Source: Clostridiales bacterium
GTDB lineage: Bacteria; Bacillota; Clostridia; Lachnospirales; Lachnospiraceae
Direction: 5' to 3'
Length of the DNA: 64,000 nt
Assembly (NCBI GenBank): GCA_023663185.1
Contig: JAMPHY010000001.1
Coordinates: 376,994-440,993 of the forward strand
The notes below the pieces were generated by a model that was given only the letters and a program-made list of their open reading frames with translations, was not told the DNA's origin and made no database searches. A program made the translations under genes and the position numbers. This document shows, one piece after another, positions 1-64,000 of the stretch. Numbering within the stretch: the stretch's first letter is position 1; each line of letters begins with the position of its first letter.

Positions 1-1
1 C

Positions 2-766
2 TTATCATGTGTACCTTCCGAAAAATCATTAAGTGCGCCTTACGGCAAATCATTAAGTGAGCTTTCTGCTGGAGAGTTCCATGAAGATACTATTTTTAGT
101 AACCCACTAATTATAGGGAATCCTTCCACGACTGCTTTCCCGCCTCTGCCCTATGCCGAGAAAGAAGCTAATATGGTTGCCGAATGCCTTAACACAGTAT
201 GTTATACCAAAGAAAATGCCGACATTTCCCTGTTTGACTTCCAGACTCATCAATCGCCTTCACTTCTCCATATCGCAGTACATGGCGTCTTTTATCAGGA
301 AGAAAATAGCGCCTTAAAGGGAGTCGGTCTGCATATGCTCTCTGATATTCCTGACTGGAACAACGCTTTCTTGGTAATGGAAAAAAGCGGTCTGGTTCTT
401 GCCAATGACACACTGCTCTCCTGCAATCAAATATCCACTATGGAGCTTACTTCCGTCAGGCTCTCCGTTCTTTCCGCCTGTCAGAGCGGGCAGGGACGCT
501 TCCATGCCTCAGAAGGAATTTACGGCTTAAGACGTGCGCTGAAACTGGCGGGTTGTAAGTCCATCATCGCTTCCCTCTGGCAGATTGATGACCGCTCCGG
601 ATATTACTTTATGCGGTTTTTATATGAAAATCTGGTGAAGACGCCGGGAAACCCAAGACTTGCTTTTTCTCTTGCTGTAGAATCGCTGCGCAGTTATGAA
701 GAAAATAATACCCGCCCGTTTGCAGAGCCATATTATTGGGCGGGGTATATTTTTATACAAGAATAG
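2..766 (+). CDS. CHAT-domain (caspase-like) protease, 3' part only
   Basis: The frame is open from the left edge, so the start lies outside the window; about 254 residues are visible. CHAT domains are caspase-HetF-type cysteine proteases used in stress, cell-death and defence pathways. The sequence shows the expected dyad: His in 'LLHIAVHGVF' and Cys in 'LSACQSGQG', followed by the typical 'GLRRALKLAGCKSIIASLW' strand-helix and the C-terminal 'PYYWAGYIF' motif. The N-terminal sensor or TPR part that these proteins usually carry would be outside. It ends six bases before a convergent regulator fragment. A sigma/anti-sigma pair of the kind sometimes linked with CHAT proteins lies 13 kb away, but a functional link is only an inference. 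Confidence 0.85.
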   Translation, partial: LSCVPSEKSLSAPYGKSLSELSAGEFHEDTIFSNPLIIGNPSTTAFPPLPYAEKEANMVAECLNTVCYTKENADISLFDFQTHQSPSLLHIAVHGVFYQEENSALKGVGLHMLSDIPDWNNAFLVMEKSGLVLANDTLLSCNQISTMELTSVRLSVLSACQSGQGRFHASEGIYGLRRALKLAGCKSIIASLWQIDDRSGYYFMRFLYENLVKTPGNPRLAFSLAVESLRSYEENNTRPFAEPYYWAGYIFIQE

Positions 767-772
767 TTTGCT

Positions 773-1066
773 CTATAATATCTTCCAGAGTCCCGTTTTA
801 TTTGCTCCAATTCTATCGATAAAACCATTTTTCTTTAAATAAGAAATATTCTTCTGAATCGTCGTTTTCCCTACACCTAATTTTTCTGCCAACTGCGGCT
901 GCGTTATACCAGGATTATAATGTATTTCTTCCATAATGCGAATACTTACTTCACTCAATCCTCCTCTTGATTTATCTATCACTTTATCTACCACTTTATC
1001 TATCGCTTTATCTGTCACCTCACTATCAATCTTGTTATATTTCTTAAAAAATCCAAAAAAATACAC
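773..1066 (-). pseudogene. C-terminal winged-helix remnant of an AlbA_2/RecG-like regulator
   Basis: The frame encodes about 97 residues: a repetitive linker (DKAIDKVVDKVIDK) followed by a winged helix-turn-helix ending in 'RIGANKTGLWKIL'. The same layout (repeat linker, winged helix, end 'RMGTDKTGFWVVKE') closes the full-length AlbA_2 protein at 43331-44929. There is no ribosome site before the possible GTG start and the AlbA/HATPase part is absent, so this is best read as a decayed 3' end. It could still be expressed as a small DNA-binding protein. Confidence 0.6.
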
Positions 1067-1133
1067 TGTCCAGCAAAATTTCGATTTTCATTTAATTCAA
1101 TTTTTAATCTTAATTTTAAATATGAAAAAGATA

Positions 1134-1162
1134 TTGTAATTATATTCATATATTGATATAAT
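1134..1162 (+). promoter_or_regulatory. Sigma-A promoter of the precursor peptide/radical SAM operon
   Basis: A -35 box TTGTAA (1134-1139) and a perfect -10 box TATAAT (1157-1162) are separated by 17 bases. The strong ribosome site AAAAAAGGAGG (1174-1184) and the ATG at 1193 follow, giving a short leader of about 25 bases. Confidence 0.75.
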
Positions 1163-1192
1163 AATATAACACCAAAAAAGGAGGCACAAATT

Positions 1193-1345
1193 ATGGCTAA
1201 CACACAAGAGTTCAACAACGGTATAGACTTTATTCAAAGTCTGCAAAATTCTCAGGATTATGGTAATGAAAACGCTTGGGAAGTTGATTCATGGCCCAAT
1301 TATGAAGAATGGCACGATTACTGGAATGATTACAGTGGCGCATAA
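1193..1345 (+). CDS. Candidate RiPP precursor peptide, 50 aa, aromatic/Asp-rich core
   Basis: A very good ribosome site (AAAAAAGGAGG, eight bases upstream) precedes this 50-codon gene. The first half (MANTQEFNNGIDFIQSLQNS) looks like a leader. The second half is packed with aromatic and acidic residues: W29, W34-P-N, Y37, W40-H-D, Y43-W44-N-D, Y47, then Ser-Gly-Ala. It has no Cys or Lys, so thioether or Lys-Trp crosslinks are unlikely. Aromatic-X-Asn/Asp triplets are the known substrates of three-residue cyclophane-forming radical SAM enzymes. The gene overlaps the radical SAM gene by 20 bases, which implies coupled translation. Being a RiPP precursor is an inference from this pairing and composition. 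Confidence 0.8.
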   Translation: MANTQEFNNGIDFIQSLQNSQDYGNENAWEVDSWPNYEEWHDYWNDYSGA

Positions 1346-2480
1346 TCCCAACTTCATAACCCCAATCATCAAAATAGTCGAGAATTGCAATTTTACCTGC
1401 GAATATTGCAGATATGCAAATCATCCGCCTAAAGACAGCTCTATCATGTCGGTAGAATTGTGCAAAAAAATCATTAGGGAAGTATGTACATACAATCTCT
1501 CTAAAGGGATAAGCATTACTTCCCTTATTTTTCATGGCGGAGAACCGCTCCTTTGGGGCAGGGACAGATTTAACGAAATATTGTTGTATGAACATGAATT
1601 GAAAAAGGAATTTCCCCATCTGGAAATCAAAAACGGAATGCAGACTAACGCTTTTCTGATTAATGATGATTGGATTGAGTTATTTCACAAATTCAAGATG
1701 AGCGTCGGGGTAAGCATTGACGGCTTTGCCGATATCAACTCCCATTTTGGTAAAGCCGGCAAAGAAACTTCAACGCAGACTGTTTTGGATAACATTCATC
1801 TTTTGCAAAAGCATAACATTAAGTGCGGAATCTTAAGTGTGATTACGGAAAAGCATTTCCCATACGCAAAAGAATATTTTGATTTTTTACAGAAAGAAAG
1901 AATAGACAACGCAGGCTTCTGCTACTGCTACAATCCTTTAGACGACTATTCATTAAATACGGAAGCGCTTGGACTATTTATGTGCGAATGCTTTGATATA
2001 TATTACAATTCCACATACAAAGTGCATATCAGGGAATTTGAAAATATACTAAAAAAGATGTATGGAATACATAAGAACAGTTGTGTCTGCAAAGAACGAA
2101 GCGATTGTGGAAATTTTATGGCGTTTACTCCAAGTGGAACAGTTTGTTTTTGCGACGCTTACGAAAAAGATTCGAGGGTAATAGGCAATATTAAAGATGA
2201 TAATATTATTTCCATTATCGAGTCTTCGGCATACCAAAATACAAGGGCGGAATATATTTCAACAGCTGATACAGCCTGCAAAGACTGTATGTGGCGTTGT
2301 ATCTGTGGCTGCGGCTGCGCAAGAAGCGATATTTATACCGAAAATGGTACGCGGGCAAATTATTTCTGTGAAACAAATAAAATATTGTGTCAGCATATTT
2401 TTGAGGTTGTAAAAAATGACGACAGGCTGACCGAACAGAACAAGAATCTTATAGAACCGTTAAAAATAATTCGTGTGTGA
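1326..2480 (+). CDS. Radical SAM/SPASM peptide maturase
   Basis: The protein is about 384 residues from ATG 1326; earlier in-frame starts (1260, 1302) lie deeper inside the precursor gene and lack a ribosome site. The radical SAM cluster motif is 'CNFTCEYC' (CxxxCxxC), followed by 'FHGGEPLL'. The C-terminal third has SPASM-type cysteines ('CVCKERSDCG', 'CFCDAYEKD', then 'CKDCMWRCICGCGCARSD', 'FCETNKILC') that would bind auxiliary iron-sulphur clusters. SPASM enzymes modify ribosomal peptides (thioether, epimer, or C-C crosslinks). The adjacent Trp/Tyr-rich precursor is the obvious substrate. No protease, transporter or second tailoring enzyme sits next to it. Confidence 0.9.
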   Translation: MITVAHNPNFITPIIKIVENCNFTCEYCRYANHPPKDSSIMSVELCKKIIREVCTYNLSKGISITSLIFHGGEPLLWGRDRFNEILLYEHELKKEFPHLEIKNGMQTNAFLINDDWIELFHKFKMSVGVSIDGFADINSHFGKAGKETSTQTVLDNIHLLQKHNIKCGILSVITEKHFPYAKEYFDFLQKERIDNAGFCYCYNPLDDYSLNTEALGLFMCECFDIYYNSTYKVHIREFENILKKMYGIHKNSCVCKERSDCGNFMAFTPSGTVCFCDAYEKDSRVIGNIKDDNIISIIESSAYQNTRAEYISTADTACKDCMWRCICGCGCARSDIYTENGTRANYFCETNKILCQHIFEVVKNDDRLTEQNKNLIEPLKIIRV

Positions 2481-2540
2481 AAACGCTTATGGATAACCTG
2501 TAAACAGATAATTCAATTTTCAATATATAAAAACAAATAA

Positions 2541-2731
2541 GACTATATCAGAGAATGGTTACACCATAACACTGATAAGTCTCATTTGCTGTTAAACAAT
2601 AGGTCTCACGGTTACACCCTTTGACCATAATCATTATATGTATTAGAACTAATAAATATGCAGAAGTCACGGTTACACCCTTTACCCTTCTGCAAACGTT
2701 ACATAAAAATGGTTACACCTTAATATGTATC
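2541..2731. repeat. Array of four hairpins carrying the shared core GGTTACACC
   Basis: The 9-mer GGTTACACC occurs at 2557, 2610, 2671 and 2711. Each copy sits between arms of an inverted repeat whose sequence differs from hairpin to hairpin: GACTATATCAG/CTGATAAGTC (2541-2551/2572-2581), GGTC/GACC (2602-2605/2623-2626), GCAGAAG/CTTCTGC (2660-2666/2687-2693) and GTTACATA/TATGTATC (2698-2705/2724-2731). On the minus strand the two middle loops share the 17-mer AAAGGGTGTAACCGTGA. Constant loops on changing stems suggest a structured RNA. The array lies just downstream of the DUF3800 gene on the minus strand. Transcribed strand and function are unknown. This covers most of the 2481-2783 gene-free stretch. 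Confidence 0.7.
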
Positions 2732-2783
2732 ATTGTTTATAGTTTAGCATATATTTAAAATATGTCAACTACGAATATATGTT

Positions 2784-3516
2784 CTATTCCAATAATTTTT
2801 TGAATCCAAATCTGTCTTTCATATTTCCGGAATAACCTCTATATAATTTTGATTCAAACAGTTTATATAATCCACAATAATCTTTTGAACCAATTAAATT
2901 GCGAACAAAAGAAACCGGAATGAAATCTGCAAGTTGAACTCCTAAGTTATTGTCAGATTTCAATGGAAAACTTAATATGGATAACTTTTTCATTATCGTT
3001 TCAGAATTAATAAATAATGTACCGCCTGTTAATAGTCTATAATAGCAGATTTGCAAATATTTGTTTTCCGTTTGATTCCTTGATTCAATAAAAAATGAGC
3101 CAATGCCGTTATGTTCGATTAAAAAATGAACGAAATTCTCTAATATCGTCTGTAAAGCTATATCATAAATATCATTAGTCTTCTCATAGTACATATTTTT
3201 ATATCTTTCAGTATCTATTGATGCAACAAAAACACTTATACTTAAACATTGAATCAGGTTTTTTATCTTGTCAAACAAACTATTTCTTATGTTTGAATCG
3301 GATAAAAATTCAAAGCCTTTAATATTTTTTACGCATATCATATAAATGTAGCGGCAATTCCGGATTTGGCATCAAATCAATTTTAATCTTTTCCAGCTTA
3401 GGCACTAAGATATTTTCATAATCTTCCTTTTTTATAGCATATCCGCCTAATGCGAAATAACTTCCATGTGCATTTGGTTTCGTTTCATCTAAAAACAAAT
3501 AGTATTCATCTTGCAT
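2784..3516 (-). pseudogene. DUF3800 family protein, interrupted by one frameshift
   Basis: The N-terminal piece (3319-3516) begins 'MQDEYYLFLDETKPNAHG' with the DUF3800 signature 'FLDE'. The C-terminal piece (2784 to about 3341) contains 'GVQLADFIPV', the second hallmark of this RNase H-like family. The pieces join in a six-A run: removing one A near 3338 gives a continuous 'LHLYDMRKNIKGFEFLSD' and a protein of about 243 residues, normal for the family. The cause may be a real mutation, phase variation or a sequencing error. DUF3800 proteins are thought to be nuclease-like and are found near structured RNAs. The hairpin array at 2541-2731 directly follows the gene. Confidence 0.75.
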
Positions 3517-3556
3517 ATTATTAATTCTTAAAAATCTCCCATCTTCTCCTTAATTA

Positions 3557-3616
3557 TTACAGGACAAAGTATTCCTTCGTAGTCTCTATTAACTCTTCTT
3601 TATACCGAAAACTTTT
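3557..3616 (-). pseudogene. C-terminal remnant similar to the 9572-9778 small protein
   Basis: The minus-strand frame reads 'YKEELIETTKEYFVL' and stop, matching the end of the 68-residue protein at 9572-9778 (EKEKLTKTDEEYFVL). They share the 16 bases AGGACAAAGTATTCCT. No start codon or ribosome site is present. It lies in the 3517-3683 gap and suggests that the cluster end was once duplicated. Confidence 0.4.
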
Positions 3617-3683
3617 TTATATTATAAAATATTTTTAAGTTTTATGCAAGCACAGCCTGTGATTTTTCTGATATGCCCGAATT

Positions 3684-5624
3684 TTATCCACAATTTCTTT
3701 TATCTACAATCTCTTTCATTTTTTCCAGCGTTTCTTTTTCATCATCAGAAAGACTATAAAAAGTTTCTTTTTCGTTTATATAATCCTTTATTCTTGTCAT
3801 TCTACTTCCTGTTAGTATTTCCTCTAATTCTTTAGGATTTTCTTCTTTAGTATCTAAATCTTTAACTAAATCTTTTATCATCTCTATTTCAAGCACTTTA
3901 AAGTAAATGCTTCTCATAGTATCTTCATTATGTTCATTTTCATCTGTTTTACCGTCTGATTCTTCTATATGGGAATTAATTTCCTTTAAAATTTCAATTT
4001 TTTCATCTGCTGTCTTTTCTGATATATTTGCATATGTATCAGATAATAAAAACGTTTCTGCTTCATTTTTTGATAAATCCAAGTCTTGTAAATTATCTGC
4101 ATTCTCTGCCCTTAATCTTAAACTTTCCTGCATAATATCTTTTTTGATACCAATAAGCTTTTCTCCCTCTTTTACATTATCTACAAGATATTGATATCCC
4201 ATTTCCTGACTCAACTCTTTTCTATTTGCTTTTAAAGTAGAATATATTTCGTCAGGACTTTTTCCAACTTTATTTACAAAATTATCTATTTCCAATCTTT
4301 GTTCTTCTGGAGCAGCTGCTATTTCTTTCTCCTCATTTTCTTTAGAAATAACATTTTCTTCAGGAATAACTTCCTCTAAAGCTTCGTTTGATACTTGTTC
4401 TTTTGACTCTTTAAGCTCTTCTATATCTTCTGAAATACTGCTTATTAAGTCAGATATAAGTTTTCTATTTTCGTATATATCTATTTCGGTTCTTAAACGG
4501 TTTAAATCTAATTTACTTAATCCTATCCGCCCTAGGCTTTGCTCTATGCCCTGTTCTATATTAGATTTTGAATTTTCTGTTTTTTCTTTATCACTTAAAT
4601 CTTTGATAGTCTTTTCTGGAAATTCTTTCTCTGAAAATATTTTATCTTTTTCTACAAATTTCCCCAATAAACCATTTTTATATAATGCTTCCAGTTTGTC
4701 TATACCATCTGATTCTGCTTGTCTTAAAGCTGCGTTAATAGAAGCTTCATCATGAAATGTAAAACTTTTCTTAAAATCAAATATTTTATCAGCGATTATT
4801 ATATTTCCATATTCTTTAAATATCCATTTATTTGCTTCTATAAATACGTGATTTGTTGGAGATTTTAAATCAAAATTTAATTGTTCTATTAAGCTCTCAA
4901 CTCCTTTTCTATGTTCAGGTTCATTTTTATAAGCTTCTTCATCAAAAACAAATTTATCTTCTACTCTTTTAGCTATAAAAACATAACAAGTATCATGATT
5001 ATTAATACTCTTAATAATAGATATTTCAAATCTGTCTTTTACTGTTTCATCTTCTTTCAATCTTATAATACTTTTCATATCCCCTTTTTCATTTTCAAAA
5101 CAAACGAAATCCGGCATATTGGGGGTGTCGGTAATAATGTCATATAATCCTTTATTTGCATAACCTATGGTTGCATTTACTGTACTTCTAATACCATTTA
5201 TTAAATCAGACTTATATTGCATTTCTAATTTATTCTTGTCTAAATCCCAGGCTTTTACTATATTAGCTAAAAATCTTTTCGCAAAAATCCTCGTAGAAGT
5301 ATTTTTTCTTGTAGATTTTTTTATGATATAATTTAATTCTTCTCCATCTAAAGCGTTAGCCTCTATTTTAAATTTTGTCTCCCAATCGTCATTATTAATA
5401 TGTTCTAAAAGGCAGACTTTTCTCTTGAAAACTTCAAGACAGACTGTTTCACCTATTGTATTAACAATTATAAGTTTGAAGTCATGATTATTAACATATT
5501 CACTACTATAATCTGATATAGCTATAAAACGGCCATCGGAAAGAGCAGCAAGTAGTTCATTTCTTGAATTTTTAAAAGTCCTCTCATTTCTGGGAATATT
5601 ATTTATTATTTTTTTTTTCGCCAA
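3684..5624 (-). CDS. Large acidic unknown protein, likely downstream half of a split gene
   Basis: A frame of about 646 residues with no recognised domain. The first 350 residues look globular. The rest is rich in Glu, Lys and Asp with helical, coiled-coil-like stretches and disordered acidic segments (for example 'EEVIPEENVISKENEEKE'). No membrane segment or signal peptide is visible. The only start in the correct place is a TTG at 5624 with no ribosome site, and the first internal Met is far inside. The frame begins inside the last codons of the upstream gene at an A10 run, so it may be expressed by translational coupling or by slippage that fuses it to the upstream protein. It is the last gene of the AAA/SEL1 cluster. 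Confidence 0.6.
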   Translation of the reverse strand: MAKKKIINNIPRNERTFKNSRNELLAALSDGRFIAISDYSSEYVNNHDFKLIIVNTIGETVCLEVFKRKVCLLEHINNDDWETKFKIEANALDGEELNYIIKKSTRKNTSTRIFAKRFLANIVKAWDLDKNKLEMQYKSDLINGIRSTVNATIGYANKGLYDIITDTPNMPDFVCFENEKGDMKSIIRLKEDETVKDRFEISIIKSINNHDTCYVFIAKRVEDKFVFDEEAYKNEPEHRKGVESLIEQLNFDLKSPTNHVFIEANKWIFKEYGNIIIADKIFDFKKSFTFHDEASINAALRQAESDGIDKLEALYKNGLLGKFVEKDKIFSEKEFPEKTIKDLSDKEKTENSKSNIEQGIEQSLGRIGLSKLDLNRLRTEIDIYENRKLISDLISSISEDIEELKESKEQVSNEALEEVIPEENVISKENEEKEIAAAPEEQRLEIDNFVNKVGKSPDEIYSTLKANRKELSQEMGYQYLVDNVKEGEKLIGIKKDIMQESLRLRAENADNLQDLDLSKNEAETFLLSDTYANISEKTADEKIEILKEINSHIEESDGKTDENEHNEDTMRSIYFKVLEIEMIKDLVKDLDTKEENPKELEEILTGSRMTRIKDYINEKETFYSLSDDEKETLEKMKEIVDKRNCG

Positions 5625-6769
5625 CTTCGGAAGTGAATATAATTATTATATTTATAGGCTATTTCTTTCCAAAAATTTTTGTCATATCCAAGAATAGTTT
5701 GTACTCGCCCTATTATTTTTATTCTTTCATTTTCTTCTGAGAAATTTCCTAAAGAAAATTCTTCTCCATTATAAGAAATCTTAATAAGCATTTTATCTTT
5801 TTCATCTGTATCTCCTGCAGGGCGGAATATTCTGATAAGAGATATATTGCCATTTGAATAGGTAACTTCTTTTGGCTTATCTTCATTAATAGTATGCAGG
5901 GATAATACCTTTTCCAATTTTAATTCCCTGGGAAACATTTGTTTATTTACATATTGTTCAATATATTTCCAGTCTTCTATTGGGATTCTATTATCTTCTA
6001 TATTTTTATAAGCTTTATAAACTGCTCTTCTTCTTGCTTCTTTACTAAACCTGGGATAATCGTGTTCTATATCCTTACTAAAATGTCTAAGGATTCCTGC
6101 CTGGTCTGATAAAGCTACTTCCATGACTGTCCTATCTTCTATATAATCTAAAACAATATCTTCAAAATTTTCTTTTATAAAGTTGTCTTTTACTTCATCT
6201 AATTCAGTCCAATATTGCATTGGAAGCTCAATTCTTTCTTCCGCAATATCTTTTTCAAATTTTAATCGTCCGCTTTTTAAATTGTTATTTGCTTTATCTT
6301 TAACATATTTAATAAGTTCACTTTGATAATTAATATAGGATGGATATTCAGGATTATGAGCCATAATAGTATCCGGATTACTGCTCTGACCCCAGTTTAA
6401 ATCGGAAATATTACGAGGGTTATTTTCCATTATAACTTCTTTATAAGACTCATAAAGCAGAGGAGCTGTTAATTCTCTATCTTTTCCTAAAATATCATCT
6501 ACCCGTTTTTTATATGCCAATATCATTTCATAGTTATTCATAATATCCTGTATTGTTGATTTGTCTATTTCTTCATTTGGATAAGCATCGTTTATAGCCC
6601 TGATTAATATAGGGTTCTCCGCAGCAGAGTCTCCATATCCATACAAATTTCTAATTTTCTCATAGAAATCTTCATATTTATTTTCATTGATGCTAAGTCC
6701 GTCTTCCGGATGTAGTTCACAGCTTTCAAGAAAACTTACATAATCGCTAACCTTTATAAATCCCATCAT
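5606..6769 (-). CDS. Unknown protein, 387 aa, upstream half of a possible split gene
   Basis: The start at 6769 is preceded by AAAGGAG. The second Met is adjacent, so the start may be one codon later. The protein is soluble and charged, and I recognise no family. It ends '...FRSWRKKK' in an A10 tract where an extra A would continue translation into the next frame, giving a joined protein of about 1,030 residues. It is located between the giant SEL1 gene and the acidic unknown, on the same strand with short gaps, and therefore probably in one operon. AT-rich codon use matches the acidic gene but differs from the more GC-rich ATPase and sigma genes upstream. Confidence 0.7.
   Translation of the reverse strand: MMGFIKVSDYVSFLESCELHPEDGLSINENKYEDFYEKIRNLYGYGDSAAENPILIRAINDAYPNEEIDKSTIQDIMNNYEMILAYKKRVDDILGKDRELTAPLLYESYKEVIMENNPRNISDLNWGQSSNPDTIMAHNPEYPSYINYQSELIKYVKDKANNNLKSGRLKFEKDIAEERIELPMQYWTELDEVKDNFIKENFEDIVLDYIEDRTVMEVALSDQAGILRHFSKDIEHDYPRFSKEARRRAVYKAYKNIEDNRIPIEDWKYIEQYVNKQMFPRELKLEKVLSLHTINEDKPKEVTYSNGNISLIRIFRPAGDTDEKDKMLIKISYNGEEFSLGNFSEENERIKIIGRVQTILGYDKNFWKEIAYKYNNYIHFRSWRKKK
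5609..5618. repeat. A10/T10 homopolymer at the junction of two frames
   Basis: Ten consecutive T on the plus strand (A on the coding strand) span the stop region of the 387-residue gene and the start of the 646-residue frame. One added A puts both frames in register. Tracts of this length are prone to polymerase slippage. Confidence 0.8.
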
Positions 6770-6821
6770 TTTAAAATATCTCCTTTTATTTTTATAATTT
6801 TAATTCCCGCGAGGATTAAGT

Positions 6822-9512
6822 TTAATTCGTTTCTGTCTGCCCAATCTCCTCCCGTATACGCCGGATTTCCGCCTCTAGTCTGGCTATCTCCGCCTTTTTC
6901 CTGCTTAGTTCATCCTCTGCCTCTGCATCAATCGTTTTAAGTGCTAACTGTGCATCCTCATTTCCCTGCTCTGCCGCCTTCCTATACCATTCCGCTGCTT
7001 TGGCTTTATCCTGTTCTACTCCTTCGCCATTGTCGTACATAACTCCCAGACGGTATTGCGCCTTTACATGCCCCTGCTCCGCCGCCTTTCTATACAACTC
7101 CGCCGCTTTGGCTTTATCCTGTTCTACCACTTCGCCATTGTCATACATATACCCCAGACGGTATTGAGCCTTAAATTTCCCCTGCTCTGCCGCCTTCCTA
7201 TACCACTCCGCTGCCTTAGCTTTATCCTGCTCTACTCCTTCACCATTGTAATACATATACCCCAGATTGTTTTGTGCAACCGCATTCCCCTGCTCTGCAG
7301 ACTTTCTATACCACTCCGCTGCCTTAACTTTATCCTGCTCTACTCCTTCGCCGCTGTAATACATATCTCCCAGCTTTTTTTGTGCACCCTCTTTCCCCTG
7401 CTCTGCTGCCTTCCTAAACCACTCCGCCGCTTTGGCTTTATCCTGTTCTACCCCTTCGCCATTGTTATACATATACCCCAAATTGCTTTGTGCACTCGCA
7501 TATCCCTGCTCTGCCGCCTTTCTATACCACTCCACCGCTTTAACTTTATCCTGCTCTACTCCTTCGCCATTGTCATACATAAGTCCCAGATTGTTTTGTG
7601 CACTCGCATTCCCTTGCTCTGCCGCCTTCCTATACCACTCCGCCGCTTTGGCTTTATCCTGCTCTACCCCTTCACCATTGTCATACATATACCCCAGATT
7701 GAATTGTGCAGACGCATCTCCCTGCTCTGCCGCCTTCCTATACCACTCCACTGCCTTAACTTTATCCTGCTCTACTCCCTTGCCATTGTCATACATAAGT
7801 CCCAGCTTGTTTTGTGCAGCCGCATACCCCTGCTCTGCCGCCTTCCTATACCACTCCACTGCCTTAACTTTATCCTGCTCTACTCCTTCGCCATAGGCAT
7901 ACATATCCCCCAGATTGTATTGTGCACGCGCAATACCCTGCTCTGCAGACTTCCTATACCACTCCGCTGCCTTAACTTTATCCTGCTCTACTCCTTCGCC
8001 ATAGGCATATATAAGTCCCAGACGGCATTGTGCATACTCATCCCCTTGTTCTGCCGCCTTCCTAAGCCACTCCGCCGCTTTGGCTTTATCCTGCTCTACT
8101 CCTTCGCCCTCGTAATACATACACGCCAGCCAGAATTGTGCACTCGCATCCCCCTGCTCTGCCGCCTTTCTATACCACTCCACTGCCTTAACTTTATCCT
8201 TCTCTACTCCCTTGCCATTGGCATACATATCCCCCAGATTGTATTGTGCAATCTCATGCCCCTGCTCTGCCGCCTTCCTATACCACTCTGCCGCTTTGGC
8301 TTTATCCAGCTCTACTCCTTCACCATGGGCATACATATACCCCAGTTTGTTTTGTGCAGTCGCATTACCCTGCTCTGCCGCCTTTCTATACCACTCCACT
8401 GCCTTAATTTTATCCTGTTCTACCCCTTCGCCATTGTAATACATAAGTCCTAGATTGCTTTGTGCAGTCGCATTACCCTGCTCTGCCGCCTTTCTATACC
8501 ACTCCACTGCCTTAACTTTATCCTGTTCTACCCCTTCGCCATTGTCATACATAAGTCCCAGATTGTTTTGTGCAGCCGCATACCCCTGTTCTGCAGCCTT
8601 TCTATACCACTCCGCTGCTTTGGCCTTATCCTGCTCTACCCCTTCGCCATTGTCATACATATACCCCAGATTGTTTTGTGCACTCGCATTACCCTGCTCT
8701 GCCGCCTTCCTATACCGCTCTGCTGTCTTAACCTTATCCTGCTCTTCCCCTTCGCCATTGTCATACAACATAAGTCTCAGGCAGAGTTGTGCAGTCGCAT
8801 CCCCCTGCTCTGCCGCCTTCCTAAACCACTCCCCTGCCTTAACTTTATCCTGTTCTACCCCTTCGCCATTGCCATACATAAGTCCCAGATTTAATTGTGC
8901 AGCCGCATACCCCTGTTCTGCCGCCTTCTGATACCACTCCCCTGCCTTAACTTTATCCTGTTCTACCCCTTCGCCATTGGCATACATAAGTCCCAGCTTG
9001 TTTTGTGCAGCCGCCTCTCCCTGCTCTGCCGCCTTCCTAAACCACTCCACCGCTTTGACTTTATCCTGTTCTACCCCTTCGCCATCGTCATACATAGCCC
9101 CCAGATTGTATTGTGCAGCCGCATTATCCTGCTCTGCCGCCTTCCTAAACCACTCCACTGCCTTAACTTTATCCTGTTCTACCCCTTCACCTTCTTCATA
9201 CAAATGCCCAAGACCGTTTTGTGCACCCGCATATCCCTGCTCTGCCGCCTTCCTAAGCCACTCCGCCGCCTTGACCTTATCCTGTTCTATCCCTTCGCCA
9301 TTGTAATACATATTCCCCAGCTCGCATTGCGCTTCTGCATCTCCCTGCTCCGCTGCCTGCTGCCACCACCATGCTGCCATCTCCTTATCCTGTTCTACGC
9401 TTTCGCCATAATAATACATATGTGCCAGATTTTTTTGCACTCCCAGTTCTCCGGCCTCACCCATTCTTTCCAGAAAATCAATATATTTCTCATCTTCACT
9501 TATATAAGCCAT
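6822..9512 (-). CDS. Giant SEL1-repeat protein with 23 repeats
   Basis: The 896-residue protein starts at an ATG with an AAAGGAG site. It contains 23 tandem SEL1-like repeats of 36 residues with consensus MYDNGEGVEQDKVKA-EWYRKAAEQG-A-AQ-NLG, followed by a short C-terminal coiled coil (SRKKAEIARLEAEIRR). SEL1 repeats form alpha-solenoids that hold partner proteins. The DNA repeats are 108 bases and very similar to each other, so copy number probably changes by recombination. There is no signal peptide. It lies downstream of the AAA+ ATPase and membrane protein genes, suggesting a scaffold for that complex. Long open frames on the opposite strand are shadows of the repeat. Confidence 0.92.
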   Translation of the reverse strand: MAYISEDEKYIDFLERMGEAGELGVQKNLAHMYYYGESVEQDKEMAAWWWQQAAEQGDAEAQCELGNMYYNGEGIEQDKVKAAEWLRKAAEQGYAGAQNGLGHLYEEGEGVEQDKVKAVEWFRKAAEQDNAAAQYNLGAMYDDGEGVEQDKVKAVEWFRKAAEQGEAAAQNKLGLMYANGEGVEQDKVKAGEWYQKAAEQGYAAAQLNLGLMYGNGEGVEQDKVKAGEWFRKAAEQGDATAQLCLRLMLYDNGEGEEQDKVKTAERYRKAAEQGNASAQNNLGYMYDNGEGVEQDKAKAAEWYRKAAEQGYAAAQNNLGLMYDNGEGVEQDKVKAVEWYRKAAEQGNATAQSNLGLMYYNGEGVEQDKIKAVEWYRKAAEQGNATAQNKLGYMYAHGEGVELDKAKAAEWYRKAAEQGHEIAQYNLGDMYANGKGVEKDKVKAVEWYRKAAEQGDASAQFWLACMYYEGEGVEQDKAKAAEWLRKAAEQGDEYAQCRLGLIYAYGEGVEQDKVKAAEWYRKSAEQGIARAQYNLGDMYAYGEGVEQDKVKAVEWYRKAAEQGYAAAQNKLGLMYDNGKGVEQDKVKAVEWYRKAAEQGDASAQFNLGYMYDNGEGVEQDKAKAAEWYRKAAEQGNASAQNNLGLMYDNGEGVEQDKVKAVEWYRKAAEQGYASAQSNLGYMYNNGEGVEQDKAKAAEWFRKAAEQGKEGAQKKLGDMYYSGEGVEQDKVKAAEWYRKSAEQGNAVAQNNLGYMYYNGEGVEQDKAKAAEWYRKAAEQGKFKAQYRLGYMYDNGEVVEQDKAKAAELYRKAAEQGHVKAQYRLGVMYDNGEGVEQDKAKAAEWYRKAAEQGNEDAQLALKTIDAEAEDELSRKKAEIARLEAEIRRIREEIGQTETN

Positions 9513-9571
9513 GTCAGTTTCTCCTTTACATAATTAAAATAATGAATTTAATCCCATTCGGAAGGTTTTGC

Positions 9572-9778
9572 CTATAGGACAAAGTATTCCTCATCGGTTT
9601 TTGTTAATTTTTCTTTTTCCTTAAATATATACATATCTTTTTTATTTATATACAGGCATTTCCTATAGTAAAATGTAAAAACCCATCTCTTTTTGGAAAT
9701 AATCTTCTTTAAAATAGGCGGGTATGTAAAAAACAGCACTACTATAAGGCAGCCTAATTCAACCATTGCTATTGTCAT
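9572..9778 (-). CDS. Small single-TM protein, 68 aa, unknown
   Basis: AAAGGAG lies nine bases before the ATG. One membrane segment is visible near the N-terminus (about residues 5-22, VELGCLIVVLFFTYPPIL), followed by a basic region and a charged tail ending 'EEYFVL'. I do not recognise a family. It sits between the polytopic coiled-coil protein and the SEL1 protein genes with short gaps, so it probably belongs to the same membrane assembly. A remnant of a similar C-terminus is found at 3557-3616. Confidence 0.65.
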   Translation of the reverse strand: MTIAMVELGCLIVVLFFTYPPILKKIISKKRWVFTFYYRKCLYINKKDMYIFKEKEKLTKTDEEYFVL

Positions 9779-9791
9779 TTTGCGCTCTCCT

Positions 9792-11162
9792 TTATCTCCG
9801 GCTCTTCGTCCTGTCGGTATTTGCAGTCAGTTTTGACTCCTCTATTGTTTTTTCTACAATCTTCTTTTCTGTATCGGAAAGGCTTTCGCCTTGTCTGATC
9901 TTTCTTTCAGTCTCTTTGTAAGCCTTTTCTTCCTGTTTCTTTCTCTTTTCTTCAGCATTTCTTTCATCACTATATTTAGTACAGTTTCTTATATAATCAT
10001 CATAAGCTTTATCGGCCGCCCTTTTTCTTTCCCACTCTTCCTGCTTTTTCCTTTTCCTTTCTCTCTCTTCCCTTTTTCTTTGCAGCGGGGTTTTGGCCGC
10101 TTCCTCTTGTCTCTTTCTTTCTTCCTCGGCTTCTTTCTCTCTTTTCTTTTTTTCTTCCTCTTTTCTTTTTCTTTCTTCCTCAAAGAGGTCATCTTCTTCT
10201 TTCGGACTTAGAAATTTGTGCTCAGGAAAAATTATACCACGGTTATTATGTAAACTATTAATAGCAATTTCTTTTTTAGCAATATTATCTTTTTCGTCCT
10301 TAAAAAAGTTCCTGAGATTTTTGGACAGGGCATATCTGCCAATTCCTACAATAAAGGCTATTATCAATATTTGCCAATTATTATAAAGTGTCACTGTCCC
10401 TTTACTGTAAAGAAACAATCCTAAAACAAGAACGATAATTTGACCGATTGAATTCCTTTTTATAATGGAAAAGGTCTTATTTTCAATAAAGTTATTTTTA
10501 AGCTTAAATCTGATTATCAGCGCTGTGATTAAAAAGCATATGAGTATTTTCCAGTGCTGTCCCGGAACAACCCAGCTTATGGATAATATTTTCTGTGTCT
10601 TATCAGGTATTGACGCTAAAGCGATAAGAAAGACCGTATAAAGTTCTGCAAATCTGGATAACATAATCATGGGAAGAAGCTTTTTTTCTAAATTTAAAAA
10701 ATATCCCATTTCCTTAAAGTAACCTGTAGTTTTTCCCCTATACAAAGTATGTAAAATTTTATAATGATAAATAAAAGCGCCAATGGATACTGCGTAAGAA
10801 ATTGTACCCATAACCATATTCCCGGTATTTTTTCCCACCACAATAGACGCCATAATGATAAGAAAAGTAAAAATATCGCCTAAGACTCTTCCAATCCTGT
10901 AGGTCCCGATATATTGGTAGAAGCAGGGCGTTATGGATTTTCCTTTCAACTCCCTGTAAATGTATGGCATTGGCTTTTCCTTTTCTTCCCTCTTCTCCCG
11001 TTCTTCTCGTCTTTTCTCCCTTTCTTCTTGTTGCTTTTTCTCTCTTTCTTCTCGTTCTTTTGCAATTTTCGCCTCCTCTTCCGGCGATAATGGTTTAGGT
11101 CTGATATACTTCGGTATGTTTACCGTTCTTTTTGGCTGTGTGTCTGAGTTTTCCTTTTCCAT
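9792..11162 (-). CDS. Polytopic membrane protein with charged coiled-coil arms
   Basis: The start at 11162 is chosen because GAAGGAGC lies eight bases upstream; longer frames would run into the preceding ATPase gene. The 456-residue protein has a Pro-rich N-terminus, then a Glu/Arg/Lys coiled coil (EEREKRREEREKREEKEK), then six or seven membrane segments (about residues 85-300), and a second long charged coiled coil at the C-terminus (KRKEEEKKKREKEAEEER). No enzyme motif is visible. The charged arms would face the cytoplasm and could bind the SEL1 or AAA+ partners. Family unknown. It starts 25 bases after the ATPase stop, so it is in the same operon. Confidence 0.75.
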   Translation of the reverse strand: MEKENSDTQPKRTVNIPKYIRPKPLSPEEEAKIAKEREEREKKQQEEREKRREEREKREEKEKPMPYIYRELKGKSITPCFYQYIGTYRIGRVLGDIFTFLIIMASIVVGKNTGNMVMGTISYAVSIGAFIYHYKILHTLYRGKTTGYFKEMGYFLNLEKKLLPMIMLSRFAELYTVFLIALASIPDKTQKILSISWVVPGQHWKILICFLITALIIRFKLKNNFIENKTFSIIKRNSIGQIIVLVLGLFLYSKGTVTLYNNWQILIIAFIVGIGRYALSKNLRNFFKDEKDNIAKKEIAINSLHNNRGIIFPEHKFLSPKEEDDLFEEERKRKEEEKKKREKEAEEERKRQEEAAKTPLQRKREERERKRKKQEEWERKRAADKAYDDYIRNCTKYSDERNAEEKRKKQEEKAYKETERKIRQGESLSDTEKKIVEKTIEESKLTANTDRTKSRR

Positions 11163-11187
11163 AATATTTGCTCCTTCGATAATATTT

Positions 11188-12852
11188 TTACCTGCCGGTA
11201 TATGCACCCCTGTCAACGGTTGAAAACGAAGCGTTGATATTGTTTCTGGAAAGAAGGTCCCTATGGCGCGCCTTGTATGCGTCGGGAATAAACTCCTGGT
11301 CATTGCACTCTTTCAGGGCGATATCCTCCATCTCATGAATCTTTTCATTCTGATTGGAAAGCATATAGCTCATGGCAAGCTCCACAATATTCTGCGTAAT
11401 GGAACTTCTTTTCTTCCTCTTCGCAAGCTCCCGCGCCTTTACAACGACTGCCTCGATTTCAGCCTGCGTATATCCGTCCGATTTTTCAACCAGATAATCG
11501 ATTTTTACGTCATCGCCCATAGGAAGGTTTTTATCTTCATTCAGTTTCAGCTTAAAGATAGCGGCGCGTTCTCCTTTTGAGGGGGCGAAGAAAGGAATCT
11601 TCTTGTCAAAACGTCCGGGACGCTTCAAAGCCTCGTCCACGTTGTTAGGATAGTTAGTGGCCGCAAACCAGAGAATCTTACCTCTGTTGGAAGGCTTTGA
11701 CATCTCCGCAAGGAGCATGCCGAAAAGGTTGGCGTTCACCGAGCTTGCGCCGTCAGAACCGCCTTGTCCTCTGGACATGGACTGGTCGATTTCGTCCATA
11801 AATACGCCGCAGGGAGATAACGCCCGAAATACCTGTAACGCCTTTTCCATTGATTTTTCAGACTCGCCGACATACTTTCCGAGAATCTTGGAAAGTTTAA
11901 ACTCCACAAAGTTGATTCCGGAGTCGGCGGCAAGACATTTCGCAAAATAAGTCTTACCTGTTCCGGGCGGTCCCATAAGCAGAACGCCCTTAGGAACAAT
12001 ATCCGTATCGCCGTTCTTTAAGGCGTCGATAACTACCTCTTTGAAGTAATTCTTGATAGTATCCTGTCCTGCGAATTTAGAAAGACTGAGCCCCTCCGTA
12101 TCAAAAATCTCAATGACTTCCCCGAATTCTTTCCTGATGATCGCTTTTTTCTTTTCAAGGATCATCGCAATGGTAAGCCAGCCGTCATTATATGCGGTAA
12201 GGATGATATCCTCAAGAGAGACAAGCTGAAGCCCTGCGGTAAGACGGGCAACGCCTTTAGCGTCGATCTGCATCCTGATATCGTGCATAATCTCCTTGTG
12301 ACTGCTTGCCCAACTGTTGAAGAATGCAAGCCTCTGGTCTTCGTCGGGAAGTTCGATATTTATTAAGGAAATCCTTGAATTGTTTCCAAGAAACATAGGA
12401 TGTATATTTGTCGTGGACTCCGTAACGAAAATCGCAATGTTGGCGGAAGTCACAAAATTACTGGAATTAATAATAGAGTGAAATCCCGTGATGATCTGCT
12501 TATCTTTGTCTGAAATCATATCTCCGGCGGGGATAAGATATTCCGGATAATAAAAGATAAAGCCGTTTTGACCTGTCGGCTGGCTCATAAGTTCAAAAAG
12601 ACTGCCGAGATTGACTACTTTCTTGCCGCCTGAATTATAGGAGACGCCCCCCGAATTGATATCATAAATATAGACGTCTTCAAGGTTGAAGTGTCCGATC
12701 CTATTCTTATCAAGCAGGAATCTAACCAGATAATCTTTCAGATATGTAGTCTCGTAAGCATAATCCCCGATATTTCCCGTAATCATAAAGGCGTTGGAAA
12801 TCTGGCCTTTATAGAGCTGTTGGATTTCAGCCTGCCACTTTGGAAAATTCAT
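11188..12852 (-). CDS. Ycf46-like AAA+ ATPase
   Basis: 554 residues with TAGGAGG before the ATG. The C-terminal half is a classical AAA+ module: Walker A 'GPPGTGKT', Walker B 'GVFMDEID', sensor 1 'WFAATN', arginine finger region 'RPGRFD', and a helical lid. The N-terminal half looks like a degenerate AAA domain without a P-loop, the arrangement known from Ycf46-type proteins. AAA+ proteins of this class remodel or unfold partners. The neighbours (coiled-coil membrane protein, SEL1 scaffold, sigma and anti-sigma) suggest a membrane-linked regulatory or conflict complex. That role is an inference. Confidence 0.9.
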   Translation of the reverse strand: MNFPKWQAEIQQLYKGQISNAFMITGNIGDYAYETTYLKDYLVRFLLDKNRIGHFNLEDVYIYDINSGGVSYNSGGKKVVNLGSLFELMSQPTGQNGFIFYYPEYLIPAGDMISDKDKQIITGFHSIINSSNFVTSANIAIFVTESTTNIHPMFLGNNSRISLINIELPDEDQRLAFFNSWASSHKEIMHDIRMQIDAKGVARLTAGLQLVSLEDIILTAYNDGWLTIAMILEKKKAIIRKEFGEVIEIFDTEGLSLSKFAGQDTIKNYFKEVVIDALKNGDTDIVPKGVLLMGPPGTGKTYFAKCLAADSGINFVEFKLSKILGKYVGESEKSMEKALQVFRALSPCGVFMDEIDQSMSRGQGGSDGASSVNANLFGMLLAEMSKPSNRGKILWFAATNYPNNVDEALKRPGRFDKKIPFFAPSKGERAAIFKLKLNEDKNLPMGDDVKIDYLVEKSDGYTQAEIEAVVVKARELAKRKKRSSITQNIVELAMSYMLSNQNEKIHEMEDIALKECNDQEFIPDAYKARHRDLLSRNNINASFSTVDRGAYTGR

Positions 12853-13237
12853 ATATGTTTCCTCCTAGTAAAAATATATAATTTTAGTATAGTATTGTAT
12901 TGTATTGTATGAACGAAATGGTGATTAATATCTTTTGTATAAGTCGTCAACTTCGTTTCTTTTTTATGTCCATGGCACCAAGAGGGAATTATAGTGTACC
13001 GGCAATTTCATACTATAATCATATTATCATGGTATGACTGTAATTTCAATATAATATTGATTATTGAATACTATATGGGCAACAGTTCAGCCATACAGAA
13101 ATGAATATACAAATTGCCCGTGGGAGCTTGCTCACTAAGGGCAACTTGCACATTCATTTCTATAGGGCGGATGCCCGACATGAATAATTTACCAGTCAGC
13201 TCGTAACTATTTTGTGCATAATGTATATTCTGGCAAA
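12853..13237. other. Gene-free region with short repeats and nested hairpins
   Basis: Near the ATPase gene there are four tandem copies of the pentamer GTATT (about 12889-12909), and the ATPase promoter is probably in this AT-rich part. Further right the stretch holds the two inverted-repeat structures described at 13097-13161 and 13184-13242. No protein-coding frame is convincing. Confidence 0.6.
13097..13161. repeat. Nested inverted repeat, possible structured RNA or terminator
   Basis: Outer arms AGAAATGAAT (13097-13106) and ATTCATTTCT (13152-13161) pair perfectly. Inside, TTGCCC (13114-13119) pairs with GGGCAA (13139-13144), and a small GGAGC/GCTC stem closes the loop. There is no long U-tract on either side. 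It lies downstream of the anti-sigma gene and upstream of the ATPase gene, both transcribed leftward. Confidence 0.5.
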
Positions 13238-13242
13238 TTATT
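13184..13242. repeat. Inverted repeat overlapping the end of the anti-sigma gene
   Basis: Arms AATAATTTACCAG (13184-13196) and CTGGCAAATTATT (13230-13242) pair over 13 positions with one mismatch. The right arm includes the last codons of the anti-sigma-like gene. It may end or process that transcript. Confidence 0.4.
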
Positions 13243-13936
13243 CCAGACATAGATATACTTCCAGTTTATCTCCCCTTATAAAGCCGTCCACAACAGCCAC
13301 ATACTGCCCGCACGTCTCGTCCCAGAACGCCTCTTTAATTATCGGCTCCTCATCTTCCATCTGTAAAATCACTGTAAGCCTATCACATATTCCCACTGTT
13401 CCTGAGCAGTTTTCTCTTTCCGGGCAATTTTCGTTTCCTGATTGTTTTTCGTTTCCTGACCGTTTCTCTCTTCCCTGTCTGCCGGGAATCTTAAGCAACA
13501 GCTTATCCTCTGATTTTTCCAGCGTCACCTGCTGCCCATGCTGTGAGTCTGCCCCCCTAACCGCGCCCGCGCTTCTTTTTAACGCCGCCGCAGAAAATAC
13601 AAAGCGCTCTACATAACCGTTTCTGATATTCTTAAGCAGCTCCGTAATCCGCTCCTGCTTGGCAATCCTTTCCTGCTCCTGCATACGACTCAAATGCGCG
13701 ATTAGAATATTCCTGCGAATTTCCTCTTCATGCTCCATCAGTTTAAGCCCTGCCGACAGCCCTTCTTCCTCGCAAAGGCTATCCACAGTCATTGCCCTAT
13801 GCAGCCTGTTTTGACATACATCACATATCTGAATATGCTCTGTCGCTTCTTCCAGCCAAAGCAGATAGTCCTCAGACATATCCGTTGCGTCCATATATTT
13901 TATGATTTCTTCCGCAGTCAGATGTTTATCCCTCAT
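13238..13936 (-). CDS. Zinc-binding anti-sigma-factor-like protein
   Basis: 232 residues, with GAGGAATT before the ATG. The N-terminal part carries a ZAS-type signature 'HIQICDVC' (HxxxCxxC, about residues 34-41), typical of zinc-binding anti-sigma factors. A helical middle (EQERIAKQERITELLKNI) and a C-terminal beta-rich region follow, with a Gly/Asn/Glu low-complexity insert (about residues 155-180). No membrane segment is seen, so it would be a soluble anti-sigma. The sigma factor gene lies directly upstream (stop at 14010), the usual pairing. Its trigger is unknown. Confidence 0.7.
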   Translation of the reverse strand: MRDKHLTAEEIIKYMDATDMSEDYLLWLEEATEHIQICDVCQNRLHRAMTVDSLCEEEGLSAGLKLMEHEEEIRRNILIAHLSRMQEQERIAKQERITELLKNIRNGYVERFVFSAAALKRSAGAVRGADSQHGQQVTLEKSEDKLLLKIPGRQGREKRSGNEKQSGNENCPERENCSGTVGICDRLTVILQMEDEEPIIKEAFWDETCGQYVAVVDGFIRGDKLEVYLCLE

Positions 13937-13986
13937 ATTAATTCCTCATTTCATACTTGCGAGTTTGGGCGTAAGCACAAACTTGC

Positions 13987-14010
13987 GTGTGAAAAATTTA
14001 TTTTTCACAC
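13987..14010. terminator. Perfect hairpin at the end of the sigma gene
   Basis: GTGTGAAAAAT and ATTTTTCACAC form an 11-base-pair hairpin with a two-base loop, ending at the sigma-factor stop codon. It could attenuate transcription between the sigma and anti-sigma genes. The A/T-rich stem gives T-runs on both strands. Confidence 0.45.
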
Positions 14011-14825
14011 TATTCAAGCACCTCGCACACTTCATTAAGCAGCTCTTCTCTCATCTTTTGGCGCAGCCTTAAGCTCCAGTTCTCGAAATCCTTTACCTTA
14101 AAATGCTCGTTAAAAATCATATCGCTGATATAAACGCCGTCTTCCATTTCTTCCATACCGTCTAAAAAGTCGTCGCCCCAATACAGATGAAGTTTGGGAA
14201 ACCATTCATTCATCTCCTCAATGAAATTATCGGCGCTTTTCTCCACAGTATCTTCCTTCACCGTCTCAAACGCCCATTTTGGAGAGCTTAATTCCTTCGA
14301 GACGGGATTATGTCTGTGAAACAGCACCATCGTATAACAGCAGCCTACCGTCCGATATGGCTTGCCCTTTAGACTGACCATTCTATTTAGATACTTCTTT
14401 ACCGCTTCAATCTGCTCCAATCTCTGCTCCTGTTTAATCAAGAGCTTCTCCGGATTGTAATAGACCTCGCTGCTAAAGCTATAAAGTTCTCTCTCTTCCG
14501 CTTCAATATAAGAACAAAGGCTGTATCTGCTTCTTCTCACATAGTCGAAAGCCTTGTTCTTGGCTATCGCCGTACAGAAGGTAGTAAATTTAGCCTCTTT
14601 TTTATGAAAGGTGTATATCTTATCGGTCGCGATTGCCGTAAGCGTCTCCTGCGTCACTTCATCTAAAGCATTCTCGTCCAAATACCCTGCGTTTCTCAAT
14701 ATCATCGCGGTAAATCCCTTTAGATACTGATATAGCTTCTCATACATGGTATCAAGATTCGTTCCCTCATCAAGACAATACGCATCATATTCCGCCTCGA
14801 TTTCATCAATTATGCTGTTATTCAT
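14010..14825 (-). CDS. Sigma-70 family RNA polymerase sigma factor
   Basis: 271 residues, with a GGGGGT site before the ATG. Region 2 is visible: 'DEVTQETLTAIATDKIYTF' then 'FTTFCTAIAKNKAFDYVRR', matching the core-binding and -10 recognition helices of ECF-like sigma factors. The rest is longer than a usual ECF factor and region 4 is not obvious, so it may be a divergent or minimal sigma. It is followed by a zinc-type anti-sigma gene and preceded by a SEL1 gene with a 14-base gap. It probably controls this cluster, which cannot be shown from the sequence. Confidence 0.8.
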   Translation of the reverse strand: MNNSIIDEIEAEYDAYCLDEGTNLDTMYEKLYQYLKGFTAMILRNAGYLDENALDEVTQETLTAIATDKIYTFHKKEAKFTTFCTAIAKNKAFDYVRRSRYSLCSYIEAEERELYSFSSEVYYNPEKLLIKQEQRLEQIEAVKKYLNRMVSLKGKPYRTVGCCYTMVLFHRHNPVSKELSSPKWAFETVKEDTVEKSADNFIEEMNEWFPKLHLYWGDDFLDGMEEMEDGVYISDMIFNEHFKVKDFENWSLRLRQKMREELLNEVCEVLE

Positions 14826-14839
14826 AGATACCCCCTGAT

Positions 14840-15223
14840 TTACGTCCTTAGCTCATCTAGTCTGCGCCGAGCGTCTTCATAACCCTGCCCTGCCGCAAGA
14901 CTATACCATTTCTTAGCCAGAGCCAAATCCGTCTTTACGCCGTCTCCCGTTTCATACATAGCGCCCAGATTGCTTTGCGCCGCCGCAATACCTTGCTTAG
15001 CTGCCTTTTCATACCACTGTGCCGCCTGCGTGGGATTTCTTTCTACCCCTTTGCCGTCGTCATACATCAAGCCCAAATAGTATTGGGCTTCGGCATTGCC
15101 TTGCTCTGCATATGCTTTCATTTGTAAAAAGGTCTCATTTCCCCAATCGCCCTTTAGCAGTTCCATTATTCTGCTATGTATTTCTTCGTCAAAATATTCA
15201 TATGTTCTTGCTTTTTTGCTCAT
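14840..15223 (-). CDS. Short SEL1-repeat protein
   Basis: 127 residues, with AGGAGATAATAAG before the ATG. Two full SEL1 repeats are present ('AQYYLGLMYDDGKGVERN', 'AQSNLGAMYETGDGVKTD') plus a third partial one ('YEDARRRLDELRT'). It is a small solenoid adaptor. It lies between the coupling-ATPase gene and the sigma gene on the same strand, and resembles a minimal version of the 23-repeat protein at 6822-9512. Confidence 0.88.
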   Translation of the reverse strand: MSKKARTYEYFDEEIHSRIMELLKGDWGNETFLQMKAYAEQGNAEAQYYLGLMYDDGKGVERNPTQAAQWYEKAAKQGIAAAQSNLGAMYETGDGVKTDLALAKKWYSLAAGQGYEDARRRLDELRT

Positions 15224-15287
15224 CTTATTATCTCCTATATTCGTATTTATTGCAAGATAAATTATAATTATTATCCGATATCAATAT

Positions 15288-15632
15288 TCAATATTCCTTT
15301 GGTAGTTCCTGATAGTATTTAATTTCAGCTAAAACGCGCTTCTTTAATCCCTTCATTTTCATATAGGAATAATCTTTATCTGACGTGCGGTTGAGTATCA
15401 GTCGGTCTTCCCACTCAATCGTTTCTAATTCCGTATCCTTAAGTTTTTCGTTAGCCAATCTGAACAGCAGATTATTGCCATACCACGCGCCTACCTCTCC
15501 CTTCGGGCAATCGACAACTTCTTTTATGACCTCTTCCTTTTTATCTTCATCAGTAATAGTGACCGTCAATACATATACATCTTCCTTTTTCTGTGTGCGA
15601 AAAGCCTCTATCCAGTTTGCTGTTTCTGTCAT
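15288..15632 (-). CDS. Unknown 114-aa protein
   Basis: GGGGGAG precedes the ATG. The protein is soluble and slightly acidic, with a predicted beta-rich start (VYVLTVTITDEDKK) and no recognised motif. The gap to the upstream coupling-ATPase gene is two bases, so the two are almost certainly translated from one mRNA. No homologue is recalled. Confidence 0.65.
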   Translation of the reverse strand: MTETANWIEAFRTQKKEDVYVLTVTITDEDKKEEVIKEVVDCPKGEVGAWYGNNLLFRLANEKLKDTELETIEWEDRLILNRTSDKDYSYMKMKGLKKRVLAEIKYYQELPKEY

Positions 15633-15634
15633 AT

Positions 15635-17467
15635 TTACTCCCCCTTCTCTTTAAGGCAGGGCGGAATCGCCCATTTTGCCGGTTTAAAATTTTTCATTCC
15701 AAGCTCCTGCATCGTCAAAAATACTTTATCTTTTCTGCGGCAGGTCAGCTCCATATCATGCGCCAGCTTTAATTTATCCGAAGAAGTATACCATTGAAGC
15801 TCCATAGCGTCTTCAAACCTCTGGAAATTTGTAAGCGCCGTTCGCAAAATACCCTCTCCCGTCTCTAACTCCTTCAATGAGATTAGCTCGTTTACCAAAA
15901 TCATTCCATTATAAGTTCCGACTAACCATATAATCTTAACCCTTGTTCTGTTTCTCGCAGTAATTATTTTTTTGAGCGGATAACTGTATACTCCTGCACT
16001 ATCTTTATTTTGCTTGCTATCCAGTTTATCTATGCTTTTATTTAATTTAAGCATGTCATATACAGATACCGGCTGCCAAATGTCAGCTTCGATACAAGGC
16101 TGTGCGCTGCCGTCTGCTTCGATTGTTATTTGCGCCTGCCGCTTTTTCTGTGCAGGATATTCGTCAATATCGGCAAGGTTCACGATACAGGGGCAGTTCC
16201 TTCCTGAAAGCACTAACGCCTCGCCCTTTTCCTTGTCCAAATGCTGAAGCTCAAATTCGGATATCAGGGGCATAGTCACGTTATTATCATAGATTACCTC
16301 ACCGCATAATTTACTGATTTCATTTAACAGCTCATAGTCCTTGCTGTATAAATATACCCAGTTGCTGCAATTATCACAAATAACAGACGCTATATCGCCA
16401 TATTTGCTATTCATCTGCATTTTACTCTGTACGATTAGACAGAAACGGATATTTCTGCTTCTGGAAGCCGTAATCATGGAATCCATATTATTTATCTTAG
16501 GAATGTTCGCAAACTCATCTATAATATAGTTCATTCTGATATCCAGCTTGCATTCTGCGCGTTTCTGCGCCATTTTTATCAGAAATTCATATAGCTGCTT
16601 GATAAAAAGGCTCGCAACAAAATGGGTGAAGGTGTTTTCGTCAGGAATAATCAGATAAATGGCAATCTTTTTATCGACTACGCTGTTAAACTCCAATCCC
16701 GCCTGAGATAAAAAATCCACAAATTCTTCATTGGCGGCTAATTTGTTGATACCGGTAGCAACTACCGCTTCAATAGAACCCACCGTTTTTTCAGAGCTGT
16801 TGTCTAAGGTTCCGAGTTTTCTCCTAATCAATGAGTCTTTGAATAATGATTTAATAGCCCCCAGTGTATCCTTCTTCGCGTCAAGGTATTGCCCCCACAA
16901 AGTAATCAGACTTTTTATATTGCATTCCTCTTTTTTTGCCTGCTCCAGCAAAATAAGCATAAAGCCCGTAACCACGTCGGCTGCCGAATTGGTCCAAAAA
17001 GGATCGTCCTCTTTATCTCCGATTATCATTTTGGATAACTCGCTTATCATTTCCACCGCTTTACCCTTTTCACCGCTATGATAGAAGTCATAAGGCAGCG
17101 CTAACGGATTCCATGTATTTCCTTCTCTAAAATCCCGTAAATTCAGGCAAAAAACCTGATATCCCTTCTGCCGCACGTTTTCAGCAGTCTTATTATATAT
17201 TTCGCCTTTAGGATCAGTAATCACAAAGGATTCTCCTGCTCCGCTCAATATCTCTACCGCGGGCATTCCCAACAGACGAGTCTTTTTACTTCCGGTCGCG
17301 CCGAAAATAATGGTATGGCTGTCGCCGGTATCTACATACGCCTTCCCATCTTGCACAATTAACGGCACGCCTCCGGCTTGGTATTCCCCCTGCTCTAAAT
17401 CAATTTCCGTTAATTTTTCCTTTAAGTCTTCCTGTGAGACAAACTTCGTTCCATTTATTCTATTCAT
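15635..17467 (-). CDS. VirD4/TraG-like coupling ATPase without N-terminal membrane domain
   Basis: 610 residues, with GAGGAGGAC before the ATG. A P-loop 'FGATGSKKTRLLGMP' comes early (near residue 56), followed by 'FVITDPKGEIY' and Walker B 'YIIDEFANIPKI', all hallmarks of VirD4/TraG-family hexameric ATPases. The P-loop has Lys where the family normally has Gly (GSKKT instead of GSGKT), although the catalytic Lys is kept. The usual N-terminal membrane helices are missing. No relaxase or VirB4 gene accompanies it, so it may serve a system other than conjugation. The start overlaps the preceding gene by eight bases. Confidence 0.88.
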   Translation of the reverse strand: MNRINGTKFVSQEDLKEKLTEIDLEQGEYQAGGVPLIVQDGKAYVDTGDSHTIIFGATGSKKTRLLGMPAVEILSGAGESFVITDPKGEIYNKTAENVRQKGYQVFCLNLRDFREGNTWNPLALPYDFYHSGEKGKAVEMISELSKMIIGDKEDDPFWTNSAADVVTGFMLILLEQAKKEECNIKSLITLWGQYLDAKKDTLGAIKSLFKDSLIRRKLGTLDNSSEKTVGSIEAVVATGINKLAANEEFVDFLSQAGLEFNSVVDKKIAIYLIIPDENTFTHFVASLFIKQLYEFLIKMAQKRAECKLDIRMNYIIDEFANIPKINNMDSMITASRSRNIRFCLIVQSKMQMNSKYGDIASVICDNCSNWVYLYSKDYELLNEISKLCGEVIYDNNVTMPLISEFELQHLDKEKGEALVLSGRNCPCIVNLADIDEYPAQKKRQAQITIEADGSAQPCIEADIWQPVSVYDMLKLNKSIDKLDSKQNKDSAGVYSYPLKKIITARNRTRVKIIWLVGTYNGMILVNELISLKELETGEGILRTALTNFQRFEDAMELQWYTSSDKLKLAHDMELTCRRKDKVFLTMQELGMKNFKPAKWAIPPCLKEKGE

Positions 17468-18257
17468 ATTGATAGTCCTCCTCTTTCTTGTACTCTATCT
17501 GCCGAAATCCGAAAACTTTTTCCGGTTCGGCTTTTTGGTGCAGATTTTCCAATAATTTTTTTGACAGCTCAGCAGATATCAGGCGCTGCGTTATTTTATC
17601 TTCAAGCATTGCCTCATAGATTATGGCTCTGGCAGCATTCTGCAAGATGAACTCCACATGTTCCTCTGCTTTCCACTCCCTCTCTTCTAACCCCTTCATA
17701 ATGAGTAATCGCGCTCTATTGTTTATGCTGAATCCATATTCTTCACATGTGTTCCTGATAATATCAAACTGCTCTTCTAGGGAAAACTCCTCTGCATAAA
17801 CGATACGTGTAAAAAAATACTGTTCGATATATTTTTGTGCAGATACCGCATCTTTGGCGCTTTTTATGGTGAACAGATAATAAAGCTGCCGTTCATTTTC
17901 TTTCAAATATTCAAGAAATACGGGCAGTTCATCTCTAAGCAGCATTTCTGTTGAAAGCTCTATCACTGAACAGCCTGTATAATCTTTGCCGGTATCGGCA
18001 TGTCTATGTAAGTTTAAGCGGAATTTTTCAATCAGCCCTTCCTTCTCAGACTGCTCCTGTGCCTTAAATAAGAACCAGTCTTTTTTCCCTATCTTTGCAA
18101 GAATTTTATTCATCTGCGCCTGTGCTTTTCTTCCATACCGTTGAACATATAAATAGTTAGGTATGGGAGTAGATATTCCTTCATATATTTCGATTTCTTT
18201 TATTTTATTAAGCTCCTGCAGAATCGTATTTGCTCCGCTGGTATAATTTCGACTCAT
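17460..18257 (-). CDS. Unknown protein, possibly degenerate AAA-like
   Basis: 265 residues from ATG 18257 (AAAGGAG nine bases upstream; a GTG two codons earlier is too close to it). The strand-like segment 'CSVIELSTEML..ELPVFLEYL' and the helical C-terminus ('TCEEYGFSINNRARLLIMK') recall the Walker B region and lid of CbxX/SpoVK-type AAA proteins, but no Walker A is present. It overlaps the coupling-ATPase gene by eight bases, so the two products probably work together. The similarity is weak and by eye only. Confidence 0.6.
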   Translation of the reverse strand: MSRNYTSGANTILQELNKIKEIEIYEGISTPIPNYLYVQRYGRKAQAQMNKILAKIGKKDWFLFKAQEQSEKEGLIEKFRLNLHRHADTGKDYTGCSVIELSTEMLLRDELPVFLEYLKENERQLYYLFTIKSAKDAVSAQKYIEQYFFTRIVYAEEFSLEEQFDIIRNTCEEYGFSINNRARLLIMKGLEEREWKAEEHVEFILQNAARAIIYEAMLEDKITQRLISAELSKKLLENLHQKAEPEKVFGFRQIEYKKEEDYQYE

Positions 18258-18488
18258 ATTCACAATCTCCTTTCGTCAACTTATTCATGACATATTTTAA
18301 TCGCCCCTGTATAGCTAAACCCTCACCGGAATAATAAAAATTTTTGGTTACTGAATATTCAAATTTTGGATACAAAATCGAATATATATATGTCTAATAA
18401 AAAAGCTTATAATAGTAAAATCAAAACAACAAACCAATAATGACAGAAATAAGTAATTGTAAAAAGCAATGCAAAAGGAGATGATATT

Positions 18489-18662
18489 ATGCAGCAATTC
18501 ATTCCATTTAAGCCTGAAAAGGAGGTTATCTCTATCCGCTTAAATACCGAACTGTTAAAAAAAATAGATACTGCTGCAGAAAGCGCCCAAATCAGCCGCA
18601 ACGAATTTATTAACCAGTGTATCATATTTGCTATGGAACATTTAGGACATGATAAGAATTAA
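18489..18662 (+). CDS. Small ribbon-helix-helix DNA-binding protein
   Basis: 57 residues, with AAAAGGAGATG before the ATG. The pattern 'VISIRLNTELLKKIDTAAES' followed by 'ISRNEFINQCIIFAMEHL' fits the beta-strand, helix, helix layout of Arc/CopG/MetJ-type repressors. It is transcribed opposite to the large cluster, so it could repress the promoter of the 18257 gene. An overlapping ATG (TAATG) begins only an 18-codon frame, probably not a gene. Confidence 0.75.
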   Translation: MQQFIPFKPEKEVISIRLNTELLKKIDTAAESAQISRNEFINQCIIFAMEHLGHDKN

Positions 18663-18703
18663 TGAAAAATCCTGAAGAGCTTGTCGTTGAAGATTTTGCA
18701 AAA

Positions 18704-18734
18704 TGGCGGTGGATTTAGTTGACGAAATCCGCCA
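18704..18734. repeat. Hairpin downstream of the small RHH gene
   Basis: TGGCGG (18704-18709) and CCGCCA (18729-18734) pair, extended by GATTT/AAATC inside the loop. A second perfect 9-base-pair hairpin follows at 18846-18871. Neither has a T-run, so these are weak terminator candidates or remnants. The 18663-18917 stretch holds no convincing gene. Confidence 0.4.
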
Positions 18735-18845
18735 AATGTACCCTGCGTCTGTTCACATCGAAAGATTATCGGCTTAAGGACGTAATCGGCGTGTTGAAAG
18801 CAAGTTCCACGATGGGAAAAAGCTAATTCAAAAACTGCGGTCATA

Positions 18846-18871
18846 TCCCGACCAAAGAAGCATGGTCGGGA
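18846..18871. repeat. Perfect 9-bp hairpin in the gap before the hydrolase operon end
   Basis: TCCCGACCA (18846-18854) and TGGTCGGGA (18863-18871) pair perfectly around an eight-base loop. The position between convergent genes suits a transcription stop, but there is no U-tract. Confidence 0.4.
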
Positions 18872-18917
18872 ATGTTAAAAGAAATGGCGGGATTTGCAGG
18901 CTGATTTCCCTAAGTCC

Positions 18918-19547
18918 CTATTTCTTCTTATATCCACAGTCGCAGTACGGTCCGCCGGACGCCAGCGTATACTCCCGCACAAATTCCGTCGTCCCTCCTG
19001 CGTCCGACATCGTATAATCCAAGTTGCACAACGCCGGAGTAATATCAAAGATTCCTAATTTCTTCATCAAAGCACAGATGCCGCAGCACTCAAACCTTGC
19101 CTCATAGCCGCTGCCATCAGAATAAGGCAGAAATTTCATATTCCACGAATACGGATTTCTGTCACCGGCACGCAAAGCTTCCGTTTGTTTCAGTCCCGCT
19201 ATATCCTCCGGTGTGAATTTCTTTTTGCCGGACTGAACACAAAACCATTTCATCGGCTTTATAATCATGGCGTTAGCATAATAATCCGTCATCTGCTCCA
19301 CAGAAGGCTTCTGCGGCATATTGAGATAAAACGCCGCCAACATCGAGGCGTTGACGATGTTCATTTTAAAGCGGTCTTCTTTTTCAAATTCAGGCAGTTC
19401 CCTTATAATCTCCCGATACTTTGTTTTTGCCCGCTTCTTAATTTCTTTCGCCGTATCCGCATTAAAGTTTAAAGTTACAGATAACTGCTTTTTAAAAGAT
19501 GCGCAAAACAACAGCCACATGCCCATAGGCATTCCTACATATTTCAT
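18918..19547 (-). CDS. L-2-amino-thiazoline-4-carboxylic acid hydrolase family protein
   Basis: 209 residues, with AGGAGTGGAGCG before the ATG. The C-terminal half carries the family signature: 'YEARFECCGICALMKKLGI', 'DYTMSDAGGTTEFVREYTL', 'ASGGPYCDCGY'. The founding enzyme opens the thiazoline ring to make L-cysteine derivatives. Many gut clostridial members are of unknown substrate. It is the last gene of an operon with three alpha/beta hydrolases and two membrane proteins. The N-terminus is hydrophobic but not a clear signal peptide. Confidence 0.85.
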   Translation of the reverse strand: MKYVGMPMGMWLLFCASFKKQLSVTLNFNADTAKEIKKRAKTKYREIIRELPEFEKEDRFKMNIVNASMLAAFYLNMPQKPSVEQMTDYYANAMIIKPMKWFCVQSGKKKFTPEDIAGLKQTEALRAGDRNPYSWNMKFLPYSDGSGYEARFECCGICALMKKLGIFDITPALCNLDYTMSDAGGTTEFVREYTLASGGPYCDCGYKKK

Positions 19548-19562
19548 ATCGCTCCACTCCTA

Positions 19563-20180
19563 TCACATTATAATAAAAAGTCCTAAAAACATAATCATTC
19601 CCGCCAGATTTCCCGCACCCGGCGCTTTAAGCAGCATAAGTATAAGATAAATCGGAGCGACGTTGAATACACAGCCCCAACGCGGAAGAGATGTATCCCC
19701 CGTAACAACGGCTATAAAAAGGGTTATTACCGAAACCGCCTGTCCTAAATAGCAGACATACATGGTTGATAAGGTTGCTTTAAAAAAATCCAAAGCCGTT
19801 TCCCGCGCCTCTTCCGTCCTTCCCAGCCGTATGTAAAACCATTCCACCGCGCCGCAAAATACATGGTGCGCCGCTCCCGAAATAAAAAACACTACCGCCG
19901 CTGTTATCATGATTACGGCATAAACAACGGAAAACTGCTTCATCCACTCATATAAAGCAAAATATCCGCCAAAAGACATCATCAGTGCAAGCAGTCCGAG
20001 CATCATGGACGCAAGCGGCTTTTTTAACGACATTCCTGCAAAAACTTTCGCCATCTTTTGATTATCTTTTAAACATTCAAAACTGAATTTTCCGCCCGGC
20101 GCATATATTAAGAGCATATCGCACACCCAGCAAAGCGCATGTCCGGCAAACGCCAGCAAAAGCAGCATTTTTATCACCAT
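19563..20180 (-). CDS. Seven-helix membrane protein, DUF6796-like
   Basis: 205 residues, with AAAGGGGGATT before the ATG. Six or seven hydrophobic helices cover almost the whole chain, with 'AAHHVFCGAVEWFYIRLG' in the middle, where two His, a Cys and a Glu lie in or next to a helix and could form an active or metal site. It resembles the DUF6796 family as I recall it. It lies 15 bases after the BAAT-like hydrolase gene in the same operon. Function unknown. Confidence 0.7.
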   Translation of the reverse strand: MVIKMLLLLAFAGHALCWVCDMLLIYAPGGKFSFECLKDNQKMAKVFAGMSLKKPLASMMLGLLALMMSFGGYFALYEWMKQFSVVYAVIMITAAVVFFISGAAHHVFCGAVEWFYIRLGRTEEARETALDFFKATLSTMYVCYLGQAVSVITLFIAVVTGDTSLPRWGCVFNVAPIYLILMLLKAPGAGNLAGMIMFLGLFIIM

Positions 20181-20195
20181 ATTAATCCCCCTTTA

Positions 20196-21086
20196 TCACC
20201 ATTCACCAAGCGCATTGAAAATATCTTCACTGCTCTTCTTTCTTGCCGCCTCACAAGCCTGCGGATATTTCTTTTCATTGGGGCAGCTCCGTTTAAGCAT
20301 TCTCATCATTCGTTTGTCGCCTTTGGGACAGATACCGATAGCATGGCTTGCATTTTCATATACGATTTCCCTGACTTCATGTGCAAAACCACATTCTTTC
20401 AAAACTTTTATCATTCTCGCCGTCGCTGCGTCTGATGGCCATACATCGTCCCATGTCGGATGCAGGAAAAGGATATCGCCATTGATATTCTCCACCTTAA
20501 TGCGCGATTCCGGATTTAATCGCGCCGTCTCATAAGCCGCCCGCATAAAATATTTAAAGCTGTACTCCGGCATTTTACGAAGCTTGTGCAAGCCCTTCCA
20601 CAAACCATCGTCGAGAATGGAAAAAGGCGTATACGGCAGATTTCTCCCCTGATACTCATATACTGAAAATCCAAGTGGCTTTATCATATTTTTCATCGCT
20701 TCCATCACATAATCAAAGGGAACTACTGCAATAACCTTCGTAATCTGTGGAATAAGCGATGCGCAAAGGAGCGTATATCCCGCACCTGTAGAAGTTCCCA
20801 TCATGCAGATTTCCCTGTATCCGTTCTCATTCAGCCATTTGCACGCTTTCTCTGCAAAATCCACTGGAATATGTATCAGTTCGTGCGGAAGCCTTTTCCA
20901 GAGATAAAATCCGAGAACCATCACAGAATATCCCTGCGCCGCTATTTCTTCGCCCATTTTTACGCATGTTTCCTCATTGCAGCCCGCGCCGCCAACAAAT
21001 AAAACTGCTTTTCCTGCTTTTTGCCGTCCTTTATGGAAATATGCCCTAAATCCGTCTTTTTGCAATTCAAAACGCACCCAGTCCAT
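20196..21086 (-). CDS. Alpha/beta hydrolase, acyl-CoA thioesterase/BAAT-like
   Basis: 296 residues, with AAAAGGAG before the ATG. The nucleophile elbow 'MMGTSTGAGYT' (GxSxG) is about one third along. The acid is probably in 'HPTWDDVWPSDAA', and the His in 'YENASHAIG'. The spacing resembles BAAT C-terminal-type thioester hydrolases. The C-terminus is unusually Lys- and Cys-rich. It is one of three hydrolases in the operon, so they may act in series or on related acyl esters. Confidence 0.8.
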   Translation of the reverse strand: MDWVRFELQKDGFRAYFHKGRQKAGKAVLFVGGAGCNEETCVKMGEEIAAQGYSVMVLGFYLWKRLPHELIHIPVDFAEKACKWLNENGYREICMMGTSTGAGYTLLCASLIPQITKVIAVVPFDYVMEAMKNMIKPLGFSVYEYQGRNLPYTPFSILDDGLWKGLHKLRKMPEYSFKYFMRAAYETARLNPESRIKVENINGDILFLHPTWDDVWPSDAATARMIKVLKECGFAHEVREIVYENASHAIGICPKGDKRMMRMLKRSCPNEKKYPQACEAARKKSSEDIFNALGEW

Positions 21087-21150
21087 TGCGCCCTTCTCCT
21101 TTTATGCAGCAGAACAGTTACCAGAATACTTTCATTTCCGCCTTGCTTTC

Positions 21151-21630
21151 TCAGATTATAACCGCAAGTTCTGCGAGCAGCGCCGCCGCAGGAATATAGA
21201 CGACAGACATAATCATTCTTTCTACTAAAACCATCTTATTAGATTTTACATGGTCCATATCTTCCGTACCTTTTATTACCCAGAATTTACTGAACCGAAC
21301 CCAGCCTTTGTCTATCACGATACCATCATACCAATTCATCGCTTCCAACAAAATAACGGCATGGACAAACGCGGTCTTAAAGTCGGAAATGCCGCTCCAA
21401 CAGCCGATAAATACTACAGGCAGTATTGCCGAGCCCAGAACAAGCGCAGTAAAAAATATAATTTTGCGACGTTTTGCTTCTTCTTTTGTAGTCAGTCCCA
21501 TCTCATACACACGCTCCTGAATCGGCTTCGGATAGAAGAATATGCCCCTTACCGGATTATCCAAGACCAAAAGTTTTATACATGCCGTGAAAAAAATCAA
21601 ATATAAAATAATCTGCAAAATTAAAACCAT
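21151..21630 (-). CDS. Membrane protein, 159 aa, unknown
   Basis: AAAGGAGTAGG precedes the ATG. Four hydrophobic helices are visible (about residues 3-22, 57-77, 85-98 and 137-158), with 'LLEAMNWYDGIVIDKGWVRFSKFW' between the third and fourth. No known motif is recognised. The start lies four bases after the stop of the upstream hydrolase gene, so the two are co-translated. Confidence 0.7.
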   Translation of the reverse strand: MVLILQIILYLIFFTACIKLLVLDNPVRGIFFYPKPIQERVYEMGLTTKEEAKRRKIIFFTALVLGSAILPVVFIGCWSGISDFKTAFVHAVILLEAMNWYDGIVIDKGWVRFSKFWVIKGTEDMDHVKSNKMVLVERMIMSVVYIPAAALLAELAVII

Positions 21631-21634
21631 TGCC

Positions 21635-22435
21635 CTACTCCTTTTCTATCCCTAGTTTTTCAAGTGAACGCGCATGCGCCTTTATAACTTCCTTAATAAA
21701 ACGGTCTGTCTGCTCGCCTGCAAGCCCGCCATGCCCTACGTCCTTAAAGATTTTGAGCGTGAACTTATATCCTGCGTCCTGAAGCTGCTTGATATTCTTT
21801 GAAAGTTTGCGCTCCACCGTGCTGTTGACGCCATACCATATGTACATATCAGTGTTTTTAAACGCCTCGTAGTCCGTTTTGTGTCCGATAAGGCAGCGGT
21901 CCTGATTGCGCCAGCTATTCCATGTAGCTTTGGTGTAGAGTATCCGTTCAGCCTCTTCATAAGTTCTCCCTGTAATCTTAGCAAGAAACTTTTTGCGACG
22001 TTTTCCTGCGCGTCCCATAATCGCATAGAAAAAACCTGTAAAGAAAAAGCAGTACAAATCTTTACCCCACTCGCTCTTTATCTCCGGATACTCGCGCGTT
22101 CCAAAACCGTCCGCAATGGTCGTGGTAATCGTCAGCCGCTTATCCCGCAGCACTTCATTGACTACGCGGCAGCCATAGGATACGCCATACAGCACATCGA
22201 TTTTCCCATCGTAATTTTTCAGTATATAATCGGCAATCTGCTCCGCCTCATACATTACGGAGACAAATTCCTTCTCCGGCTCCGACGGATTAAATCCGTC
22301 GTATGCTACCAGCACGACATGAAATTTCTTCGCCACATATTCCGCTACGGGCAGCGCACCAAGATAACTCACCCCGCCGCCATGCAGCATTACCATAAGT
22401 TCTTTATTTTCTTTTCCAAGTTCAAAAAATTTCAT
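21635..22435 (-). CDS. Alpha/beta hydrolase
   Basis: 266 residues, with AAGGAGAACC before the ATG. The oxyanion strand 'LMVMLHGGGVSYLG', nucleophile 'YGVSYGCRV' (GxSxG) and catalytic His 'DVGHGGLAG' are present. It is a paralogue of the hydrolase encoded just upstream at 22487-23266: both begin 'MKF-E-G' and contain 'VSYDGF/VAYDGF' and 'IADYI/IESYV' at the same places. Substrate unknown. Confidence 0.82.
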   Translation of the reverse strand: MKFFELGKENKELMVMLHGGGVSYLGALPVAEYVAKKFHVVLVAYDGFNPSEPEKEFVSVMYEAEQIADYILKNYDGKIDVLYGVSYGCRVVNEVLRDKRLTITTTIADGFGTREYPEIKSEWGKDLYCFFFTGFFYAIMGRAGKRRKKFLAKITGRTYEEAERILYTKATWNSWRNQDRCLIGHKTDYEAFKNTDMYIWYGVNSTVERKLSKNIKQLQDAGYKFTLKIFKDVGHGGLAGEQTDRFIKEVIKAHARSLEKLGIEKE

Positions 22436-22486
22436 ATCCTGCGGTTCTCCTTCTATTTTCTTTGCGACTTTTTTCTATATACAATC

Positions 22487-23266
22487 TCACTCTATTCCAC
22501 AGCAGCTTCTGATTTCCTGCACCCACTTCTGCGGGTAGCAGATTAAGAGTTCCTCATGCTGCAGCTCGTGACGGCGGATATCTGGATTTTTAAAGTGCAT
22601 ATGATACCGCTCCAGATACATCTCTCCCATTTTTACGGCGTAAAAAACATGTATCGTCGTGCCGGATACGGAAATATCATTTTCAATCGGCGTAACCAAA
22701 TCCGAATAGAATTGATTACGGATACTTTCCCGTCTGACAAAGGACATGCGGGTATTGCTCATACCGAACATATCCATCATTTTCTCATAATACTGTCTTT
22801 CGCCTTCCGGCTGTTTCTCAAGGCGTTTCTGCATAAATCCCGGCACTCTGCCCTTCTTAAACATACCGTGCAGCATTTTACCAATCAACCAAGCCTTAAA
22901 TTTTGCAGATAGCCCGCTATCCTGATCCATATCGGAACTGCCTATTATAGCATGGCTGATATGTATTTTCTTACGCTGCACCAGCAGGCTTACGAAGCTC
23001 CCGCCTAAAGAACAGCCATAAGCGGCATGGATTTGACCGCCGAATTTTTCTTTAACATAGCTTTCAATCTTCTCCGTTTCCGTCAGCATATCGGGAAAAA
23101 TTGTGTCTTCGGTTTCGTCAAAACCGTCGTATGATACACAGACCACCCTAAAGTCCGGCTCAAGAAGCTTTATGACCGCCTCAAAATTCGACTTCCAATG
23201 GCAGCATGTGCCCGGAAGTAATAATATTACCGGAGAACTGCTCTCTCCAAATTCATAGAATTTCAT
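22487..23266 (-). CDS. Alpha/beta hydrolase, first gene of the operon
   Basis: 259 residues, with GGAGATAGG before the ATG. Motifs: 'VILLLPGTCCHWKSNF' (oxyanion loop), 'AYGCSLGGSFVS' (nucleophile GxSxG) and a C-terminal region without a clear His motif. Two copies of a 22-base operator (23362-23383, 23408-23429) lie upstream and also occur once before the AraC-feoAB operon, suggesting common control. Confidence 0.8.
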   Translation of the reverse strand: MKFYEFGESSSPVILLLPGTCCHWKSNFEAVIKLLEPDFRVVCVSYDGFDETEDTIFPDMLTETEKIESYVKEKFGGQIHAAYGCSLGGSFVSLLVQRKKIHISHAIIGSSDMDQDSGLSAKFKAWLIGKMLHGMFKKGRVPGFMQKRLEKQPEGERQYYEKMMDMFGMSNTRMSFVRRESIRNQFYSDLVTPIENDISVSGTTIHVFYAVKMGEMYLERYHMHFKNPDIRRHELQHEELLICYPQKWVQEIRSCCGIE

Positions 23267-23361
23267 ATTTGCCTATCTCCATTTCTTATTTAAGTTATGT
23301 AAACTAATTAACTCCACATGTAACTTGCTTAAAAGCGTCTTTTCAGTAGTCACTAATATTA

Positions 23362-23383
23362 ATTAGTACTATCTAACCATTAT
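23362..23383. promoter_or_regulatory. Operator copy A upstream of the hydrolase operon
   Basis: The 22-mer ends CTAACCATTAT and begins ATTAGTA. Its first and central parts form an imperfect TTAG...CTAA palindrome. It matches copies at 23408-23429 and 29388-29409 at all of the last eleven bases and in TTAGTA (the copy at 23408 has TTAGCA). Confidence 0.6.
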
Positions 23384-23407
23384 TTTTAATATATGCGGCT
23401 ACTATTT

Positions 23408-23429
23408 GTTAGCAGCCGCTAACCATTAT
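23408..23429. promoter_or_regulatory. Operator copy B upstream of the hydrolase operon
   Basis: Perfect palindrome GTTAG-N6-CTAAC followed by CATTAT. It overlaps a GCGGCT/AGCCGC inverted repeat (23395-23419). Spacing to copy A is 46 bases. Confidence 0.65.
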
Positions 23430-23562
23430 CAAGTATACTCCTTTTGTTCTGTGTTTGTCAACAGTGTGCCTTTATCATATATTTTAAAGACTTTACCATA
23501 TATTTTAAAAGCTCAAATAAGGTTATTATCCAAAGCCACAATTATTATTCACCCATGATAAA
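23430..23562. other. AT-rich intergenic stretch
   Basis: Part of the 400-base gene-free gap 23267-23667. Apart from the operators to the left and the terminator to the right, only two copies of the motif CATATATTTTAAA (about 23477-23507) are seen. No coding frame. Confidence 0.5.
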
Positions 23563-23602
23563 AAGGTGTAAAAACTTATTAATTCAATAAGCTTTACACC
23601 TT
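23563..23602. terminator. Bidirectional intrinsic terminator
   Basis: AAGGTGTAAA and TTTACACCTT form the outer stem and CTTATT/AATAAG the inner stem. It lies downstream of the small minus-strand gene at 23668-23850. Confidence 0.7.
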
Positions 23603-23667
23603 GTTGTATTGCCAGCTATACATTTTGCTTTATAAATCCAAATCAATCGCTGCAATGACGAAAAATT

Positions 23668-23850
23668 CTACTCTTTAATCTTATCAATTTCCGTGAGATT
23701 GATACCAAAAGCATTTAAAATAACTTTTAATTCTATATAGCGGTCTTTCATAAGTTTATAACCATCTGAATTTTTTTCAGTTGCTAACATATATGTTTGT
23801 AATCTTGTAAACTCCTCAATATTTTTTTGAATCATTTCTTTTTCTGTCAT
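23668..23850 (-). CDS. Small helical protein, 60 aa, unknown
   Basis: GGGAGATG lies nine bases before the ATG and a strong terminator follows the stop, so this is a self-standing gene. The protein is entirely helical and charged (TEKEMIQKNIEEFTRLQTYM...), with 'YIELKVILNAFGINLTEID' as the most conserved-looking part. No DNA-binding or toxin motif is recognised. Confidence 0.65.
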   Translation of the reverse strand: MTEKEMIQKNIEEFTRLQTYMLATEKNSDGYKLMKDRYIELKVILNAFGINLTEIDKIKE

Positions 23851-24004
23851 ATAATTACATCTCCCGACTATAAAACGGTTATCTGATTATAAGCAGTATA
23901 ACATAATCATAACACAAAGTCTAATCTATTTTGCTTGAGCGCATGGTTCTTTATCACTTTACAAGCTGCAATATATCAATCATATCATCAAGGTGATAGG
24001 GTTA

Positions 24005-24709
24005 TCAAGAAATATCAAGTCTGCGCCCTTCCTGATATAAACGCAGAATCTGCGCGCCATCACGCTCCAGTATGTAATTTCTTCCCTCACATACGATTTT
24101 CTGGCTACAGAGAACATTTGGATTACGCCGGGACAATTCCTGCATGATTTCACTGCAGAGAGCAGGTTTCTTGTCAGTATCAGTAAAAAGCGCAACCGCT
24201 TTAGTCTCTTTATCCTGCCTAGTCAAACTGGACATATTCCAGTAGTCCGTACTGTCGGAGAAAGCAACTGCGATGAAATCATCCAAACGACGAACATAAG
24301 GCTCCATACCATTCATGACCATATAGTGTTCCGTGAAAAAGCAGGAAATACAGTTATTTACCGATGCACTGGGCATTACTATAAGCGTAACAGATGGCGA
24401 GGCTAATTCTCTGTCAATCTGCTGAATTTCCCCTTCCGAATAACCGGTCGTTTCCCTATAATAAGAAATCCATGAAGACTTTCTTTTATTTTTCTGTATA
24501 ATGCCAACTACCAGCAGTATAAGACCAGGAATCCCAAAGATTAAAAACATTCCCAAAAGACTAAGCAATATTGCGGCAGCTAGAAGAATAATTCCCCCCG
24601 CAATCAAACCTTTTCCTCCGCCCTTGTCAGCACGGAGAGCCTTCAAAATGCTTCCGTTTCCCTTTTTTAATAATGCCTGATAATCTTTGTGTTCTGCAGA
24701 TGCAATCAT
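24005..24709 (-). CDS. Two-TM membrane protein, unknown
   Basis: 234 residues from the second in-frame ATG (GGAG six bases before it); the first ATG at 24721 lacks a site. Two adjacent hydrophobic helices near residues 38-73 are followed by a soluble C-terminal domain with a mixed alpha/beta pattern (SVTLIVMPSASVNNCISCFF...). It may be a cytoplasmic domain anchored by a hairpin of helices. It lies 72 bases downstream of another small membrane protein gene. Confidence 0.65.
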   Translation of the reverse strand: MIASAEHKDYQALLKKGNGSILKALRADKGGGKGLIAGGIILLAAAILLSLLGMFLIFGIPGLILLVVGIIQKNKRKSSWISYYRETTGYSEGEIQQIDRELASPSVTLIVMPSASVNNCISCFFTEHYMVMNGMEPYVRRLDDFIAVAFSDSTDYWNMSSLTRQDKETKAVALFTDTDKKPALCSEIMQELSRRNPNVLCSQKIVCEGRNYILERDGAQILRLYQEGRRLDIS

Positions 24710-24781
24710 ATCTTTCTCCATTCCGCTGCGTAAGCAACATTGTATTTTATATTATTTATAATAGCCATTTTTACCTTTAAT

Positions 24782-25447
24782 TCAGTTGGATTTACGGAAA
24801 TGGTTTCGGAGCAGCAGAATACCGCCGTATACGACTCCGACCACGCCGACTATCAGGCTAATCAGCGGTATTCCCGGACGAAAAAGTGCCGACAGGGTAT
24901 AGTCATCGTCCGCCCCACACAGATATTCTGCATTCATGCTGAGCATATTCTGTCCATCAGCATCAGCGTATTTCCTGCCATATATAGAATAGAAAGAGTC
25001 TGCCACAAATGGCAAATCTTCCAGTGATTCCAGAAGAAAATATCCGCCGACCATTAAATCCATTTCATCACCCGGATTATTTACCAACAATTTGATATGA
25101 GATGCCAGTTCTTCATTTCTACCCGGAGTAAAAGAAACAATCCAGTCGTTCCGGTCACAATCGAGAAATTTTGCGATACAGTAAATCTGATTCTCATCTA
25201 TCTTGGCGCACAAAAGCTGAAGTTCTTCAATAGCATAAACCTTTTCAGGATAATAATTTTTTCCGGCTGCCACTTCATTTCCGCGGATGTCACGAACATC
25301 GTCCGTATGAAACGGAAGTATCCATAAAGTATATAGTAAAAGGCATATTCCAAGCACAAACTGGATTTTTCCGTCACGAAGACCATTGCGTTTCTTTTTT
25401 TCACGAAATAGGTTTCTTTTGTATTCTCCATAACTGCTTTCATTCAT
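24782..25447 (-). CDS. Membrane protein with extracytoplasmic domain, DUF6709-like
   Basis: 221 residues. One helix near residues 28-46 and a second near 190-212 flank about 140 residues that would lie outside the membrane ('NEVAAGKNYYPEKVYAIEEL', 'GDEMDLMVGGYFLLESLE'). The basic C-terminus (RNHFRKSN) would be inside. It resembles DUF6709-type proteins by memory only. A 10-base palindrome GAGACGTCTC (25454-25463) lies just upstream of the start and may be an operator. Confidence 0.6.
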   Translation of the reverse strand: MNESSYGEYKRNLFREKKKRNGLRDGKIQFVLGICLLLYTLWILPFHTDDVRDIRGNEVAAGKNYYPEKVYAIEELQLLCAKIDENQIYCIAKFLDCDRNDWIVSFTPGRNEELASHIKLLVNNPGDEMDLMVGGYFLLESLEDLPFVADSFYSIYGRKYADADGQNMLSMNAEYLCGADDDYTLSALFRPGIPLISLIVGVVGVVYGGILLLRNHFRKSN

Positions 25448-25527
25448 AAATATGAGACGTCTCCCATTTGAATATATTGCAAGATAAGTATAGCTGATGC
25501 CATTAAAAATAACAATAGATTATCTTT

Positions 25528-25854
25528 TTATATAGCAGTTTTCTTTTCTATTACAATCTCATATCCTAATGCGCTTAAAATATTACAAAATGTCTGTAAT
25601 GATGGACTATGGCTCTTTTTCTCCAATCGTGATATGGATTGCTGCGTATTTCCGGTCATTTCTGCAAGTTCCGATTGGGAAATATTTTCTTTCTTGCGTA
25701 TCTCAATTAATTTTTCAATCAGTTCTTTATCATTATCAGATACATAATACGTTTTTGCCGGCATTTCTTTCCGTTCCGTAACAGGTATATTCCCTTTCTC
25801 AATCTCAACTGCCTCTAATAGCCCTTGCATTGTATCATCAAAAAATTTACTCAT
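25528..25854 (-). CDS. XRE-family HTH regulator, antitoxin-like
   Basis: 108 residues, with GCAGGAGGAATAATC before the ATG. The helix-turn-helix 'ENISQSELAEMTGNTQQSISRLEKKSHSPSLQTFCNILSALGYEI' is typical of HigA-type antitoxins and small repressors. No complete toxin gene is adjacent. Only a 29-codon remnant frame lies directly upstream. Confidence 0.82.
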   Translation of the reverse strand: MSKFFDDTMQGLLEAVEIEKGNIPVTERKEMPAKTYYVSDNDKELIEKLIEIRKKENISQSELAEMTGNTQQSISRLEKKSHSPSLQTFCNILSALGYEIVIEKKTAI

Positions 25855-25856
25855 GA

Positions 25857-25943
25857 TTATTCCTCCTGCAAAATTCTCACTACAGCCTTTAACGCCTTCC
25901 TTTCATCTTCGGTTAAATCATTTATTATTTTCTCCTTAATTAG
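25857..25943 (-). pseudogene. Short upstream remnant frame ending five bases before the XRE gene
   Basis: The frame reads 'KEKIINDLTEDERKALKAVV' and a few more residues, ending TAA-TC-ATG at the regulator start. There is no ATG or GTG start. The close spacing suggests it is the C-terminus of a lost partner gene, perhaps the toxin of the antitoxin-like regulator. Confidence 0.35.
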
Positions 25944-26055
25944 TATCTACTTTACAATTTAACAATACATCAAATTTGTTGTTATGTCAATTTATATTTT
26001 AAATCGTAACCAGAATTTAGGCAAATTATAAATAAAAACCTTCACTTTTCATTCC

Positions 26056-28095
26056 TCAAAAAATCAGACAGCCGACATGATACGCAACAGCCGCCAAAAG
26101 CAGCGACATGGCGATATAATAGCCTGCCACGCACAACGTCCATTTCAGCGAATGGGTTTCATGCACGGTCGCGCTCATTGTCATAAGGCAGGGCATATTA
26201 AAGTAAAATGCGAATATAAACGCCAACGCCTCCGGCTTTGTCAAGGCGGCGGAAAGGCTCGCCGCCACCGTCGCGGAATTTGCGGTTTCCATCTTCTGCA
26301 TAGCTATCGTCTGCAGGACATTGCCATTATTGGCGTTACTGAACACCGCGCCTAAAACACCAAGAGAGCCTTCCTTTCCCATCATGGACGCAAGCCAGGC
26401 AATAAATGTCTGCCAGCGCAAGCCAAACCACATAGTTACAGGTTCAATCACGCTTCCTACCCGGTATAATAAGCTTCCTGTCAGATTCCCATCTGACGTA
26501 TAGGAAAGCGCCCACATAATGACAAGCACGATTGTCACGAGATGGATTGCCCGCTTAAACGCCGACATCATCTTGTCGATAGACCGGCGGAACAGGCTTC
26601 CCCACCGCGCCTTATGGTATGGCGGAAGCTCCATAATAAGCCCTGTCTTATCCGATTCTTTTAAGAAACGTTTGCCGAATACACGCGCCGTAAGCTGCAG
26701 ATGCAGCACTGAAACAACAAACAGCAGAAATACGACAAGCGCCGCGCCCGGTCCGAAAAACACAGTGGAAACCAGACCTACAACCGCCCATGTAGAACCA
26801 CACGGCACTACCCATGACATCGAGATTGCCGCCATTCTCTGCCCCCATGTGTCCAGCACGCGCGCGCCGGTAGCTCCGGCAATATTACAGCCAAAACTCA
26901 CAAGAAACGGCATAATTGCTTTCCCGTGCAGTCCAAGCCGCCGCATAGTCCCATCAAACACATATGAAATACGTGCCATATAACCGATTTCTTCCAAAAA
27001 TCCGAATGCAAAAGTCGTTCCGAATACAAAGCCGCACATCATAACCGTGAATGAAAAAGCCGTCCAAATTCCATCGCACAGCAGCGAAACCAAAATCGGA
27101 GCAGTATTAATGCTAAGCAGCCATTCCGACACAGGAACGGCGAGCATCGGCAGCATACTTCCCAGATACATTACTGGGGCGGCAAGCACCATTGACGCCA
27201 TAAGCCCTAAAAGGATAACCCCTGCGGCAAGCCATTTTCCCTTACCTTTGGAAACAGCCAGACGGTCGAATTTTCCCAGCTTATTTTTCTCCTGCCCCTT
27301 GCTTACGCTGTCTAAAAGGATACTGTCAATCCAGTGGAATTTACATTCTCCGGTATGCGACGCGCCGTTTTGTACGCCGTCAAGCTCCTTTTTGATTGTT
27401 AAAAGACGCTCTTTTCCGATTGAATTTTCCACTATATTCTCCGCCACCGCATCGTTTTCTGCCAATTTAGCAAAAATCCAGCCGTTTTCATATACCGAGA
27501 TGCCGCCGTCAGGCAACTGTCCCATGACATTTTGGTATGTTTTGCCAAACTCAGACTCATATAATTCAAACAACGCCGCTGAATCGGGAATCCAGTCCTC
27601 TTTTCCGCTGTACTCAAGCAGTTTATAAAATTCCGCATAGTCCTTTTTTTCAGACGCTGTAAAAGGCAGCACGGGAATGCCGAGCTTCTTCTCAATGGCG
27701 GCTGCGTCAATCTTTTTCCCCTGCGCTTTAGCTACGTCCATCATATTAAGTAAAAGTATGACCGGAACCCTGATACCTATATAATCCGCAAGCATAAAAA
27801 GGCTCCGCTCAAGCTGCGACGCATCGGCAAGTATGCAGACAAGGTCGGCGTCGCCGCCTGCAATATAATCCCTTGTGACAATCTCTTCTTCCGAGTTTGC
27901 CGCAAGACTGTATGTTCCGGGAAGGTCTACCACATTGTATGTATTTCCGGCATATTTGAAAGTACCTGAATTTTGCTCCACCGTTTTGCCGGGCCAGTTG
28001 CCGACATGCTGGTGCGAACCTGTCAGGGCATTATAAAAAGTTGACTTCCCCGAATTAGGCTGTCCTAAAAGCGCAATCGTCATTATTTCACTCAT
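26056..28095 (-). CDS. feoB: Ferrous iron transporter FeoB
   Basis: 679 residues. The N-terminal G-domain has G1 'GQPNSGKST', G3 'DLPGTYSL' and G4 'NMMD'. A helical linker and a C-terminal polytopic domain with two Gate regions follow ('GFLEEIGYMARISYVFDGTMRRLGLHGKAIMPF'). It moves Fe(II) across the cytoplasmic membrane. The start overlaps feoA by eight bases. The length fits the family. Confidence 0.97.
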   Translation of the reverse strand: MSEIMTIALLGQPNSGKSTFYNALTGSHQHVGNWPGKTVEQNSGTFKYAGNTYNVVDLPGTYSLAANSEEEIVTRDYIAGGDADLVCILADASQLERSLFMLADYIGIRVPVILLLNMMDVAKAQGKKIDAAAIEKKLGIPVLPFTASEKKDYAEFYKLLEYSGKEDWIPDSAALFELYESEFGKTYQNVMGQLPDGGISVYENGWIFAKLAENDAVAENIVENSIGKERLLTIKKELDGVQNGASHTGECKFHWIDSILLDSVSKGQEKNKLGKFDRLAVSKGKGKWLAAGVILLGLMASMVLAAPVMYLGSMLPMLAVPVSEWLLSINTAPILVSLLCDGIWTAFSFTVMMCGFVFGTTFAFGFLEEIGYMARISYVFDGTMRRLGLHGKAIMPFLVSFGCNIAGATGARVLDTWGQRMAAISMSWVVPCGSTWAVVGLVSTVFFGPGAALVVFLLFVVSVLHLQLTARVFGKRFLKESDKTGLIMELPPYHKARWGSLFRRSIDKMMSAFKRAIHLVTIVLVIMWALSYTSDGNLTGSLLYRVGSVIEPVTMWFGLRWQTFIAWLASMMGKEGSLGVLGAVFSNANNGNVLQTIAMQKMETANSATVAASLSAALTKPEALAFIFAFYFNMPCLMTMSATVHETHSLKWTLCVAGYYIAMSLLLAAVAYHVGCLIF

Positions 28096-28318
28096 TTCCT
28101 GCCACCTCCACTATAATTCCCGCGCAGTCTTCCCTGTCCACAGCCAGAAGCGTGCTGCGTATATCCAAAAGCACAGGATATTTCTTCTCATTCTGTACTA
28201 CGGAAAAACTGCTGCCCGGCGTCACGCCTACGGCGGTAATTCTTCGCTGAAAATCCGATTTACCGGCTACAGACAGCACCCTGCCTGACTTTCCCGCCCT
28301 TACTTCACTCAAAACCAT
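28088..28318 (-). CDS. feoA: FeoA, SH3-like partner of FeoB
   Basis: 76 residues, with AAGGAGGAAAC before the ATG. The fold pattern 'VRAGKSGRVLSVAGKSDFQRRITAVGVTPGSSFSVVQ' is typical of FeoA. It overlaps both the AraC gene (14 bases) and feoB (8 bases), so the three genes form a tightly coupled operon. Confidence 0.93.
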   Translation of the reverse strand: MVLSEVRAGKSGRVLSVAGKSDFQRRITAVGVTPGSSFSVVQNEKKYPVLLDIRSTLLAVDREDCAGIIVEVAGNE

Positions 28319-29303
28319 CTCTGTTTCCTCCTTCTGTATAACACATATTCAACCTGCGGTACTCCAAAGGCGACAGCCCCGTGCATTCCTTGAATACTGC
28401 CCCGAACTTTCCCTGATTGGCATATCCGCATGCAGCCGCAATCATTCCCACGCTGTCTTTTGTTTTCGCCAACTGCTGCTTAGCAAGCAAAATTCTCTTT
28501 TCCCTAAGATAAAATGAAATAGGCTGTCCATAAACCGCTTCAAAATATTTCTTTAACGCGGACGGGCTTACCCCATATTTCTTCGCCATATCCGTAATCG
28601 TATAATGGCGGCTGAGATTTTGGGTAATCATCTGTTCTACTTCATCGGCAATGCGCTTCTGTCCCTTAGTGATATAAAACCTGTCTTTAATCGGCGCAGT
28701 CCCGCCATTTATCAGCGTATAGAACAAAAGCATAAGATTCAGGCGGTAATCCTCAAGCTTCCAGTCCGCCGCCGTCAGATGTGAGTACAGCAGATTCATA
28801 AGCCTGTCGCACTCGCTTACCACCCCGCCAAGATAAGTCCCGTTATGTGCAGAAAGCAGCTCTCTAATCCAGCCGTCATAATTACAATAGTCAGACATTG
28901 CCGTAATCGGCTGCCCGGCAAGCAGGTCTAAATCAAAAACCAGCTCCAAACCCGTATAGTCACGGTTAGGATACCAATAACCGCCCTTCGGCTCATGCTC
29001 GTCAAGGCATAACATTCCCTGCTCCATATAAATATAAGTATTATCCGGCAGACAGACTTCGCAGCGCCCGCCAATACAATAATTCAGCGTTACATAATGA
29101 TGTCCGTTTTCTACACTTATATAAGGCAGATGTTTATCCTCAATCTTATTCGCCCATAATAAAATCCCATTCCACAGACAACAGACAAACATTCGGCTGT
29201 TTGTATCCTTTATCGCAACGCACGACACGCTTTCACTTAACGCAGACTGCTTATACATGGAATGGGCGAAAGCCGCTTCCAATCCGGATATATTTTCCGG
29301 CAT
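28305..29303 (-). CDS. AraC-family regulator upstream of feoAB
   Basis: 332 residues from ATG 29303. The ATG at 29318 is rejected because its own next bases (GGAGGTG) form the ribosome site for the second Met. The C-terminal double HTH has 'YTITDMAKKYGVSPSALKKYFEAVYG' and 'SVGMIAAACGYANQGKFGAVFKECTG'. The N-terminal domain probably senses a ligand. Overlap with feoA suggests it regulates iron uptake. An operator also found before the hydrolase operon lies 85 bases upstream, consistent with autoregulation or with a separate controller. Confidence 0.9.
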   Translation of the reverse strand: MPENISGLEAAFAHSMYKQSALSESVSCVAIKDTNSRMFVCCLWNGILLWANKIEDKHLPYISVENGHHYVTLNYCIGGRCEVCLPDNTYIYMEQGMLCLDEHEPKGGYWYPNRDYTGLELVFDLDLLAGQPITAMSDYCNYDGWIRELLSAHNGTYLGGVVSECDRLMNLLYSHLTAADWKLEDYRLNLMLLFYTLINGGTAPIKDRFYITKGQKRIADEVEQMITQNLSRHYTITDMAKKYGVSPSALKKYFEAVYGQPISFYLREKRILLAKQQLAKTKDSVGMIAAACGYANQGKFGAVFKECTGLSPLEYRRLNMCYTEGGNRDGFE

Positions 29304-29387
29304 TTTACGCACCTCCATTATTAATGTTTTAGCTGGTTTTGACTAACTATCCTCTGCTACCGTTTTGTTTAGGCTTTTCTATCATCA

Positions 29388-29409
29388 GTTAGTATCCACT
29401 AACCATTAT
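29388..29409. promoter_or_regulatory. Operator copy C upstream of the AraC-feoAB operon
   Basis: GTTAGTATCCACTAAC then CATTAT: the same palindrome and tail as at 23408-23429, with three differences in 22 positions. It lies about 85 bases before the AraC start, in the promoter region. Confidence 0.65.
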
Positions 29410-29491
29410 ACATATTTCACCTATCTTTTCTACTACCAACCAGCTTTTTTTACTCCATCTGACATTTGATTTTTATTCTATATTATTATAA

Positions 29492-30688
29492 CTAATGGAA
29501 AGTAAACATTCTATAGTTAGCAGATGTTGTATCATCATGAGCCCCAACCATAAATTGAGCATATGCAATAATTACAGTGTCATAATTATTCTCTAAAATG
29601 TAACTTCTAAGGTCAAGTTCCTCTTCAGCATAATTTCTAAGAATCAATGTATCTGTTTCATGAATACTTAATGATAAAAATGGTTCCATGACATTCTCAT
29701 AAGAATCACCTAAAATTAGAACTTTTCCATAATCTATATTATTATTTATACAATTAAACAGAAAATATGAATAATGCCAACTGCGATTTACATATACATC
29801 ATTTTCCGGGTTATAAACTTCCTCATTTATAAAGTCATCAAAAGTTCCATCATAATTTCCAAGATTTTTGAAACAATAACTTGTTTCAAAGTTCGGCTTT
29901 ATTTCCGTGTAATCATCCAAGCCCACATAAGATTTAGCAATTTTTCTCCCTTGTTCGCCTAACCAGCATTCTTTCCATTCAACATAACTATAGTTTTCTT
30001 CATCATATATTGATGTGTCAATATTGTAACCACAGTATTGATTTAATCCGCCAGCTATAATCCGTGCCGCCCATAAAGCCGTTCTGGTAGTCCAGTGATG
30101 GTCTGTTCGATAGAACAAATTAAATATATTGATATTTTCTTCTCTTATGTTATCTCTTAAGTCAATAGTATTTACGCCAATGGCTCTTATACGTTTCAAA
30201 AAAGTGTCCATATTTCTGTTGCTGTATGTTTCTACACCAAATTCATTCAGAAACAAACTATCATCGTCATATTTTGTCGGTTCATTCACATACAATAGAT
30301 TGACGCCGTTATCATCAAGAAATTTCTTAAAATCTACTATTTGTTCATATTCATAGTCCGTTGACGTGTATGGAGACGCAGAAACAATATATAAATCATC
30401 GGTCACATACATCCCCATATCACTATAAAATCCCCGTATATTCAATTTTTTTGCCATTGCACCATTGTAGTCTATCATTTGCTTCTGATACGGCGAGGCG
30501 GCAGCGAACTCACTCTCTATGTCCTCCACTGTAATTGCCCCTTCACTATCAAGGGAATTGGTATCTTGTTTAAGGTAATCGCTTAATTTCTGCAGTTGTC
30601 CATAAGCGCCATTCCTTATAAAACCCACAAACAGAAAGATGATAAAGCATACAGCTATACAATTTTTGATTTTATTTTCTTTAACCAT
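29492..30688 (-). CDS. DHHW-family (AlgJ/AlgX-like) protein, partner of the MBOAT
   Basis: 398 residues, with TAGGAGAGAT before the ATG. One N-terminal membrane helix (about residues 8-24) is followed by an extracytoplasmic SGNH/AlgX-like domain. The signature 'YRTDHHWTTRTALWAARII' carries the DHHW motif, and 'VLILGDSYENVMEPFL' gives the GDS serine. These proteins transfer acyl groups onto cell-surface polysaccharides with an MBOAT partner, encoded 14 bases upstream. The glycan is unknown. Confidence 0.88.
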   Translation of the reverse strand: MVKENKIKNCIAVCFIIFLFVGFIRNGAYGQLQKLSDYLKQDTNSLDSEGAITVEDIESEFAAASPYQKQMIDYNGAMAKKLNIRGFYSDMGMYVTDDLYIVSASPYTSTDYEYEQIVDFKKFLDDNGVNLLYVNEPTKYDDDSLFLNEFGVETYSNRNMDTFLKRIRAIGVNTIDLRDNIREENINIFNLFYRTDHHWTTRTALWAARIIAGGLNQYCGYNIDTSIYDEENYSYVEWKECWLGEQGRKIAKSYVGLDDYTEIKPNFETSYCFKNLGNYDGTFDDFINEEVYNPENDVYVNRSWHYSYFLFNCINNNIDYGKVLILGDSYENVMEPFLSLSIHETDTLILRNYAEEELDLRSYILENNYDTVIIAYAQFMVGAHDDTTSANYRMFTFH

Positions 30689-30702
30689 TCTTTTTATCTC
30701 TC

Positions 30703-32283
30703 CTAAAAATTAGCGTATGCAAAAGGATTATTTTGCCCGGCTACAACATAAGACAGCGACCATACAAACAAAAAAACAATTACTATCCCAACTAATGTAT
30801 CATATAAAATCTGCCCATGTTCAGTTTTCATTTTTGCACGAATCCACGGGATTACCGGAAAGCACAGCGCTACGGCAAATAAAATGAAAATAAAATAATC
30901 TTTTATCAAAAACAATGCTCTCCTATTGGCAACATAGTTGAAAGTAGGAATAAACATTCTCTTGATAAAACGTAGTCCTGAAACTATTCCATCAGATTTA
31001 AATAACACCCATTGGCAGCTAATAAATATCAACGAAAAGACTCTATAAACGCCCTTGAGAAACTTTGATTTAAATTTATCAGGAAGTCCTGTTATTCTTT
31101 CAAAAGCAATTAAAACAAAATAACCCAATCCCCATGCCACAAAATTCCACGAAGTTCCATGCCATAAACCTGTCAAAATCCACACCACAAAAAGATTTAT
31201 GTAAACTTGATATTTATGCTTTGTCCGAGAGCCTCCCATTTGAATATAGATATAATCTCTGAACCATTGGCTTAAGGAAATATGCCACCTGCGCCAAAAT
31301 TTAGTAACAGATTCGGTCATATAAGGATAATCAAAATTCTCTATGCACTTATATCCAAACATTTCCGAAATACCTATCGCCATATCTGAATATCCCGCAA
31401 AATCATAAAACAACTGTAGGGAATAGCATATAGCTCCCAACCAAGCATATGCTGTAGAGAAATTTTCAAACCCAGTCGAAAAAATTTCCGACGTTATCTT
31501 AGATAGTACATTTGCCAATAAAATTTTTTTATTAAATCCTATCAGAAATCGCCAAACCCCATCAGAAAATAAATTATTGCGTTCTATTTTCGACGCCTGA
31601 AAGCTATCGCCATATCTTGTTATCGGGCCGGACTGAACCTGGGCAAAAAAAGACAAATAAAGCGCATCATGCATCGGAGAATACTTATGCAGCTCTATTT
31701 TTCCTTTATATACATCTACAAGATAGGAAACTGCCTTAAATGTAAAGAATGATATTCCCAAAGGCAGCAACTGTTTTCTGATTTCCATGGAACTATCTAA
31801 AATTCTATTTAATGTGGAAATCACAAAGTTTATATACTCGTAACGTCTCCATATAATAATATCCGCAGCTATACAGCCTACCAACAATAGCTTTCTTAAC
31901 GCTTTATTACTGATTGAATTTATTTCTCTAACCAATACAACTGTTGCCGTTATGGTAAATATAAATAATGCAAAATAGCGCAGTGAGCAAAAAGGATTTA
32001 AAAACTTGTAATATCCTAATATGCTAATATTTATAACTGTGCCAAGCACAAACAATAATTTCCTCAAAATTTTATTACTAATTGAATCGATTGCCCTACC
32101 CAATACAACAGTTATCATTATAATAACTACAAACAGCATAAAATAATACAATGAACCTAAAGAATAAAAAATTAAGCTTATTATCAGTAAAACATATTCT
32201 TTTATATTATCATTTACTATATAATATGCTGCTAAGGCAATCGGCAAAAAACAAAAAAGAAACAATAAACTGGTTATATCCAT
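30703..32283 (-). CDS. MBOAT O-acyltransferase
   Basis: 526 residues, polytopic. Hallmarks are 'LPLGISFFTFKAVSYLVDVYKG', 'DFAGYSDMAIGISEMFGY', 'FWRRWHISLSQWFRDYIYI' and the catalytic His region 'TGLWHGTSWNFVAWG'. It passes an acyl group (often acetyl) across the membrane to the DHHW partner. The N-terminus carries an internal repeat: the motif 'REINSISNKALRKLLLV' is a second copy of 'RAIDSISNKILRKLLFV', about 60 residues apart, with similar DNA. Confidence 0.92.
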   Translation of the reverse strand: MDITSLLFLFCFLPIALAAYYIVNDNIKEYVLLIISLIFYSLGSLYYFMLFVVIIMITVVLGRAIDSISNKILRKLLFVLGTVINISILGYYKFLNPFCSLRYFALFIFTITATVVLVREINSISNKALRKLLLVGCIAADIIIWRRYEYINFVISTLNRILDSSMEIRKQLLPLGISFFTFKAVSYLVDVYKGKIELHKYSPMHDALYLSFFAQVQSGPITRYGDSFQASKIERNNLFSDGVWRFLIGFNKKILLANVLSKITSEIFSTGFENFSTAYAWLGAICYSLQLFYDFAGYSDMAIGISEMFGYKCIENFDYPYMTESVTKFWRRWHISLSQWFRDYIYIQMGGSRTKHKYQVYINLFVVWILTGLWHGTSWNFVAWGLGYFVLIAFERITGLPDKFKSKFLKGVYRVFSLIFISCQWVLFKSDGIVSGLRFIKRMFIPTFNYVANRRALFLIKDYFIFILFAVALCFPVIPWIRAKMKTEHGQILYDTLVGIVIVFLFVWSLSYVVAGQNNPFAYANF

Positions 32284-32485
32284 TAATATATTTTTCCTTT
32301 ACTACTGTATTTTTCATAAGCATATAGAATTTCCGCATAAATTAATACTGATATGCCATTAATAATAAGTGTGCCAATATTATCTAGTATATCTTACCTC
32401 ATTGAAATTTCAAGTGTTTTCCTATTTTACTATTCATTCTATATATTTTTACCATTATTAAACAACTCATATTTTAGTCAGAAAA
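32284..32485. other. AT-rich gap between MBOAT and MATE genes
   Basis: The gap must hold the MBOAT promoter. A short direct repeat ATTAAT... is present, but nothing else can be supported. Confidence 0.4.
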
Positions 32486-33814
32486 CTATACCCGGATTTT
32501 CTCAACCACCTTCTTAAGCCGCCCCATATAAACCACCGCAAGCGCAGAATAATTGATAAAAAGCCCGATAAACACCGCCCACAATCTCCCGCCGAGCATA
32601 TATAGGGCAACTATCGCCGCCAAGACAACCGCGTTCACCAAAGCTGTTATATAAAGCACATATTTCCCGTCGCCGCACGCCTGAAGCGCATATTTATATA
32701 TGGTCTGGATTGGATTAAATATGTTCATGACAACCATAGGAATAATAATCCCGCCTGCAAACGCAATTAAATTCATATCGTCCGATATAATCCGCGGAAC
32801 ATCTTTTCTAAAAACCACAACCGCTATGGCTAAAACCGCGTAAATTGAAGACGACACAGTGGCACTCATGACGGACAGCTTCTTAATCTCCTCATAGGCG
32901 CGTCTGCCGATTTTTTCACTTATTAACGTCAGCGTGGCTGAGCCGTACATGTGCATTGAAAGCAGCGCAATTTCCAGAATATTTTTTACCAATAAATACG
33001 CCCCTATCTCATTTATTCCTATATTGGAGATTATGGCGTTAATAACTACGACAAAAACGCTTCCTTCTAAAAGCTCCTCCCCCAGCAGCGGCAGATTTAC
33101 TTTTATCAGTTCTTTAGCATTTTCTAAATAACGTTTGTTCTTATTCCAAAAATATGCGATATCCTTCCTTGCCGCCCATACTAAAACCAGCATATTCACA
33201 AATACGCTGACGATTGTAGCTATTGCCGCGCCCATTGCATTTAATTTGGGAAAACCGAACTTACCGAAAATCAAGATATAATCAAGCACTGTATTTAAGA
33301 TGGCAGAGCCTGTTGAAAAGAGCATGAGCCTGCTTGTGTTTTTCATAATCTTATAGTATGAATTGCAGGAAAAAATCACTAGCTGAAACAGCATATAAGG
33401 ACAGGTGATATACGAATAAACAACCGCAGCGTCTAACGCCGCCCCTGAAAGACCATATAACTTTATGTAAACCATTTTACAACATACAACTGTAGCAATA
33501 CCATACACAATTCCAATTATTATGTCAACCAATAGGGAAGCCATAAAGACTTCCCTGAATTCTTCCGTATTTTCTTCTCCCTGTTTCTTAGAACCGATAA
33601 TGTTAAATGCAACCGCAATACTGCCAAAAACCCCAGCCATAAGATTCATTAACGATATCGCTATTCCAATCGCACCATACGCCTCGGCGGATATCCTGCC
33701 GATAAACATCTCGTCAATCAATCCAATCGACATACAGGCAATATTCTGCACAATCAAAGGAATTGCAAACTTATTAAGCGCCTTTAAGCTACTTTTATCC
33801 ATGCGTATAAACAT
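32486..33814 (-). CDS. MATE-family efflux transporter
   Basis: 442 residues with 12 predicted helices in two similar halves. The first helix pair reads 'FAIPLIVQNIACMSIGLIDEMFIGRIS', typical of MATE Na+/H+-coupled drug exporters. It stands alone between the acyltransferase pair and a chemoreceptor gene. Substrate unknown. Confidence 0.92.
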   Translation of the reverse strand: MFIRMDKSSLKALNKFAIPLIVQNIACMSIGLIDEMFIGRISAEAYGAIGIAISLMNLMAGVFGSIAVAFNIIGSKKQGEENTEEFREVFMASLLVDIIIGIVYGIATVVCCKMVYIKLYGLSGAALDAAVVYSYITCPYMLFQLVIFSCNSYYKIMKNTSRLMLFSTGSAILNTVLDYILIFGKFGFPKLNAMGAAIATIVSVFVNMLVLVWAARKDIAYFWNKNKRYLENAKELIKVNLPLLGEELLEGSVFVVVINAIISNIGINEIGAYLLVKNILEIALLSMHMYGSATLTLISEKIGRRAYEEIKKLSVMSATVSSSIYAVLAIAVVVFRKDVPRIISDDMNLIAFAGGIIIPMVVMNIFNPIQTIYKYALQACGDGKYVLYITALVNAVVLAAIVALYMLGGRLWAVFIGLFINYSALAVVYMGRLKKVVEKIRV

Positions 33815-33848
33815 AATATTAAACCTCTGACTTCGCAGCGCCGCCCAT

Positions 33849-35573
33849 TTACAATTTGAACTTCCCGACTTCTTGATTCAATCTGCCGACAATCTCCAAA
33901 TTGGACGCTGCTTCTTCTCCAATCTCACCCACGCTGCCTGTCAAGCTTACCGCCGTATCCGCGACGTTGCCTACTCCAACCGTGCTTTCACTAACAGCGG
34001 TTTTTACCTCTTCCAACGATGTCTTAATTGTTTCCATATTCAGCTTGAGCTGCTCGCTTTCCCCGGCAAAACGCTGCATCATCTCATTCATATTTCCGAC
34101 GTTTGACCGATAGCTCTCGCTGGTCTCAAGCAATTTCTCATAACCGCCAATCGCAGTCTGATTCATAAAGTCAATCATGGTTTCCGCTTCATTTGCCAGC
34201 TCGTCCACAGCGCGAATTACATCATTCGTTACATTCTGGATTTCTGAGGCTGAAGCCGCTGAGTCAGTAGCTAATTTTCCAATCTCATCTGCAACCACGG
34301 CAAATCCTTTGCCCGCTTCACCGGCACGCGCCGCCTCAATGCTGGCGTTGAGTGCCAAAAGATTGGTCTGCTTCGTAATGCCTAAGATATTCGCTGTCAG
34401 TTCCCTTATTTTCTCAACGTCCCGCGACTTTTCAATCTTCTGCTGAACCGCCTGCGCCATATTAGTAACCTGCTCCATCGCATCTTGTTTCTCTTCCACA
34501 GCACGATTATAGGTATCTGATGCACTCTTCATTATCTCGTTGGACGATTCTTTTCCGTTCTCCGCACTCCCATAAATACTTTCTATGGATTCAAACACCT
34601 GTCCGATTGACTCATTGACCTGCTCTAACGACGCGCTGGATTCCTCCATTGCCGCGCTCATCTGCTCCATTACTGCGGAAACATCTGTAATCTCGCCTTC
34701 TGCGCCTGAAAGTTTGTTTGATACCGTGCGGGAAGAGGCTTTTAACTTCTCCGCATTGGCAGAAATATTCAACATAATCTCCCTAATATATCCAAGCAGT
34801 TCATTGACATTCTGCGCAATCAGCTCCATCTCGTCTCCGGTATGAACGTCAAGCGTCTGCGTCAAATCCCCCTCATTATGTACCAGTTCGTAAATCTTAC
34901 TATCTACCTTACGCAGCCGTCTAATTACCTTTCCAACCATAATATTAAGAACGGCAAGCGCAATTATAAGGCTGATTATAGAAATCTGCACCACCCTTAC
35001 CAATGCTAAATCCAACTTCTCTACCACACTTACCGCGTCATAATCACAGCCGAGGATTCCCACCACGTTACCGTTCGCATCAAACAACGGCACATACGCC
35101 GAAATCAAATCCCCGTCTTCTGTAGAGTCTATATAATCCTGCACATATTCTTCCCCGTCAAAAACAGATTTCAATTCCTGATACGACACCTCAAAAGCCG
35201 CGCCATATTCATTCATTGACGCGCCATCGTCCGCATCTATCCCATAATAGACTTTTCCGCCCTCTGCATACAAAGTATACAAATATTTGATTCCACAGAC
35301 ATCTTTCACTTCGAGCATGGTCTGGCGCATTGCGCGAATCTGCTCCTCATTCTGCTCTCCCGATGATATAGCTAACAGTTGTTCTATATCAACTGATTTT
35401 GCGGAAATAGACGCCGCCATACGCGCTTCCTCTACGCCCATTTCCACCAATCCTTCTTTTGTCCGCTGATATGAATTGAGTCCCATAATAGCGCACATAA
35501 AAATTATTGCTATAGTTGTCGGAAATAAAATTTTCGTTCGTATCCCAAGTCCTCTTGTTTTTCTTTTTTTCAT
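33849..35573 (-). CDS. Methyl-accepting chemotaxis protein
   Basis: 574 residues from ATG 35573; a longer frame exists but has no ribosome site and an unlikely N-terminus. One membrane helix near the start, an extracytoplasmic single-Cache-like sensor (about residues 40-190), a second helix, a HAMP region ('[22 protein letters not shown]') and the signalling hairpin '[24 protein letters not shown]' are all present. No C-terminal CheR-binding pentapeptide is seen. It senses an unknown ligand and acts on CheA/CheW, which are not in the window. Confidence 0.92.
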
Positions 35574-35704
35574 GTTTTTCTCACTTTCCGGTCCGCGACC
35601 TCTTTCAACCACTCTATCCAAAACACATAAGAACCTTTGTCTGATAATTCTATTATAACAAAAAATCAGAAGAATTGCATATATAAACTTTTGAGCCATA
35701 ACCA

Positions 35705-35789
35705 GAGTTCAGGCAACATGAATAAAATAAGGAGCGACTTACCGCTTTTCAGGCATGGAGCTCCGTTTTTATTCATGTTGCCTGAACTC
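35705..35789. repeat. Large perfect inverted repeat, 23-bp arms
   Basis: The left arm at 35705-35727 and right arm at 35767-35789 are perfect complements over 23 bases (GAGTTCAGGCAACATGAATA...). A GGAGC/GCTCC stem forms inside the loop. It lies between divergent genes. A diverged half-arm (AACCAGA-TT-AGGCAA) is seen near 26009-26025 after feoB. A MITE-like or strong bidirectional hairpin is possible. Confidence 0.75.
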
Positions 35790-35864
35790 GTTACTCAGTC
35801 AATTAACTTTCCATTGACATATCCCCCGACTAATGATAGAATTTTTTTAACATCAACAAAATCC

Positions 35865-35947
35865 CATGGGGGAGTAGCAAGCGTATATCGTAGCAAGTCA
35901 ACATACTGACCTTTTGGTCTGGCTTGTTTTAAATTGCGAGACTCATG
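35865..35947 (+). ncRNA. yybP-ykoY manganese riboswitch aptamer
   Basis: The 5' strand CATGGGGGAGTAGC (from 35865) and the 3' strand GCGAGACTCATG (to 35947) close P1 as in the known class. The internal conserved segment AGTCAACATACT, the GACC/GGTC stem and the 3' GGCTTG strand also match. The class binds Mn(II) and controls manganese exporters. mntP follows. Confidence 0.92.
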
Positions 35948-36030
35948 TATAGCAGAAACTATACGTGGAGTCTTTATTTTTTCAGATATGCACCAAGTAT
36001 AGTTTACATAACTGTACTTGGTTTTTTATT
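35936..36030 (+). terminator. Expression platform of the riboswitch: hairpin plus intrinsic terminator
   Basis: GACTCATG, the 3' strand of aptamer P1, can instead pair with ACGTGGAGTC (35962-35971) in a hairpin through CTATA. A second hairpin (35992-36004 with 36010-36022, 13 pairs) is followed by TTTTTT and is a strong terminator. AACTATACGTGG (35957-35968) complements CCAAGTATAGTT (35993-36004) at 11 of 12 positions, so it can act as antiterminator when P1 is formed. This predicts that Mn(II) switches mntP on. Confidence 0.8.
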
Positions 36031-36080
36031 ATTAACCCACGCGGCTGCCGCAAGGGTTGACTTACAAAGGGGGACAAAAG

Positions 36081-36665
36081 ATGGAATGGAGTTTACTATT
36101 TTTCTTTAACAGCGCGCTTCTTGGCGTGGGACTTGCTATGGACGCTTTTTCGGTATCGCTTGCCAACGGACTGAACGAGCCTGACATGAAAAAGAACAGA
36201 ATGTGCAAGATAGCAGGCGTATTCGCCTTTTTTCAGGCGGCAATGCCGATGATTGGCTGGATATGCGTCCATACGATTGTCCAATATTTTCAAGCGTTCA
36301 GAAAGTTCATACCGTGGATTGCCCTGATTTTACTGCTTTTTATCGGCGGAAAAATGCTCATTGACGGTATCAAAGGGAATGATGAAGAAGCAGGAAAAAA
36401 TAAAGTAGGCATAGCAGCGCTTTTATTACAGGGCGTCGCTACTTCCATAGACGCCCTATCAGTCGGGTTCGCTATTGCAGAATACGGTCTTATTATGGCT
36501 ATTGTGTGCGCGCTGATTATTTCAGCCGTCACCTTCGTAATCTGCATGGCGGGACTTATTATCGGTAAAAAGTTCGGAACCCGTTTCTCACATAAAGCCG
36601 CGATACTGGGCGGAAGCATTTTGATTATTATCGGTATTGAGATTTTCATAACCGGTGTATTTTAG
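36081..36665 (+). CDS. mntP: Manganese efflux pump MntP
   Basis: 194 residues from ATG 36081 (AAAGGGGGA before it). Six helices in two three-helix repeats are visible, with the conserved acidic motifs 'GLAMDAFSVSLANG' and 'GVATSIDALSVGFAIAEYG'. MntP exports Mn(II). The upstream yybP-ykoY riboswitch confirms the role. Its end overlaps the stop of the convergent OhrR gene by four bases. Confidence 0.97.
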   Translation: MEWSLLFFFNSALLGVGLAMDAFSVSLANGLNEPDMKKNRMCKIAGVFAFFQAAMPMIGWICVHTIVQYFQAFRKFIPWIALILLLFIGGKMLIDGIKGNDEEAGKNKVGIAALLLQGVATSIDALSVGFAIAEYGLIMAIVCALIISAVTFVICMAGLIIGKKFGTRFSHKAAILGGSILIIIGIEIFITGVF

Positions 36666-37099
36666 GATAACCTGCCAAGCAGTTTATATAAAAGTTGATA
36701 TAACTGCTGCGCTTCCTGCGGCTCCATGTTGACGCATGCGCTTAATTCCGCGGGTACGCTTACAGCCTGCTCCTTTAGCGCCTCGCCTTCTTTAGTGATT
36801 GAAACAATCAGGTTGCGTTCATCTTCTTTGGAACGTTTACGCATTACATAATTTTTTTCTTCCAGCTTCTTTAAAAGCGGCGTAAGCGTTCCTGAGTCAA
36901 GATATAGATATTCTCCAAGCTCCTTGACATTTACCTCTTTTTTCTCCCACATTACCATCATTGCTATATACTGGGTGTAAGTCAAATCGAGCCTGTCAAG
37001 GTAGGGCTTATAGCGTCTGATTACCTCTTTGGAACAGGCGTAAAGCGGAAAGCATAGCTGGTTTTCAAGTTTCAAACAATCATATTTGTTATTCGGCAT
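36662..37099 (-). CDS. ohrR: OhrR-type MarR-family peroxide sensor
   Basis: 145 residues from ATG 37099 (AAGGAG upstream). The N-terminus 'LKLENQLCFPLYACSKEVIRRYKP' aligns with OhrR around its redox Cys (here Cys16), and the winged helix is 'LYLDSGTLTPLLKKLEEKNYVMRKRSKEDERN'. Oxidation of the Cys by organic peroxides releases DNA. It follows two thiol-peroxidase genes on the same strand, and a matching operator overlaps their promoter. Confidence 0.92.
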   Translation of the reverse strand: MPNNKYDCLKLENQLCFPLYACSKEVIRRYKPYLDRLDLTYTQYIAMMVMWEKKEVNVKELGEYLYLDSGTLTPLLKKLEEKNYVMRKRSKEDERNLIVSITKEGEALKEQAVSVPAELSACVNMEPQEAQQLYQLLYKLLGRLS

Positions 37100-37163
37100 A
37101 ACATCATAACTCCTTGTGCATATCATACTGCATATTGTATCATGGCTGATATTTTCTTGCAAA

Positions 37164-37988
37164 TTACACTGCCGCTTCCTTCTGCGCTTCATACGCCGCA
37201 CGGCACGCCTTCGCAAGCTGGTCCGCGCAGGAAGTCGGTCTGCGCCCGCAGATTACGCCTGAGAGCTTTTTCTCAATCTCTTCCACCGTCCAGCCGTCTA
37301 CCAGAAGCGGTATCACTTTTAAGTTGCCGTTGCAGCCGCCCGTAAAAGAAATATTCGTAACCACGTTGCCGTCAATATTGAGCTTGATTTCGCTGGAACA
37401 GGTATCATGCGTCTTATAAATATATTCTTTTGCGACCTTTTTCTCAAGCAATCCCTTAATCCGCTCTTCCACAAGCTCCATGTCCGCAGTCGGCTCGAAA
37501 CGCTCCACAACTTCTCCGTTCTTATCAATTAAAAACTTGGTAAAATTCCACTTGATATCGCTCTTTGCCGCATAGTCCTTATCCGTTCTCTCTAAGATAC
37601 TCTCAAGCATCGGCGTCAAGGGGTGTTCAGGATCAAAACCTGCAAAGCCCTTCTGCGATTTCAGGTATGTGTATAACGGCGCTTCACCGTCGCCGTTCAC
37701 TTCGATTTTAGAAAATATCGGGAATGTAATTCCATAACGTGAATCACAGAAGCTTGCGATTTCTTCATTTGTTCCCGGTGCCTGATGTCCGAACTGATTG
37801 CAGGGGAAATCCAGAATAACGAATCCTTCGCTTTCATACTTTTCAAAAAGGTCCTGCAAAGTATCGTACTGCGGCGTAAAACCGCACTCTGTCGCCGAGT
37901 TGATAAGCAATATTACTTTGCCCGCATAGTCCTTTAAAGATACCTCGTTTCCATTTACATCTTCCATCGTAAAATCATAAATATTCAT
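37164..37988 (-). CDS. Glutathione-peroxidase-fold thiol peroxidase fused to a TSCPD domain
   Basis: 274 residues from ATG 37988 (AAAGGAAGG upstream). Residues 1-180 are a GPx domain with peroxidatic Cys35 in 'SATECGFTPQY', 'FPCNQFGHQAPG' and 'WNFTKFLID'. Residues 190-274 are a TSCPD domain (TIGR03905-like) with 'THDTCSSEI', 'FTGGCNGN', 'SGVICGRRPTSCADQLA'; its four Cys probably bind metal. TSCPD domains otherwise appear in ribonucleotide reductases or alone. The fusion is unusual and could couple redox or metal sensing to peroxide removal. It lies in the OhrR-linked operon. Confidence 0.9.
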   Translation of the reverse strand: MNIYDFTMEDVNGNEVSLKDYAGKVILLINSATECGFTPQYDTLQDLFEKYESEGFVILDFPCNQFGHQAPGTNEEIASFCDSRYGITFPIFSKIEVNGDGEAPLYTYLKSQKGFAGFDPEHPLTPMLESILERTDKDYAAKSDIKWNFTKFLIDKNGEVVERFEPTADMELVEERIKGLLEKKVAKEYIYKTHDTCSSEIKLNIDGNVVTNISFTGGCNGNLKVIPLLVDGWTVEEIEKKLSGVICGRRPTSCADQLAKACRAAYEAQKEAAV

Positions 37989-38004
37989 CAAATAAACCTT
38001 CCTT

Positions 38005-38478
38005 TCATAATAAACTTTTAATCTGCTCTTCTAACTTCTCCGGCGTAACCGTGGGTGCAAAACGCTCGATTACGTTTCCATTCCTGTCCACCAGAAACTT
38101 CGTAAAATTCCATTTGATATTATTGCCCATTACGCCCTTCTTCTGCGATTTCAGAAAAGTATATAAAGGCTCTTCGCCGTCGCCGTTTACTTTAATCTTC
38201 TTAAACTGCCTGAAAGTGACGCCGTATCTGGACTGGCAAAAATCCGTGATTTCTTCGTCGCTGCCGGGAGCCTGATTGCCAAACTGATTGCAGGGAAAAT
38301 CCAAAATCTCCAACCCCTGCGCCTGATACTTCTCATATAAATCCTGCAAGCCTTCATACTGTGGCGTAAAACCGCAGCCTGTCGCCGTGTTGACAATCAA
38401 TAGAACCTTTCCCTGATAATCCTTAAGTGCAATCTCGCTGTCGTCCTGCGCTTTTACTGAATAATCATAAATACTCAA
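38005..38478 (-). CDS. Glutathione-peroxidase-family thiol peroxidase
   Basis: 157 residues, TTG start with AAGGAGGGC nine bases before it. Peroxidatic Cys35 is in 'TATGCGFTPQY', followed by 'FPCNQFGNQAPG' and 'WNFTKFLVDRNG'. Bacterial Cys-GPx proteins reduce organic peroxides, usually with thioredoxin. It is the first gene of the operon and is transcribed from the OhrR-operator promoter. It is a paralogue of the fused protein at 37164-37988. Confidence 0.93.
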   Translation of the reverse strand: MSIYDYSVKAQDDSEIALKDYQGKVLLIVNTATGCGFTPQYEGLQDLYEKYQAQGLEILDFPCNQFGNQAPGSDEEITDFCQSRYGVTFRQFKKIKVNGDGEEPLYTFLKSQKKGVMGNNIKWNFTKFLVDRNGNVIERFAPTVTPEKLEEQIKSLL

Positions 38479-38505
38479 GAAATAGCCCTCCTTTTGATTT
38501 TAAAA

Positions 38506-38561
38506 AATTAAATTGTGTACAACTTTATTTAGATTGTACACAATTTAATTGGGGTTGTCAA
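38506..38561 (-). promoter_or_regulatory. Sigma-A promoter with OhrR-type operator
   Basis: On the minus strand, TTGACA (38556-38561) and TACAAT (38533-38538) are 17 bases apart. Inverted arms ending TTGTGTACAA and TTGTACACAA (38506-38522 and 38534-38550) cover the -10 box. This is the AT-rich TACAATT-type site bound by OhrR/MarR proteins, so repression under reducing conditions is expected. Confidence 0.82.
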
Positions 38562-38575
38562 GTGGTTTTTTAATT

Positions 38576-38608
38576 AAATTATAAATTATAAATTATAAAT
38601 TATAAATT
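38576..38608. repeat. Tandem heptamer AAATTAT, about 4.5 copies
   Basis: The seven-base unit AAATTAT is repeated without change upstream of the -35 box of the peroxidase promoter. It could act as an UP element or a length-variable spacer between the two diverging promoters. Confidence 0.7.
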
Positions 38609-38632
38609 GTTTCAGGAAATACCCTGCAATAT

Positions 38633-38661
38633 TTGACATAAACAATGAAACCTGCTACAAT
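38633..38661 (+). promoter_or_regulatory. Strong promoter of an antitoxin RNA
   Basis: TTGACA (38633-38638), 17 bases, TACAAT (38656-38661). No protein-coding frame follows; a short RNA ending at the hairpin 38716-38758 is predicted. Confidence 0.78.
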
Positions 38662-38667
38662 ATAAGA

Positions 38668-38758
38668 GCAAAAGGGAATACTGCCGATAGACGGTCAGCC
38701 CAAAGTTAAATTACTAAAAAAGTAACCATATCCTTGGTTGGAGGGCGGTTACTTTTTT
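38668..38758 (+). ncRNA. Candidate type I antitoxin RNA
   Basis: A transcript of about 90 bases starts after the plus-strand promoter and ends at a terminator that overlaps the last codons of the minus-strand toxin. Its 5' part (TACTGCCGATAGACGGTCAG) is also partly homologous to the toxin mRNA leader. It would pair with the toxin mRNA 3' end, as in TxpA/RatA-type systems. Confidence 0.7.
38716..38758. terminator. Bidirectional terminator shared by toxin and antitoxin
   Basis: AAAAAAGTAACC (38716-38727) and GGTTACTTTTTT (38747-38758) pair perfectly, with T-runs on both strands. The toxin stop codon is inside the hairpin. Confidence 0.82.
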
Positions 38759-38841
38759 GTGTGGTTTATGTATGCTATCAGAATCGACGTAATGATTCCA
38801 AGAATCATCAGAACAACCGTCAGCAGTTCATAGTCACTCAT
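38749..38841 (-). CDS. Holin-like type I toxin, 30 aa
   Basis: AAAGGGGG precedes the ATG. The peptide 'MSDYELLTVVLMILGIITS...' is a single hydrophobic helix with a short basic tail (NHTKK), typical of the putative holin-like toxin family. Such peptides depolarise the membrane when not silenced by an overlapping antisense RNA. The promoter, the opposing RNA promoter and the shared terminator are all present. Confidence 0.85.
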   Translation of the reverse strand: MSDYELLTVVLMILGIITSILIAYINHTKK

Positions 38842-38941
38842 AAGCAATCCCCCTTTCTTGGTTTTACCCATAGTCAGAGGGATAGTCCCTCTGCGAAGAA
38901 GGACTGACCGCCTACCCGTTATGGCAGTACCCCATAAAAAT

Positions 38942-38970
38942 ATTTTACCAGAAAATCTCGGACGCTGCAA
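38942..38970 (-). promoter_or_regulatory. Promoter of the holin-like toxin mRNA
   Basis: On the minus strand, TTGCAG (38965-38970), 17 bases, TAAAAT (38942-38947). The leader of about 95 bases has a GGGACTATCCC-type hairpin (near 38879-38890) and the TACTGCC...GGTCAG motif also found at the 5' end of the antitoxin RNA. Confidence 0.72.
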
Positions 38971-39025
38971 GAAAATTTATTTTATTTCGTGCATAATATT
39001 GTAGAATATAGAAAATGCAAGCGCT

Positions 39026-39274
39026 TTATTTAGCAAACAACCCCTTCTTTTCGTAGGGCTCGCTGCTAACGGATACAACCTCATATCCTGTTTTAGCGAC
39101 TACGTCCTTTAACTCCTGCTCTGGAATATCCTGTCCGGCAATAATAACTGTCTGTTTCTTTGTATGTGAACTTGTTACCTTTTTGACCTGAAATGCGTTT
39201 CGTACAGCGTCGTTTATATGCGCCTCACACATACCACACGCCATTCCTTCTACTCCTAATGTAATTTTTACCAT
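39026..39274 (-). CDS. HMA-domain copper chaperone-like protein
   Basis: 82 residues, with CGGGAGGAATTTTC before the ATG. The metal-binding loop 'GMACGMCEAH' gives CxxC, and the ferredoxin-like fold pattern continues to 'VVAKTGYEVVSVS'. The C-terminal tail (EPYEKKGLFAK) is longer than usual. It would carry Cu(I) to an exporter or regulator, none of which is adjacent. Confidence 0.9.
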   Translation of the reverse strand: MVKITLGVEGMACGMCEAHINDAVRNAFQVKKVTSSHTKKQTVIIAGQDIPEQELKDVVAKTGYEVVSVSSEPYEKKGLFAK

Positions 39275-39293
39275 GAAAATTCCTCCCGTTTCG

Positions 39294-39424
39294 TTATGTT
39301 TTTAACTGCTGCAGCTTCTTCTCAAGAACCGCCTTATCCGGTAACTGTCTTAGAATAATTTTCCTTAATGCAAAGGCGGATATAAAACTCTCTTTCCTTA
39401 TCCGTCTTGCAACCCAACATTATC
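39294..39424 (-). pseudogene. Remnant of a DUF1016 (PDDEXK nuclease-like) gene
   Basis: Two frames retain recognisable pieces: 'DKEREFYIRLCIKENYS', the catalytic-domain start of YhcG-like DUF1016 proteins, and 'QLPDKAVLEKKLQQL' plus stop, their usual C-terminus. The middle is deleted. It is the tail of a lost defence or repair gene. Confidence 0.5.
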
Positions 39425-39537
39425 AACAAATGATTTGTCCAGCTAATTTGTGTCACCAGCGGCGTCACAATTTCGTTTTAGACATTTTAGTATAAAAAGC
39501 GTAAAAAGGTAATTCAATAATTCAAACAAAAAGTATC

Positions 39538-39566
39538 TTGCCTTAACTGGATATATCTGGTAAACT
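39538..39566 (+). promoter_or_regulatory. Promoter of large structured RNA copy A
   Basis: TTGCCT (39538-39543), 17 bases, TAAACT (39561-39566). The position relative to the conserved RNA start is the same as in copy B at 59299-59327. Confidence 0.65.
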
Positions 39567-39572
39567 AAGGGC

Positions 39573-39957
39573 AGAGAATTCAAGGATTGACGGTGTACCA
39601 CCGTAAGAGGCTGCAACCTCTTACGGCAAGGATGGTAGGTCGATACCACACAATACAGACAAAATCTGCGATACACACAATTAGTATTATAAAGGAATTA
39701 TTCTTCGTTTACAAGAAGGATTACGGCGTTTATTTATAGTCGTATCGTCGTTTTATCAGGCGGAATGCTATTGTATGTATTACGTTTTGTTCCCGAATAA
39801 ATATCGGGGTGTAAGTGTGGACGCATACTTACACCCCGTTCTTGATTTCTCACAGAATATTTTCCGGCGGCGGAAGTCCCTCTTCCACTGTCGGAGATAT
39901 TCGGGTGGGAAATCGGAGTTTACATGAACTGCGGTTTTAAAGGACCGCAGTTTTTTA
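39573..39957 (+). ncRNA. Large structured RNA, copy A, leader of the CHAP gene
   Basis: About 385 bases without a coding frame, related to 58943-59292 (minus). Conserved blocks: TCAAGGA, ACGGTGTACCACC, GGCAAGGA..TGGTA, ACCACACAATACAGAC, TCTGCGATACAC, GTGTGGACGCATAC, CGTTCTTGATTTCTCAC and GGGAAATCGGAGTTT. GAGAA-TCAAG near the 5' end pairs with CTTGATTTCTC about 270 bases later, closing the structure. The stem after GTACCACC has changed sequence but is kept paired (CGTAAGAGG/CCTCTTACG here, CAAACAGGG/CCCTGTTTG there). It ends in terminator CTGCGG/CCGCAG plus T6. I cannot name the class with certainty; raiA-type RNA is one possibility. Confidence 0.72.
39927..39957 (+). terminator. Terminator of structured RNA copy A
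   Basis: AACTGCGG (39927-39934) pairs with CCGCAGTT (39945-39952), followed by a T-run. It lies 76 bases before the CHAP gene start, so read-through would be needed to express that gene from this promoter. Confidence 0.75.
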
Positions 39958-40032
39958 ATAAAAGTCTTTCTTCGGCTCCGATGGACACTGTTTTTATTAA
40001 CAATAACTTAGACAGAACAGGAGTGATGAAAA

Positions 40033-43000
40033 ATGAAATGGAAACGAAGAAGGGAGAAATTGCTAAGTCTGCTTATGGCGTTGTGTATGGTACTTGCGCT
40101 TGTGCCTGCGGTGCCGCTTAAGGTTGAGGCATCAACAGGCGGACACACACGCGATGAGGCTGTGGCATGGGTAAGAGGAAAACTAGGAACAGCAGAGGAT
40201 TACCCTGGCTCCGGCTATGGAGCACAGTGTGTAGATTTAATATGCTATTATTATGAATACTTAGGACAGACAAGGCAATTGGGGAACGCTTGTGACTATA
40301 TGAATGATAGCTTAGTTCCCGCTGGCTGGAGTGCATATGGCAATAATGTAAACCCTGAACCCGGAGATATTGTAGTATTTGGCTCATATTTTTTTGGTGA
40401 TGCAGATTATTATGTATATGGTCATATAGGAATTGTTACAGATGTTAATCTGCAAACCGGAAAATATACTTATGTTGACTATAATAATTGCGGGCATAAT
40501 TATCAAGGTTATACCTGTCAGGGGCAGAATTTGGGCAACGGAAAGCTGTGCAACAAAGGAATTGGCTCATATCGTGAAATGAATTTACACAGTTTTTCTC
40601 GTGTCATCCGTCCTGACTGGTCCACTGTCAACCCTAACCCATGGGCATCCGAAACCCCCCTAAACCTCGGCGACGACTTTTACGCATACATTATTGCCGA
40701 ATGCAGCAATTCATATGTAGAAAGCAGCAGCGAACTCAAAGAAGATGGCGTGACAAATGTACAAATTTCCGCTAGACCTCAATATATTGGAGAAACCGGC
40801 AATTCATTAGACCCGAAGAAAATCTGGCATTTTATCAGAAATGATGATGCAACTTATAAGATTATCAATGAATACTGCGGCTGGTGTATGGATTTATCCG
40901 GCGGACAATTAACAGGCGGTTCCGTCAATGTTGGAACATGGCATGAAGACCACGGCGGTTATCCTGAAAAATGGATTATTATAGACGGAGGTGATAATTT
41001 TGGTGAATCGATTTACCGGATAGGGACATCGATTTGGCTGCCATATGAATTATGGCTATTAGATGTTGCCGATAGAGGAACTGCGGAAGGAACTAATATC
41101 GGCGTATGGAAAAATAATGGCGATATCGCACAGAAATTCAGTATCCATCCATTATCTTCATATTTTAATTATCAAAAAATAAGACCGTCCGTGCCTACAA
41201 ATATACAATATAATTCTGAAGAAAACTGTTTTACATGGACTGCTGTTTCACGTGTCGGCAAATACGATACCCGCCAATATGAATACCGAATATATAAAGG
41301 CGATAGCGCTTCCGGCACACCGTATGACTATGCTGCAACCAGTACGACAGGCACGCCGGGCTATAACCTTCCTGACGGCACATATACCATTCAGGTACGT
41401 GCAGTCAATACGCAATACTATGATTTCTGCTCGGATTATGCGACCAAAACATTCGAGATACATCAAAGCTCAAATGTCAATGAATTGCCGACAGCATCGG
41501 CTATAAGCTATGGACAGACACTGGCAGACAGTAAGTTAAGCGGCGGCACGGCAAATATCGCAGGCAGTTTTGCATGGAGTGACCCTACTATAAAACCGGT
41601 GCCTAACACTAAGTATGAAGTAATTTTTACACCGGACGACACAGCGCATTATAGCCAATGCTCCGCCAATATAGACATAACCGTGAATAAAACAATACCT
41701 GATACTACTGCTCCCACAGCCGATGCACTCACCGCAGAAGCAAAACTCTCAAGTAGTAAACTAAACGGCGGCACAGCAGTCAATCCTTACGATAATGAAG
41801 CTGTTTCAGGCTCATGGCAATGGTGCAATCCTGAGCAGACGCTTTCTGAAAGTGGAAATTATCAGGCTGTTTTTGTACCGGATAATACTGATTATTATCA
41901 AAACTCAGAACCCGTTGATATTAATGTCACCGTTAATGAAACTTCTTCCGGTGGCGGTAATAATGATGACAATAATAATGGTAATGATAATAACGCACTG
42001 AATATTAAAGGCGCCACAGCGCAGAACAGCGTATATGACAGCTCCGGCAAATCCGGATATACAGGAACGCCCTCTGCAGAAGGTTATGACGGCGGATTTA
42101 GTTTTCACTATAATGGACGAAATGATACAGCATATGATAGTAGCACGCAGCCGTCTAACGCTGGAGACTATACATTGACCATAAGCCCTGCAGCAGAAGG
42201 TTACACAGGCTCCTTAAAGTTGAATTTTTCCATTGAAAAAGCAACAATAACAATCACGGCAGAGAATAAACAAGCCACGACAGGAGAAGAAATTCCAGAG
42301 TTCACCTATACCATAAATGGTCTTGTTGGTGCAGATGTATTAACGAAAGCGCCAACTCTTACCTGCGAACCCAATATGAGCAAAGAAGGCAGCTATCCTA
42401 TCAAAGCAGGCAACGCAGTTGTTCCGGCAGGCAGAAATTATAACGAAAATATCACATATGTAGACGGTGTACTGACAGTCAAGCAATCTGGCAGCGAAAA
42501 TCCGGAAAATCCAGATAACCCGAACACACCGGACAATCCTGATACACCGGACAACCCTGATACACCGGACGAACCTGATACACCGGACGAACCTACTATT
42601 TCGGGTGCTCCTGACAATCAAACAGCAGATAATCATAACATTACAGAAACCAGAAATACTACGGTATCCGCACCGGAACCGGTAATATGGGAACCGAAAA
42701 CCCCGGAAGAAAAAAGAAGATATGAGTGTATGGGGCATGAAGCTGTTCAATATGAAACCGCGGAAGATAACGCATATGATATCGTTATTGAGAACACCAT
42801 GCAGGGTAAACTCTGTTTTGACTCTTTTGACGCTGTTCTTGCTGATTATACGCTCGCCGGTTACACGATTGGAAGAACCTATAATATATATACCTATCCG
42901 CAAAAATCGTATAATAGAGAACAGACAATTCAGTTCACGTTGAAAATTCCGGACTCCATTTACAGTCCGGAAAGGAAATATAAACTACTCTGTGTGACAC

Positions 43001-43116
43001 AAAACGGTCAAGTATTACTATATGACGATTTGGATAGTGTCCCTGACACAATTACAATCAGAACAAATTGCTTTTATGCTTATGCACTGATTTATAAGTC
43101 AGAGTCAGCAAAATAA
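40033..43116 (+). CDS. Secreted CHAP-domain cell-wall enzyme with lectin-like and MBG-like domains
   Basis: 1027 residues, with AGGAGTG before the ATG. The signal peptide is residues 1-33 (MKWKRRREKLLSLL...KVEA). A CHAP amidase domain follows, with Cys66 in 'YGAQCVDLICYYY' and His in 'YVYGHIGIVTD', then a ricin/beta-trefoil-like region (residues 210-370), a fibronectin-like part, and repeated modules rich in 'GGTA' and 'YTGTPS' including an MBG-like domain ('ITITAENKQATTGEEIPEF'). A Pro/Asp/Thr linker (PDNPDTPDNPDTPDEP) precedes a C-terminal domain. No LPXTG motif is present. It probably cuts peptidoglycan at the cell surface. A large structured RNA with a terminator forms its leader. Confidence 0.88.
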   Translation: MKWKRRREKLLSLLMALCMVLALVPAVPLKVEASTGGHTRDEAVAWVRGKLGTAEDYPGSGYGAQCVDLICYYYEYLGQTRQLGNACDYMNDSLVPAGWSAYGNNVNPEPGDIVVFGSYFFGDADYYVYGHIGIVTDVNLQTGKYTYVDYNNCGHNYQGYTCQGQNLGNGKLCNKGIGSYREMNLHSFSRVIRPDWSTVNPNPWASETPLNLGDDFYAYIIAECSNSYVESSSELKEDGVTNVQISARPQYIGETGNSLDPKKIWHFIRNDDATYKIINEYCGWCMDLSGGQLTGGSVNVGTWHEDHGGYPEKWIIIDGGDNFGESIYRIGTSIWLPYELWLLDVADRGTAEGTNIGVWKNNGDIAQKFSIHPLSSYFNYQKIRPSVPTNIQYNSEENCFTWTAVSRVGKYDTRQYEYRIYKGDSASGTPYDYAATSTTGTPGYNLPDGTYTIQVRAVNTQYYDFCSDYATKTFEIHQSSNVNELPTASAISYGQTLADSKLSGGTANIAGSFAWSDPTIKPVPNTKYEVIFTPDDTAHYSQCSANIDITVNKTIPDTTAPTADALTAEAKLSSSKLNGGTAVNPYDNEAVSGSWQWCNPEQTLSESGNYQAVFVPDNTDYYQNSEPVDINVTVNETSSGGGNNDDNNNGNDNNALNIKGATAQNSVYDSSGKSGYTGTPSAEGYDGGFSFHYNGRNDTAYDSSTQPSNAGDYTLTISPAAEGYTGSLKLNFSIEKATITITAENKQATTGEEIPEFTYTINGLVGADVLTKAPTLTCEPNMSKEGSYPIKAGNAVVPAGRNYNENITYVDGVLTVKQSGSENPENPDNPNTPDNPDTPDNPDTPDEPDTPDEPTISGAPDNQTADNHNITETRNTTVSAPEPVIWEPKTPEEKRRYECMGHEAVQYETAEDNAYDIVIENTMQGKLCFDSFDAVLADYTLAGYTIGRTYNIYTYPQKSYNREQTIQFTLKIPDSIYSPERKYKLLCVTQNGQVLLYDDLDSVPDTITIRTNCFYAYALIYKSESAK

Positions 43117-43178
43117 ATAAACAATGAGCGTCGCCAAATAACTGATTTTAGTTATGAAGCGACGCTCATCATTTTTTA
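43088..43178. repeat. Left copy of a 90-base direct repeat around the AlbA_2 gene
   Basis: It contains the last codons of the CHAP gene and its terminator. The second copy is at 44927-45016. The two begin TGATTTATAAGTCAG and continue through AATAAATAAACAATGAGCG and the hairpin loop, with a few differences, so the intervening 1.8 kb was inserted or the repeat was copied. Confidence 0.8.
43124..43177 (+). terminator. Intrinsic terminator of the CHAP gene
   Basis: ATGAGCGTCGC (43124-43134) pairs with GCGACGCTCAT (43159-43169) and ATAACT/AGTTAT pairs inside. TTTTTT follows. Confidence 0.85.
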
Positions 43179-43330
43179 TCATCAAAATTTCCTGACAAAC
43201 AATTTTTCGCATACCCTTGATATGATTCACGATTATGAATATAATAAAACTAATAATTAAATGCTCCACGAAACTGCTCCTGTAACATCAGGGCAGAACA
43301 TGACATTGAAAAAAGCTGAGGTGACTGACA

Positions 43331-44929
43331 ATGGCTGTTCCAACTAATATAAAAACTCTACTCTCCGGAAGCGTTGTAGAATGGGCAAGAATAGAATTTA
43401 AGGAAACATGGGATGCAGAAGCTTCCCTGAAGACAATCTGTGCTTTTGCAAATGATATTGATAACTGGGGCGGCGGATATATCGTCATCGGCGTGAAAGA
43501 GAAAGAAGGATGTCCTAACTCCCTGCAGGGCATTCCTGCCGAAAAGATTGACCACTACCTAAAAGATATACTGAACAAATGCAAACGCATCCAGCCTGAA
43601 TATCTTCCCATTGTGGAAGTCGCAGACTATAAAGAGAAAAAATTTATTGTCATCTGGGCGCCAGGCGGTTATCTGCGACCTTATTCTTCTCCGAAGTCTA
43701 TGACCAAAGGCGAGAAAGAACGAATCTATTATATCAGGAAAATGGCCAGCACCATAAGTCCTTCCGAAGAGGAAAAGCGGGAGCTGTACAACTTGGCAAA
43801 CAATGTTCCTTTTGACGACAGGATCAACCATGAAGCCGACCTAGCAGACCTGAATCTAACGCTGATTCAGGCTTACCTGAAAGAAATCGGAAGTTCTCTC
43901 TATGAGGAATCAAAACATATGGAGTTTATAGATTTATGTCGGAACATGAATATCGTGAACTCCCTGCCGGAATACACCAGACCGAAAAATGTAGGACTCA
44001 TGTTCTTCAGTCTGGAACCGCAAAAGTTCTTTCCCTATGCACAGATTGATGTCGTCCAGTTTCCGGATGACTTAGGCGGGGACAAGATCATCGAAAGCAC
44101 TTTCAAAGGTCCCCTGCACCAACAGCTCCGTGAAGCGCTGTTATATATCCGCAATAACGTCATTACGGAGCAGGTAATTAAACATCCGGACCGCGCAGAG
44201 TCCGACCGCTTTTTCAATTACCCTTACGCTTCTATTGAAGAGAGCCTCTGCAACGCCGCCTACCATAAGGGGTATGATGTCCGCGAACCGATTGAGGTAC
44301 GCATCCTGCCGGACAGAATCGAAATTGTCAGTCATCCTGGGGCGGACCGTTCCATCACTGAAGAAGGACTTCGGACTTACCGTGTATTCAACAGGCGATA
44401 CCGCAACCGACGCATCGGTGAATTCCTGAAGGAAATGCATCTCACAGAAGGACGCAATACCGGCTTCATGAAAATTCTGAACGCATTGGAACATAATGGT
44501 TCACCTAAACCAATTTTTGAGACAGATCCTGAGCGGTTGTCATTCTGTACCACTATCCTGATCCATCCATATTTTCTTCATCAAGATGCAGTGGAAAATG
44601 GCACTGATGACACTGTAAACGGCACTAATGACACTGTAAATGACACTAATGACACTGTAAATGGCACTGTAAGCAGTACTGATGACACTGTAAATGGCAC
44701 TGTAAGCGGCACTGATGACACTGTAAGTAACATTCTAAAACTTACAAACACAGAACATGCCGTCCTTACCTATATAACAAATAATAATCAGGCCACTATT
44801 AAGGATATCGCATCTGCGATGGACAAAAGCAGAAGTACAGTAAACAGGGCAATCCGAAGCCTAAAAGCACAAAACATTTTAACAAGAATGGGAACAGATA
44901 AAACCGGATTCTGGGTTGTAAAAGAGTGA
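43331..44929 (+). CDS. AlbA_2/Schlafen-type ATP-binding regulator with C-terminal winged helix
   Basis: 532 residues, with TGAGGTGA before the ATG. The N-terminal AlbA_2 (divergent AAA_4) domain reads 'VEWARIEFKETWDAEASLKTICAFAND', 'GGGYIVIGVKE'. The middle is a HATPase-like region with 'EESLCNAAYHKGYD', 'PIEVRILPDRIEIVSHPG' and 'RNRRIGEFLKEMHLTEGRNTGF'. A minisatellite linker of NGT-DDTV repeats (residues 416-470) leads to a winged helix ending 'RMGTDKTGFWVVKE'. Such proteins are called RecG-like or DNA-binding regulators; the exact role is unknown. It lies between two copies of a 90-base repeat. Confidence 0.9.
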   Translation: MAVPTNIKTLLSGSVVEWARIEFKETWDAEASLKTICAFANDIDNWGGGYIVIGVKEKEGCPNSLQGIPAEKIDHYLKDILNKCKRIQPEYLPIVEVADYKEKKFIVIWAPGGYLRPYSSPKSMTKGEKERIYYIRKMASTISPSEEEKRELYNLANNVPFDDRINHEADLADLNLTLIQAYLKEIGSSLYEESKHMEFIDLCRNMNIVNSLPEYTRPKNVGLMFFSLEPQKFFPYAQIDVVQFPDDLGGDKIIESTFKGPLHQQLREALLYIRNNVITEQVIKHPDRAESDRFFNYPYASIEESLCNAAYHKGYDVREPIEVRILPDRIEIVSHPGADRSITEEGLRTYRVFNRRYRNRRIGEFLKEMHLTEGRNTGFMKILNALEHNGSPKPIFETDPERLSFCTTILIHPYFLHQDAVENGTDDTVNGTNDTVNDTNDTVNGTVSSTDDTVNGTVSGTDDTVSNILKLTNTEHAVLTYITNNNQATIKDIASAMDKSRSTVNRAIRSLKAQNILTRMGTDKTGFWVVKE

Positions 44930-45016
44930 TTTATAAGTCAGCACTAGAAAATAAATAAACAATGAGCGTCGCCAAATAACTGATTTTAGTTATGAAACGG
45001 CGCTCATCATTATTTT
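44927..45016. repeat. Right copy of the 90-base repeat, with mutated terminator
   Basis: It starts at the AlbA_2 stop codon and encodes, in another frame, 'LIYKSALENK' and stop, the counterpart of the CHAP C-terminus (LIYKSESAK). ATGAGCGTCGC (44962-44972) pairs with ACGGCGCTCAT (44997-45007), with T-rich sequence after it. It works as the terminator of the AlbA_2 gene. Confidence 0.8.
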
Positions 45017-45075
45017 TCCATAGTTTTTTGTTCCATTTACTATTACAATCTTCTTGAATGCACCCGTAATACATC

Positions 45076-45912
45076 TTAGCGAATTGAAGCCCTGATTTTC
45101 CCAAGCCCCACCGCCAATATCCCAATAAGCACAACCGTATCCACAAACAACACGGCGACTACGCTTTTTAACAATCCATATACAAACAATATAGAAAACA
45201 CTTCCACCGACAGCGTCACAAAACATAAATAGTTGGACAAATATTCCGTTATGAGTTCTCCGCACTGGTATTTGATTAAATGCCGCGCATAGATAACCGG
45301 TCTTAGCAGAAAGCGGATACAGATACAGGCTAACGGATATGCAAAAATAAATTTTTTATCCACAGCCGAAGTCACTATCCCATTATGCCACTGAATAGGA
45401 ATTTCCGAGGGCAGTTTCGCATATGATAATATTCCGGTGATTAAGCATAATAAGGCAATAACCGCCCATGTAATAAGACTCCCCCATATATAGAGAAAAC
45501 TTACTGAATCTAATTTGAAAACAGGTCTATTATCGTCCCAATAAGCCCCCAAGTCTTCCACATATTTTTCAACCTGCAACTCATCAAAGCTAATATTCCC
45601 TAATTCAAGCATTCTCTCACACATGGCTTTTGCTTTATTTAATCCTTCTATCCGTGCTTGAAGCGTTGCAGCCTGCTTTGCTATAACTTCCGACAATGGC
45701 GCTTTTCCAGATATGATATTGCGGATATCTTCAATAGAAATCTCCAATGTGCGCAGATATGCGATTTTTTTAATATTTTCAAGGTCTTTTTCAGAATAAT
45801 CTCTATATCCGTTTGTATCATTCCGCGACGGTTCTATAAGTCTTTCTTTTTCATAAAAGCGTATGTTGGAACGTGTTAAGCCTGTCTTTTCTTCGACTTC
45901 TTTTATTGTCAT
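45076..45912 (-). CDS. Membrane-bound MerR-family regulator with DUF1648-like domain
   Basis: 278 residues from ATG 45912 (AAAAGGAG nine bases before it; earlier starts are too close to the site or lack one). The N-terminal MerR HTH reads 'MTIKEVEEKTGLTRSNIRFYEKERLIEPSRN'. A coiled coil (about residues 70-115) is followed by about five membrane helices, including a DUF1648-type motif 'YAKLPSEIPIQWHNGIV'. DNA binding and membrane sensing in one chain suggest control by cell-envelope stress. No obvious target operon is adjacent. Confidence 0.85.
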   Translation of the reverse strand: MTIKEVEEKTGLTRSNIRFYEKERLIEPSRNDTNGYRDYSEKDLENIKKIAYLRTLEISIEDIRNIISGKAPLSEVIAKQAATLQARIEGLNKAKAMCERMLELGNISFDELQVEKYVEDLGAYWDDNRPVFKLDSVSFLYIWGSLITWAVIALLCLITGILSYAKLPSEIPIQWHNGIVTSAVDKKFIFAYPLACICIRFLLRPVIYARHLIKYQCGELITEYLSNYLCFVTLSVEVFSILFVYGLLKSVVAVLFVDTVVLIGILAVGLGKIRASIR

Positions 45913-46050
45913 AACGCTCATCTCCTTTTCCCAAACTATTATTTCCCTTAAAATATAAGGTATCAACAAGGTTTACAGTCAAGGTTTTTTAGTAATCTTT
46001 TTTAATTTTTACTTCTTTACCATACATGTACATTATATTATAATAAATCC

Positions 46051-46065
46051 TGACACTCAATGTCA
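46051..46065. promoter_or_regulatory. Operator 1 upstream of the WYL regulator
   Basis: TGACACTCAATGTCA: inverted TGACA/TGTCA half-sites 42 bases before the start. It matches the site at 47035-47049. Confidence 0.55.
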
Positions 46066-46106
46066 TGTTTTAGATGTTATTATACTTACAGACAGGGGTG
46101 ATATCC

Positions 46107-47000
46107 ATGCGGGAAAGCAGATTATTTAAAATTGTATATTATTTACTTGATAAAGGAGCCGCTACCGCGCCGGAATTAGCGGAAAAATTTGAAGTATCGG
46201 TCAGAACGATTTATCGGGATATTGACGCTTTAAGCAGCGCAGGCATTCCCATATACGCAGAATCTGGCAGGAATGGCGGCATTCATCTGATGAACGATTT
46301 CGTTCTTGATAAAGCGGTATTGTCGAAGGAAGAAAAGCTGGAAATCCTGACGGCATTGCAAAGTATAAATACCACGCCTAATATTGAAAGCAATCAAACG
46401 CTGCAGAAGCTTTCTGCAATATTTAATCTTAGTACGGAAAGCTGGTTTGAGGCGGATTTTTCCAGATGGGGCAACAACGGTAGCGACAATGAGAAATTCG
46501 AGTTGTTAAAAACGGCGGTAATCCGCCGCAAATGCGTTAAAATCCGCTATGCAAACTCTTACGAGGTTATAAGCGAAAGAATCGTGCAGCCGTGCAAGCT
46601 TGCATATAAATCGACGGCATGGTATTTGAAAGCGTTTTGCTTAAAAAAGCAGGACTATCGGATATTCAAGCTAAACCGTATCTTAGATTTGGAAGTTTTA
46701 AACGAAACCTTCCCCCACCGTGATTTTCCGCTGCCGCTTGATAATACGCAAGTTGAATATAACCGCATTACCCTTCGATTTCCAAAAGAAATGTCATACC
46801 GCGTATATGATGAATTTGACACAGACCAGATACAACGTGAGGAAAACGGCGACCTAGTCGCATCGGCAAATATGCCCGAAGACTCATGGCTGATAGGATT
46901 TATACTCTCATTCGGCGCGCAGGTAGAGATACTTGCTCCCGCGTATTTGAAAGAAATCGTCGCCGCACAAGCAAAATTAATATATGAAAAGAATAAGTAA
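46107..47000 (+). CDS. YafY-type HTH/WYL-domain transcription regulator
   Basis: 297 residues from ATG 46107 (AGGGGTG before it). The N-terminal HTH_11 reads 'SRLFKIVYYLLDKGAATAPELAEKFEVSVRTIYRDIDALSSAGIPIY'. The WYL domain has 'WYLKAFCLKKQDYRIFKLNRI'. WYL proteins respond to ligands such as nucleotides or nucleic acid ends. The same operator lies before this gene and before the zinc-ribbon gene that follows, so it likely controls both. Confidence 0.92.
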   Translation: MRESRLFKIVYYLLDKGAATAPELAEKFEVSVRTIYRDIDALSSAGIPIYAESGRNGGIHLMNDFVLDKAVLSKEEKLEILTALQSINTTPNIESNQTLQKLSAIFNLSTESWFEADFSRWGNNGSDNEKFELLKTAVIRRKCVKIRYANSYEVISERIVQPCKLAYKSTAWYLKAFCLKKQDYRIFKLNRILDLEVLNETFPHRDFPLPLDNTQVEYNRITLRFPKEMSYRVYDEFDTDQIQREENGDLVASANMPEDSWLIGFILSFGAQVEILAPAYLKEIVAAQAKLIYEKNK

Positions 47001-47034
47001 CCGTGAAGGAACTGAACAGTTACAAAATAAAACA

Positions 47035-47049
47035 TGACGCAAGATGTCA
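47035..47049. promoter_or_regulatory. Operator 2 upstream of the zinc-ribbon gene
   Basis: TGACGCAAGATGTCA, followed by GGTTTT as in operator 1 (TGTTTT). It lies 60 bases before the zinc-ribbon gene start. Confidence 0.55.
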
Positions 47050-47108
47050 GGTTTTCCATGTTATCCTTTACTTGTTAATACGATTAAAAATAACAGGAGG
47101 ACAAGACA

Positions 47109-47372
47109 ATGGGTGAAAATTTCTGTCAAAGCTGTGCCATGCCCATGGACACACCCGAAACGCACGGACGCAATGCAGACGGCAGCATTAATAATGACTA
47201 TTGCCGTTATTGTTTCGCAAACGGCGCTTTTACATGGGACTGCACAATAGACGAAATGATTGAGTTCTGCATTCCGCATATGGCGACAGCTAATTCAGGC
47301 ATGACACACGACGAAGCACGCAGCAGAATGAAAGCGTTTTTCCCTACGCTTAAGCGCTGGAAAAGCAAATAA
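47109..47372 (+). CDS. Zinc-ribbon domain protein (Zn_ribbon_2 type)
   Basis: 87 residues, with AACAGGAGGACAAG before the ATG. Cysteines 'FCQSCAMPM' and 'DYCRYCFANG' would bind zinc, followed by 'WDCTIDEMIEFCIPHM', the family hallmark. Function unknown; it is often found beside YafY/WYL regulators, as here. Confidence 0.9.
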   Translation: MGENFCQSCAMPMDTPETHGRNADGSINNDYCRYCFANGAFTWDCTIDEMIEFCIPHMATANSGMTHDEARSRMKAFFPTLKRWKSK

Positions 47373-47565
47373 GCGCTTATAAAGCGGCAAAATTTAATTT
47401 TTCCAGATGGCAAAATGCACGATAGGAGCAGGCGGCATGTCAGACCGCCTGTTTCTGCGTTTAAAAGAAAAATATATTCACTTTTTTAATTTGCATGGGA
47501 CATTTTGGCGTTTTCAAACATCTATTGTATGAAAGACGGAATGGGGAGGGCGAAATGCAGACAAG

Positions 47566-48063
47566 ATGAATACGGAAATTCTTATTAAAAAAGCAAAAAT
47601 GAAAAACCATGACGCATTTACGGAACTGATGACGTCGCATATGCAGAGCATGTACCGCACGGCAAAAGCAATTTTGATGAATGATGAAGACGCCGCGGAC
47701 GCCATACAGGACACGCTGCTTATTTGCTGGGAAAAATTGAGCGACTTAAAGACGGAGCGGTATTTTAAGACTTGGCTTACAAAAATTCTGGTTAATAACT
47801 GCTACGGCATAATCAGAAGCAATAAACGGATTACATATACGGATACATTGACCGAACAAGTCAGCGACGAGAGCGTCAGCAATATTGAATGGCGGGAAAC
47901 ACTCTCGACTATCGATGAAAAATACCGCATAGTGCTTATTCTATTTTATACCGAAGGTTTTCATACCAAAGAAATAGCGAAAATATTAGGAATCGCGGAC
48001 AGCACCGTGCGCACAAGGCTTGCCAGAGGACGCGAACAACTGGCAAAGTATTATAAATCGTAA
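47566..48063 (+). CDS. ECF sigma factor
   Basis: 165 residues. Region 2 reads 'AFTELMTSHMQSMYRTAKAILMNDEDAADAIQDTLLICWEKLSDL', with 'YFKTWLTKILVNNCYGIIR'. Region 4 reads 'YTEGFHTKEIAKILGIADSTVRTRLARGREQL'. GGGGAGGG lies 16 bases upstream, a longer spacing than usual. The anti-sigma-like membrane protein gene follows after 32 bases, so it is a normal ECF pair. Target promoters are not visible. Confidence 0.93.
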   Translation: MNTEILIKKAKMKNHDAFTELMTSHMQSMYRTAKAILMNDEDAADAIQDTLLICWEKLSDLKTERYFKTWLTKILVNNCYGIIRSNKRITYTDTLTEQVSDESVSNIEWRETLSTIDEKYRIVLILFYTEGFHTKEIAKILGIADSTVRTRLARGREQLAKYYKS

Positions 48064-48095
48064 CAGACACAAACATATTCAAGGAGGCGAAATTG

Positions 48096-49223
48096 ATGGA
48101 TAAATCCGATAATGCAAAACTTACTAATAAATCAAATAAGGCAAAGGCGATAGATATATCTGAAAATACGAAACTGGCTAATAATTCAAATAAGGGTAAA
48201 ATGATGCGTAATAAAAAAGAAAATATTTTATATACAGAATTGGAAATCCCCGATATCGTATGGGAGAAGGCGGACGCCGCTTTTTCACAGATAGCACAGG
48301 AAGAAACCGGCAGAAGAAAAGCCGCAAAGAAAAGGCAAGGCACTCCGTCTGCCCAAAATGCTTCCAGCCGTCAGAAACCTTTCCATCTGCCAAAAGCGGC
48401 AGCGGCGGCAATTATCTGCTGCCTTATATTCGGGACTACCGTAACTGCGACGAAATTCTACAGCTTATACAGAGAGCGCATGGAAAACATGGAAAAGCAG
48501 GAAATTGACGAACTGTACGAGTTGGCAAATGTCGGTGAGACAAACGAATTAAACCGTAAGTACACCGCAGAGGAAAGCGCACGGTATCAGGCTCTTTCAG
48601 TGGAATACGAGCAAAATGGGCTTTTCCCAGACAAAACTATGACTATCATGCCGGACGCATCTTACTATGACGGAAAAGGCGTAGCGTTCGACTCGTCCAC
48701 AAGCACGATTTATCTTCCCGCTGAAACGCTTAGCGATGAAGAACTTCTGGAGATTATAGATTTTAATCATAAAATGGCATACAGCATCTATGAAAAGAAT
48801 CAAGAGCGGATTCTCTCCGAGGGCAGTTACGAAAGTCGTTTAGCGGCAATGACCGATGAAGACGTTGACAGAATTTATCTGGCTTACTGCGCGTCGAATT
48901 TAGAGCTCGGCGGCGGATACAGCAGAGAACTTAACCAATCGGAAGCTGGACGGTATGAAGAACTCAAGGCGCAATATGAAAATGAAGGTGTCTACGCGGA
49001 ATCAGAAATAAGTATTATCAAGACAGTTGCCGAATACAGCGGAAGCGGCGTCGTATTCTGCGAAGAAAACAGCAAGTTCCTTCTTCCCGATGAGGAGTTG
49101 TCCGATTTAGAGTTCCTGCAGATAATCGACTTTGATCATAAAATCGATTATTGTTTCAGCAGAATACATGATGAAATAATGTTAGGGCTGCGCGACGGAT
49201 ATCCGCAGGTTATACAGCCATAA
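48096..49223 (+). CDS. Membrane-anchored anti-sigma-factor-like protein
   Basis: 375 residues from ATG 48096 (AAGGAGG eight bases upstream; a TTG immediately before it is possible). An N-terminal tail contains a repeat (NAKLTNKSNKAKA / NTKLANNSNKGKM). The conserved part starts at 'MRNKKENILYTELEIPDIVW'. One membrane helix (AAAAAIICCLIFGTTVTAT, about residue 110) separates the cytoplasmic part from two repeated extracytoplasmic segments ('ESARYQALSVEYEQNGLFPD', 'EAGRYEELKAQYENEGVYAE'). It probably holds the ECF sigma inactive until an external signal arrives. Confidence 0.82.
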   Translation: MDKSDNAKLTNKSNKAKAIDISENTKLANNSNKGKMMRNKKENILYTELEIPDIVWEKADAAFSQIAQEETGRRKAAKKRQGTPSAQNASSRQKPFHLPKAAAAAIICCLIFGTTVTATKFYSLYRERMENMEKQEIDELYELANVGETNELNRKYTAEESARYQALSVEYEQNGLFPDKTMTIMPDASYYDGKGVAFDSSTSTIYLPAETLSDEELLEIIDFNHKMAYSIYEKNQERILSEGSYESRLAAMTDEDVDRIYLAYCASNLELGGGYSRELNQSEAGRYEELKAQYENEGVYAESEISIIKTVAEYSGSGVVFCEENSKFLLPDEELSDLEFLQIIDFDHKIDYCFSRIHDEIMLGLRDGYPQVIQP

Positions 49224-49240
49224 AATATACAGGCTTAAGA

Positions 49241-49278
49241 CGACATGAACTCGTGGGGAAACATATGAGTTCATGTCG
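49241..49278 (+). terminator. Hairpin after the anti-sigma gene
   Basis: CGACATGAACTC (49241-49252) pairs perfectly with GAGTTCATGTCG (49267-49278). Only a short T-run follows. It lies between convergent genes. Confidence 0.6.
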
Positions 49279-49316
49279 TTTGATGGTTGTTATTAGTTAT
49301 TGCTGGCTCCTACGCT

Positions 49317-49727
49317 CTATTTTCCGACTATCTCTTTGGCAAAGTCCGCCGCCTTCTGCAAGTCGTCGCTATTCGGGCGACCTTTGTGCGCCGGTCCGAA
49401 AGAACCCCGACAATGAAAATCCTGCGGGTGCATTTCAACGCCTGCTGCCTCAGCAACCTTCTTCATCGGCTTATAAACTGACTTCATCATTGCCGATGTG
49501 CCGAAACATACGATTTTGCCTATCTTGTCCTTATTTGCCTCTACGAATGTCTTGATTTCGTCCGCTACATCAAACGCATAATATGAGCAGCCTAAAAAAA
49601 GAATGTCCGCCTTATCGGAAAGCGGTGTCGCAACATCTTTTGCCTCCACCCCTACTGCCTTCCCGATTGCCTCCGCCAGCTTCTTCGTGTTTCCCGAACG
49701 AGTGTAATATCTTACCTGAATATTCAT
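49317..49727 (-). CDS. Flavodoxin-family protein
   Basis: 136 residues, with ACGGAGGAAAG before the ATG. The FMN phosphate-binding loop 'YYTRSGNTKKLAEAIGKA' and the strand 'ADILFLGCSYYAFDVADEI' followed by 'KIVCFGTSAM' are clear. It is a small electron-transfer or quinone-type flavoprotein. Upstream at 49797-49819 an A/T-rich sequence with TGCAAT direct repeats could be an operator. Confidence 0.9.
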   Translation of the reverse strand: MNIQVRYYTRSGNTKKLAEAIGKAVGVEAKDVATPLSDKADILFLGCSYYAFDVADEIKTFVEANKDKIGKIVCFGTSAMMKSVYKPMKKVAEAAGVEMHPQDFHCRGSFGPAHKGRPNSDDLQKAADFAKEIVGK

Positions 49728-49858
49728 TGTACTTTCCTCCGTTTTTGTTTTATTTTTATGTTCTGTTCTTGCCTTATTTCCGTCACCATCATTTAATGCA
49801 ATCTAATTGTATGCAATTTATTTACATTTGTCAAGCCTTATATAAATATTTTATCATT

Positions 49859-50668
49859 TTACCGCATCTTTTCCGCAATCATAATATCCATACAATGTTG
49901 GTGCGGTATTCCGCTGCTATTGCAGTCAAAAATGACTTCCTCGGTCTTATGCAGTTTCCAATCGTGATATAGCATAAAAAGCTCTCCCGAATCCCAGCGG
50001 AAACGATTGACGTCTTTATCCGGCGGGACTTCTATAAACGGCTTGTCCACAAATACATTGATAGCGTGTACGCCACCCTCGTTTGTGTGCTCTTTCAGGT
50101 TTGCCGCAATCTCTTTTCTTATTTCCGGCCTAATAAAGTGAAATACTCCGCTGCTGAAAATAATATCATAACTTTCGCTTAGACGGAAATCAATTACATC
50201 GGCTTTAAAAAAATCTACATAAACACCGCATTTTTCAGCAAGTTTTTTACCCTTTTCTATTCCTGTTTCAGACAAGTCAAAAGCCGTCACAATATAACCA
50301 TTCCGCGCAAGAAAAACCGCGTCTTTTCCTTCTCCGCAGCCAATATCCAAGACTTTTAACGGCTTAACCGGCGGACGCAGTTTCATTAATTCATAGCATA
50401 AACTGTTCGGGGTTATTCCCCAGTAATAATCCTCTGTATCATATCGTTTATCATAGTCGGAAACCACAAAAGATTTATATCCCAGAAGTGAATCAATACT
50501 TGTACCCAGCACGCTTGCAAGCAGCGGGAGCATATCTGTTTCAGGATAATTGGTTCCGTTCTCCCATTTTGATACTGCCTGAAAAGAGACATTTAACTTG
50601 TCTGCCAAAGTCTGCTGCGTATATCCTAAAGCCTTTCTTTTATTCATAATGACTAAGCCGATATTCAT
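49859..50668 (-). CDS. XRE HTH fused to a SAM-dependent methyltransferase
   Basis: 269 residues from ATG 50668 (AGGGAG nine bases upstream). Residues 1-65 are an XRE HTH ('LGYTQQTLADKLNVSFQAVSKWENG'). Residues 85-269 are a class I methyltransferase with motif I 'VLDIGCGEGKDAVFLARNG', then 'VTAFDLSETGIEKGKKLAE' and 'YDIIFSSGVFHFI', resembling TehB-type enzymes. DNA binding and methylation in one chain suggest self-regulated detoxification. An inverted repeat in its leader (50695-50742) is a likely own operator. Confidence 0.9.
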   Translation of the reverse strand: MNIGLVIMNKRKALGYTQQTLADKLNVSFQAVSKWENGTNYPETDMLPLLASVLGTSIDSLLGYKSFVVSDYDKRYDTEDYYWGITPNSLCYELMKLRPPVKPLKVLDIGCGEGKDAVFLARNGYIVTAFDLSETGIEKGKKLAEKCGVYVDFFKADVIDFRLSESYDIIFSSGVFHFIRPEIRKEIAANLKEHTNEGGVHAINVFVDKPFIEVPPDKDVNRFRWDSGELFMLYHDWKLHKTEEVIFDCNSSGIPHQHCMDIMIAEKMR

Positions 50669-50694
50669 AATAAGCATCTCCCTATTCTATTTAG

Positions 50695-50742
50695 GCAATT
50701 ACGAAACTTACTGTTTTATGAATAAGATTGTTTCGTAATTAC
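50695..50742. promoter_or_regulatory. Inverted repeat upstream of the HTH-methyltransferase gene
   Basis: GCAATTACGAAAC (50695-50707) and GTTTCGTAATTAC (50730-50742) pair at 12 of 13 positions, 27 bases before the start. It is a plausible XRE operator. Confidence 0.6.
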
Positions 50743-50830
50743 CTTTTCTTCTATTTTATCATAGAAATTCGGAAAAACTATAACGGTATCGGTTAGTTCA
50801 TCTTATAAATTCAACCAATAGTAGAAAATT

Positions 50831-51280
50831 TTATAAAAGCTTATCCAATTCTTCGCCCAATTTAGCTTTTAATATTTCCAATTCTTCATCAGTAGGATTA
50901 TATTTTTTGTCAGTCAATTCCGCTCCAAGCTGCCAGACAGGTCCCGCAGCAGGCGTGTCGCCGCTCCTTCTGGGGTGTATATGCCAGTGCATATGCAAGC
51001 CTTCGCCGACGCCAAGCAGCGAATAATTCAGCTTTTCCGGTTGGAACGCATTATACACAGCCTCGGACACAACTGCCATTTCATGAAGAAATTCGTCTCT
51101 GTAACGGGGTTCTAATTCATGCAGTTCATAGGCATGTTGTTTGCAAAGAAACAGGCTATATCCTTTTATCCTTTGCTGGTCGCCTATCACAACATATCCT
51201 GTGTTGAGTTCGCGCACAAAATACGGATTTTTATTTTCTTTTATTAATGCTATCCTTCTGCAAATCAGACAATTATCCAT
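50831..51280 (-). CDS. HIT-family hydrolase
   Basis: 149 residues. The catalytic His triad is in 'HMHWHIHPR'. The N-terminal 'CLICRR' could bind zinc. HIT proteins split nucleotide phosphoramidates or dinucleotides. Its start overlaps the end of the TenpIN-like gene by eight bases, so both share one mRNA. Confidence 0.88.
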   Translation of the reverse strand: MDNCLICRRIALIKENKNPYFVRELNTGYVVIGDQQRIKGYSLFLCKQHAYELHELEPRYRDEFLHEMAVVSEAVYNAFQPEKLNYSLLGVGEGLHMHWHIHPRRSGDTPAAGPVWQLGAELTDKKYNPTDEELEILKAKLGEELDKLL

Positions 51281-51761
51281 GCTTGCTAATCCCCAATTCT
51301 TTATGAAAATTGATTAAGCTTGATTCCCTAAACCGCGCAGTTTTCTCAACCCTATTTTTCATAGCAACCCTAATATATGATTTTACATATTCTATGGCTT
51401 CTCTTTCTATTACATCATAATTATTATGAATAGCAACAGCCTGCTTATTTGATATTCGTGGTGAATCAAACCTTAAGTATTTATCATCATTAATTACCAT
51501 AATATATCTATAATCCAATCCAGCCTTAGGTTTGCTCATACTTGGAACTGGAAAGCCTATTTTACCAAATACTCTATCAGCATTTCCTAAATTTTTTCTC
51601 AATGGAATAAGTATATTATTTTCTTTGTATTTTACACTTAAACAAAGATGTGTTCTCACATTATGTTTTGTAGCATCATCAATATCTAATACCTTTTGTA
51701 AATCAGGGTAATCTTTATAATACTCTTCCAATATGTAACAATACGACGGTTTACTACTCAT
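51273..51761 (-). CDS. TenpIN/ToxN-like type III toxin candidate
   Basis: 162 residues from ATG 51761 (GGGAGATAAA before it). The pattern 'DYPDLQKVLDIDDATKHNV', 'ENNILIPLRKNLG', 'GLDYRYIMVINDDKYLRFD', 'RISNKQAV', 'YVKSYIRVAMKNR' and 'SSLINFHKELG' resembles type III endoribonuclease toxins of the TenpIN group as I recall them. Between its promoter (51931-51959) and the gene there is an untranslated RNA of about 120 bases and an intrinsic terminator (51777-51802), the layout of type III systems. Clear antitoxin tandem repeats are not visible, so the assignment is tentative. Confidence 0.6.
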   Translation of the reverse strand: MSSKPSYCYILEEYYKDYPDLQKVLDIDDATKHNVRTHLCLSVKYKENNILIPLRKNLGNADRVFGKIGFPVPSMSKPKAGLDYRYIMVINDDKYLRFDSPRISNKQAVAIHNNYDVIEREAIEYVKSYIRVAMKNRVEKTARFRESSLINFHKELGISKHG

Positions 51762-51776
51762 TTTATCTCCCAGAAA

Positions 51777-51802
51777 AATAGGAAGCATTTCAGCTTCCTA
51801 TT
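51777..51802 (-). terminator. Leader terminator directly before the TenpIN-like gene
   Basis: AATAGGAAGC (51777-51786) and GCTTCCTATT (51793-51802) form a 10-base-pair hairpin; on the minus strand it is followed by TTTTT and then the gene's ribosome site. It would make most transcripts end before the gene. Confidence 0.75.
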
Positions 51803-51930
51803 ACAATTTTTCGATTTTGTATTAAGCCGGGTGACATCGAGAAACCCCCCGCAATATTTTCAGGTTATTTTTAGCCAGACACTCCTGAGCCATGTCTCAT
51901 AAAAGAAATCAAACAAGATTCCTCATTTAT

Positions 51931-51959
51931 ATTATATGCCGTATTTCCGAAAAAATCAA
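51931..51959 (-). promoter_or_regulatory. Promoter of the TenpIN-like leader RNA
   Basis: On the minus strand, TTGATT (51954-51959), 17 bases, TATAAT (51931-51936). The predicted RNA of about 120-150 bases contains an AGACA/TGTCT stem and a GGG...CCC stem. No coding frame. Confidence 0.75.
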
Positions 51960-52005
51960 TAAATTATTCATCACTTTTATTATTATCGGCTCTAAAGTTA
52001 TTGCC

Positions 52006-52503
52006 TTAATAGATAATGGTTTTCACCCACTCTACCATTGCGCCCTCCTTATGAATGTCTATATATTTCTTGAACAGTTCCCTGCTTTCAGCCGCCAAGA
52101 CTCCAGACGTAATTTCAGGCAGGCAAAAAGACGATTCTATATGATGTTCCTTCCAAGTTATTTTCGCCCACTTAGCTGCGCCATCAGAGAGTGCATCAAG
52201 CGAATAGTATACTTTGCCGATAAATGATGATATCGACGCTCCAAGACACATCATACATGGCTCTAAATTTGTAAAAAGCTCCATTTGCATTTTTTCTTTG
52301 GCGCTTATCTTTTTCTCGTCCAGCTCCATTAACGCTTTTAACTCTGCATGCACCAGCAGTCTTTTATCTTCGACTTCCGACGTACAGCCCTGAGAGATTA
52401 TCGTATCGTTATGAAATATTATACACGCTATCGGCAATTCATTCTTTTCCAGCGCTTTCCCAGCCAATGCAATTACAAGACTCATTTTCTCATCTACGGT
52501 CAT
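52006..52503 (-). CDS. Nucleoside deaminase
   Basis: 165 residues from ATG 52503. Zinc ligands are in 'VHAELKAL' (HAE) and 'LEPCMMCLGA' (PCxxC), the cytidine/guanine deaminase superfamily core. The C-terminus differs from TadA, so the substrate is probably a free base or nucleoside. An in-frame GTG extends the frame by ten codons (GFIGGEKID), but these codons belong to a copied peptidase fragment described at 52517-52545. Confidence 0.9.
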   Translation of the reverse strand: MTVDEKMSLVIALAGKALEKNELPIACIIFHNDTIISQGCTSEVEDKRLLVHAELKALMELDEKKISAKEKMQMELFTNLEPCMMCLGASISSFIGKVYYSLDALSDGAAKWAKITWKEHHIESSFCLPEITSGVLAAESRELFKKYIDIHKEGAMVEWVKTIIY

Positions 52504-52516
52504 ATCAATTTTTTCT

Positions 52517-52545
52517 CCGCCTATAAACCCCACGACATCGTATTA
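52517..52545 (-). pseudogene. Fragment of a peptidase E-like gene upstream of the deaminase
   Basis: The DNA encodes 'YDVVGFIGG', the same segment as 'YDVVEFIGG' in the peptidase S51-like gene at 53650-54264. TCCGCCTATAAAC-CCACGACATCGTATT is shared with about 54017-54045 apart from one base. Confidence 0.6.
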
Positions 52546-52581
52546 ATATAAGACGTTGCTTATTGGGCAGCGTCTTTGCAA

Positions 52582-53625
52582 TTATATTATATGCCGTTCT
52601 TCCGGCGTGGTACATACGCATTCTTCCCAGCCCTCTGTCTTTTCCATATAAAAAAGTAATTCTACTGACGCTGTTGTTGTATCCGGTGGAAAAGGAGTGG
52701 CAACGGCATATCCTTTCAGCAGCATGCCATGCGTACCTTTCTTCTTATCCGGCTTTAACCGCATCATAACAAAAGAGGCGCTTCCATTGTGGCTCTCCGG
52801 ATACGACTCTAAATAATCCTTAGAATAAAACTGCAGATTAATATCCCTGCTGCATTCATATTCAATTCCGATATAGCACATTCCCTTGGGGCAGTTCTGC
52901 TCAAGCGCTTCATAGTAATGCCTTTCTATCTCCTGCAGCTGTTCTTTGGTAAAACGTTCCCGGTATTTAGATTTAGCATCACTAAACTGTTTCCCCGCAT
53001 CTTCCCATACATCAATCAGCGTAACATTATTTATGTGGCACTGCACTTTTTCACCATCATGAGCCGTAAACCGGAAAGAAAGGGGTTTCCCTATTTCCAA
53101 GGTAATTGTTTTTGCCCTGTTTAACAAATGCTTCTCCCAATCCGGTCCATGTTTTACCGTAATAGGCATGTCCGGAGAATATTTGGGAAGCCGCTTAATG
53201 TTATCAATTCTTAATGTGACCAACTGCAGCCTGTCCCATTCCTCATTTTTAAGCCACTCCGGTACATTCCACCCCGCATCCATCATATCAAGGAACAGCT
53301 TAATCTCTTCATAGTTTTCAGGTATCAGGGCTCCGCCGCTGCCGCCCTGTATGCGCAGTTTCTTATTACCAATCCTAAACTCCCGGCAATGCAGATAGCT
53401 GAAACTCTTTGTTTCATGCTCTTTTAAAAGCATCCGCTGTGTACGTTTCGTTTGCAGATTACGCCTTTTTTGTTCTTCATATGGCTCTATAATGTAAAGC
53501 CTTGCATCTTCTTCCATAGTCATTCCGATGATATGGTATTTTTTCCCGTCACGCTCGATGGTTTTCCCAATCACCAGAATGTCTTTCCATTTTTTACTGA
53601 CGCCTTCCAACCATGAAAACTGCAT
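52582..53625 (-). CDS. Unknown protein, about 347 aa
   Basis: The start at 53625 is chosen because AAAGG is ten bases upstream (an ATG three codons earlier is next to the site). The protein is soluble, with mixed alpha/beta content, a 'QGGSGGALIPENYEEIKLFL' segment, and many Trp and Lys. I recognise no domain. It is preceded by a 15-base gap after the peptidase gene stop, suggesting co-transcription. Confidence 0.65.
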   Translation of the reverse strand: MQFSWLEGVSKKWKDILVIGKTIERDGKKYHIIGMTMEEDARLYIIEPYEEQKRRNLQTKRTQRMLLKEHETKSFSYLHCREFRIGNKKLRIQGGSGGALIPENYEEIKLFLDMMDAGWNVPEWLKNEEWDRLQLVTLRIDNIKRLPKYSPDMPITVKHGPDWEKHLLNRAKTITLEIGKPLSFRFTAHDGEKVQCHINNVTLIDVWEDAGKQFSDAKSKYRERFTKEQLQEIERHYYEALEQNCPKGMCYIGIEYECSRDINLQFYSKDYLESYPESHNGSASFVMMRLKPDKKKGTHGMLLKGYAVATPFPPDTTTASVELLFYMEKTEGWEECVCTTPEERHII

Positions 53626-53649
53626 ACCTGACATCCTTTCAATACAAAA

Positions 53650-54264
53650 TTATTTATCGCCACGGCATATTTCGGCAGCGTTCCCCTCAATTAAAACACC
53701 ATCGCCATCGTTTAAGCGAATCACTTCCACTGAATGTTCCTTCTCATATATCCGGCATTTTTCTTCAAAGGCGTCAAACTGCTTTAAAAACTTTTCATAA
53801 TGCGGCAAAACTTCTATATTCGTGAGATTTAGCCCGTTTAAATCTGTTAAGCCCATGAAGTTCATATCCGCAGAGTACATATTTACTAATTCTAACGTCG
53901 AACCAAATACAAACGCCGCCGCGCTCCAGCCTATCAGCACATTTTTATCCGCTACCGCTTTTAATATATCTGCCGCCTTGTGTTCCCTGATAGAATTTAG
54001 CAGATAAAAAGGATTTCCGCCTATAAACTCCACGACATCGTATTTAAGAAGGTTTTCAGCGGGCATGGTATCCAAATCCAAGATGTCGGTATGTAGATTT
54101 AACGACTTAAGCTCCGCCACGCACCTGTCCACATGATAGTTCTTTTCCTTATATTCGTTATCCGCCGTCACCACTAAAGCCGCCGTTTTGCAATTTCCGG
54201 CTCTCTTACTCATGACTTTCAATAGATTTTCGCTCGATAAACCGTTTGAACATAAAAGAAGCAT
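53650..54264 (-). CDS. Peptidase S51/dipeptidase E-like protein (type 1 amidotransferase-like fold)
   Basis: 204 residues, with GAAGGATACAAG before the ATG. Signs are 'LLLCSNGLSSENLL', 'VVEFIGGNPFYLLNSIRE' and the nucleophile elbow 'IGWSAAAFVFG' (Ser; usual family form GxSAGA). 'EVLPHYEKF' contributes the His. Family members cleave Asp-X dipeptides. The Ala in place of Gly after the Ser may change activity. Confidence 0.82.
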   Translation of the reverse strand: MLLLCSNGLSSENLLKVMSKRAGNCKTAALVVTADNEYKEKNYHVDRCVAELKSLNLHTDILDLDTMPAENLLKYDVVEFIGGNPFYLLNSIREHKAADILKAVADKNVLIGWSAAAFVFGSTLELVNMYSADMNFMGLTDLNGLNLTNIEVLPHYEKFLKQFDAFEEKCRIYEKEHSVEVIRLNDGDGVLIEGNAAEICRGDK

Positions 54265-54319
54265 CTTGTATCCTTCGGTAACTTCATTATATATTAATAT
54301 ATCAATTCCTTTTTTCCAT

Positions 54320-54925
54320 TTATATTCTATGTGAATAATAATCTAAAATTGGAACTTCTTTAGAAATCAAGTAATTACCAATACCAGTTTCTATCTGGTG
54401 CCTAAATTTATTTCCATTTTTTCCATTTTCCAACCTTCTCAATGGAAAAACCAGAAAAGAGCTTTGATCCCATTCGATAATTTTTTCATTATGACAATTT
54501 AAATAATGAAGTATAATTCCAGAAGTATTGTACTTCCAATTATAACCTAGTTTCTCATCATAATTATTTTTATCACTTGGAATATCAAAATTAACATCAT
54601 TACTACAAGCAACAACTCCCAAATGTCCTGTATTTGCGAATTTCATCCATATTATATCTCTCTTATTTGTAATAGAATATCTTTCTTTTGTAGTTTTATT
54701 AAATTCTTCTACTGAAACTTTATTTGTAAAAATTTGATTTTCAGTCTCCATAACTTCAATTCCACATGCCATAATAAATTCATTAGTCCACTTAATAATA
54801 TCTTCTTTAGCAATAGGCGGTATTCCATATTGTTCAATAGCTTTCGAAAATCTTTTAGTCTTTCCATAATGAACAGTGTTTTCAGGTCTTGTCCTATCAC
54901 TAATAAATTTCTTCACATCAATCAT
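54320..54925 (-). CDS. Unknown protein, 201 aa
   Basis: AGGGAGGTAATG precedes the ATG. The protein is soluble with many Asn, Lys and Ile and no recognised motif. Its low GC differs from the flanking genes, suggesting separate origin. Its ribosome site is supplied by a copied fragment of the VapB-like gene (54941-54972). Confidence 0.6.
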   Translation of the reverse strand: MIDVKKFISDRTRPENTVHYGKTKRFSKAIEQYGIPPIAKEDIIKWTNEFIMACGIEVMETENQIFTNKVSVEEFNKTTKERYSITNKRDIIWMKFANTGHLGVVACSNDVNFDIPSDKNNYDEKLGYNWKYNTSGIILHYLNCHNEKIIEWDQSSFLVFPLRRLENGKNGNKFRHQIETGIGNYLISKEVPILDYYSHRI

Positions 54926-54940
54926 ATGTTTTCATTACCT

Positions 54941-54972
54941 CCCTGCATGATTTGCAAAATAAGGCTTATTCC
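54941..54972 (-). pseudogene. Fragment of the VapB-like antitoxin gene
   Basis: The DNA encodes 'ISLILQIMQGG', identical to the segment of the VapB-like protein at 56239-56463 apart from the last residue. About 28 bases (CCTGCATGATTTGCAAAATA...) are shared with 56379-56407. Confidence 0.7.
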
Positions 54973-54981
54973 GGAATGCTT

Positions 54982-55662
54982 TCAGCGAATCACCTCATAA
55001 CGCAGTCTCAAATATGAATTTTCTAAAACCTCACATTTTTGCAGCTTCAATACGCCAATTTTTGATAATTCACTTTCAGACAACAAGGATTCCCCATCAA
55101 TCAGGGTAGATGTATCTTTGCCGCCAATCAAAACAGGAGCAACCACAATATCAATGAAATCTAATAACTTTTCACGAAGAAACAAGCCATTTAATGTACC
55201 CCCGCTTTGTATCGTTATTCTTTCACACCCATATTCTGATTTAAGTTTAACAAGAGCTTCTCCCAAGGATAATCTTTTTTGGTATATGATATGCAGATTG
55301 CTTTTATCTGCATCAAATGCCGGATGATTTGCATTAGACGTAATGAGTACAAAGTCTTTTGATAAGGCGCAAAAATAATGTATGGCGTTTTTGTTCAAAT
55401 GATTATTATCAATTATCACAAAAGAAACGGGCGTTTTGTCCGGCATTTCCTTTGTATTGACGCCCAATTTAGCTTGAACCCTGCCGGAATTTAGTGACCA
55501 TAAATCTGTTGTCTGCTCTATTTCGTAATATTGGTGCAATCCCTCACTAACCCCTGCAATTTTAGGGAAATCCTTATCTACATCCAAATTATCCGTTGCA
55601 CCAGTGCTTATTTTCCCATCAACAGACATTAACATAAACAATGTTGTAATTGGTCTATCCAT
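54982..55662 (-). CDS. RibD C-terminal/dihydrofolate-reductase-fold protein
   Basis: 226 residues from ATG 55662 (GGAG six bases before it). 'PITTLFMLMSVDGKISTG' is the start of a RibD_C reductase fold; 'CERITIQSGGTLNGLFLRE' and 'DIVVAPVLIGGKDTSTL' are the nucleotide-binding and C-terminal motifs. It probably uses NADPH to reduce a pterin-like or riboflavin-type substrate. Confidence 0.88.
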   Translation of the reverse strand: MDRPITTLFMLMSVDGKISTGATDNLDVDKDFPKIAGVSEGLHQYYEIEQTTDLWSLNSGRVQAKLGVNTKEMPDKTPVSFVIIDNNHLNKNAIHYFCALSKDFVLITSNANHPAFDADKSNLHIIYQKRLSLGEALVKLKSEYGCERITIQSGGTLNGLFLREKLLDFIDIVVAPVLIGGKDTSTLIDGESLLSESELSKIGVLKLQKCEVLENSYLRLRYEVIR

Positions 55663-55739
55663 ATATATCTCCATATGCCGATTTTTTAACATAATTATTT
55701 CACATTATAATAGCATGGCATACCACTTTTCCTTGCATC

Positions 55740-55811
55740 TAATTTGTATCCAAACTACATTGTATTACAAAAATAAGTTAATTATATTTTATATCAGTTT
55801 GCTTATTAAAA
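55740..55811. repeat. Left copy of a 70-base direct repeat
   Basis: The sequence AATTTGTATCCAAAC.. to TTTGCTTATTAAAAC matches 57163-57236 at nearly every base. It marks the left border of a duplicated segment that carries the VapBC genes and a type I locus. Confidence 0.75.
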
Positions 55812-55835
55812 CATTTCTATTACAGCAATACATTT

Positions 55836-56249
55836 CTATGAAGCTAAATAATCTTTTGGCAAAATCGCCTTTATCTCCGAAGATTTATAGTCATTTACAT
55901 CTCTTGTTACAATATATTCCGCCCCATATGCCTTTGCACATTCCATCTGCAGACAATCTTCAAAGTCTGAAAAATCTCCATTCTGTAGTCCCGAAAGCAA
56001 CTTAACTTTATCAATACCTTCTACATCAAAAATCGAACACAAGTTAGATAATGTTTCTCTCCGTTCCTTTACATTATAGTCTTTCCTTAGTATATAAAAC
56101 ATATTTGAAATAGAATGTGCCGCAATACATCCTTTAATAGTTCCCTCTACACATGCCTGAACAATCTTCAGGGCATCTTCATAAAACGGCTCTCTTGTAA
56201 GCAGATAATCAAGCAATACATTTGTATCAATCAAAATCCTATTTACCAT
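55836..56249 (-). CDS. PIN-domain toxin (VapC type)
   Basis: 137 residues. Catalytic acids are Asp8 in 'ILIDTNVLLDYLL' and the later 'DFSDFEDCLQMECAKAYG', with 'IVTRDVNDY' at the C-terminus. PIN toxins cut RNA. It overlaps the antitoxin gene by 11 bases, so the pair is one unit. Confidence 0.9.
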   Translation of the reverse strand: MVNRILIDTNVLLDYLLTREPFYEDALKIVQACVEGTIKGCIAAHSISNMFYILRKDYNVKERRETLSNLCSIFDVEGIDKVKLLSGLQNGDFSDFEDCLQMECAKAYGAEYIVTRDVNDYKSSEIKAILPKDYLAS

Positions 56250-56463
56250 ACTTTTCTTCCCTATAAGAAGCTAATTCCGCATCATAATCAGTAACAGTTC
56301 CTTTCCGGCGCAACTGCTCCAATCTTGCAAACGCTTCCTGCCTTTCTGATTGATTATCATGATACAGCCCATTCACTCCCTGCATGATTTGCAAAATAAG
56401 GCTTATTTTATCTTCCGGTATCTTTTCTAATTCCATTATCGCACTTTGTCTTAAAGCTGTCAC
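56239..56463 (-). CDS. VapB-type antitoxin
   Basis: 74 residues from GTG 56463 (CAGGAG eight bases upstream; the ATG nearer to the site is too close). It is helical with 'DKISLILQIMQGVNGL' and a C-terminal tail 'ELASYREEKYGK' that would occupy the toxin active site. Part of it has been copied to 54941-54972. Confidence 0.8.
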   Translation of the reverse strand: MTALRQSAIMELEKIPEDKISLILQIMQGVNGLYHDNQSERQEAFARLEQLRRKGTVTDYDAELASYREEKYGK

Positions 56464-56636
56464 AAAAATCATCTCCTGCCTTTATATTTTACTACCATAT
56501 TTATATTATACTCCAATAAAGAGTTCATAACAAACAAAACTTTAATTTTTGCTCCATTTTCCATCTAAAAAATTTACATCCAGAACCGCATTATATTACA
56601 ATTAAGAGTTGATTTAATTCCGTTTTTACAATCTAC

Positions 56637-56665
56637 TTGAATAAAACAACAAAGTATGCTATATT
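56637..56665 (+). promoter_or_regulatory. Antitoxin RNA promoter, type I locus 1
   Basis: TTGAAT (56637-56642), 17 bases, TATATT (56660-56665). It is nearly the same as the promoter at 57446-57474. Confidence 0.7.
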
Positions 56666-56671
56666 ATACAT

Positions 56672-56764
56672 ATAAAGAAAACAACCGCCCACAAGGTGGT
56701 TGACCTGACAAAAATGACAGAATTGCCATCCTCGCTACAGCCAAGTATACAAGGGTGGTTTTTC
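56672..56764 (+). ncRNA. Type I antitoxin RNA, locus 1 (orphan)
   Basis: Starts AAACAACCGCCCACAAGGTGG with a CAACC/GGTTG hairpin, and ends in the terminator CCATCCT/AGGGTGG plus T-run. The DNA opposite it, which should encode the toxin, has lost all but the toxin's last nine codons. Confidence 0.68.
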
Positions 56765-56769
56765 TGTGC

Positions 56770-56885
56770 CTATCGCTAAGACTTGAAAAACGCTACTGAC
56801 TAATCAAAACGATTAAAGTCAACACTTTGCAGTGACGCGATTGTTTCCGTACCCTGATTTTAGCATAAATCTAATCGTAGGACAA
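56770..56885 (-). pseudogene. Gutted toxin gene of type I locus 1
   Basis: The toxin promoter (TTGTCC at 56880-56885, TAAAAT at 56857-56862, 17 bases apart) and the final codons LTLIVLISQ and stop are kept. The ribosome site and first 18 codons are missing, apparently by deletion between GGTCA direct repeats when compared with the intact locus at 57598-57780. Confidence 0.7.
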
Positions 56886-57034
56886 TCACTTTAGCAAAAA
56901 TCATCATCATAGATACGTCTGTTAAATCCATACATTCCCCCGCAGAACTCTAAGAAAAAATTTGTATCCAGCTGTATCCAAAAGAATCCAATTAGAAGCG
57001 GCTTCAATGGGAGTCGCTTATAGGCAAAAAACGA
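56886..57034. other. Gene-free stretch with TTGTATCCA repeats
   Basis: Two copies of the motif TTGTATCCA or TGTATCCAA lie here (about 56962 and 56974), and more at 55743 and 57150-57176. They may be the end of a lost integrase gene. The stretch 56464-57227 holds no intact gene. Confidence 0.4.
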
Positions 57035-57070
57035 GCGGGAAGCCGCTAACCATGACTTCCCGCATTTTTT
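57035..57070. terminator. Intrinsic terminator
   Basis: GCGGGAAG (57035-57042) pairs with CTTCCCGC (57056-57063), and ATTTTTT follows. There is no gene directly upstream, so it is a relic of the lost gene. Confidence 0.75.
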
Positions 57071-57072
57071 AA

Positions 57073-57095
57073 TAGTAGCGAGAGGGGGACTTGAA
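57073..57095 (-). other. tRNA 3'-end fragment, possible attachment site remnant
   Basis: On the minus strand, TTCAAGTCCCCCTCTCGCTA resembles the T-loop and acceptor end of a clostridial tRNA gene, for example a Leu tRNA. The rest of a tRNA is absent. Integrating elements often copy such an end as their att core. Confidence 0.4.
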
Positions 57096-57162
57096 TTGCT
57101 ATTGCAAAATGAAAATCCAGTAAAGAAAGGAGTTTCCGCACATCGTCATGCCTTTGTATCCA

Positions 57163-57236
57163 ATTTGTATCCAAAACCACATTGTATTACAAAAATAAGT
57201 TAATTATATTTTGTATCAGTTTGCTTATTAAAACCT
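57163..57236. repeat. Right copy of the 70-base direct repeat
   Basis: It matches 55740-55811. The segment that follows is a shortened second copy of the VapB end plus type I locus. Confidence 0.75.
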
Positions 57237-57392
57237 TATCGCATCACTAGCAAAGGGATGCATCTGCTCAAACTCAGATGCTTCAGCACTGATTTCTTCT
57301 GGCGTCTTTATATCAAAATATTCTCTTTGCCACTTAGTATAATCAAATTTTTCTTCCCTATAAGAAGCTTCATCCTTATATTTTACTATCAT
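57228..57392 (-). CDS. Hybrid small protein, 54 aa, with VapB-derived piece
   Basis: The start at ATG 57392 is chosen over an upstream TTG; the ribosome site is weak. The first third includes 'EASYREEK', matching the VapB tail (LASYREEK). The remainder 'FDYTKWQREYFDIKTPEEIS' resembles the C-terminus of small antitoxins. It appears to have formed by deletion between two parts of a duplicated antitoxin gene. It may not be expressed. Confidence 0.45.
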   Translation of the reverse strand: MIVKYKDEASYREEKFDYTKWQREYFDIKTPEEISAEASEFEQMHPFASDAIRF

Positions 57393-57445
57393 ATTTATAT
57401 TATACTCCAATAAAAAGTTGATTTAATTTCGTTTTTATAATCTAC

Positions 57446-57474
57446 TTGAATAATCCCATAAAATATGCTATATT
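57446..57474 (+). promoter_or_regulatory. Antitoxin RNA promoter, type I locus 2
   Basis: TTGAAT (57446-57451), 17 bases, TATATT (57469-57474). Confidence 0.72.
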
Positions 57475-57480
57475 ATATCC

Positions 57481-57575
57481 ATAAAGGAAACAACCGCCCA
57501 CAAGGTGGTTGACCTAAGTAAAAATGATAGAAACTCCACCCTTTCTACCGACCAAGTATACAAGGGTGGTTTTTC
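57481..57575 (+). ncRNA. Type I antitoxin RNA, locus 2
   Basis: Nearly the same as the locus 1 RNA at both ends. The terminator CCACCCTT/AAGGGTGG plus T5 ends it at about 57575. It converges on the toxin gene, whose stop codon is at 57598. Confidence 0.72.
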
Positions 57576-57597
57576 TATCTAAAAAGTAAGAAAAACG

Positions 57598-57681
57598 CTA
57601 CTGACTAATCAAAACGATTAAGGTCAGCAATGCAAGAATGAACATCCCAAAAGCCATAAGGTCTCTGAAACTAAACTTCAT
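57598..57681 (-). CDS. Holin-like type I toxin, 27 aa, intact copy
   Basis: GGGAGGTGG lies before the ATG. The peptide 'MKFSFRDLMAFGMFILALLT' continues with a hydrophobic helix and ends in ISQ. It has the size and pattern of the holin-like toxin family. The opposing RNA gene overlaps its mRNA 3' end. Confidence 0.8.
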   Translation of the reverse strand: MKFSFRDLMAFGMFILALLTLIVLISQ

Positions 57682-57751
57682 CCGCACCACCTCCCATCTT
57701 ATGTAATAGGAGGTCAACACCTTGCAGTGACACGATTGTTTCCATATCCCG

Positions 57752-57780
57752 ATTTTAGCATAAATTTAATTGCCAGACAA
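57752..57780 (-). promoter_or_regulatory. Promoter of the type I toxin, locus 2
   Basis: On the minus strand, TTGTCT (57775-57780), 17 bases, TAAAAT (57752-57757). The leader is about 65 bases and contains a GACCTCC segment complementary to the toxin's ribosome site (GGGAGGT), which could block translation. Confidence 0.7.
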
Positions 57781-57910
57781 TCACTTTAACAAAATTTATC
57801 ATCATTGGTATGTTGATAGAATCTGTACATTCCCCCGCAAAACTATACCCCACACAGCAAAACAGACTCGCCAGAGCATCCGCTCCGAAACGAGTCTGTC
57901 TATCTGCCAA

Positions 57911-58903
57911 TTATTCCGCTGTCGTATCCGCGCTATCTTCCGGCAGTCTTTCGGGGACTGTGCCTTCTTTATTGATGCGGAAATATACCGAGCCGTCAAC
58001 TTGTGCTTCCAAATCTGCGGCGTAACCTTCACTGTCATCTATCGTTTCTGTGTCTAAATCCCCCGTATATTCTCGTTGGGGAGCTACGACAAATACCAGC
58101 CCATCATAGCCATCCGGCACTTTAAAAGTGTAAGTTCCATATCCCCGCATTGTACTTGTAGCGTTTCCGTTATCATCCAAAACCCAGTCATCCTGTTCAG
58201 AACGTGTACCATGAGAATATGACACATCATAACTTATTCCGTCAACTTCCAACGTAACGCCTACATCATAGGCGTCGTCACCCAACATGGCGCGGTCTGG
58301 AAGCTTTCTTCCTGTATACCAATCGTACATGCCACACAACCTTGAACTATAGGTGTAGTTTACACCCTGCGCGCCATCATAGTACAATTGATACGTTGCA
58401 AGCAAATCCAGATGAACGAGCTGGTAGCCCTCCTCCTCCGCAGGCTCACTGTAGCAGTCAAGCTGTTCCCATACACAGTCCGTAGTCATTTGATATTGCT
58501 CATAATTATCCCAATCGAAAATCACAGCATCCACAGTACACGCCACAGGCGCGTCCGCAACCTCGATGCCGTGCTCCTCGAAGTAGGACTGCTTTACCGT
58601 GCCTTCCGTCTCACCGCATACGGAGCAGGTCTTCGGCGCGGCAAATGTCGCCTCCATCCATGTATGCCCTAACGCCTGCCCCTCAGTCTCCCCGCATTTA
58701 CTGCAGGTCTTAGGTTCGGTGCAGGTCGCCTCCGCCCATTCATGCCCGCACTCCGCCTCTGTGCTTTCGGCGGTCTCGCCCGCGTCTGCCCCATCATTTG
58801 CCACATCGTTACTGCCCGCAGGCTCTGCGGCGTTTCCGCACCCTACAAGCGTGGAAACGAACAATGCCGCCGCCAGCATTAGTGTTAATACTTTTTTCCT
58901 CAT
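57911..58903 (-). CDS. Secreted lipoprotein with paired zinc-ribbon-like repeats
   Basis: 330 residues from ATG 58903 (GGAAAGG upstream). The lipobox 'FVSTLVGCGN' gives a lipidated Cys near residue 21. Two Cys-rich repeats follow ('CGHEWAEATCTEPKTCSKCG', then 'GHTWMEATFAAPKTCSVCG'), common in surface proteins of gut clostridia. The remaining 230 residues form an unknown beta-rich domain. A large structured RNA with terminator (58943-59292) forms its leader. Confidence 0.85.
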   Translation of the reverse strand: MRKKVLTLMLAAALFVSTLVGCGNAAEPAGSNDVANDGADAGETAESTEAECGHEWAEATCTEPKTCSKCGETEGQALGHTWMEATFAAPKTCSVCGETEGTVKQSYFEEHGIEVADAPVACTVDAVIFDWDNYEQYQMTTDCVWEQLDCYSEPAEEEGYQLVHLDLLATYQLYYDGAQGVNYTYSSRLCGMYDWYTGRKLPDRAMLGDDAYDVGVTLEVDGISYDVSYSHGTRSEQDDWVLDDNGNATSTMRGYGTYTFKVPDGYDGLVFVVAPQREYTGDLDTETIDDSEGYAADLEAQVDGSVYFRINKEGTVPERLPEDSADTTAE

Positions 58904-58942
58904 TGTTTTCATCCTTTCCATTTGTGTTTTTACCAGAGCAAT

Positions 58943-59292
58943 AAAAAAGAACCGCGATGGCACGACAAACAATCGCAGTTCCTTCAAACTCCGATTTCCC
59001 AACAGAGCATCATACGCGGCAGAAAAGAACTGCCCTGCCGCATGATACCCCGTGAGAAATCAAGAACGGGTGCAGGTATGCGTCCACACCTACCCCCGTC
59101 TATATATCAACAGGCACAGCCAAGAACTGACGCTGCACGCAAAAAGCATTGTAATTTATGCCGAATTATCTTATAATAATTCTTGCGTGTATCGCAGACT
59201 CAGTCTGTATTGTGTGGTAGCGAGATTACCATTCCTTGCCAAACAGGGTTGCCGCCCTGTTTGGTGGTACACCGTATGTCCTTGATTTTCTC
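58943..59292 (-). ncRNA. Large structured RNA, copy B, leader of the lipoprotein gene
   Basis: About 350 bases, homologous to 39573-39957. GAGAAAATCAAG near the 5' end pairs with CTTGATTTCTC about 220 bases later. It shares ACGGTGTACCACC, ACCACACAATACAGAC, TGTGGACGCATAC and GGGAAATCGGAGTTT. It ends with terminator GAACTGCGAT/ATCGCGGTTC plus T6 (58943-58981), 40 bases before the lipoprotein start. Confidence 0.72.
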
Positions 59293-59298
59293 ATTCGT

Positions 59299-59327
59299 AT
59301 TTTAACATACACGTTACCGCATTACAA
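59299..59327 (-). promoter_or_regulatory. Promoter of large structured RNA copy B
   Basis: On the minus strand, TTGTAA (59322-59327), 17 bases, TAAAAT (59299-59304). Confidence 0.7.
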
Positions 59328-59354
59328 GCAAAAAGTGAAATAGCGGCTGACGCT

Positions 59355-59924
59355 TCATTTTCCTGTCTCATAGTCCCTCACGCGCCTATAAAATGTCGAT
59401 GCCGTAAGCCCTAACTCCCGCATTGCCGCAACTGCCTGAATATCCCCAGATTTCCACCTCGCGTATACTTTTGCAAATTTTTCACCATCAACGGCAATAG
59501 GCTTACGTCCTTTGTACTTTCCGTTTAACCTCGCGATTTCAATCCCTTCACGCTGGCGTACTAGGATGTACTCGCGCTCCAACTGCGCGATTGCGCCGAA
59601 CACGGTAAGCATAAATCTGCCCGATGGCGTGTTAGTGTCTATCTGTTCTTTTCGGGATGTAAAGCCCACCTTCTTATCCTCAAGCCGCTCCACGATGTCT
59701 AATAAATCCTTAGTATTGCGTGCAATGCGGGAGATTGACTCCACCACGACGACGTCACCCTCGCGGACAAACTGGAGCATCTCCTCTAATCGTTCCCTGC
59801 CGCGCTGGGACTTTCCAGATACTTTTTCGATATAGACCTTTTCCACGCCCAGCTCATCCATGAGAACCTCCTGCCTTGCTGTATTCTGTTCATCTGTGCT
59901 GACTCTCACATATCCAACTTTCAT
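59355..59924 (-). CDS. Serine recombinase (resolvase/invertase family)
   Basis: 189 residues, with CAGGAGTAAAA before the ATG. The nucleophile is Ser9 in 'VGYVRVSTDEQNTARQ'. 'VVVESISRIARNTKDLLDI' carries the catalytic Arg residues, followed by the long E helix and a C-terminal HTH ('AAMRELGLTASTFYRRVRD'). It is a short resolvase typical of plasmids and transposons. Its recombination site was not identified. Confidence 0.95.
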   Translation of the reverse strand: MKVGYVRVSTDEQNTARQEVLMDELGVEKVYIEKVSGKSQRGRERLEEMLQFVREGDVVVVESISRIARNTKDLLDIVERLEDKKVGFTSRKEQIDTNTPSGRFMLTVFGAIAQLEREYILVRQREGIEIARLNGKYKGRKPIAVDGEKFAKVYARWKSGDIQAVAAMRELGLTASTFYRRVRDYETGK

Positions 59925-60303
59925 ATTTTACTCCTGACTCTGCGGCGCATATCCGCAGGAAAAAACAAACAACGGTTACAATCATGTTAAGTTGGCATGG
60001 CGGCTGTGCCGATAGACCTTATCTTCTTTTTGGCACATCCCAAAACGCAGAAAACGACTCCAGTGACACAAAAAACGGCGATGGGAAACCATGCCAAAAG
60101 GGGATACCCCAGAGAGCGAGAGAGCGGCGCGTGCAAGCCCCAGACACGCCCCAGAACGCAGAAACACACCACAAACACAGAAATGCGCCCAGAACGCAGA
60201 AACCGCACCACAAACGCAGAAACGCGCCCGTACAGCCCCAAACGGCGTAAAAGCCGCGTATGGAAGCGTCGTGGGCGCGTAGCGGGGAATGGGCAGACTG
60301 GCG
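59925..60303. other. GC-rich gene-free region with degenerate repeats
   Basis: The base composition is much richer in GC than the neighbours. Overlapping open frames exist on both strands but have no ribosome sites and only reflect the repeat. The repeat itself is listed at 60151-60230. Confidence 0.5.
60151..60230. repeat. Degenerate minisatellite around AACGCAGAAAC
   Basis: Units such as CCAGAACGCAGAAACACACC, ACAAACACAGAAATGCGCC, CAGAACGCAGAAACCGCACC and ACAAACGCAGAAACGCGCC follow one another at 19-20 bases. An isolated copy lies at 60041-60060. Function unknown. Confidence 0.6.
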
Positions 60304-60813
60304 TCAGTTTCCTTTCTTTTTTATTCCATTATTTTTGTAGACTAATGCGACCGATGCCAGAAACTCCGCCTGAATCCGATTGATGATAGGCACTTTGGCG
60401 GCATCTGGCAGTCCGCTCGCCTGTATCCACTTGATAAATTCGACTTCGCGCAGGGCAAAAAGCTTCAAGGTCTCCACGCTGACTACCGATAATGGCTTTA
60501 CTGATGAGAAGTTGAGATAAGACTCATTTCCTGATTGAAACTCCACGCCCCGACTCGAAAGAAACTGCATTTTACAGAATAAATCGTAGGCACTTCCCGC
60601 GAATGACGCGATTGTCGGCACGCATAAGACATCGCCCGCGACCATGCGGTTCAATAAGGCGTTAAGACTCCCAGTGCCTACGATATCCCTGTCATATACC
60701 CCCATCTTACGAACTACATGCGACTCGCTGTGCTGGCGCACCACGCCGTATTTGCGGTTTCCAGCCTGACTGCCGCCGCTCCTTCCTGAATTACCATTTT
60801 TTCCCTTTGGCAT
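60304..60813 (-). CDS. Degenerate serine-recombinase-like protein
   Basis: 169 residues from ATG 60813 (AAGGAGG eight bases before it). The segment 'GDVLCVPTIASFAGSAYDLF' aligns with 'GDVVVVESISRIARNTKDLL' of the recombinase at 59355-59924, and 'LREVEFIKWIQ' with the E-helix 'QLEREYILVRQ'. The nucleophile Ser position is changed (YVRVST to VVRQHS, with a possible shifted Ser) and the catalytic Arg residues are replaced by Ala-Ser-Phe. The N-terminus is Lys/Gly/Ser-rich. It could be a regulatory or structural derivative. The assignment is by eye. Confidence 0.6.
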   Translation of the reverse strand: MPKGKNGNSGRSGGSQAGNRKYGVVRQHSESHVVRKMGVYDRDIVGTGSLNALLNRMVAGDVLCVPTIASFAGSAYDLFCKMQFLSSRGVEFQSGNESYLNFSSVKPLSVVSVETLKLFALREVEFIKWIQASGLPDAAKVPIINRIQAEFLASVALVYKNNGIKKKGN

Positions 60814-60918
60814 AGCCATATCCTCCTTCCACGGCGGACTCTTCCCGCCGCATAGAATAACAGGCGATTTGATGTCTCGGAAATTCCTTCATCGCAGACA
60901 CTTCCGGCTCATGATGGA

Positions 60919-61058
60919 AAAGAGAGTGTCCAAATAGTAAAGAGAGTATCCAAACAGTAAAGAAAGTGTTAAAACAATAAAGAGAGTGTTAAAACAATAA
61001 AGAGAGTGTTAAAACAATAATGAGAGTGTTAAAACAATAAAGTGTGTTTTACAACGGA
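60919..61058. repeat. Iteron-like array of 20-base direct repeats
   Basis: Six units plus a partial seventh, with consensus AAAGAGAGTGTTAAAACAAT, start at 60919, 60939, 60959, 60979, 60999 and 61019. The first two have TCCAAA-AGT ends. The rest of the 60814-61468 gap has no convincing gene. Regular 20-base iterons, about two helical turns, are typical of plasmid replication origins or partition sites. Confidence 0.8.
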
Positions 61059-61468
61059 TGCAACATCTTAGTTTCACATCCCCCTGCTTGCCTTATGGCT
61101 TCATCTTGACAGTCAAAAACATACCCCAAATTCCGAAAAAAGCAATCAACGGCTCACATTTGTTTTTTTCAGGCGGCTGGAGAAAAGCGCGTAAAGCCGC
61201 GCTGTTTGGCTATGCTGCTAAGCTGTTGTTTGCTTTTACAGGGCAAAAAACAATCCTGAAGTCAATCAAAAAATCCATCAGAAATAAAAAAGCAATCAAT
61301 ATCAGTGTGTTTTTGCTGGGTGTGCTTTTACGCATCTATCTCTATTCTCTACAACGGTCTGAAACATTATTTTGTAAAATGAAAAAACCGACCGCCCACT
61401 GCATAAATGTGCCAGTGAACTGTCGGCTTTTCCATCAAACCCAGCATTTACGCGGCATCTGGCTCGGT

Positions 61469-62128
61469 TCATTCCTGCCGCATAAGCATGTACGGCGAGA
61501 CTTCAAGCACCTGCGCAAGCTTCAGGACTGTGTCGGTACGCGCCCTCTGGATGCTGCGCTCGCCGCTCTCATACTTCTGGAGTGTCTTGAGTGATACCCC
61601 AGCCGCCTCTGAAAGCTGTGCCTGTGTCAGACCTTTCGACTGTCTGCATGACTGCAGTGCTTTATTGGTGGGGATGCCGCCATTCATGGCGGCTTGACGC
61701 GCATCATACAGTTTTTTCACGTCCAGCCCGAAACTGCGGTATTCTGATAATACTGCGTCAAAATAAGCATCAGCAGGGACTCCCGCCACTGCACGCGGGT
61801 TCATGATGTAGACAAGACATTCAACCGTCTCCCGCCCTGCGCCATCCATCTCGACTTTTATCCATTTTTTCACATAATGCGTTGGATACCCTTCATAACG
61901 GTCAAGCGCGGCTTCGTCCCGACTGCTGATACCCCAGACCGCAACTGGAACGCTCTCGCCCACGCATTCCTCTACCGTGGCAAAGGCGCAGGAATGTAAA
62001 GCCTTAAAGGTAAGGCGGTAGTCCCGTATAACCCCCGTGCCGACCGCCTCCGCGTCAGGACAGCGGTATCCCATCTGCCCAACATTCAGGTTACTGCCGT
62101 AAGCGGCATAAAGTGTGCTTTTTACCAT
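61469..62128 (-). CDS. Gamma-glutamylcyclotransferase-like (AIG2) domain fused to XRE HTH
   Basis: 219 residues, with AAAAGGAGG before the ATG. The AIG2/GGCT domain starts 'LYAAYGSNLNVGQMGYRCPD', with catalytic-type Glu in 'LDRYEGYPTHYVKKWIKVEM'. The C-terminal 60 residues are an XRE HTH ('KGLTQAQLSEAAGVSLKTLQKYESGER'). GGCT enzymes release 5-oxoproline from gamma-glutamyl amines. The amidoligase gene directly upstream on the same strand would make such bonds. Confidence 0.9.
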   Translation of the reverse strand: MVKSTLYAAYGSNLNVGQMGYRCPDAEAVGTGVIRDYRLTFKALHSCAFATVEECVGESVPVAVWGISSRDEAALDRYEGYPTHYVKKWIKVEMDGAGRETVECLVYIMNPRAVAGVPADAYFDAVLSEYRSFGLDVKKLYDARQAAMNGGIPTNKALQSCRQSKGLTQAQLSEAAGVSLKTLQKYESGERSIQRARTDTVLKLAQVLEVSPYMLMRQE

Positions 62129-62192
62129 ATCTATCTTCCTCCTTTTATCATATCAATGCGTCTTTGGAATACCCCGAAGCAGAGTGGTGCGC

Positions 62193-63092
62193 CTAAGCGC
62201 ACCGCCCGTGCCTCCATGCCGAATCGCCGGATAAGTTCTTTGTCATGTGGTGTCGGCATGTCTTAAACTCGTCGCCATTCAAGCCAAGCCTGAGAAGCCA
62301 GCACCTCATGCAATACTTCTCATTGTCGGTCACGCTACGGCGGCAACTCGCCTTTGACTGCGTGAGTGCCTGATGGCTTAAGGCAAGACAGAACTGTATA
62401 TAAGATTTAATCTCCCCAGCGTGAGTCGTGGAATTGAATAAGCGGAATTCGACTGTACCCTTAGTAAAGGTCGCATGAAGATTGAGTCCGCGGTATCGGC
62501 TCGCGTTATAGTGTGAATTGCGGGAATCGAAAGTACCCTGATACCACATATCCGCAAGTTCATCCAGAGTCTGCGGCTTCCTTGCATTGATTACCCTGAT
62601 TAAATCCGTGTTCACTTTTTTGCAGTAATTCAGGCGTTCAGGCGCAATCTGTAACGCTTTGTACAAGATATCTTCCTTCTGCGCCATCAGGTTGACAAGA
62701 TTTTTCAAGGTCTGCGGCGTGTGGCGGCTTGCGTCTACATGGATATGGATGCCACAGGATTTATTGGCAAACGCACCAGCATGACGCAACTGCCTGACAA
62801 CTTCCTGCAAATCCTCAATGTCGGCGTAGGTCAAGATGGGACTTACGACTTCTGTGGAATATTCACTACCCGCGATGCTCTTCCCACCGTAACTGTTTTT
62901 CTTCTGGCAGGTGATAGACGCGTCCCGTACAATTTTCCATATGCGCCCATTACGGTCAACTGCGTGATATGCGTGGTAGCCTCCGCCGATAAAACTGAAA
63001 GTTGTGCCAAAGTACCCAGCGATGACTTGTGCCGCGCGCTCCCTTGTAATTCCCGTTAATTCGATTTCGATGCCAAATCTCTGCGTCTTCAT
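62193..63092 (-). CDS. Amidoligase family protein
   Basis: 299 residues, with TTGGAGG before the ATG. It has a COOH-amine ligase fold: 'RFGIEIELTGITRERAAQVI', 'SCGIHIHVDASRHTPQTL' and 'GTVEFRLFNSTTHAGEIKSY'. These ATP-dependent enzymes form amide (often gamma-glutamyl) bonds and are recalled from mobile elements next to AIG2-like cyclotransferases, as here. Substrate unknown. Confidence 0.93.
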   Translation of the reverse strand: MKTQRFGIEIELTGITRERAAQVIAGYFGTTFSFIGGGYHAYHAVDRNGRIWKIVRDASITCQKKNSYGGKSIAGSEYSTEVVSPILTYADIEDLQEVVRQLRHAGAFANKSCGIHIHVDASRHTPQTLKNLVNLMAQKEDILYKALQIAPERLNYCKKVNTDLIRVINARKPQTLDELADMWYQGTFDSRNSHYNASRYRGLNLHATFTKGTVEFRLFNSTTHAGEIKSYIQFCLALSHQALTQSKASCRRSVTDNEKYCMRCWLLRLGLNGDEFKTCRHHMTKNLSGDSAWRHGRCA

Positions 63093-63774
63093 ATTTTTTC
63101 CTCCAATCCGTACATTTGTTCTCTTTTGGTGTGTTTAGTGTACCTCTACAGTGGGAGTTAATCAAGTTATTTTTACACTCTAAATTGCACAAAAATCTCT
63201 GGAATAATGAATGGTGAATTTGTTACATATGCTTCATCTTAATAAAAAATGCGGACTGCGTGGCGCGGCAACTGCGTCAGGGTGGCAGATGGCGTGGCAG
63301 GAATACCCCTGAAGATAGGAAAGAAAACTCAAAAAACAGTGAAAAAACTAACGGGCGCAACTCGCGAAAAAAATGGCAACGCAGATAGGCGGCATGGCGC
63401 GGTTAAAATCGTATCGTTTGGCTAATTAAAGCATTTCAGTGGTAAAAATGGAAAATATGGTCGGCGGCAGAGAGAAGTAGGTGTGTGGGAAAGTAACTCA
63501 AATTTTTACTATAATAATAGGAAGAAACTGGCAGATGGCAACGCGGGGGCTGTCGGTAACGGACTAACCCCCGCCCACCACCCCTGATGGATACCATATC
63601 AAAATAAATAAGCAATATTAATATATTTTTTTATATAATAACCCCACCCACCACCCCGTCTAATACCTTATGTTGATTTATTGAGCGTATTAATATTATT
63701 ACTATAACGTATGTAATAGCTGTTTAGTATATAGTCAAAAAATGTGTTTCCATATTAATGAAATAGAAAAAATC
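63093..63774. other. Gene-free region at the right end
   Basis: No coding frame is supported. A perfect hairpin GCGGGGG/CCCCCGC lies at 63543-63574, followed by two C-rich runs ending CCCACCACCCC (about 63575 and 63646). The rest is AT-rich. An origin-of-transfer or partition function is possible but not shown. Confidence 0.5.
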
Positions 63775-63999
63775 TCAATATTCATATCGGTAATCTGAAT
63801 AATTTATTATTGAAATTATGTTTGTTTCCGCGACTGCCACAGCCACAGGAGTCCCTGAGAAACAACGCATCTTCTCGCAGGGCAAGCAATCCCCTCGGCA
63901 TTTCCGGCGGCACTCTGCCGCATTTTCCATAAGGTAAATGTCATGCGCAGGATTACAAAATTTGCAGTCAATAAGCTGTTCTGCATTACAAAATCTGAG
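63775..63999 (-). CDS. C-terminal part of a Cys-rich protein
   Basis: The minus-strand frame is open to the right edge and reads 74 codons to a TGA. It has nine Cys, with pairs 'FCNAEQLIDCKFC', 'ECRRKCRGDCLPC' and 'MRC', which suggests zinc binding. The start would lie outside the window. No family is recognised. Confidence 0.45.
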   Translation of the reverse strand, partial: LRFCNAEQLIDCKFCNPAHDIYLMENAAECRRKCRGDCLPCEKMRCFSGTPVAVAVAETNIISIINYSDYRYEY

Positions 64000-64000
64000 A

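Follow-up and report, generated by a model that had tools for sequence, protein, structure and literature searches.

A two-gene RiPP unit conserved in two genomes, in which a SPASM radical SAM enzyme is predicted to cross-link an aromatic-rich peptide

Does a short reading frame that overlaps a radical SAM gene in a Clostridiales bacterium encode a substrate of that enzyme and, if so, what would the enzyme make of it? The question was raised by an earlier note on the window, that is, the whole stretch of 64,000 nucleotides of contig JAMPHY010000001.1 that was analysed, in which a 50-residue peptide ORF overlapping a radical SAM ORF was read as a RiPP unit. Both ORFs are present as described (1193–1345 and ending at 2480), and the elements of the pair are as follows.

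1193..1345, plus strand: precursor peptide gene, an ORF of 50 aa
1335..2480, plus strand: radical SAM/SPASM enzyme gene, 381 aa if the start is GTG 1335
1134..1162, plus strand: promoter-like site, TTGTAA-17-TATAAT with TG ahead of the second hexamer, its position being the sole argument for it
1180..1184, plus strand: GGAGG ribosome site, 8 nt upstream of the precursor ATG, as read from the sequence
1217..1252, plus strand: conserved leader segment, residues 9–20, N-G-[IV]-D-F-I-x-S-L-Q-N-S, from the alignment of the peptide with its relative
1271..1342, plus strand: presumed core, residues 27–50, from the alignment, the codon comparison and the triplets

The peptide gene had been credited with an excellent promoter and ribosome site. 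The GGAGG upholds the second half of this statement but the promoter does not stand out, as positions 700–3700 hold 14 promoter-like sites compared with a mean of 16.2 (sd 4.2) in shuffled sequences. In-frame starts available to the enzyme in the window are GTG 1335, ATG 1326 (384 aa) and ATG 1260. We infer that GTG 1335 is used, this codon being aligned with the ATG chosen for a Butyrivibrio relative (5992; a further in-frame start lies upstream at L018 ATG 5965), and with these starts the two genes overlap by the same 11 nt in both genomes. A 12-base tandem repeat (971–1018) is found upstream of the pair, in antisense orientation to the first part of a short winged-helix ORF (773–1066).

The relative was found by an enzyme scan of genome contigs (nine pattern-matching stretches), a scan that depends on exact peptide words and may miss more distant members. 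It lies in the MAG Butyrivibrio sp. SIG347 (SVGB01000014.1), where a gene for a 48-residue peptide (L018:5856–6002) is located directly upstream of the enzyme gene (L018 5992–7131). The search for homologous pairs that the earlier note had called for thus shows the small gene kept next to the enzyme in a second genome, contrary to the possibility, also raised there, that no homologue would retain it. The arrangement of triceptide-type systems, in which a SPASM radical SAM gene has a small precursor gene next to it, is accordingly seen in the single relative found. The two enzymes are 72% identical (271/379 ungapped positions) and the two peptides 67% (MAFFT alignment). When window positions 1–6000 were compared with the 13-kb Butyrivibrio locus, DNA similarity was limited to a single block (1241–2464 versus 5904–7121) that corresponds to most of the pair, from peptide codon 17 to near the end of the enzyme gene. 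The flanking genes differ: among ORFs of at least 80 aa in the left flank (L022) and window 1–30000 on one side and Butyrivibrio L018, L023 and L024 on the other, the two sides share just the enzyme and a weak AAA match (27%). Since DNA similarity is confined to the pair and the flanks differ, the peptide and enzyme genes seem to travel as one unit. We conclude that the pair is real and conserved in two genomes.

In searches for further members, the 79 genomes searched in the genus of the Butyrivibrio relative, a set separate from the window genome, yielded only the relative itself (E 1e-40). Among 194 relatives of the window genome, the only near match was the window genome, one other genome matching at 31%. 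Protein and profile searches of 391 class, 397 family, 398 phylum and 325 order genomes (the samples overlap) returned the two known members only; at looser limits they gave remote homologues, at 28–33% identity in some searches and L021 in another. In viral contigs, no further member was detected by searches with the enzyme or the peptide, with the alignment of the two enzymes or with a DNA pattern of the core. Enzyme matches in plasmids (41 and 120 records, depending on the limit) and in phages (16 records) were all below 60% identity, and one peptide searched against plasmids and one against phages gave no match. Seven peptide matches in the 194 genomes (eight with the window; E 0.045–0.1) lie in frames that contain stops or encode 161–2264 aa and were not counted as relatives. 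Among small ORFs on the enzyme strand beside the remote homologues L003, L012–L017 and L021, none contained more than two Aro-X-[Asn/Asp] triplets or resembled the precursor. Only two members of the family are known.

Codon comparison of the two peptide genes, between which synonymous sites are saturated, gave 12 unchanged, 19 synonymous and 17 nonsynonymous pairs among 48 ungapped codon pairs. Residues 27–39 (NAWEVDSWPNYEE) are identical at 13/13 positions, with eight synonymous and no nonsynonymous codon differences. Since this segment is invariant despite eight synonymous changes, the small gene has the signature of a selected protein, and the codon pattern indicates that the peptide is under purifying selection at the protein level; a chance ORF was ruled out on the same grounds. 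Neither peptide contains Cys, Lys or Arg, in agreement with the earlier note as regards Cys and Lys, and the last 24 residues of the window peptide include 7 Trp/Tyr and 6 Asp/Glu. Since Cys and Lys are absent, thioether and Lys–Trp products are excluded; the sacti-/ranthipeptide maturases, which require precursor cysteines, and the Lys–Trp (streptide-type) cyclases, which require a core lysine, were therefore rejected as classes for the enzyme. Searches of NCBIfam and Pfam with the peptide gave no match at E up to 1, consistent with the previous view that the precursor belongs to no nameable RiPP class.

Four triplets are in register in both peptides, namely Y23-x-N25, W34-P-N36, [W/Y]40-H-D42 and W44-x-[D/N]46. 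The triplets first singled out in the window peptide (WPN, WHD, YWN and WND) are all present, and those beginning at W34, W40 and W44 recur in the relative, whereas Y43-W-N45 is absent from the Butyrivibrio peptide. When the peptides are paired without gaps, W40Y remains aromatic and D46N remains Asn/Asp, whereas residues 43, 47 and 48 change class. MAFFT gaps the Butyrivibrio peptide by two residues at 45–46, and the D46N pairing needs the ungapped reading; the W44 triplet exists in each peptide under either alignment. By column shuffling, four shared Aro-X-[Asn/Asp] pairs (i/i+2) were observed in residues 1–48 against a mean of 1.42 (uncorrected p 0.024); uncorrected p was 0.018 for residues 21–48 and 0.051 for residues 27–48 (3 observed, mean 1.08). 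Taken singly, the window core gave p 0.035 and the Butyrivibrio core p 0.137, which is not significant. The other aromatic-to-[Asn/Asp] spacings tested by shuffling showed no excess. The enrichment in these sequences appears modest and marginal, suggestive but not strong, and repeated triplets alone were not accepted as proof of cyclophanes, given uncorrected p values of 0.018–0.14 depending on the part examined.

Ring formation at the Aro-X-[Asn/Asp] triplets is the chemistry that we predict, and the evidence leans towards it. On balance, we favor a two-gene RiPP family whose enzyme would introduce triceptide-like cross-links between Trp/Tyr and the C-beta of Asn/Asp. In the course of events that we infer, including bond type, ring number, leader recognition and coupling, the peptide would be translated first and, because the start codon of the enzyme gene falls within the 3′ end of the peptide gene, translation of the enzyme would probably be coupled to it. 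The enzyme may recognize leader residues 9–20, a candidate recognition motif. SAM would be cleaved at the CxxxCxxC cluster and the C-beta hydrogen abstracted from the Asn/Asp that closes each triplet; the radical would attack the Trp/Tyr ring two residues upstream, and the electron would exit via the two SPASM clusters. The predicted product carries three C–C linked three-residue rings (W34–N36, W/Y40–D42 and W44–D/N46), each formed with loss of 2 H; Y23-x-N25 and W29-x-x-D32 are additional candidates for rings. The earlier note had expected a fused multi-ring product; since triplets 34–36, 40–42 and 44–46 have no residue in common, separate three-residue rings fit better. Of its overall interpretation, the conserved pair, the Aro-X-Asn/Asp core and the lack of a known class hold, whereas the fused product and, as described below, a resemblance of the SPASM domain to the sampled cyclophane synthases are not supported.

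The triceptide systems (GrrM/OscB, XyeB/XncB, FxsB/HaaB, YhhB and YxdB) likewise combine a peptide that has an Aro-X-Asn/Asp core with a SPASM enzyme. Precedents for Trp-x-Asp/Asn and Tyr-x-Asp bonds are given in an excerpt of PMC11002830, according to which OscB bonds C7 of Trp to the C-beta of an Asn or Asp residue and YxdB bonds C3 of Tyr to that of an Asp. Trp-x-Asn is abundant in hypothetical peptides encoded upstream of GrrM in L027 and L028.

In Pfam, the enzyme hits Radical_SAM (E 3.4e-15) and SPASM (E 1.8e-8), with the CxxxCxxC motif at residue 21 and a SPASM part containing CX9GX4C and CX2CX5CX3C (384-aa numbering). Among NCBIfam families it scores highest on the anSME model TIGR03942, with 192.9 bits against a cut-off of 349.45 (Butyrivibrio enzyme, 203.1). 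DynA is the second-best family (148.1 bits, 147.7–148.1 in the comparison with a cut-off of 450). GrrM (131.1 bits, cut-off 310), YhhB (122.8, 445), DarW (120.6), AmcB (110.5, 425), XyeB (103.9, 450), DarE (100.4) and FxsB (99.2, 370) were also matched. The ten best matches comprise seven named cyclophane-forming, Dyn or Dar maturases and three anSMEs, and among the best 25 of 41 NCBIfam families there is none whose cut-off the enzyme exceeds.

The position of DynA raises the possibility of a different radical SAM change on the same core: four-residue Trp-x-x-Asp rings (W29–D32), His–Tyr, aryl–aryl or ether bonds, epimerisation or C-beta hydroxylation. We regard this alternative as unlikely, although with an appreciable chance. 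The Trp to Asn(i+3) bond of dynobactin, described in an excerpt of PMC11002830, parallels W29-x-x-D32, and W29-E-V-D32 is the same in both peptides. A further precedent is Cluster 27, for which an excerpt of PMC9062424 lists 12 SPASM enzymes, 10 of them next to one peptide that contains the repeat Aro-X-X-Asn twice. However, a single shared Aro-X-X-[Asn/Asp] was observed (p 0.72), which is no excess, and only the i+2 spacing is enriched. Dynobactin's second bond, His–Tyr, has a possible counterpart (H41-D42-Y43) in the window peptide only, the Butyrivibrio peptide reading H-D-S, and the DynA score itself falls far short of the cut-off.

Cluster 27 resembles the present pair in that the SPASM enzyme is accompanied by one peptide rich in aromatic residues and Asn, but differs, as far as the excerpted description allows a comparison, in having Aro-X-X-Asn twice where mainly Aro-X-[Asn/Asp] is found here; Aro-Asn and Aro-X-Asn motifs are mentioned in the same excerpt for clusters 19 and 63. 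A description of the family was not found in the literature on RiPP cyclophanes, triceptides, dynobactin, Butyrivibrio RiPPs, ChlB and anSME, a body of work in which subscription papers were mostly outside the scope. In the best reading, the two-gene RiPP family is probably new, although it may coincide with Cluster 27.

If the predicted cyclophane chemistry is correct, the pair represents a RiPP family that is very compact and seldom seen, its enzyme standing between sulfatase maturases and cyclophane synthases in architecture. In a comparison of SPASM domains that had been proposed at the outset, the enzyme proved unlike the sampled GrrM/FxsB/YhhB-type cyclophane synthases. As in the anSME-like rows of the alignment, 8/8 anSME-type SPASM cysteine columns are filled (four AuxI and four AuxII; ligand numbering after excerpts of PMC5682303 and PMC5491770), whereas the seven GrrM/FxsB/YhhB-type rows have AuxII and 0/4 AuxI cysteines. 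Cys-261, the eighth SPASM cysteine, is described in an excerpt of PMC5491770 as specific to anSME among SPASM enzymes characterised to 2017; its equivalent is present in the window enzyme and also in the Cetobacterium and Enterococcus rows. The window and Butyrivibrio enzymes are richer in cysteine (23 and 24) than the other 22 rows (8–19), and the window enzyme has seven CxC motifs versus 0–2 in those rows. Twenty-two cysteines are common to both members, 11 of them beyond the 3+8 expected ligands and including repeated CxC and a CxCxCxC run; an extra cysteine at residue 198 is also common in anSME-like rows. The extra shared cysteines could bind a further cluster.

The Cetobacterium row derives from a 9.4-kb Cetobacterium somerae plasmid on which a SPASM radical SAM gene overlaps an MFS transporter gene (L025 2953–5377). 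Its enzyme, the nearest non-member by tree path although the grouping is unsupported (43/12), lies below the cut-off in the best 12 families listed.

The tree was computed from 23 rows after L020 had been dropped from 24 for its long branch, and it was built without XyeB, DarE, DynA and YxdB sequences; YhhB was trimmed to its first 420 residues and eight rows were trimmed 25 residues ahead of the CxxxCxxC motif. The window and Butyrivibrio enzymes form a pair (100/100) outside both the 13-row anSME-like group (96/98) and the 7-row GrrM/FxsB/YhhB-type group (97/95). Of the former group, 11 rows were scanned and nine exceed the TIGR03942 cut-off, with L026 (344.6) and L033 (340.8) just below it and L021 and L035 outside the scan; in the latter group, five exceed a GrrM, FxsB or YhhB cut-off and L036 and L037 lie below. 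A grouping of the enzyme with anaerobic sulfatase maturases, which the earlier note had considered fatal to its reading, was rejected in the sole nesting tested, within a 10-row anSME-like subgroup (AU p 0.0223). Positions as sister to the anSME group (AU p 0.422) and to the cyclophane group (AU p 0.453) are equally possible, and grouping with GrrM alone is borderline (AU p 0.0521). On the anSME model, the 11 scanned anSME-like rows score 340.8–513.6 and the seven GrrM/FxsB/YhhB-type rows 115.1–176.9 bits, and the window enzyme is nearer to the latter. By these comparisons, the enzyme belongs to a lineage of its own rather than to a named family. It differs from the triceptide enzymes in its scores, its tree lineage, a peptide that matches no model and a full AuxI cysteine set, which the seven sampled members lack.

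The enzyme resembles anSMEs in its best sequence match, the same eight SPASM cysteines, a similar length and the lack of any Pfam domain beyond Radical_SAM, SPASM and Fer4_12; the best solved-structure matches are also anSMEs, followed by ChlB. It differs from them in having a peptide partner and the 11 further shared cysteines. The target motif of anSMEs is Cys/Ser-X-Pro/Ala-X-Arg. By anSME-like chemistry, the conserved Ser33 in its Ser-Trp-Pro context would be oxidised to formylglycine, giving an aldehyde peptide and no cross-link, an outcome to which the cysteine set and the identity of Ser33 and Pro35 in both peptides lend some plausibility. We nevertheless consider it distinctly improbable, since the motif needs an Arg that neither peptide has, the anSME-model score is far below those of the sampled anSME-like enzymes and the tested nesting was rejected. 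Moreover, conservation of Ser33 is non-specific, as it lies inside the fully identical block, and formylglycine formation would not account for the aromatic and Asn/Asp residues that are conserved.

A search for Pfam Sulfatase (PF00884, E up to 1e-5) gave no match in either of the two host genomes, that of the window being 94.83% complete, compared with matches in 8/14 control genomes. Since neither genome has a Pfam Sulfatase match, an anSME role appears unlikely for the enzyme, and an ordinary sulfatase maturase was rejected on this result together with the low anSME score and the tree position. Membership in anSME (TIGR03942) was likewise rejected, although all eight cysteines are in place, as both enzymes score below the cut-off and do not nest in the tested subgroup.

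Counting against cross-linking of the triceptide type are the anSME model, which outscores every cyclophane model for both members, the anSME structures as best matches and the presence of all four AuxI cysteines, lacking in the seven GrrM/FxsB/YhhB-type enzymes; the first point is tempered by the cross-matches of these seven to the same anSME model. In a bolder proposal, a SPASM lineage with full anSME-type auxiliary clusters and 11 extra shared cysteines has been redirected from protein activation to an encoded peptide, yielding either cyclophanes made with a fully ligated AuxI or a formylglycine RiPP. We rate this as rather unlikely; if true, the lineage would connect the maturation of sulfatases with the ring-forming chemistry of RiPPs. 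Should the triplets indeed be cross-linked, the pair would allow the role of a fully cysteine-ligated AuxI to be addressed, as the cysteines concerned are missing from the seven sampled GrrM/FxsB/YhhB-type enzymes, and its two-gene size makes co-expression simple.

ORFs around the pair were read throughout the window, in the 20-kb flank to its left (L022) and over 23–66 kb of the Butyrivibrio contig, and 28 flank proteins were scanned with Pfam. As stated in the earlier note, no dedicated exporter or leader protease was recognized beside the window pair. At the Butyrivibrio locus, an ORF of 275 aa without a Pfam match, seemingly membrane-spanning by eye, begins 290 nt downstream of the enzyme gene (L018 7422–8249), and ABC-transporter-like ORFs (by eye) occur ∼9 kb away and further off (L024 4015–8884); ORF comparison revealed no counterparts of either beside the window pair. 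Peptidase_C39 is absent from the window genome and has two matches in the Butyrivibrio genome, both on other contigs. The lack of an evident leader-cleavage site, protease or exporter would suit a small gene that encodes no substrate but a regulatory or structural small protein, or serves as a translational leader for the enzyme gene, yet this is very improbable given protein-level selection on residues 27–39, the joint occurrence of peptide and SPASM enzyme in unrelated neighbourhoods and the absence of a Pfam Sulfatase substrate from both genomes.

Downstream of the enzyme gene, GGTTACACC is present in four copies in 170 bases (2554–2723; repeat families D4 and D6). It is followed on the minus strand by a DUF3800-type gene (2784–3516) that consists of two overlapping ORFs in different frames, the Pfam match being in the longer part only. 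To the left of the window, L022 contains type III CRISPR genes (86–4302; Cas10/Csm1, RAMP and Cas6), at a distance of ∼13 kb from the start of a TPR-CHAT protein (901 aa, ending at window position 766). The same flank has eight tandem minus-strand ORFs of 103–114 aa (L022 7822–10647), paralogues by eye, of which the one scanned gave no Pfam match. Islands of Sel1-repeat and AAA proteins are found near both loci (window 6822–12852, with Sel1 at 6822–9512 assigned by eye; L018/L023), with no clear orthologues between them. Further along the window, a minus-strand ORF (15635–17467) matches T4SS-DNA_transf (E 2e-41), an ATPase resembling type IV secretion coupling proteins, and hints at a conjugative or integrative element.
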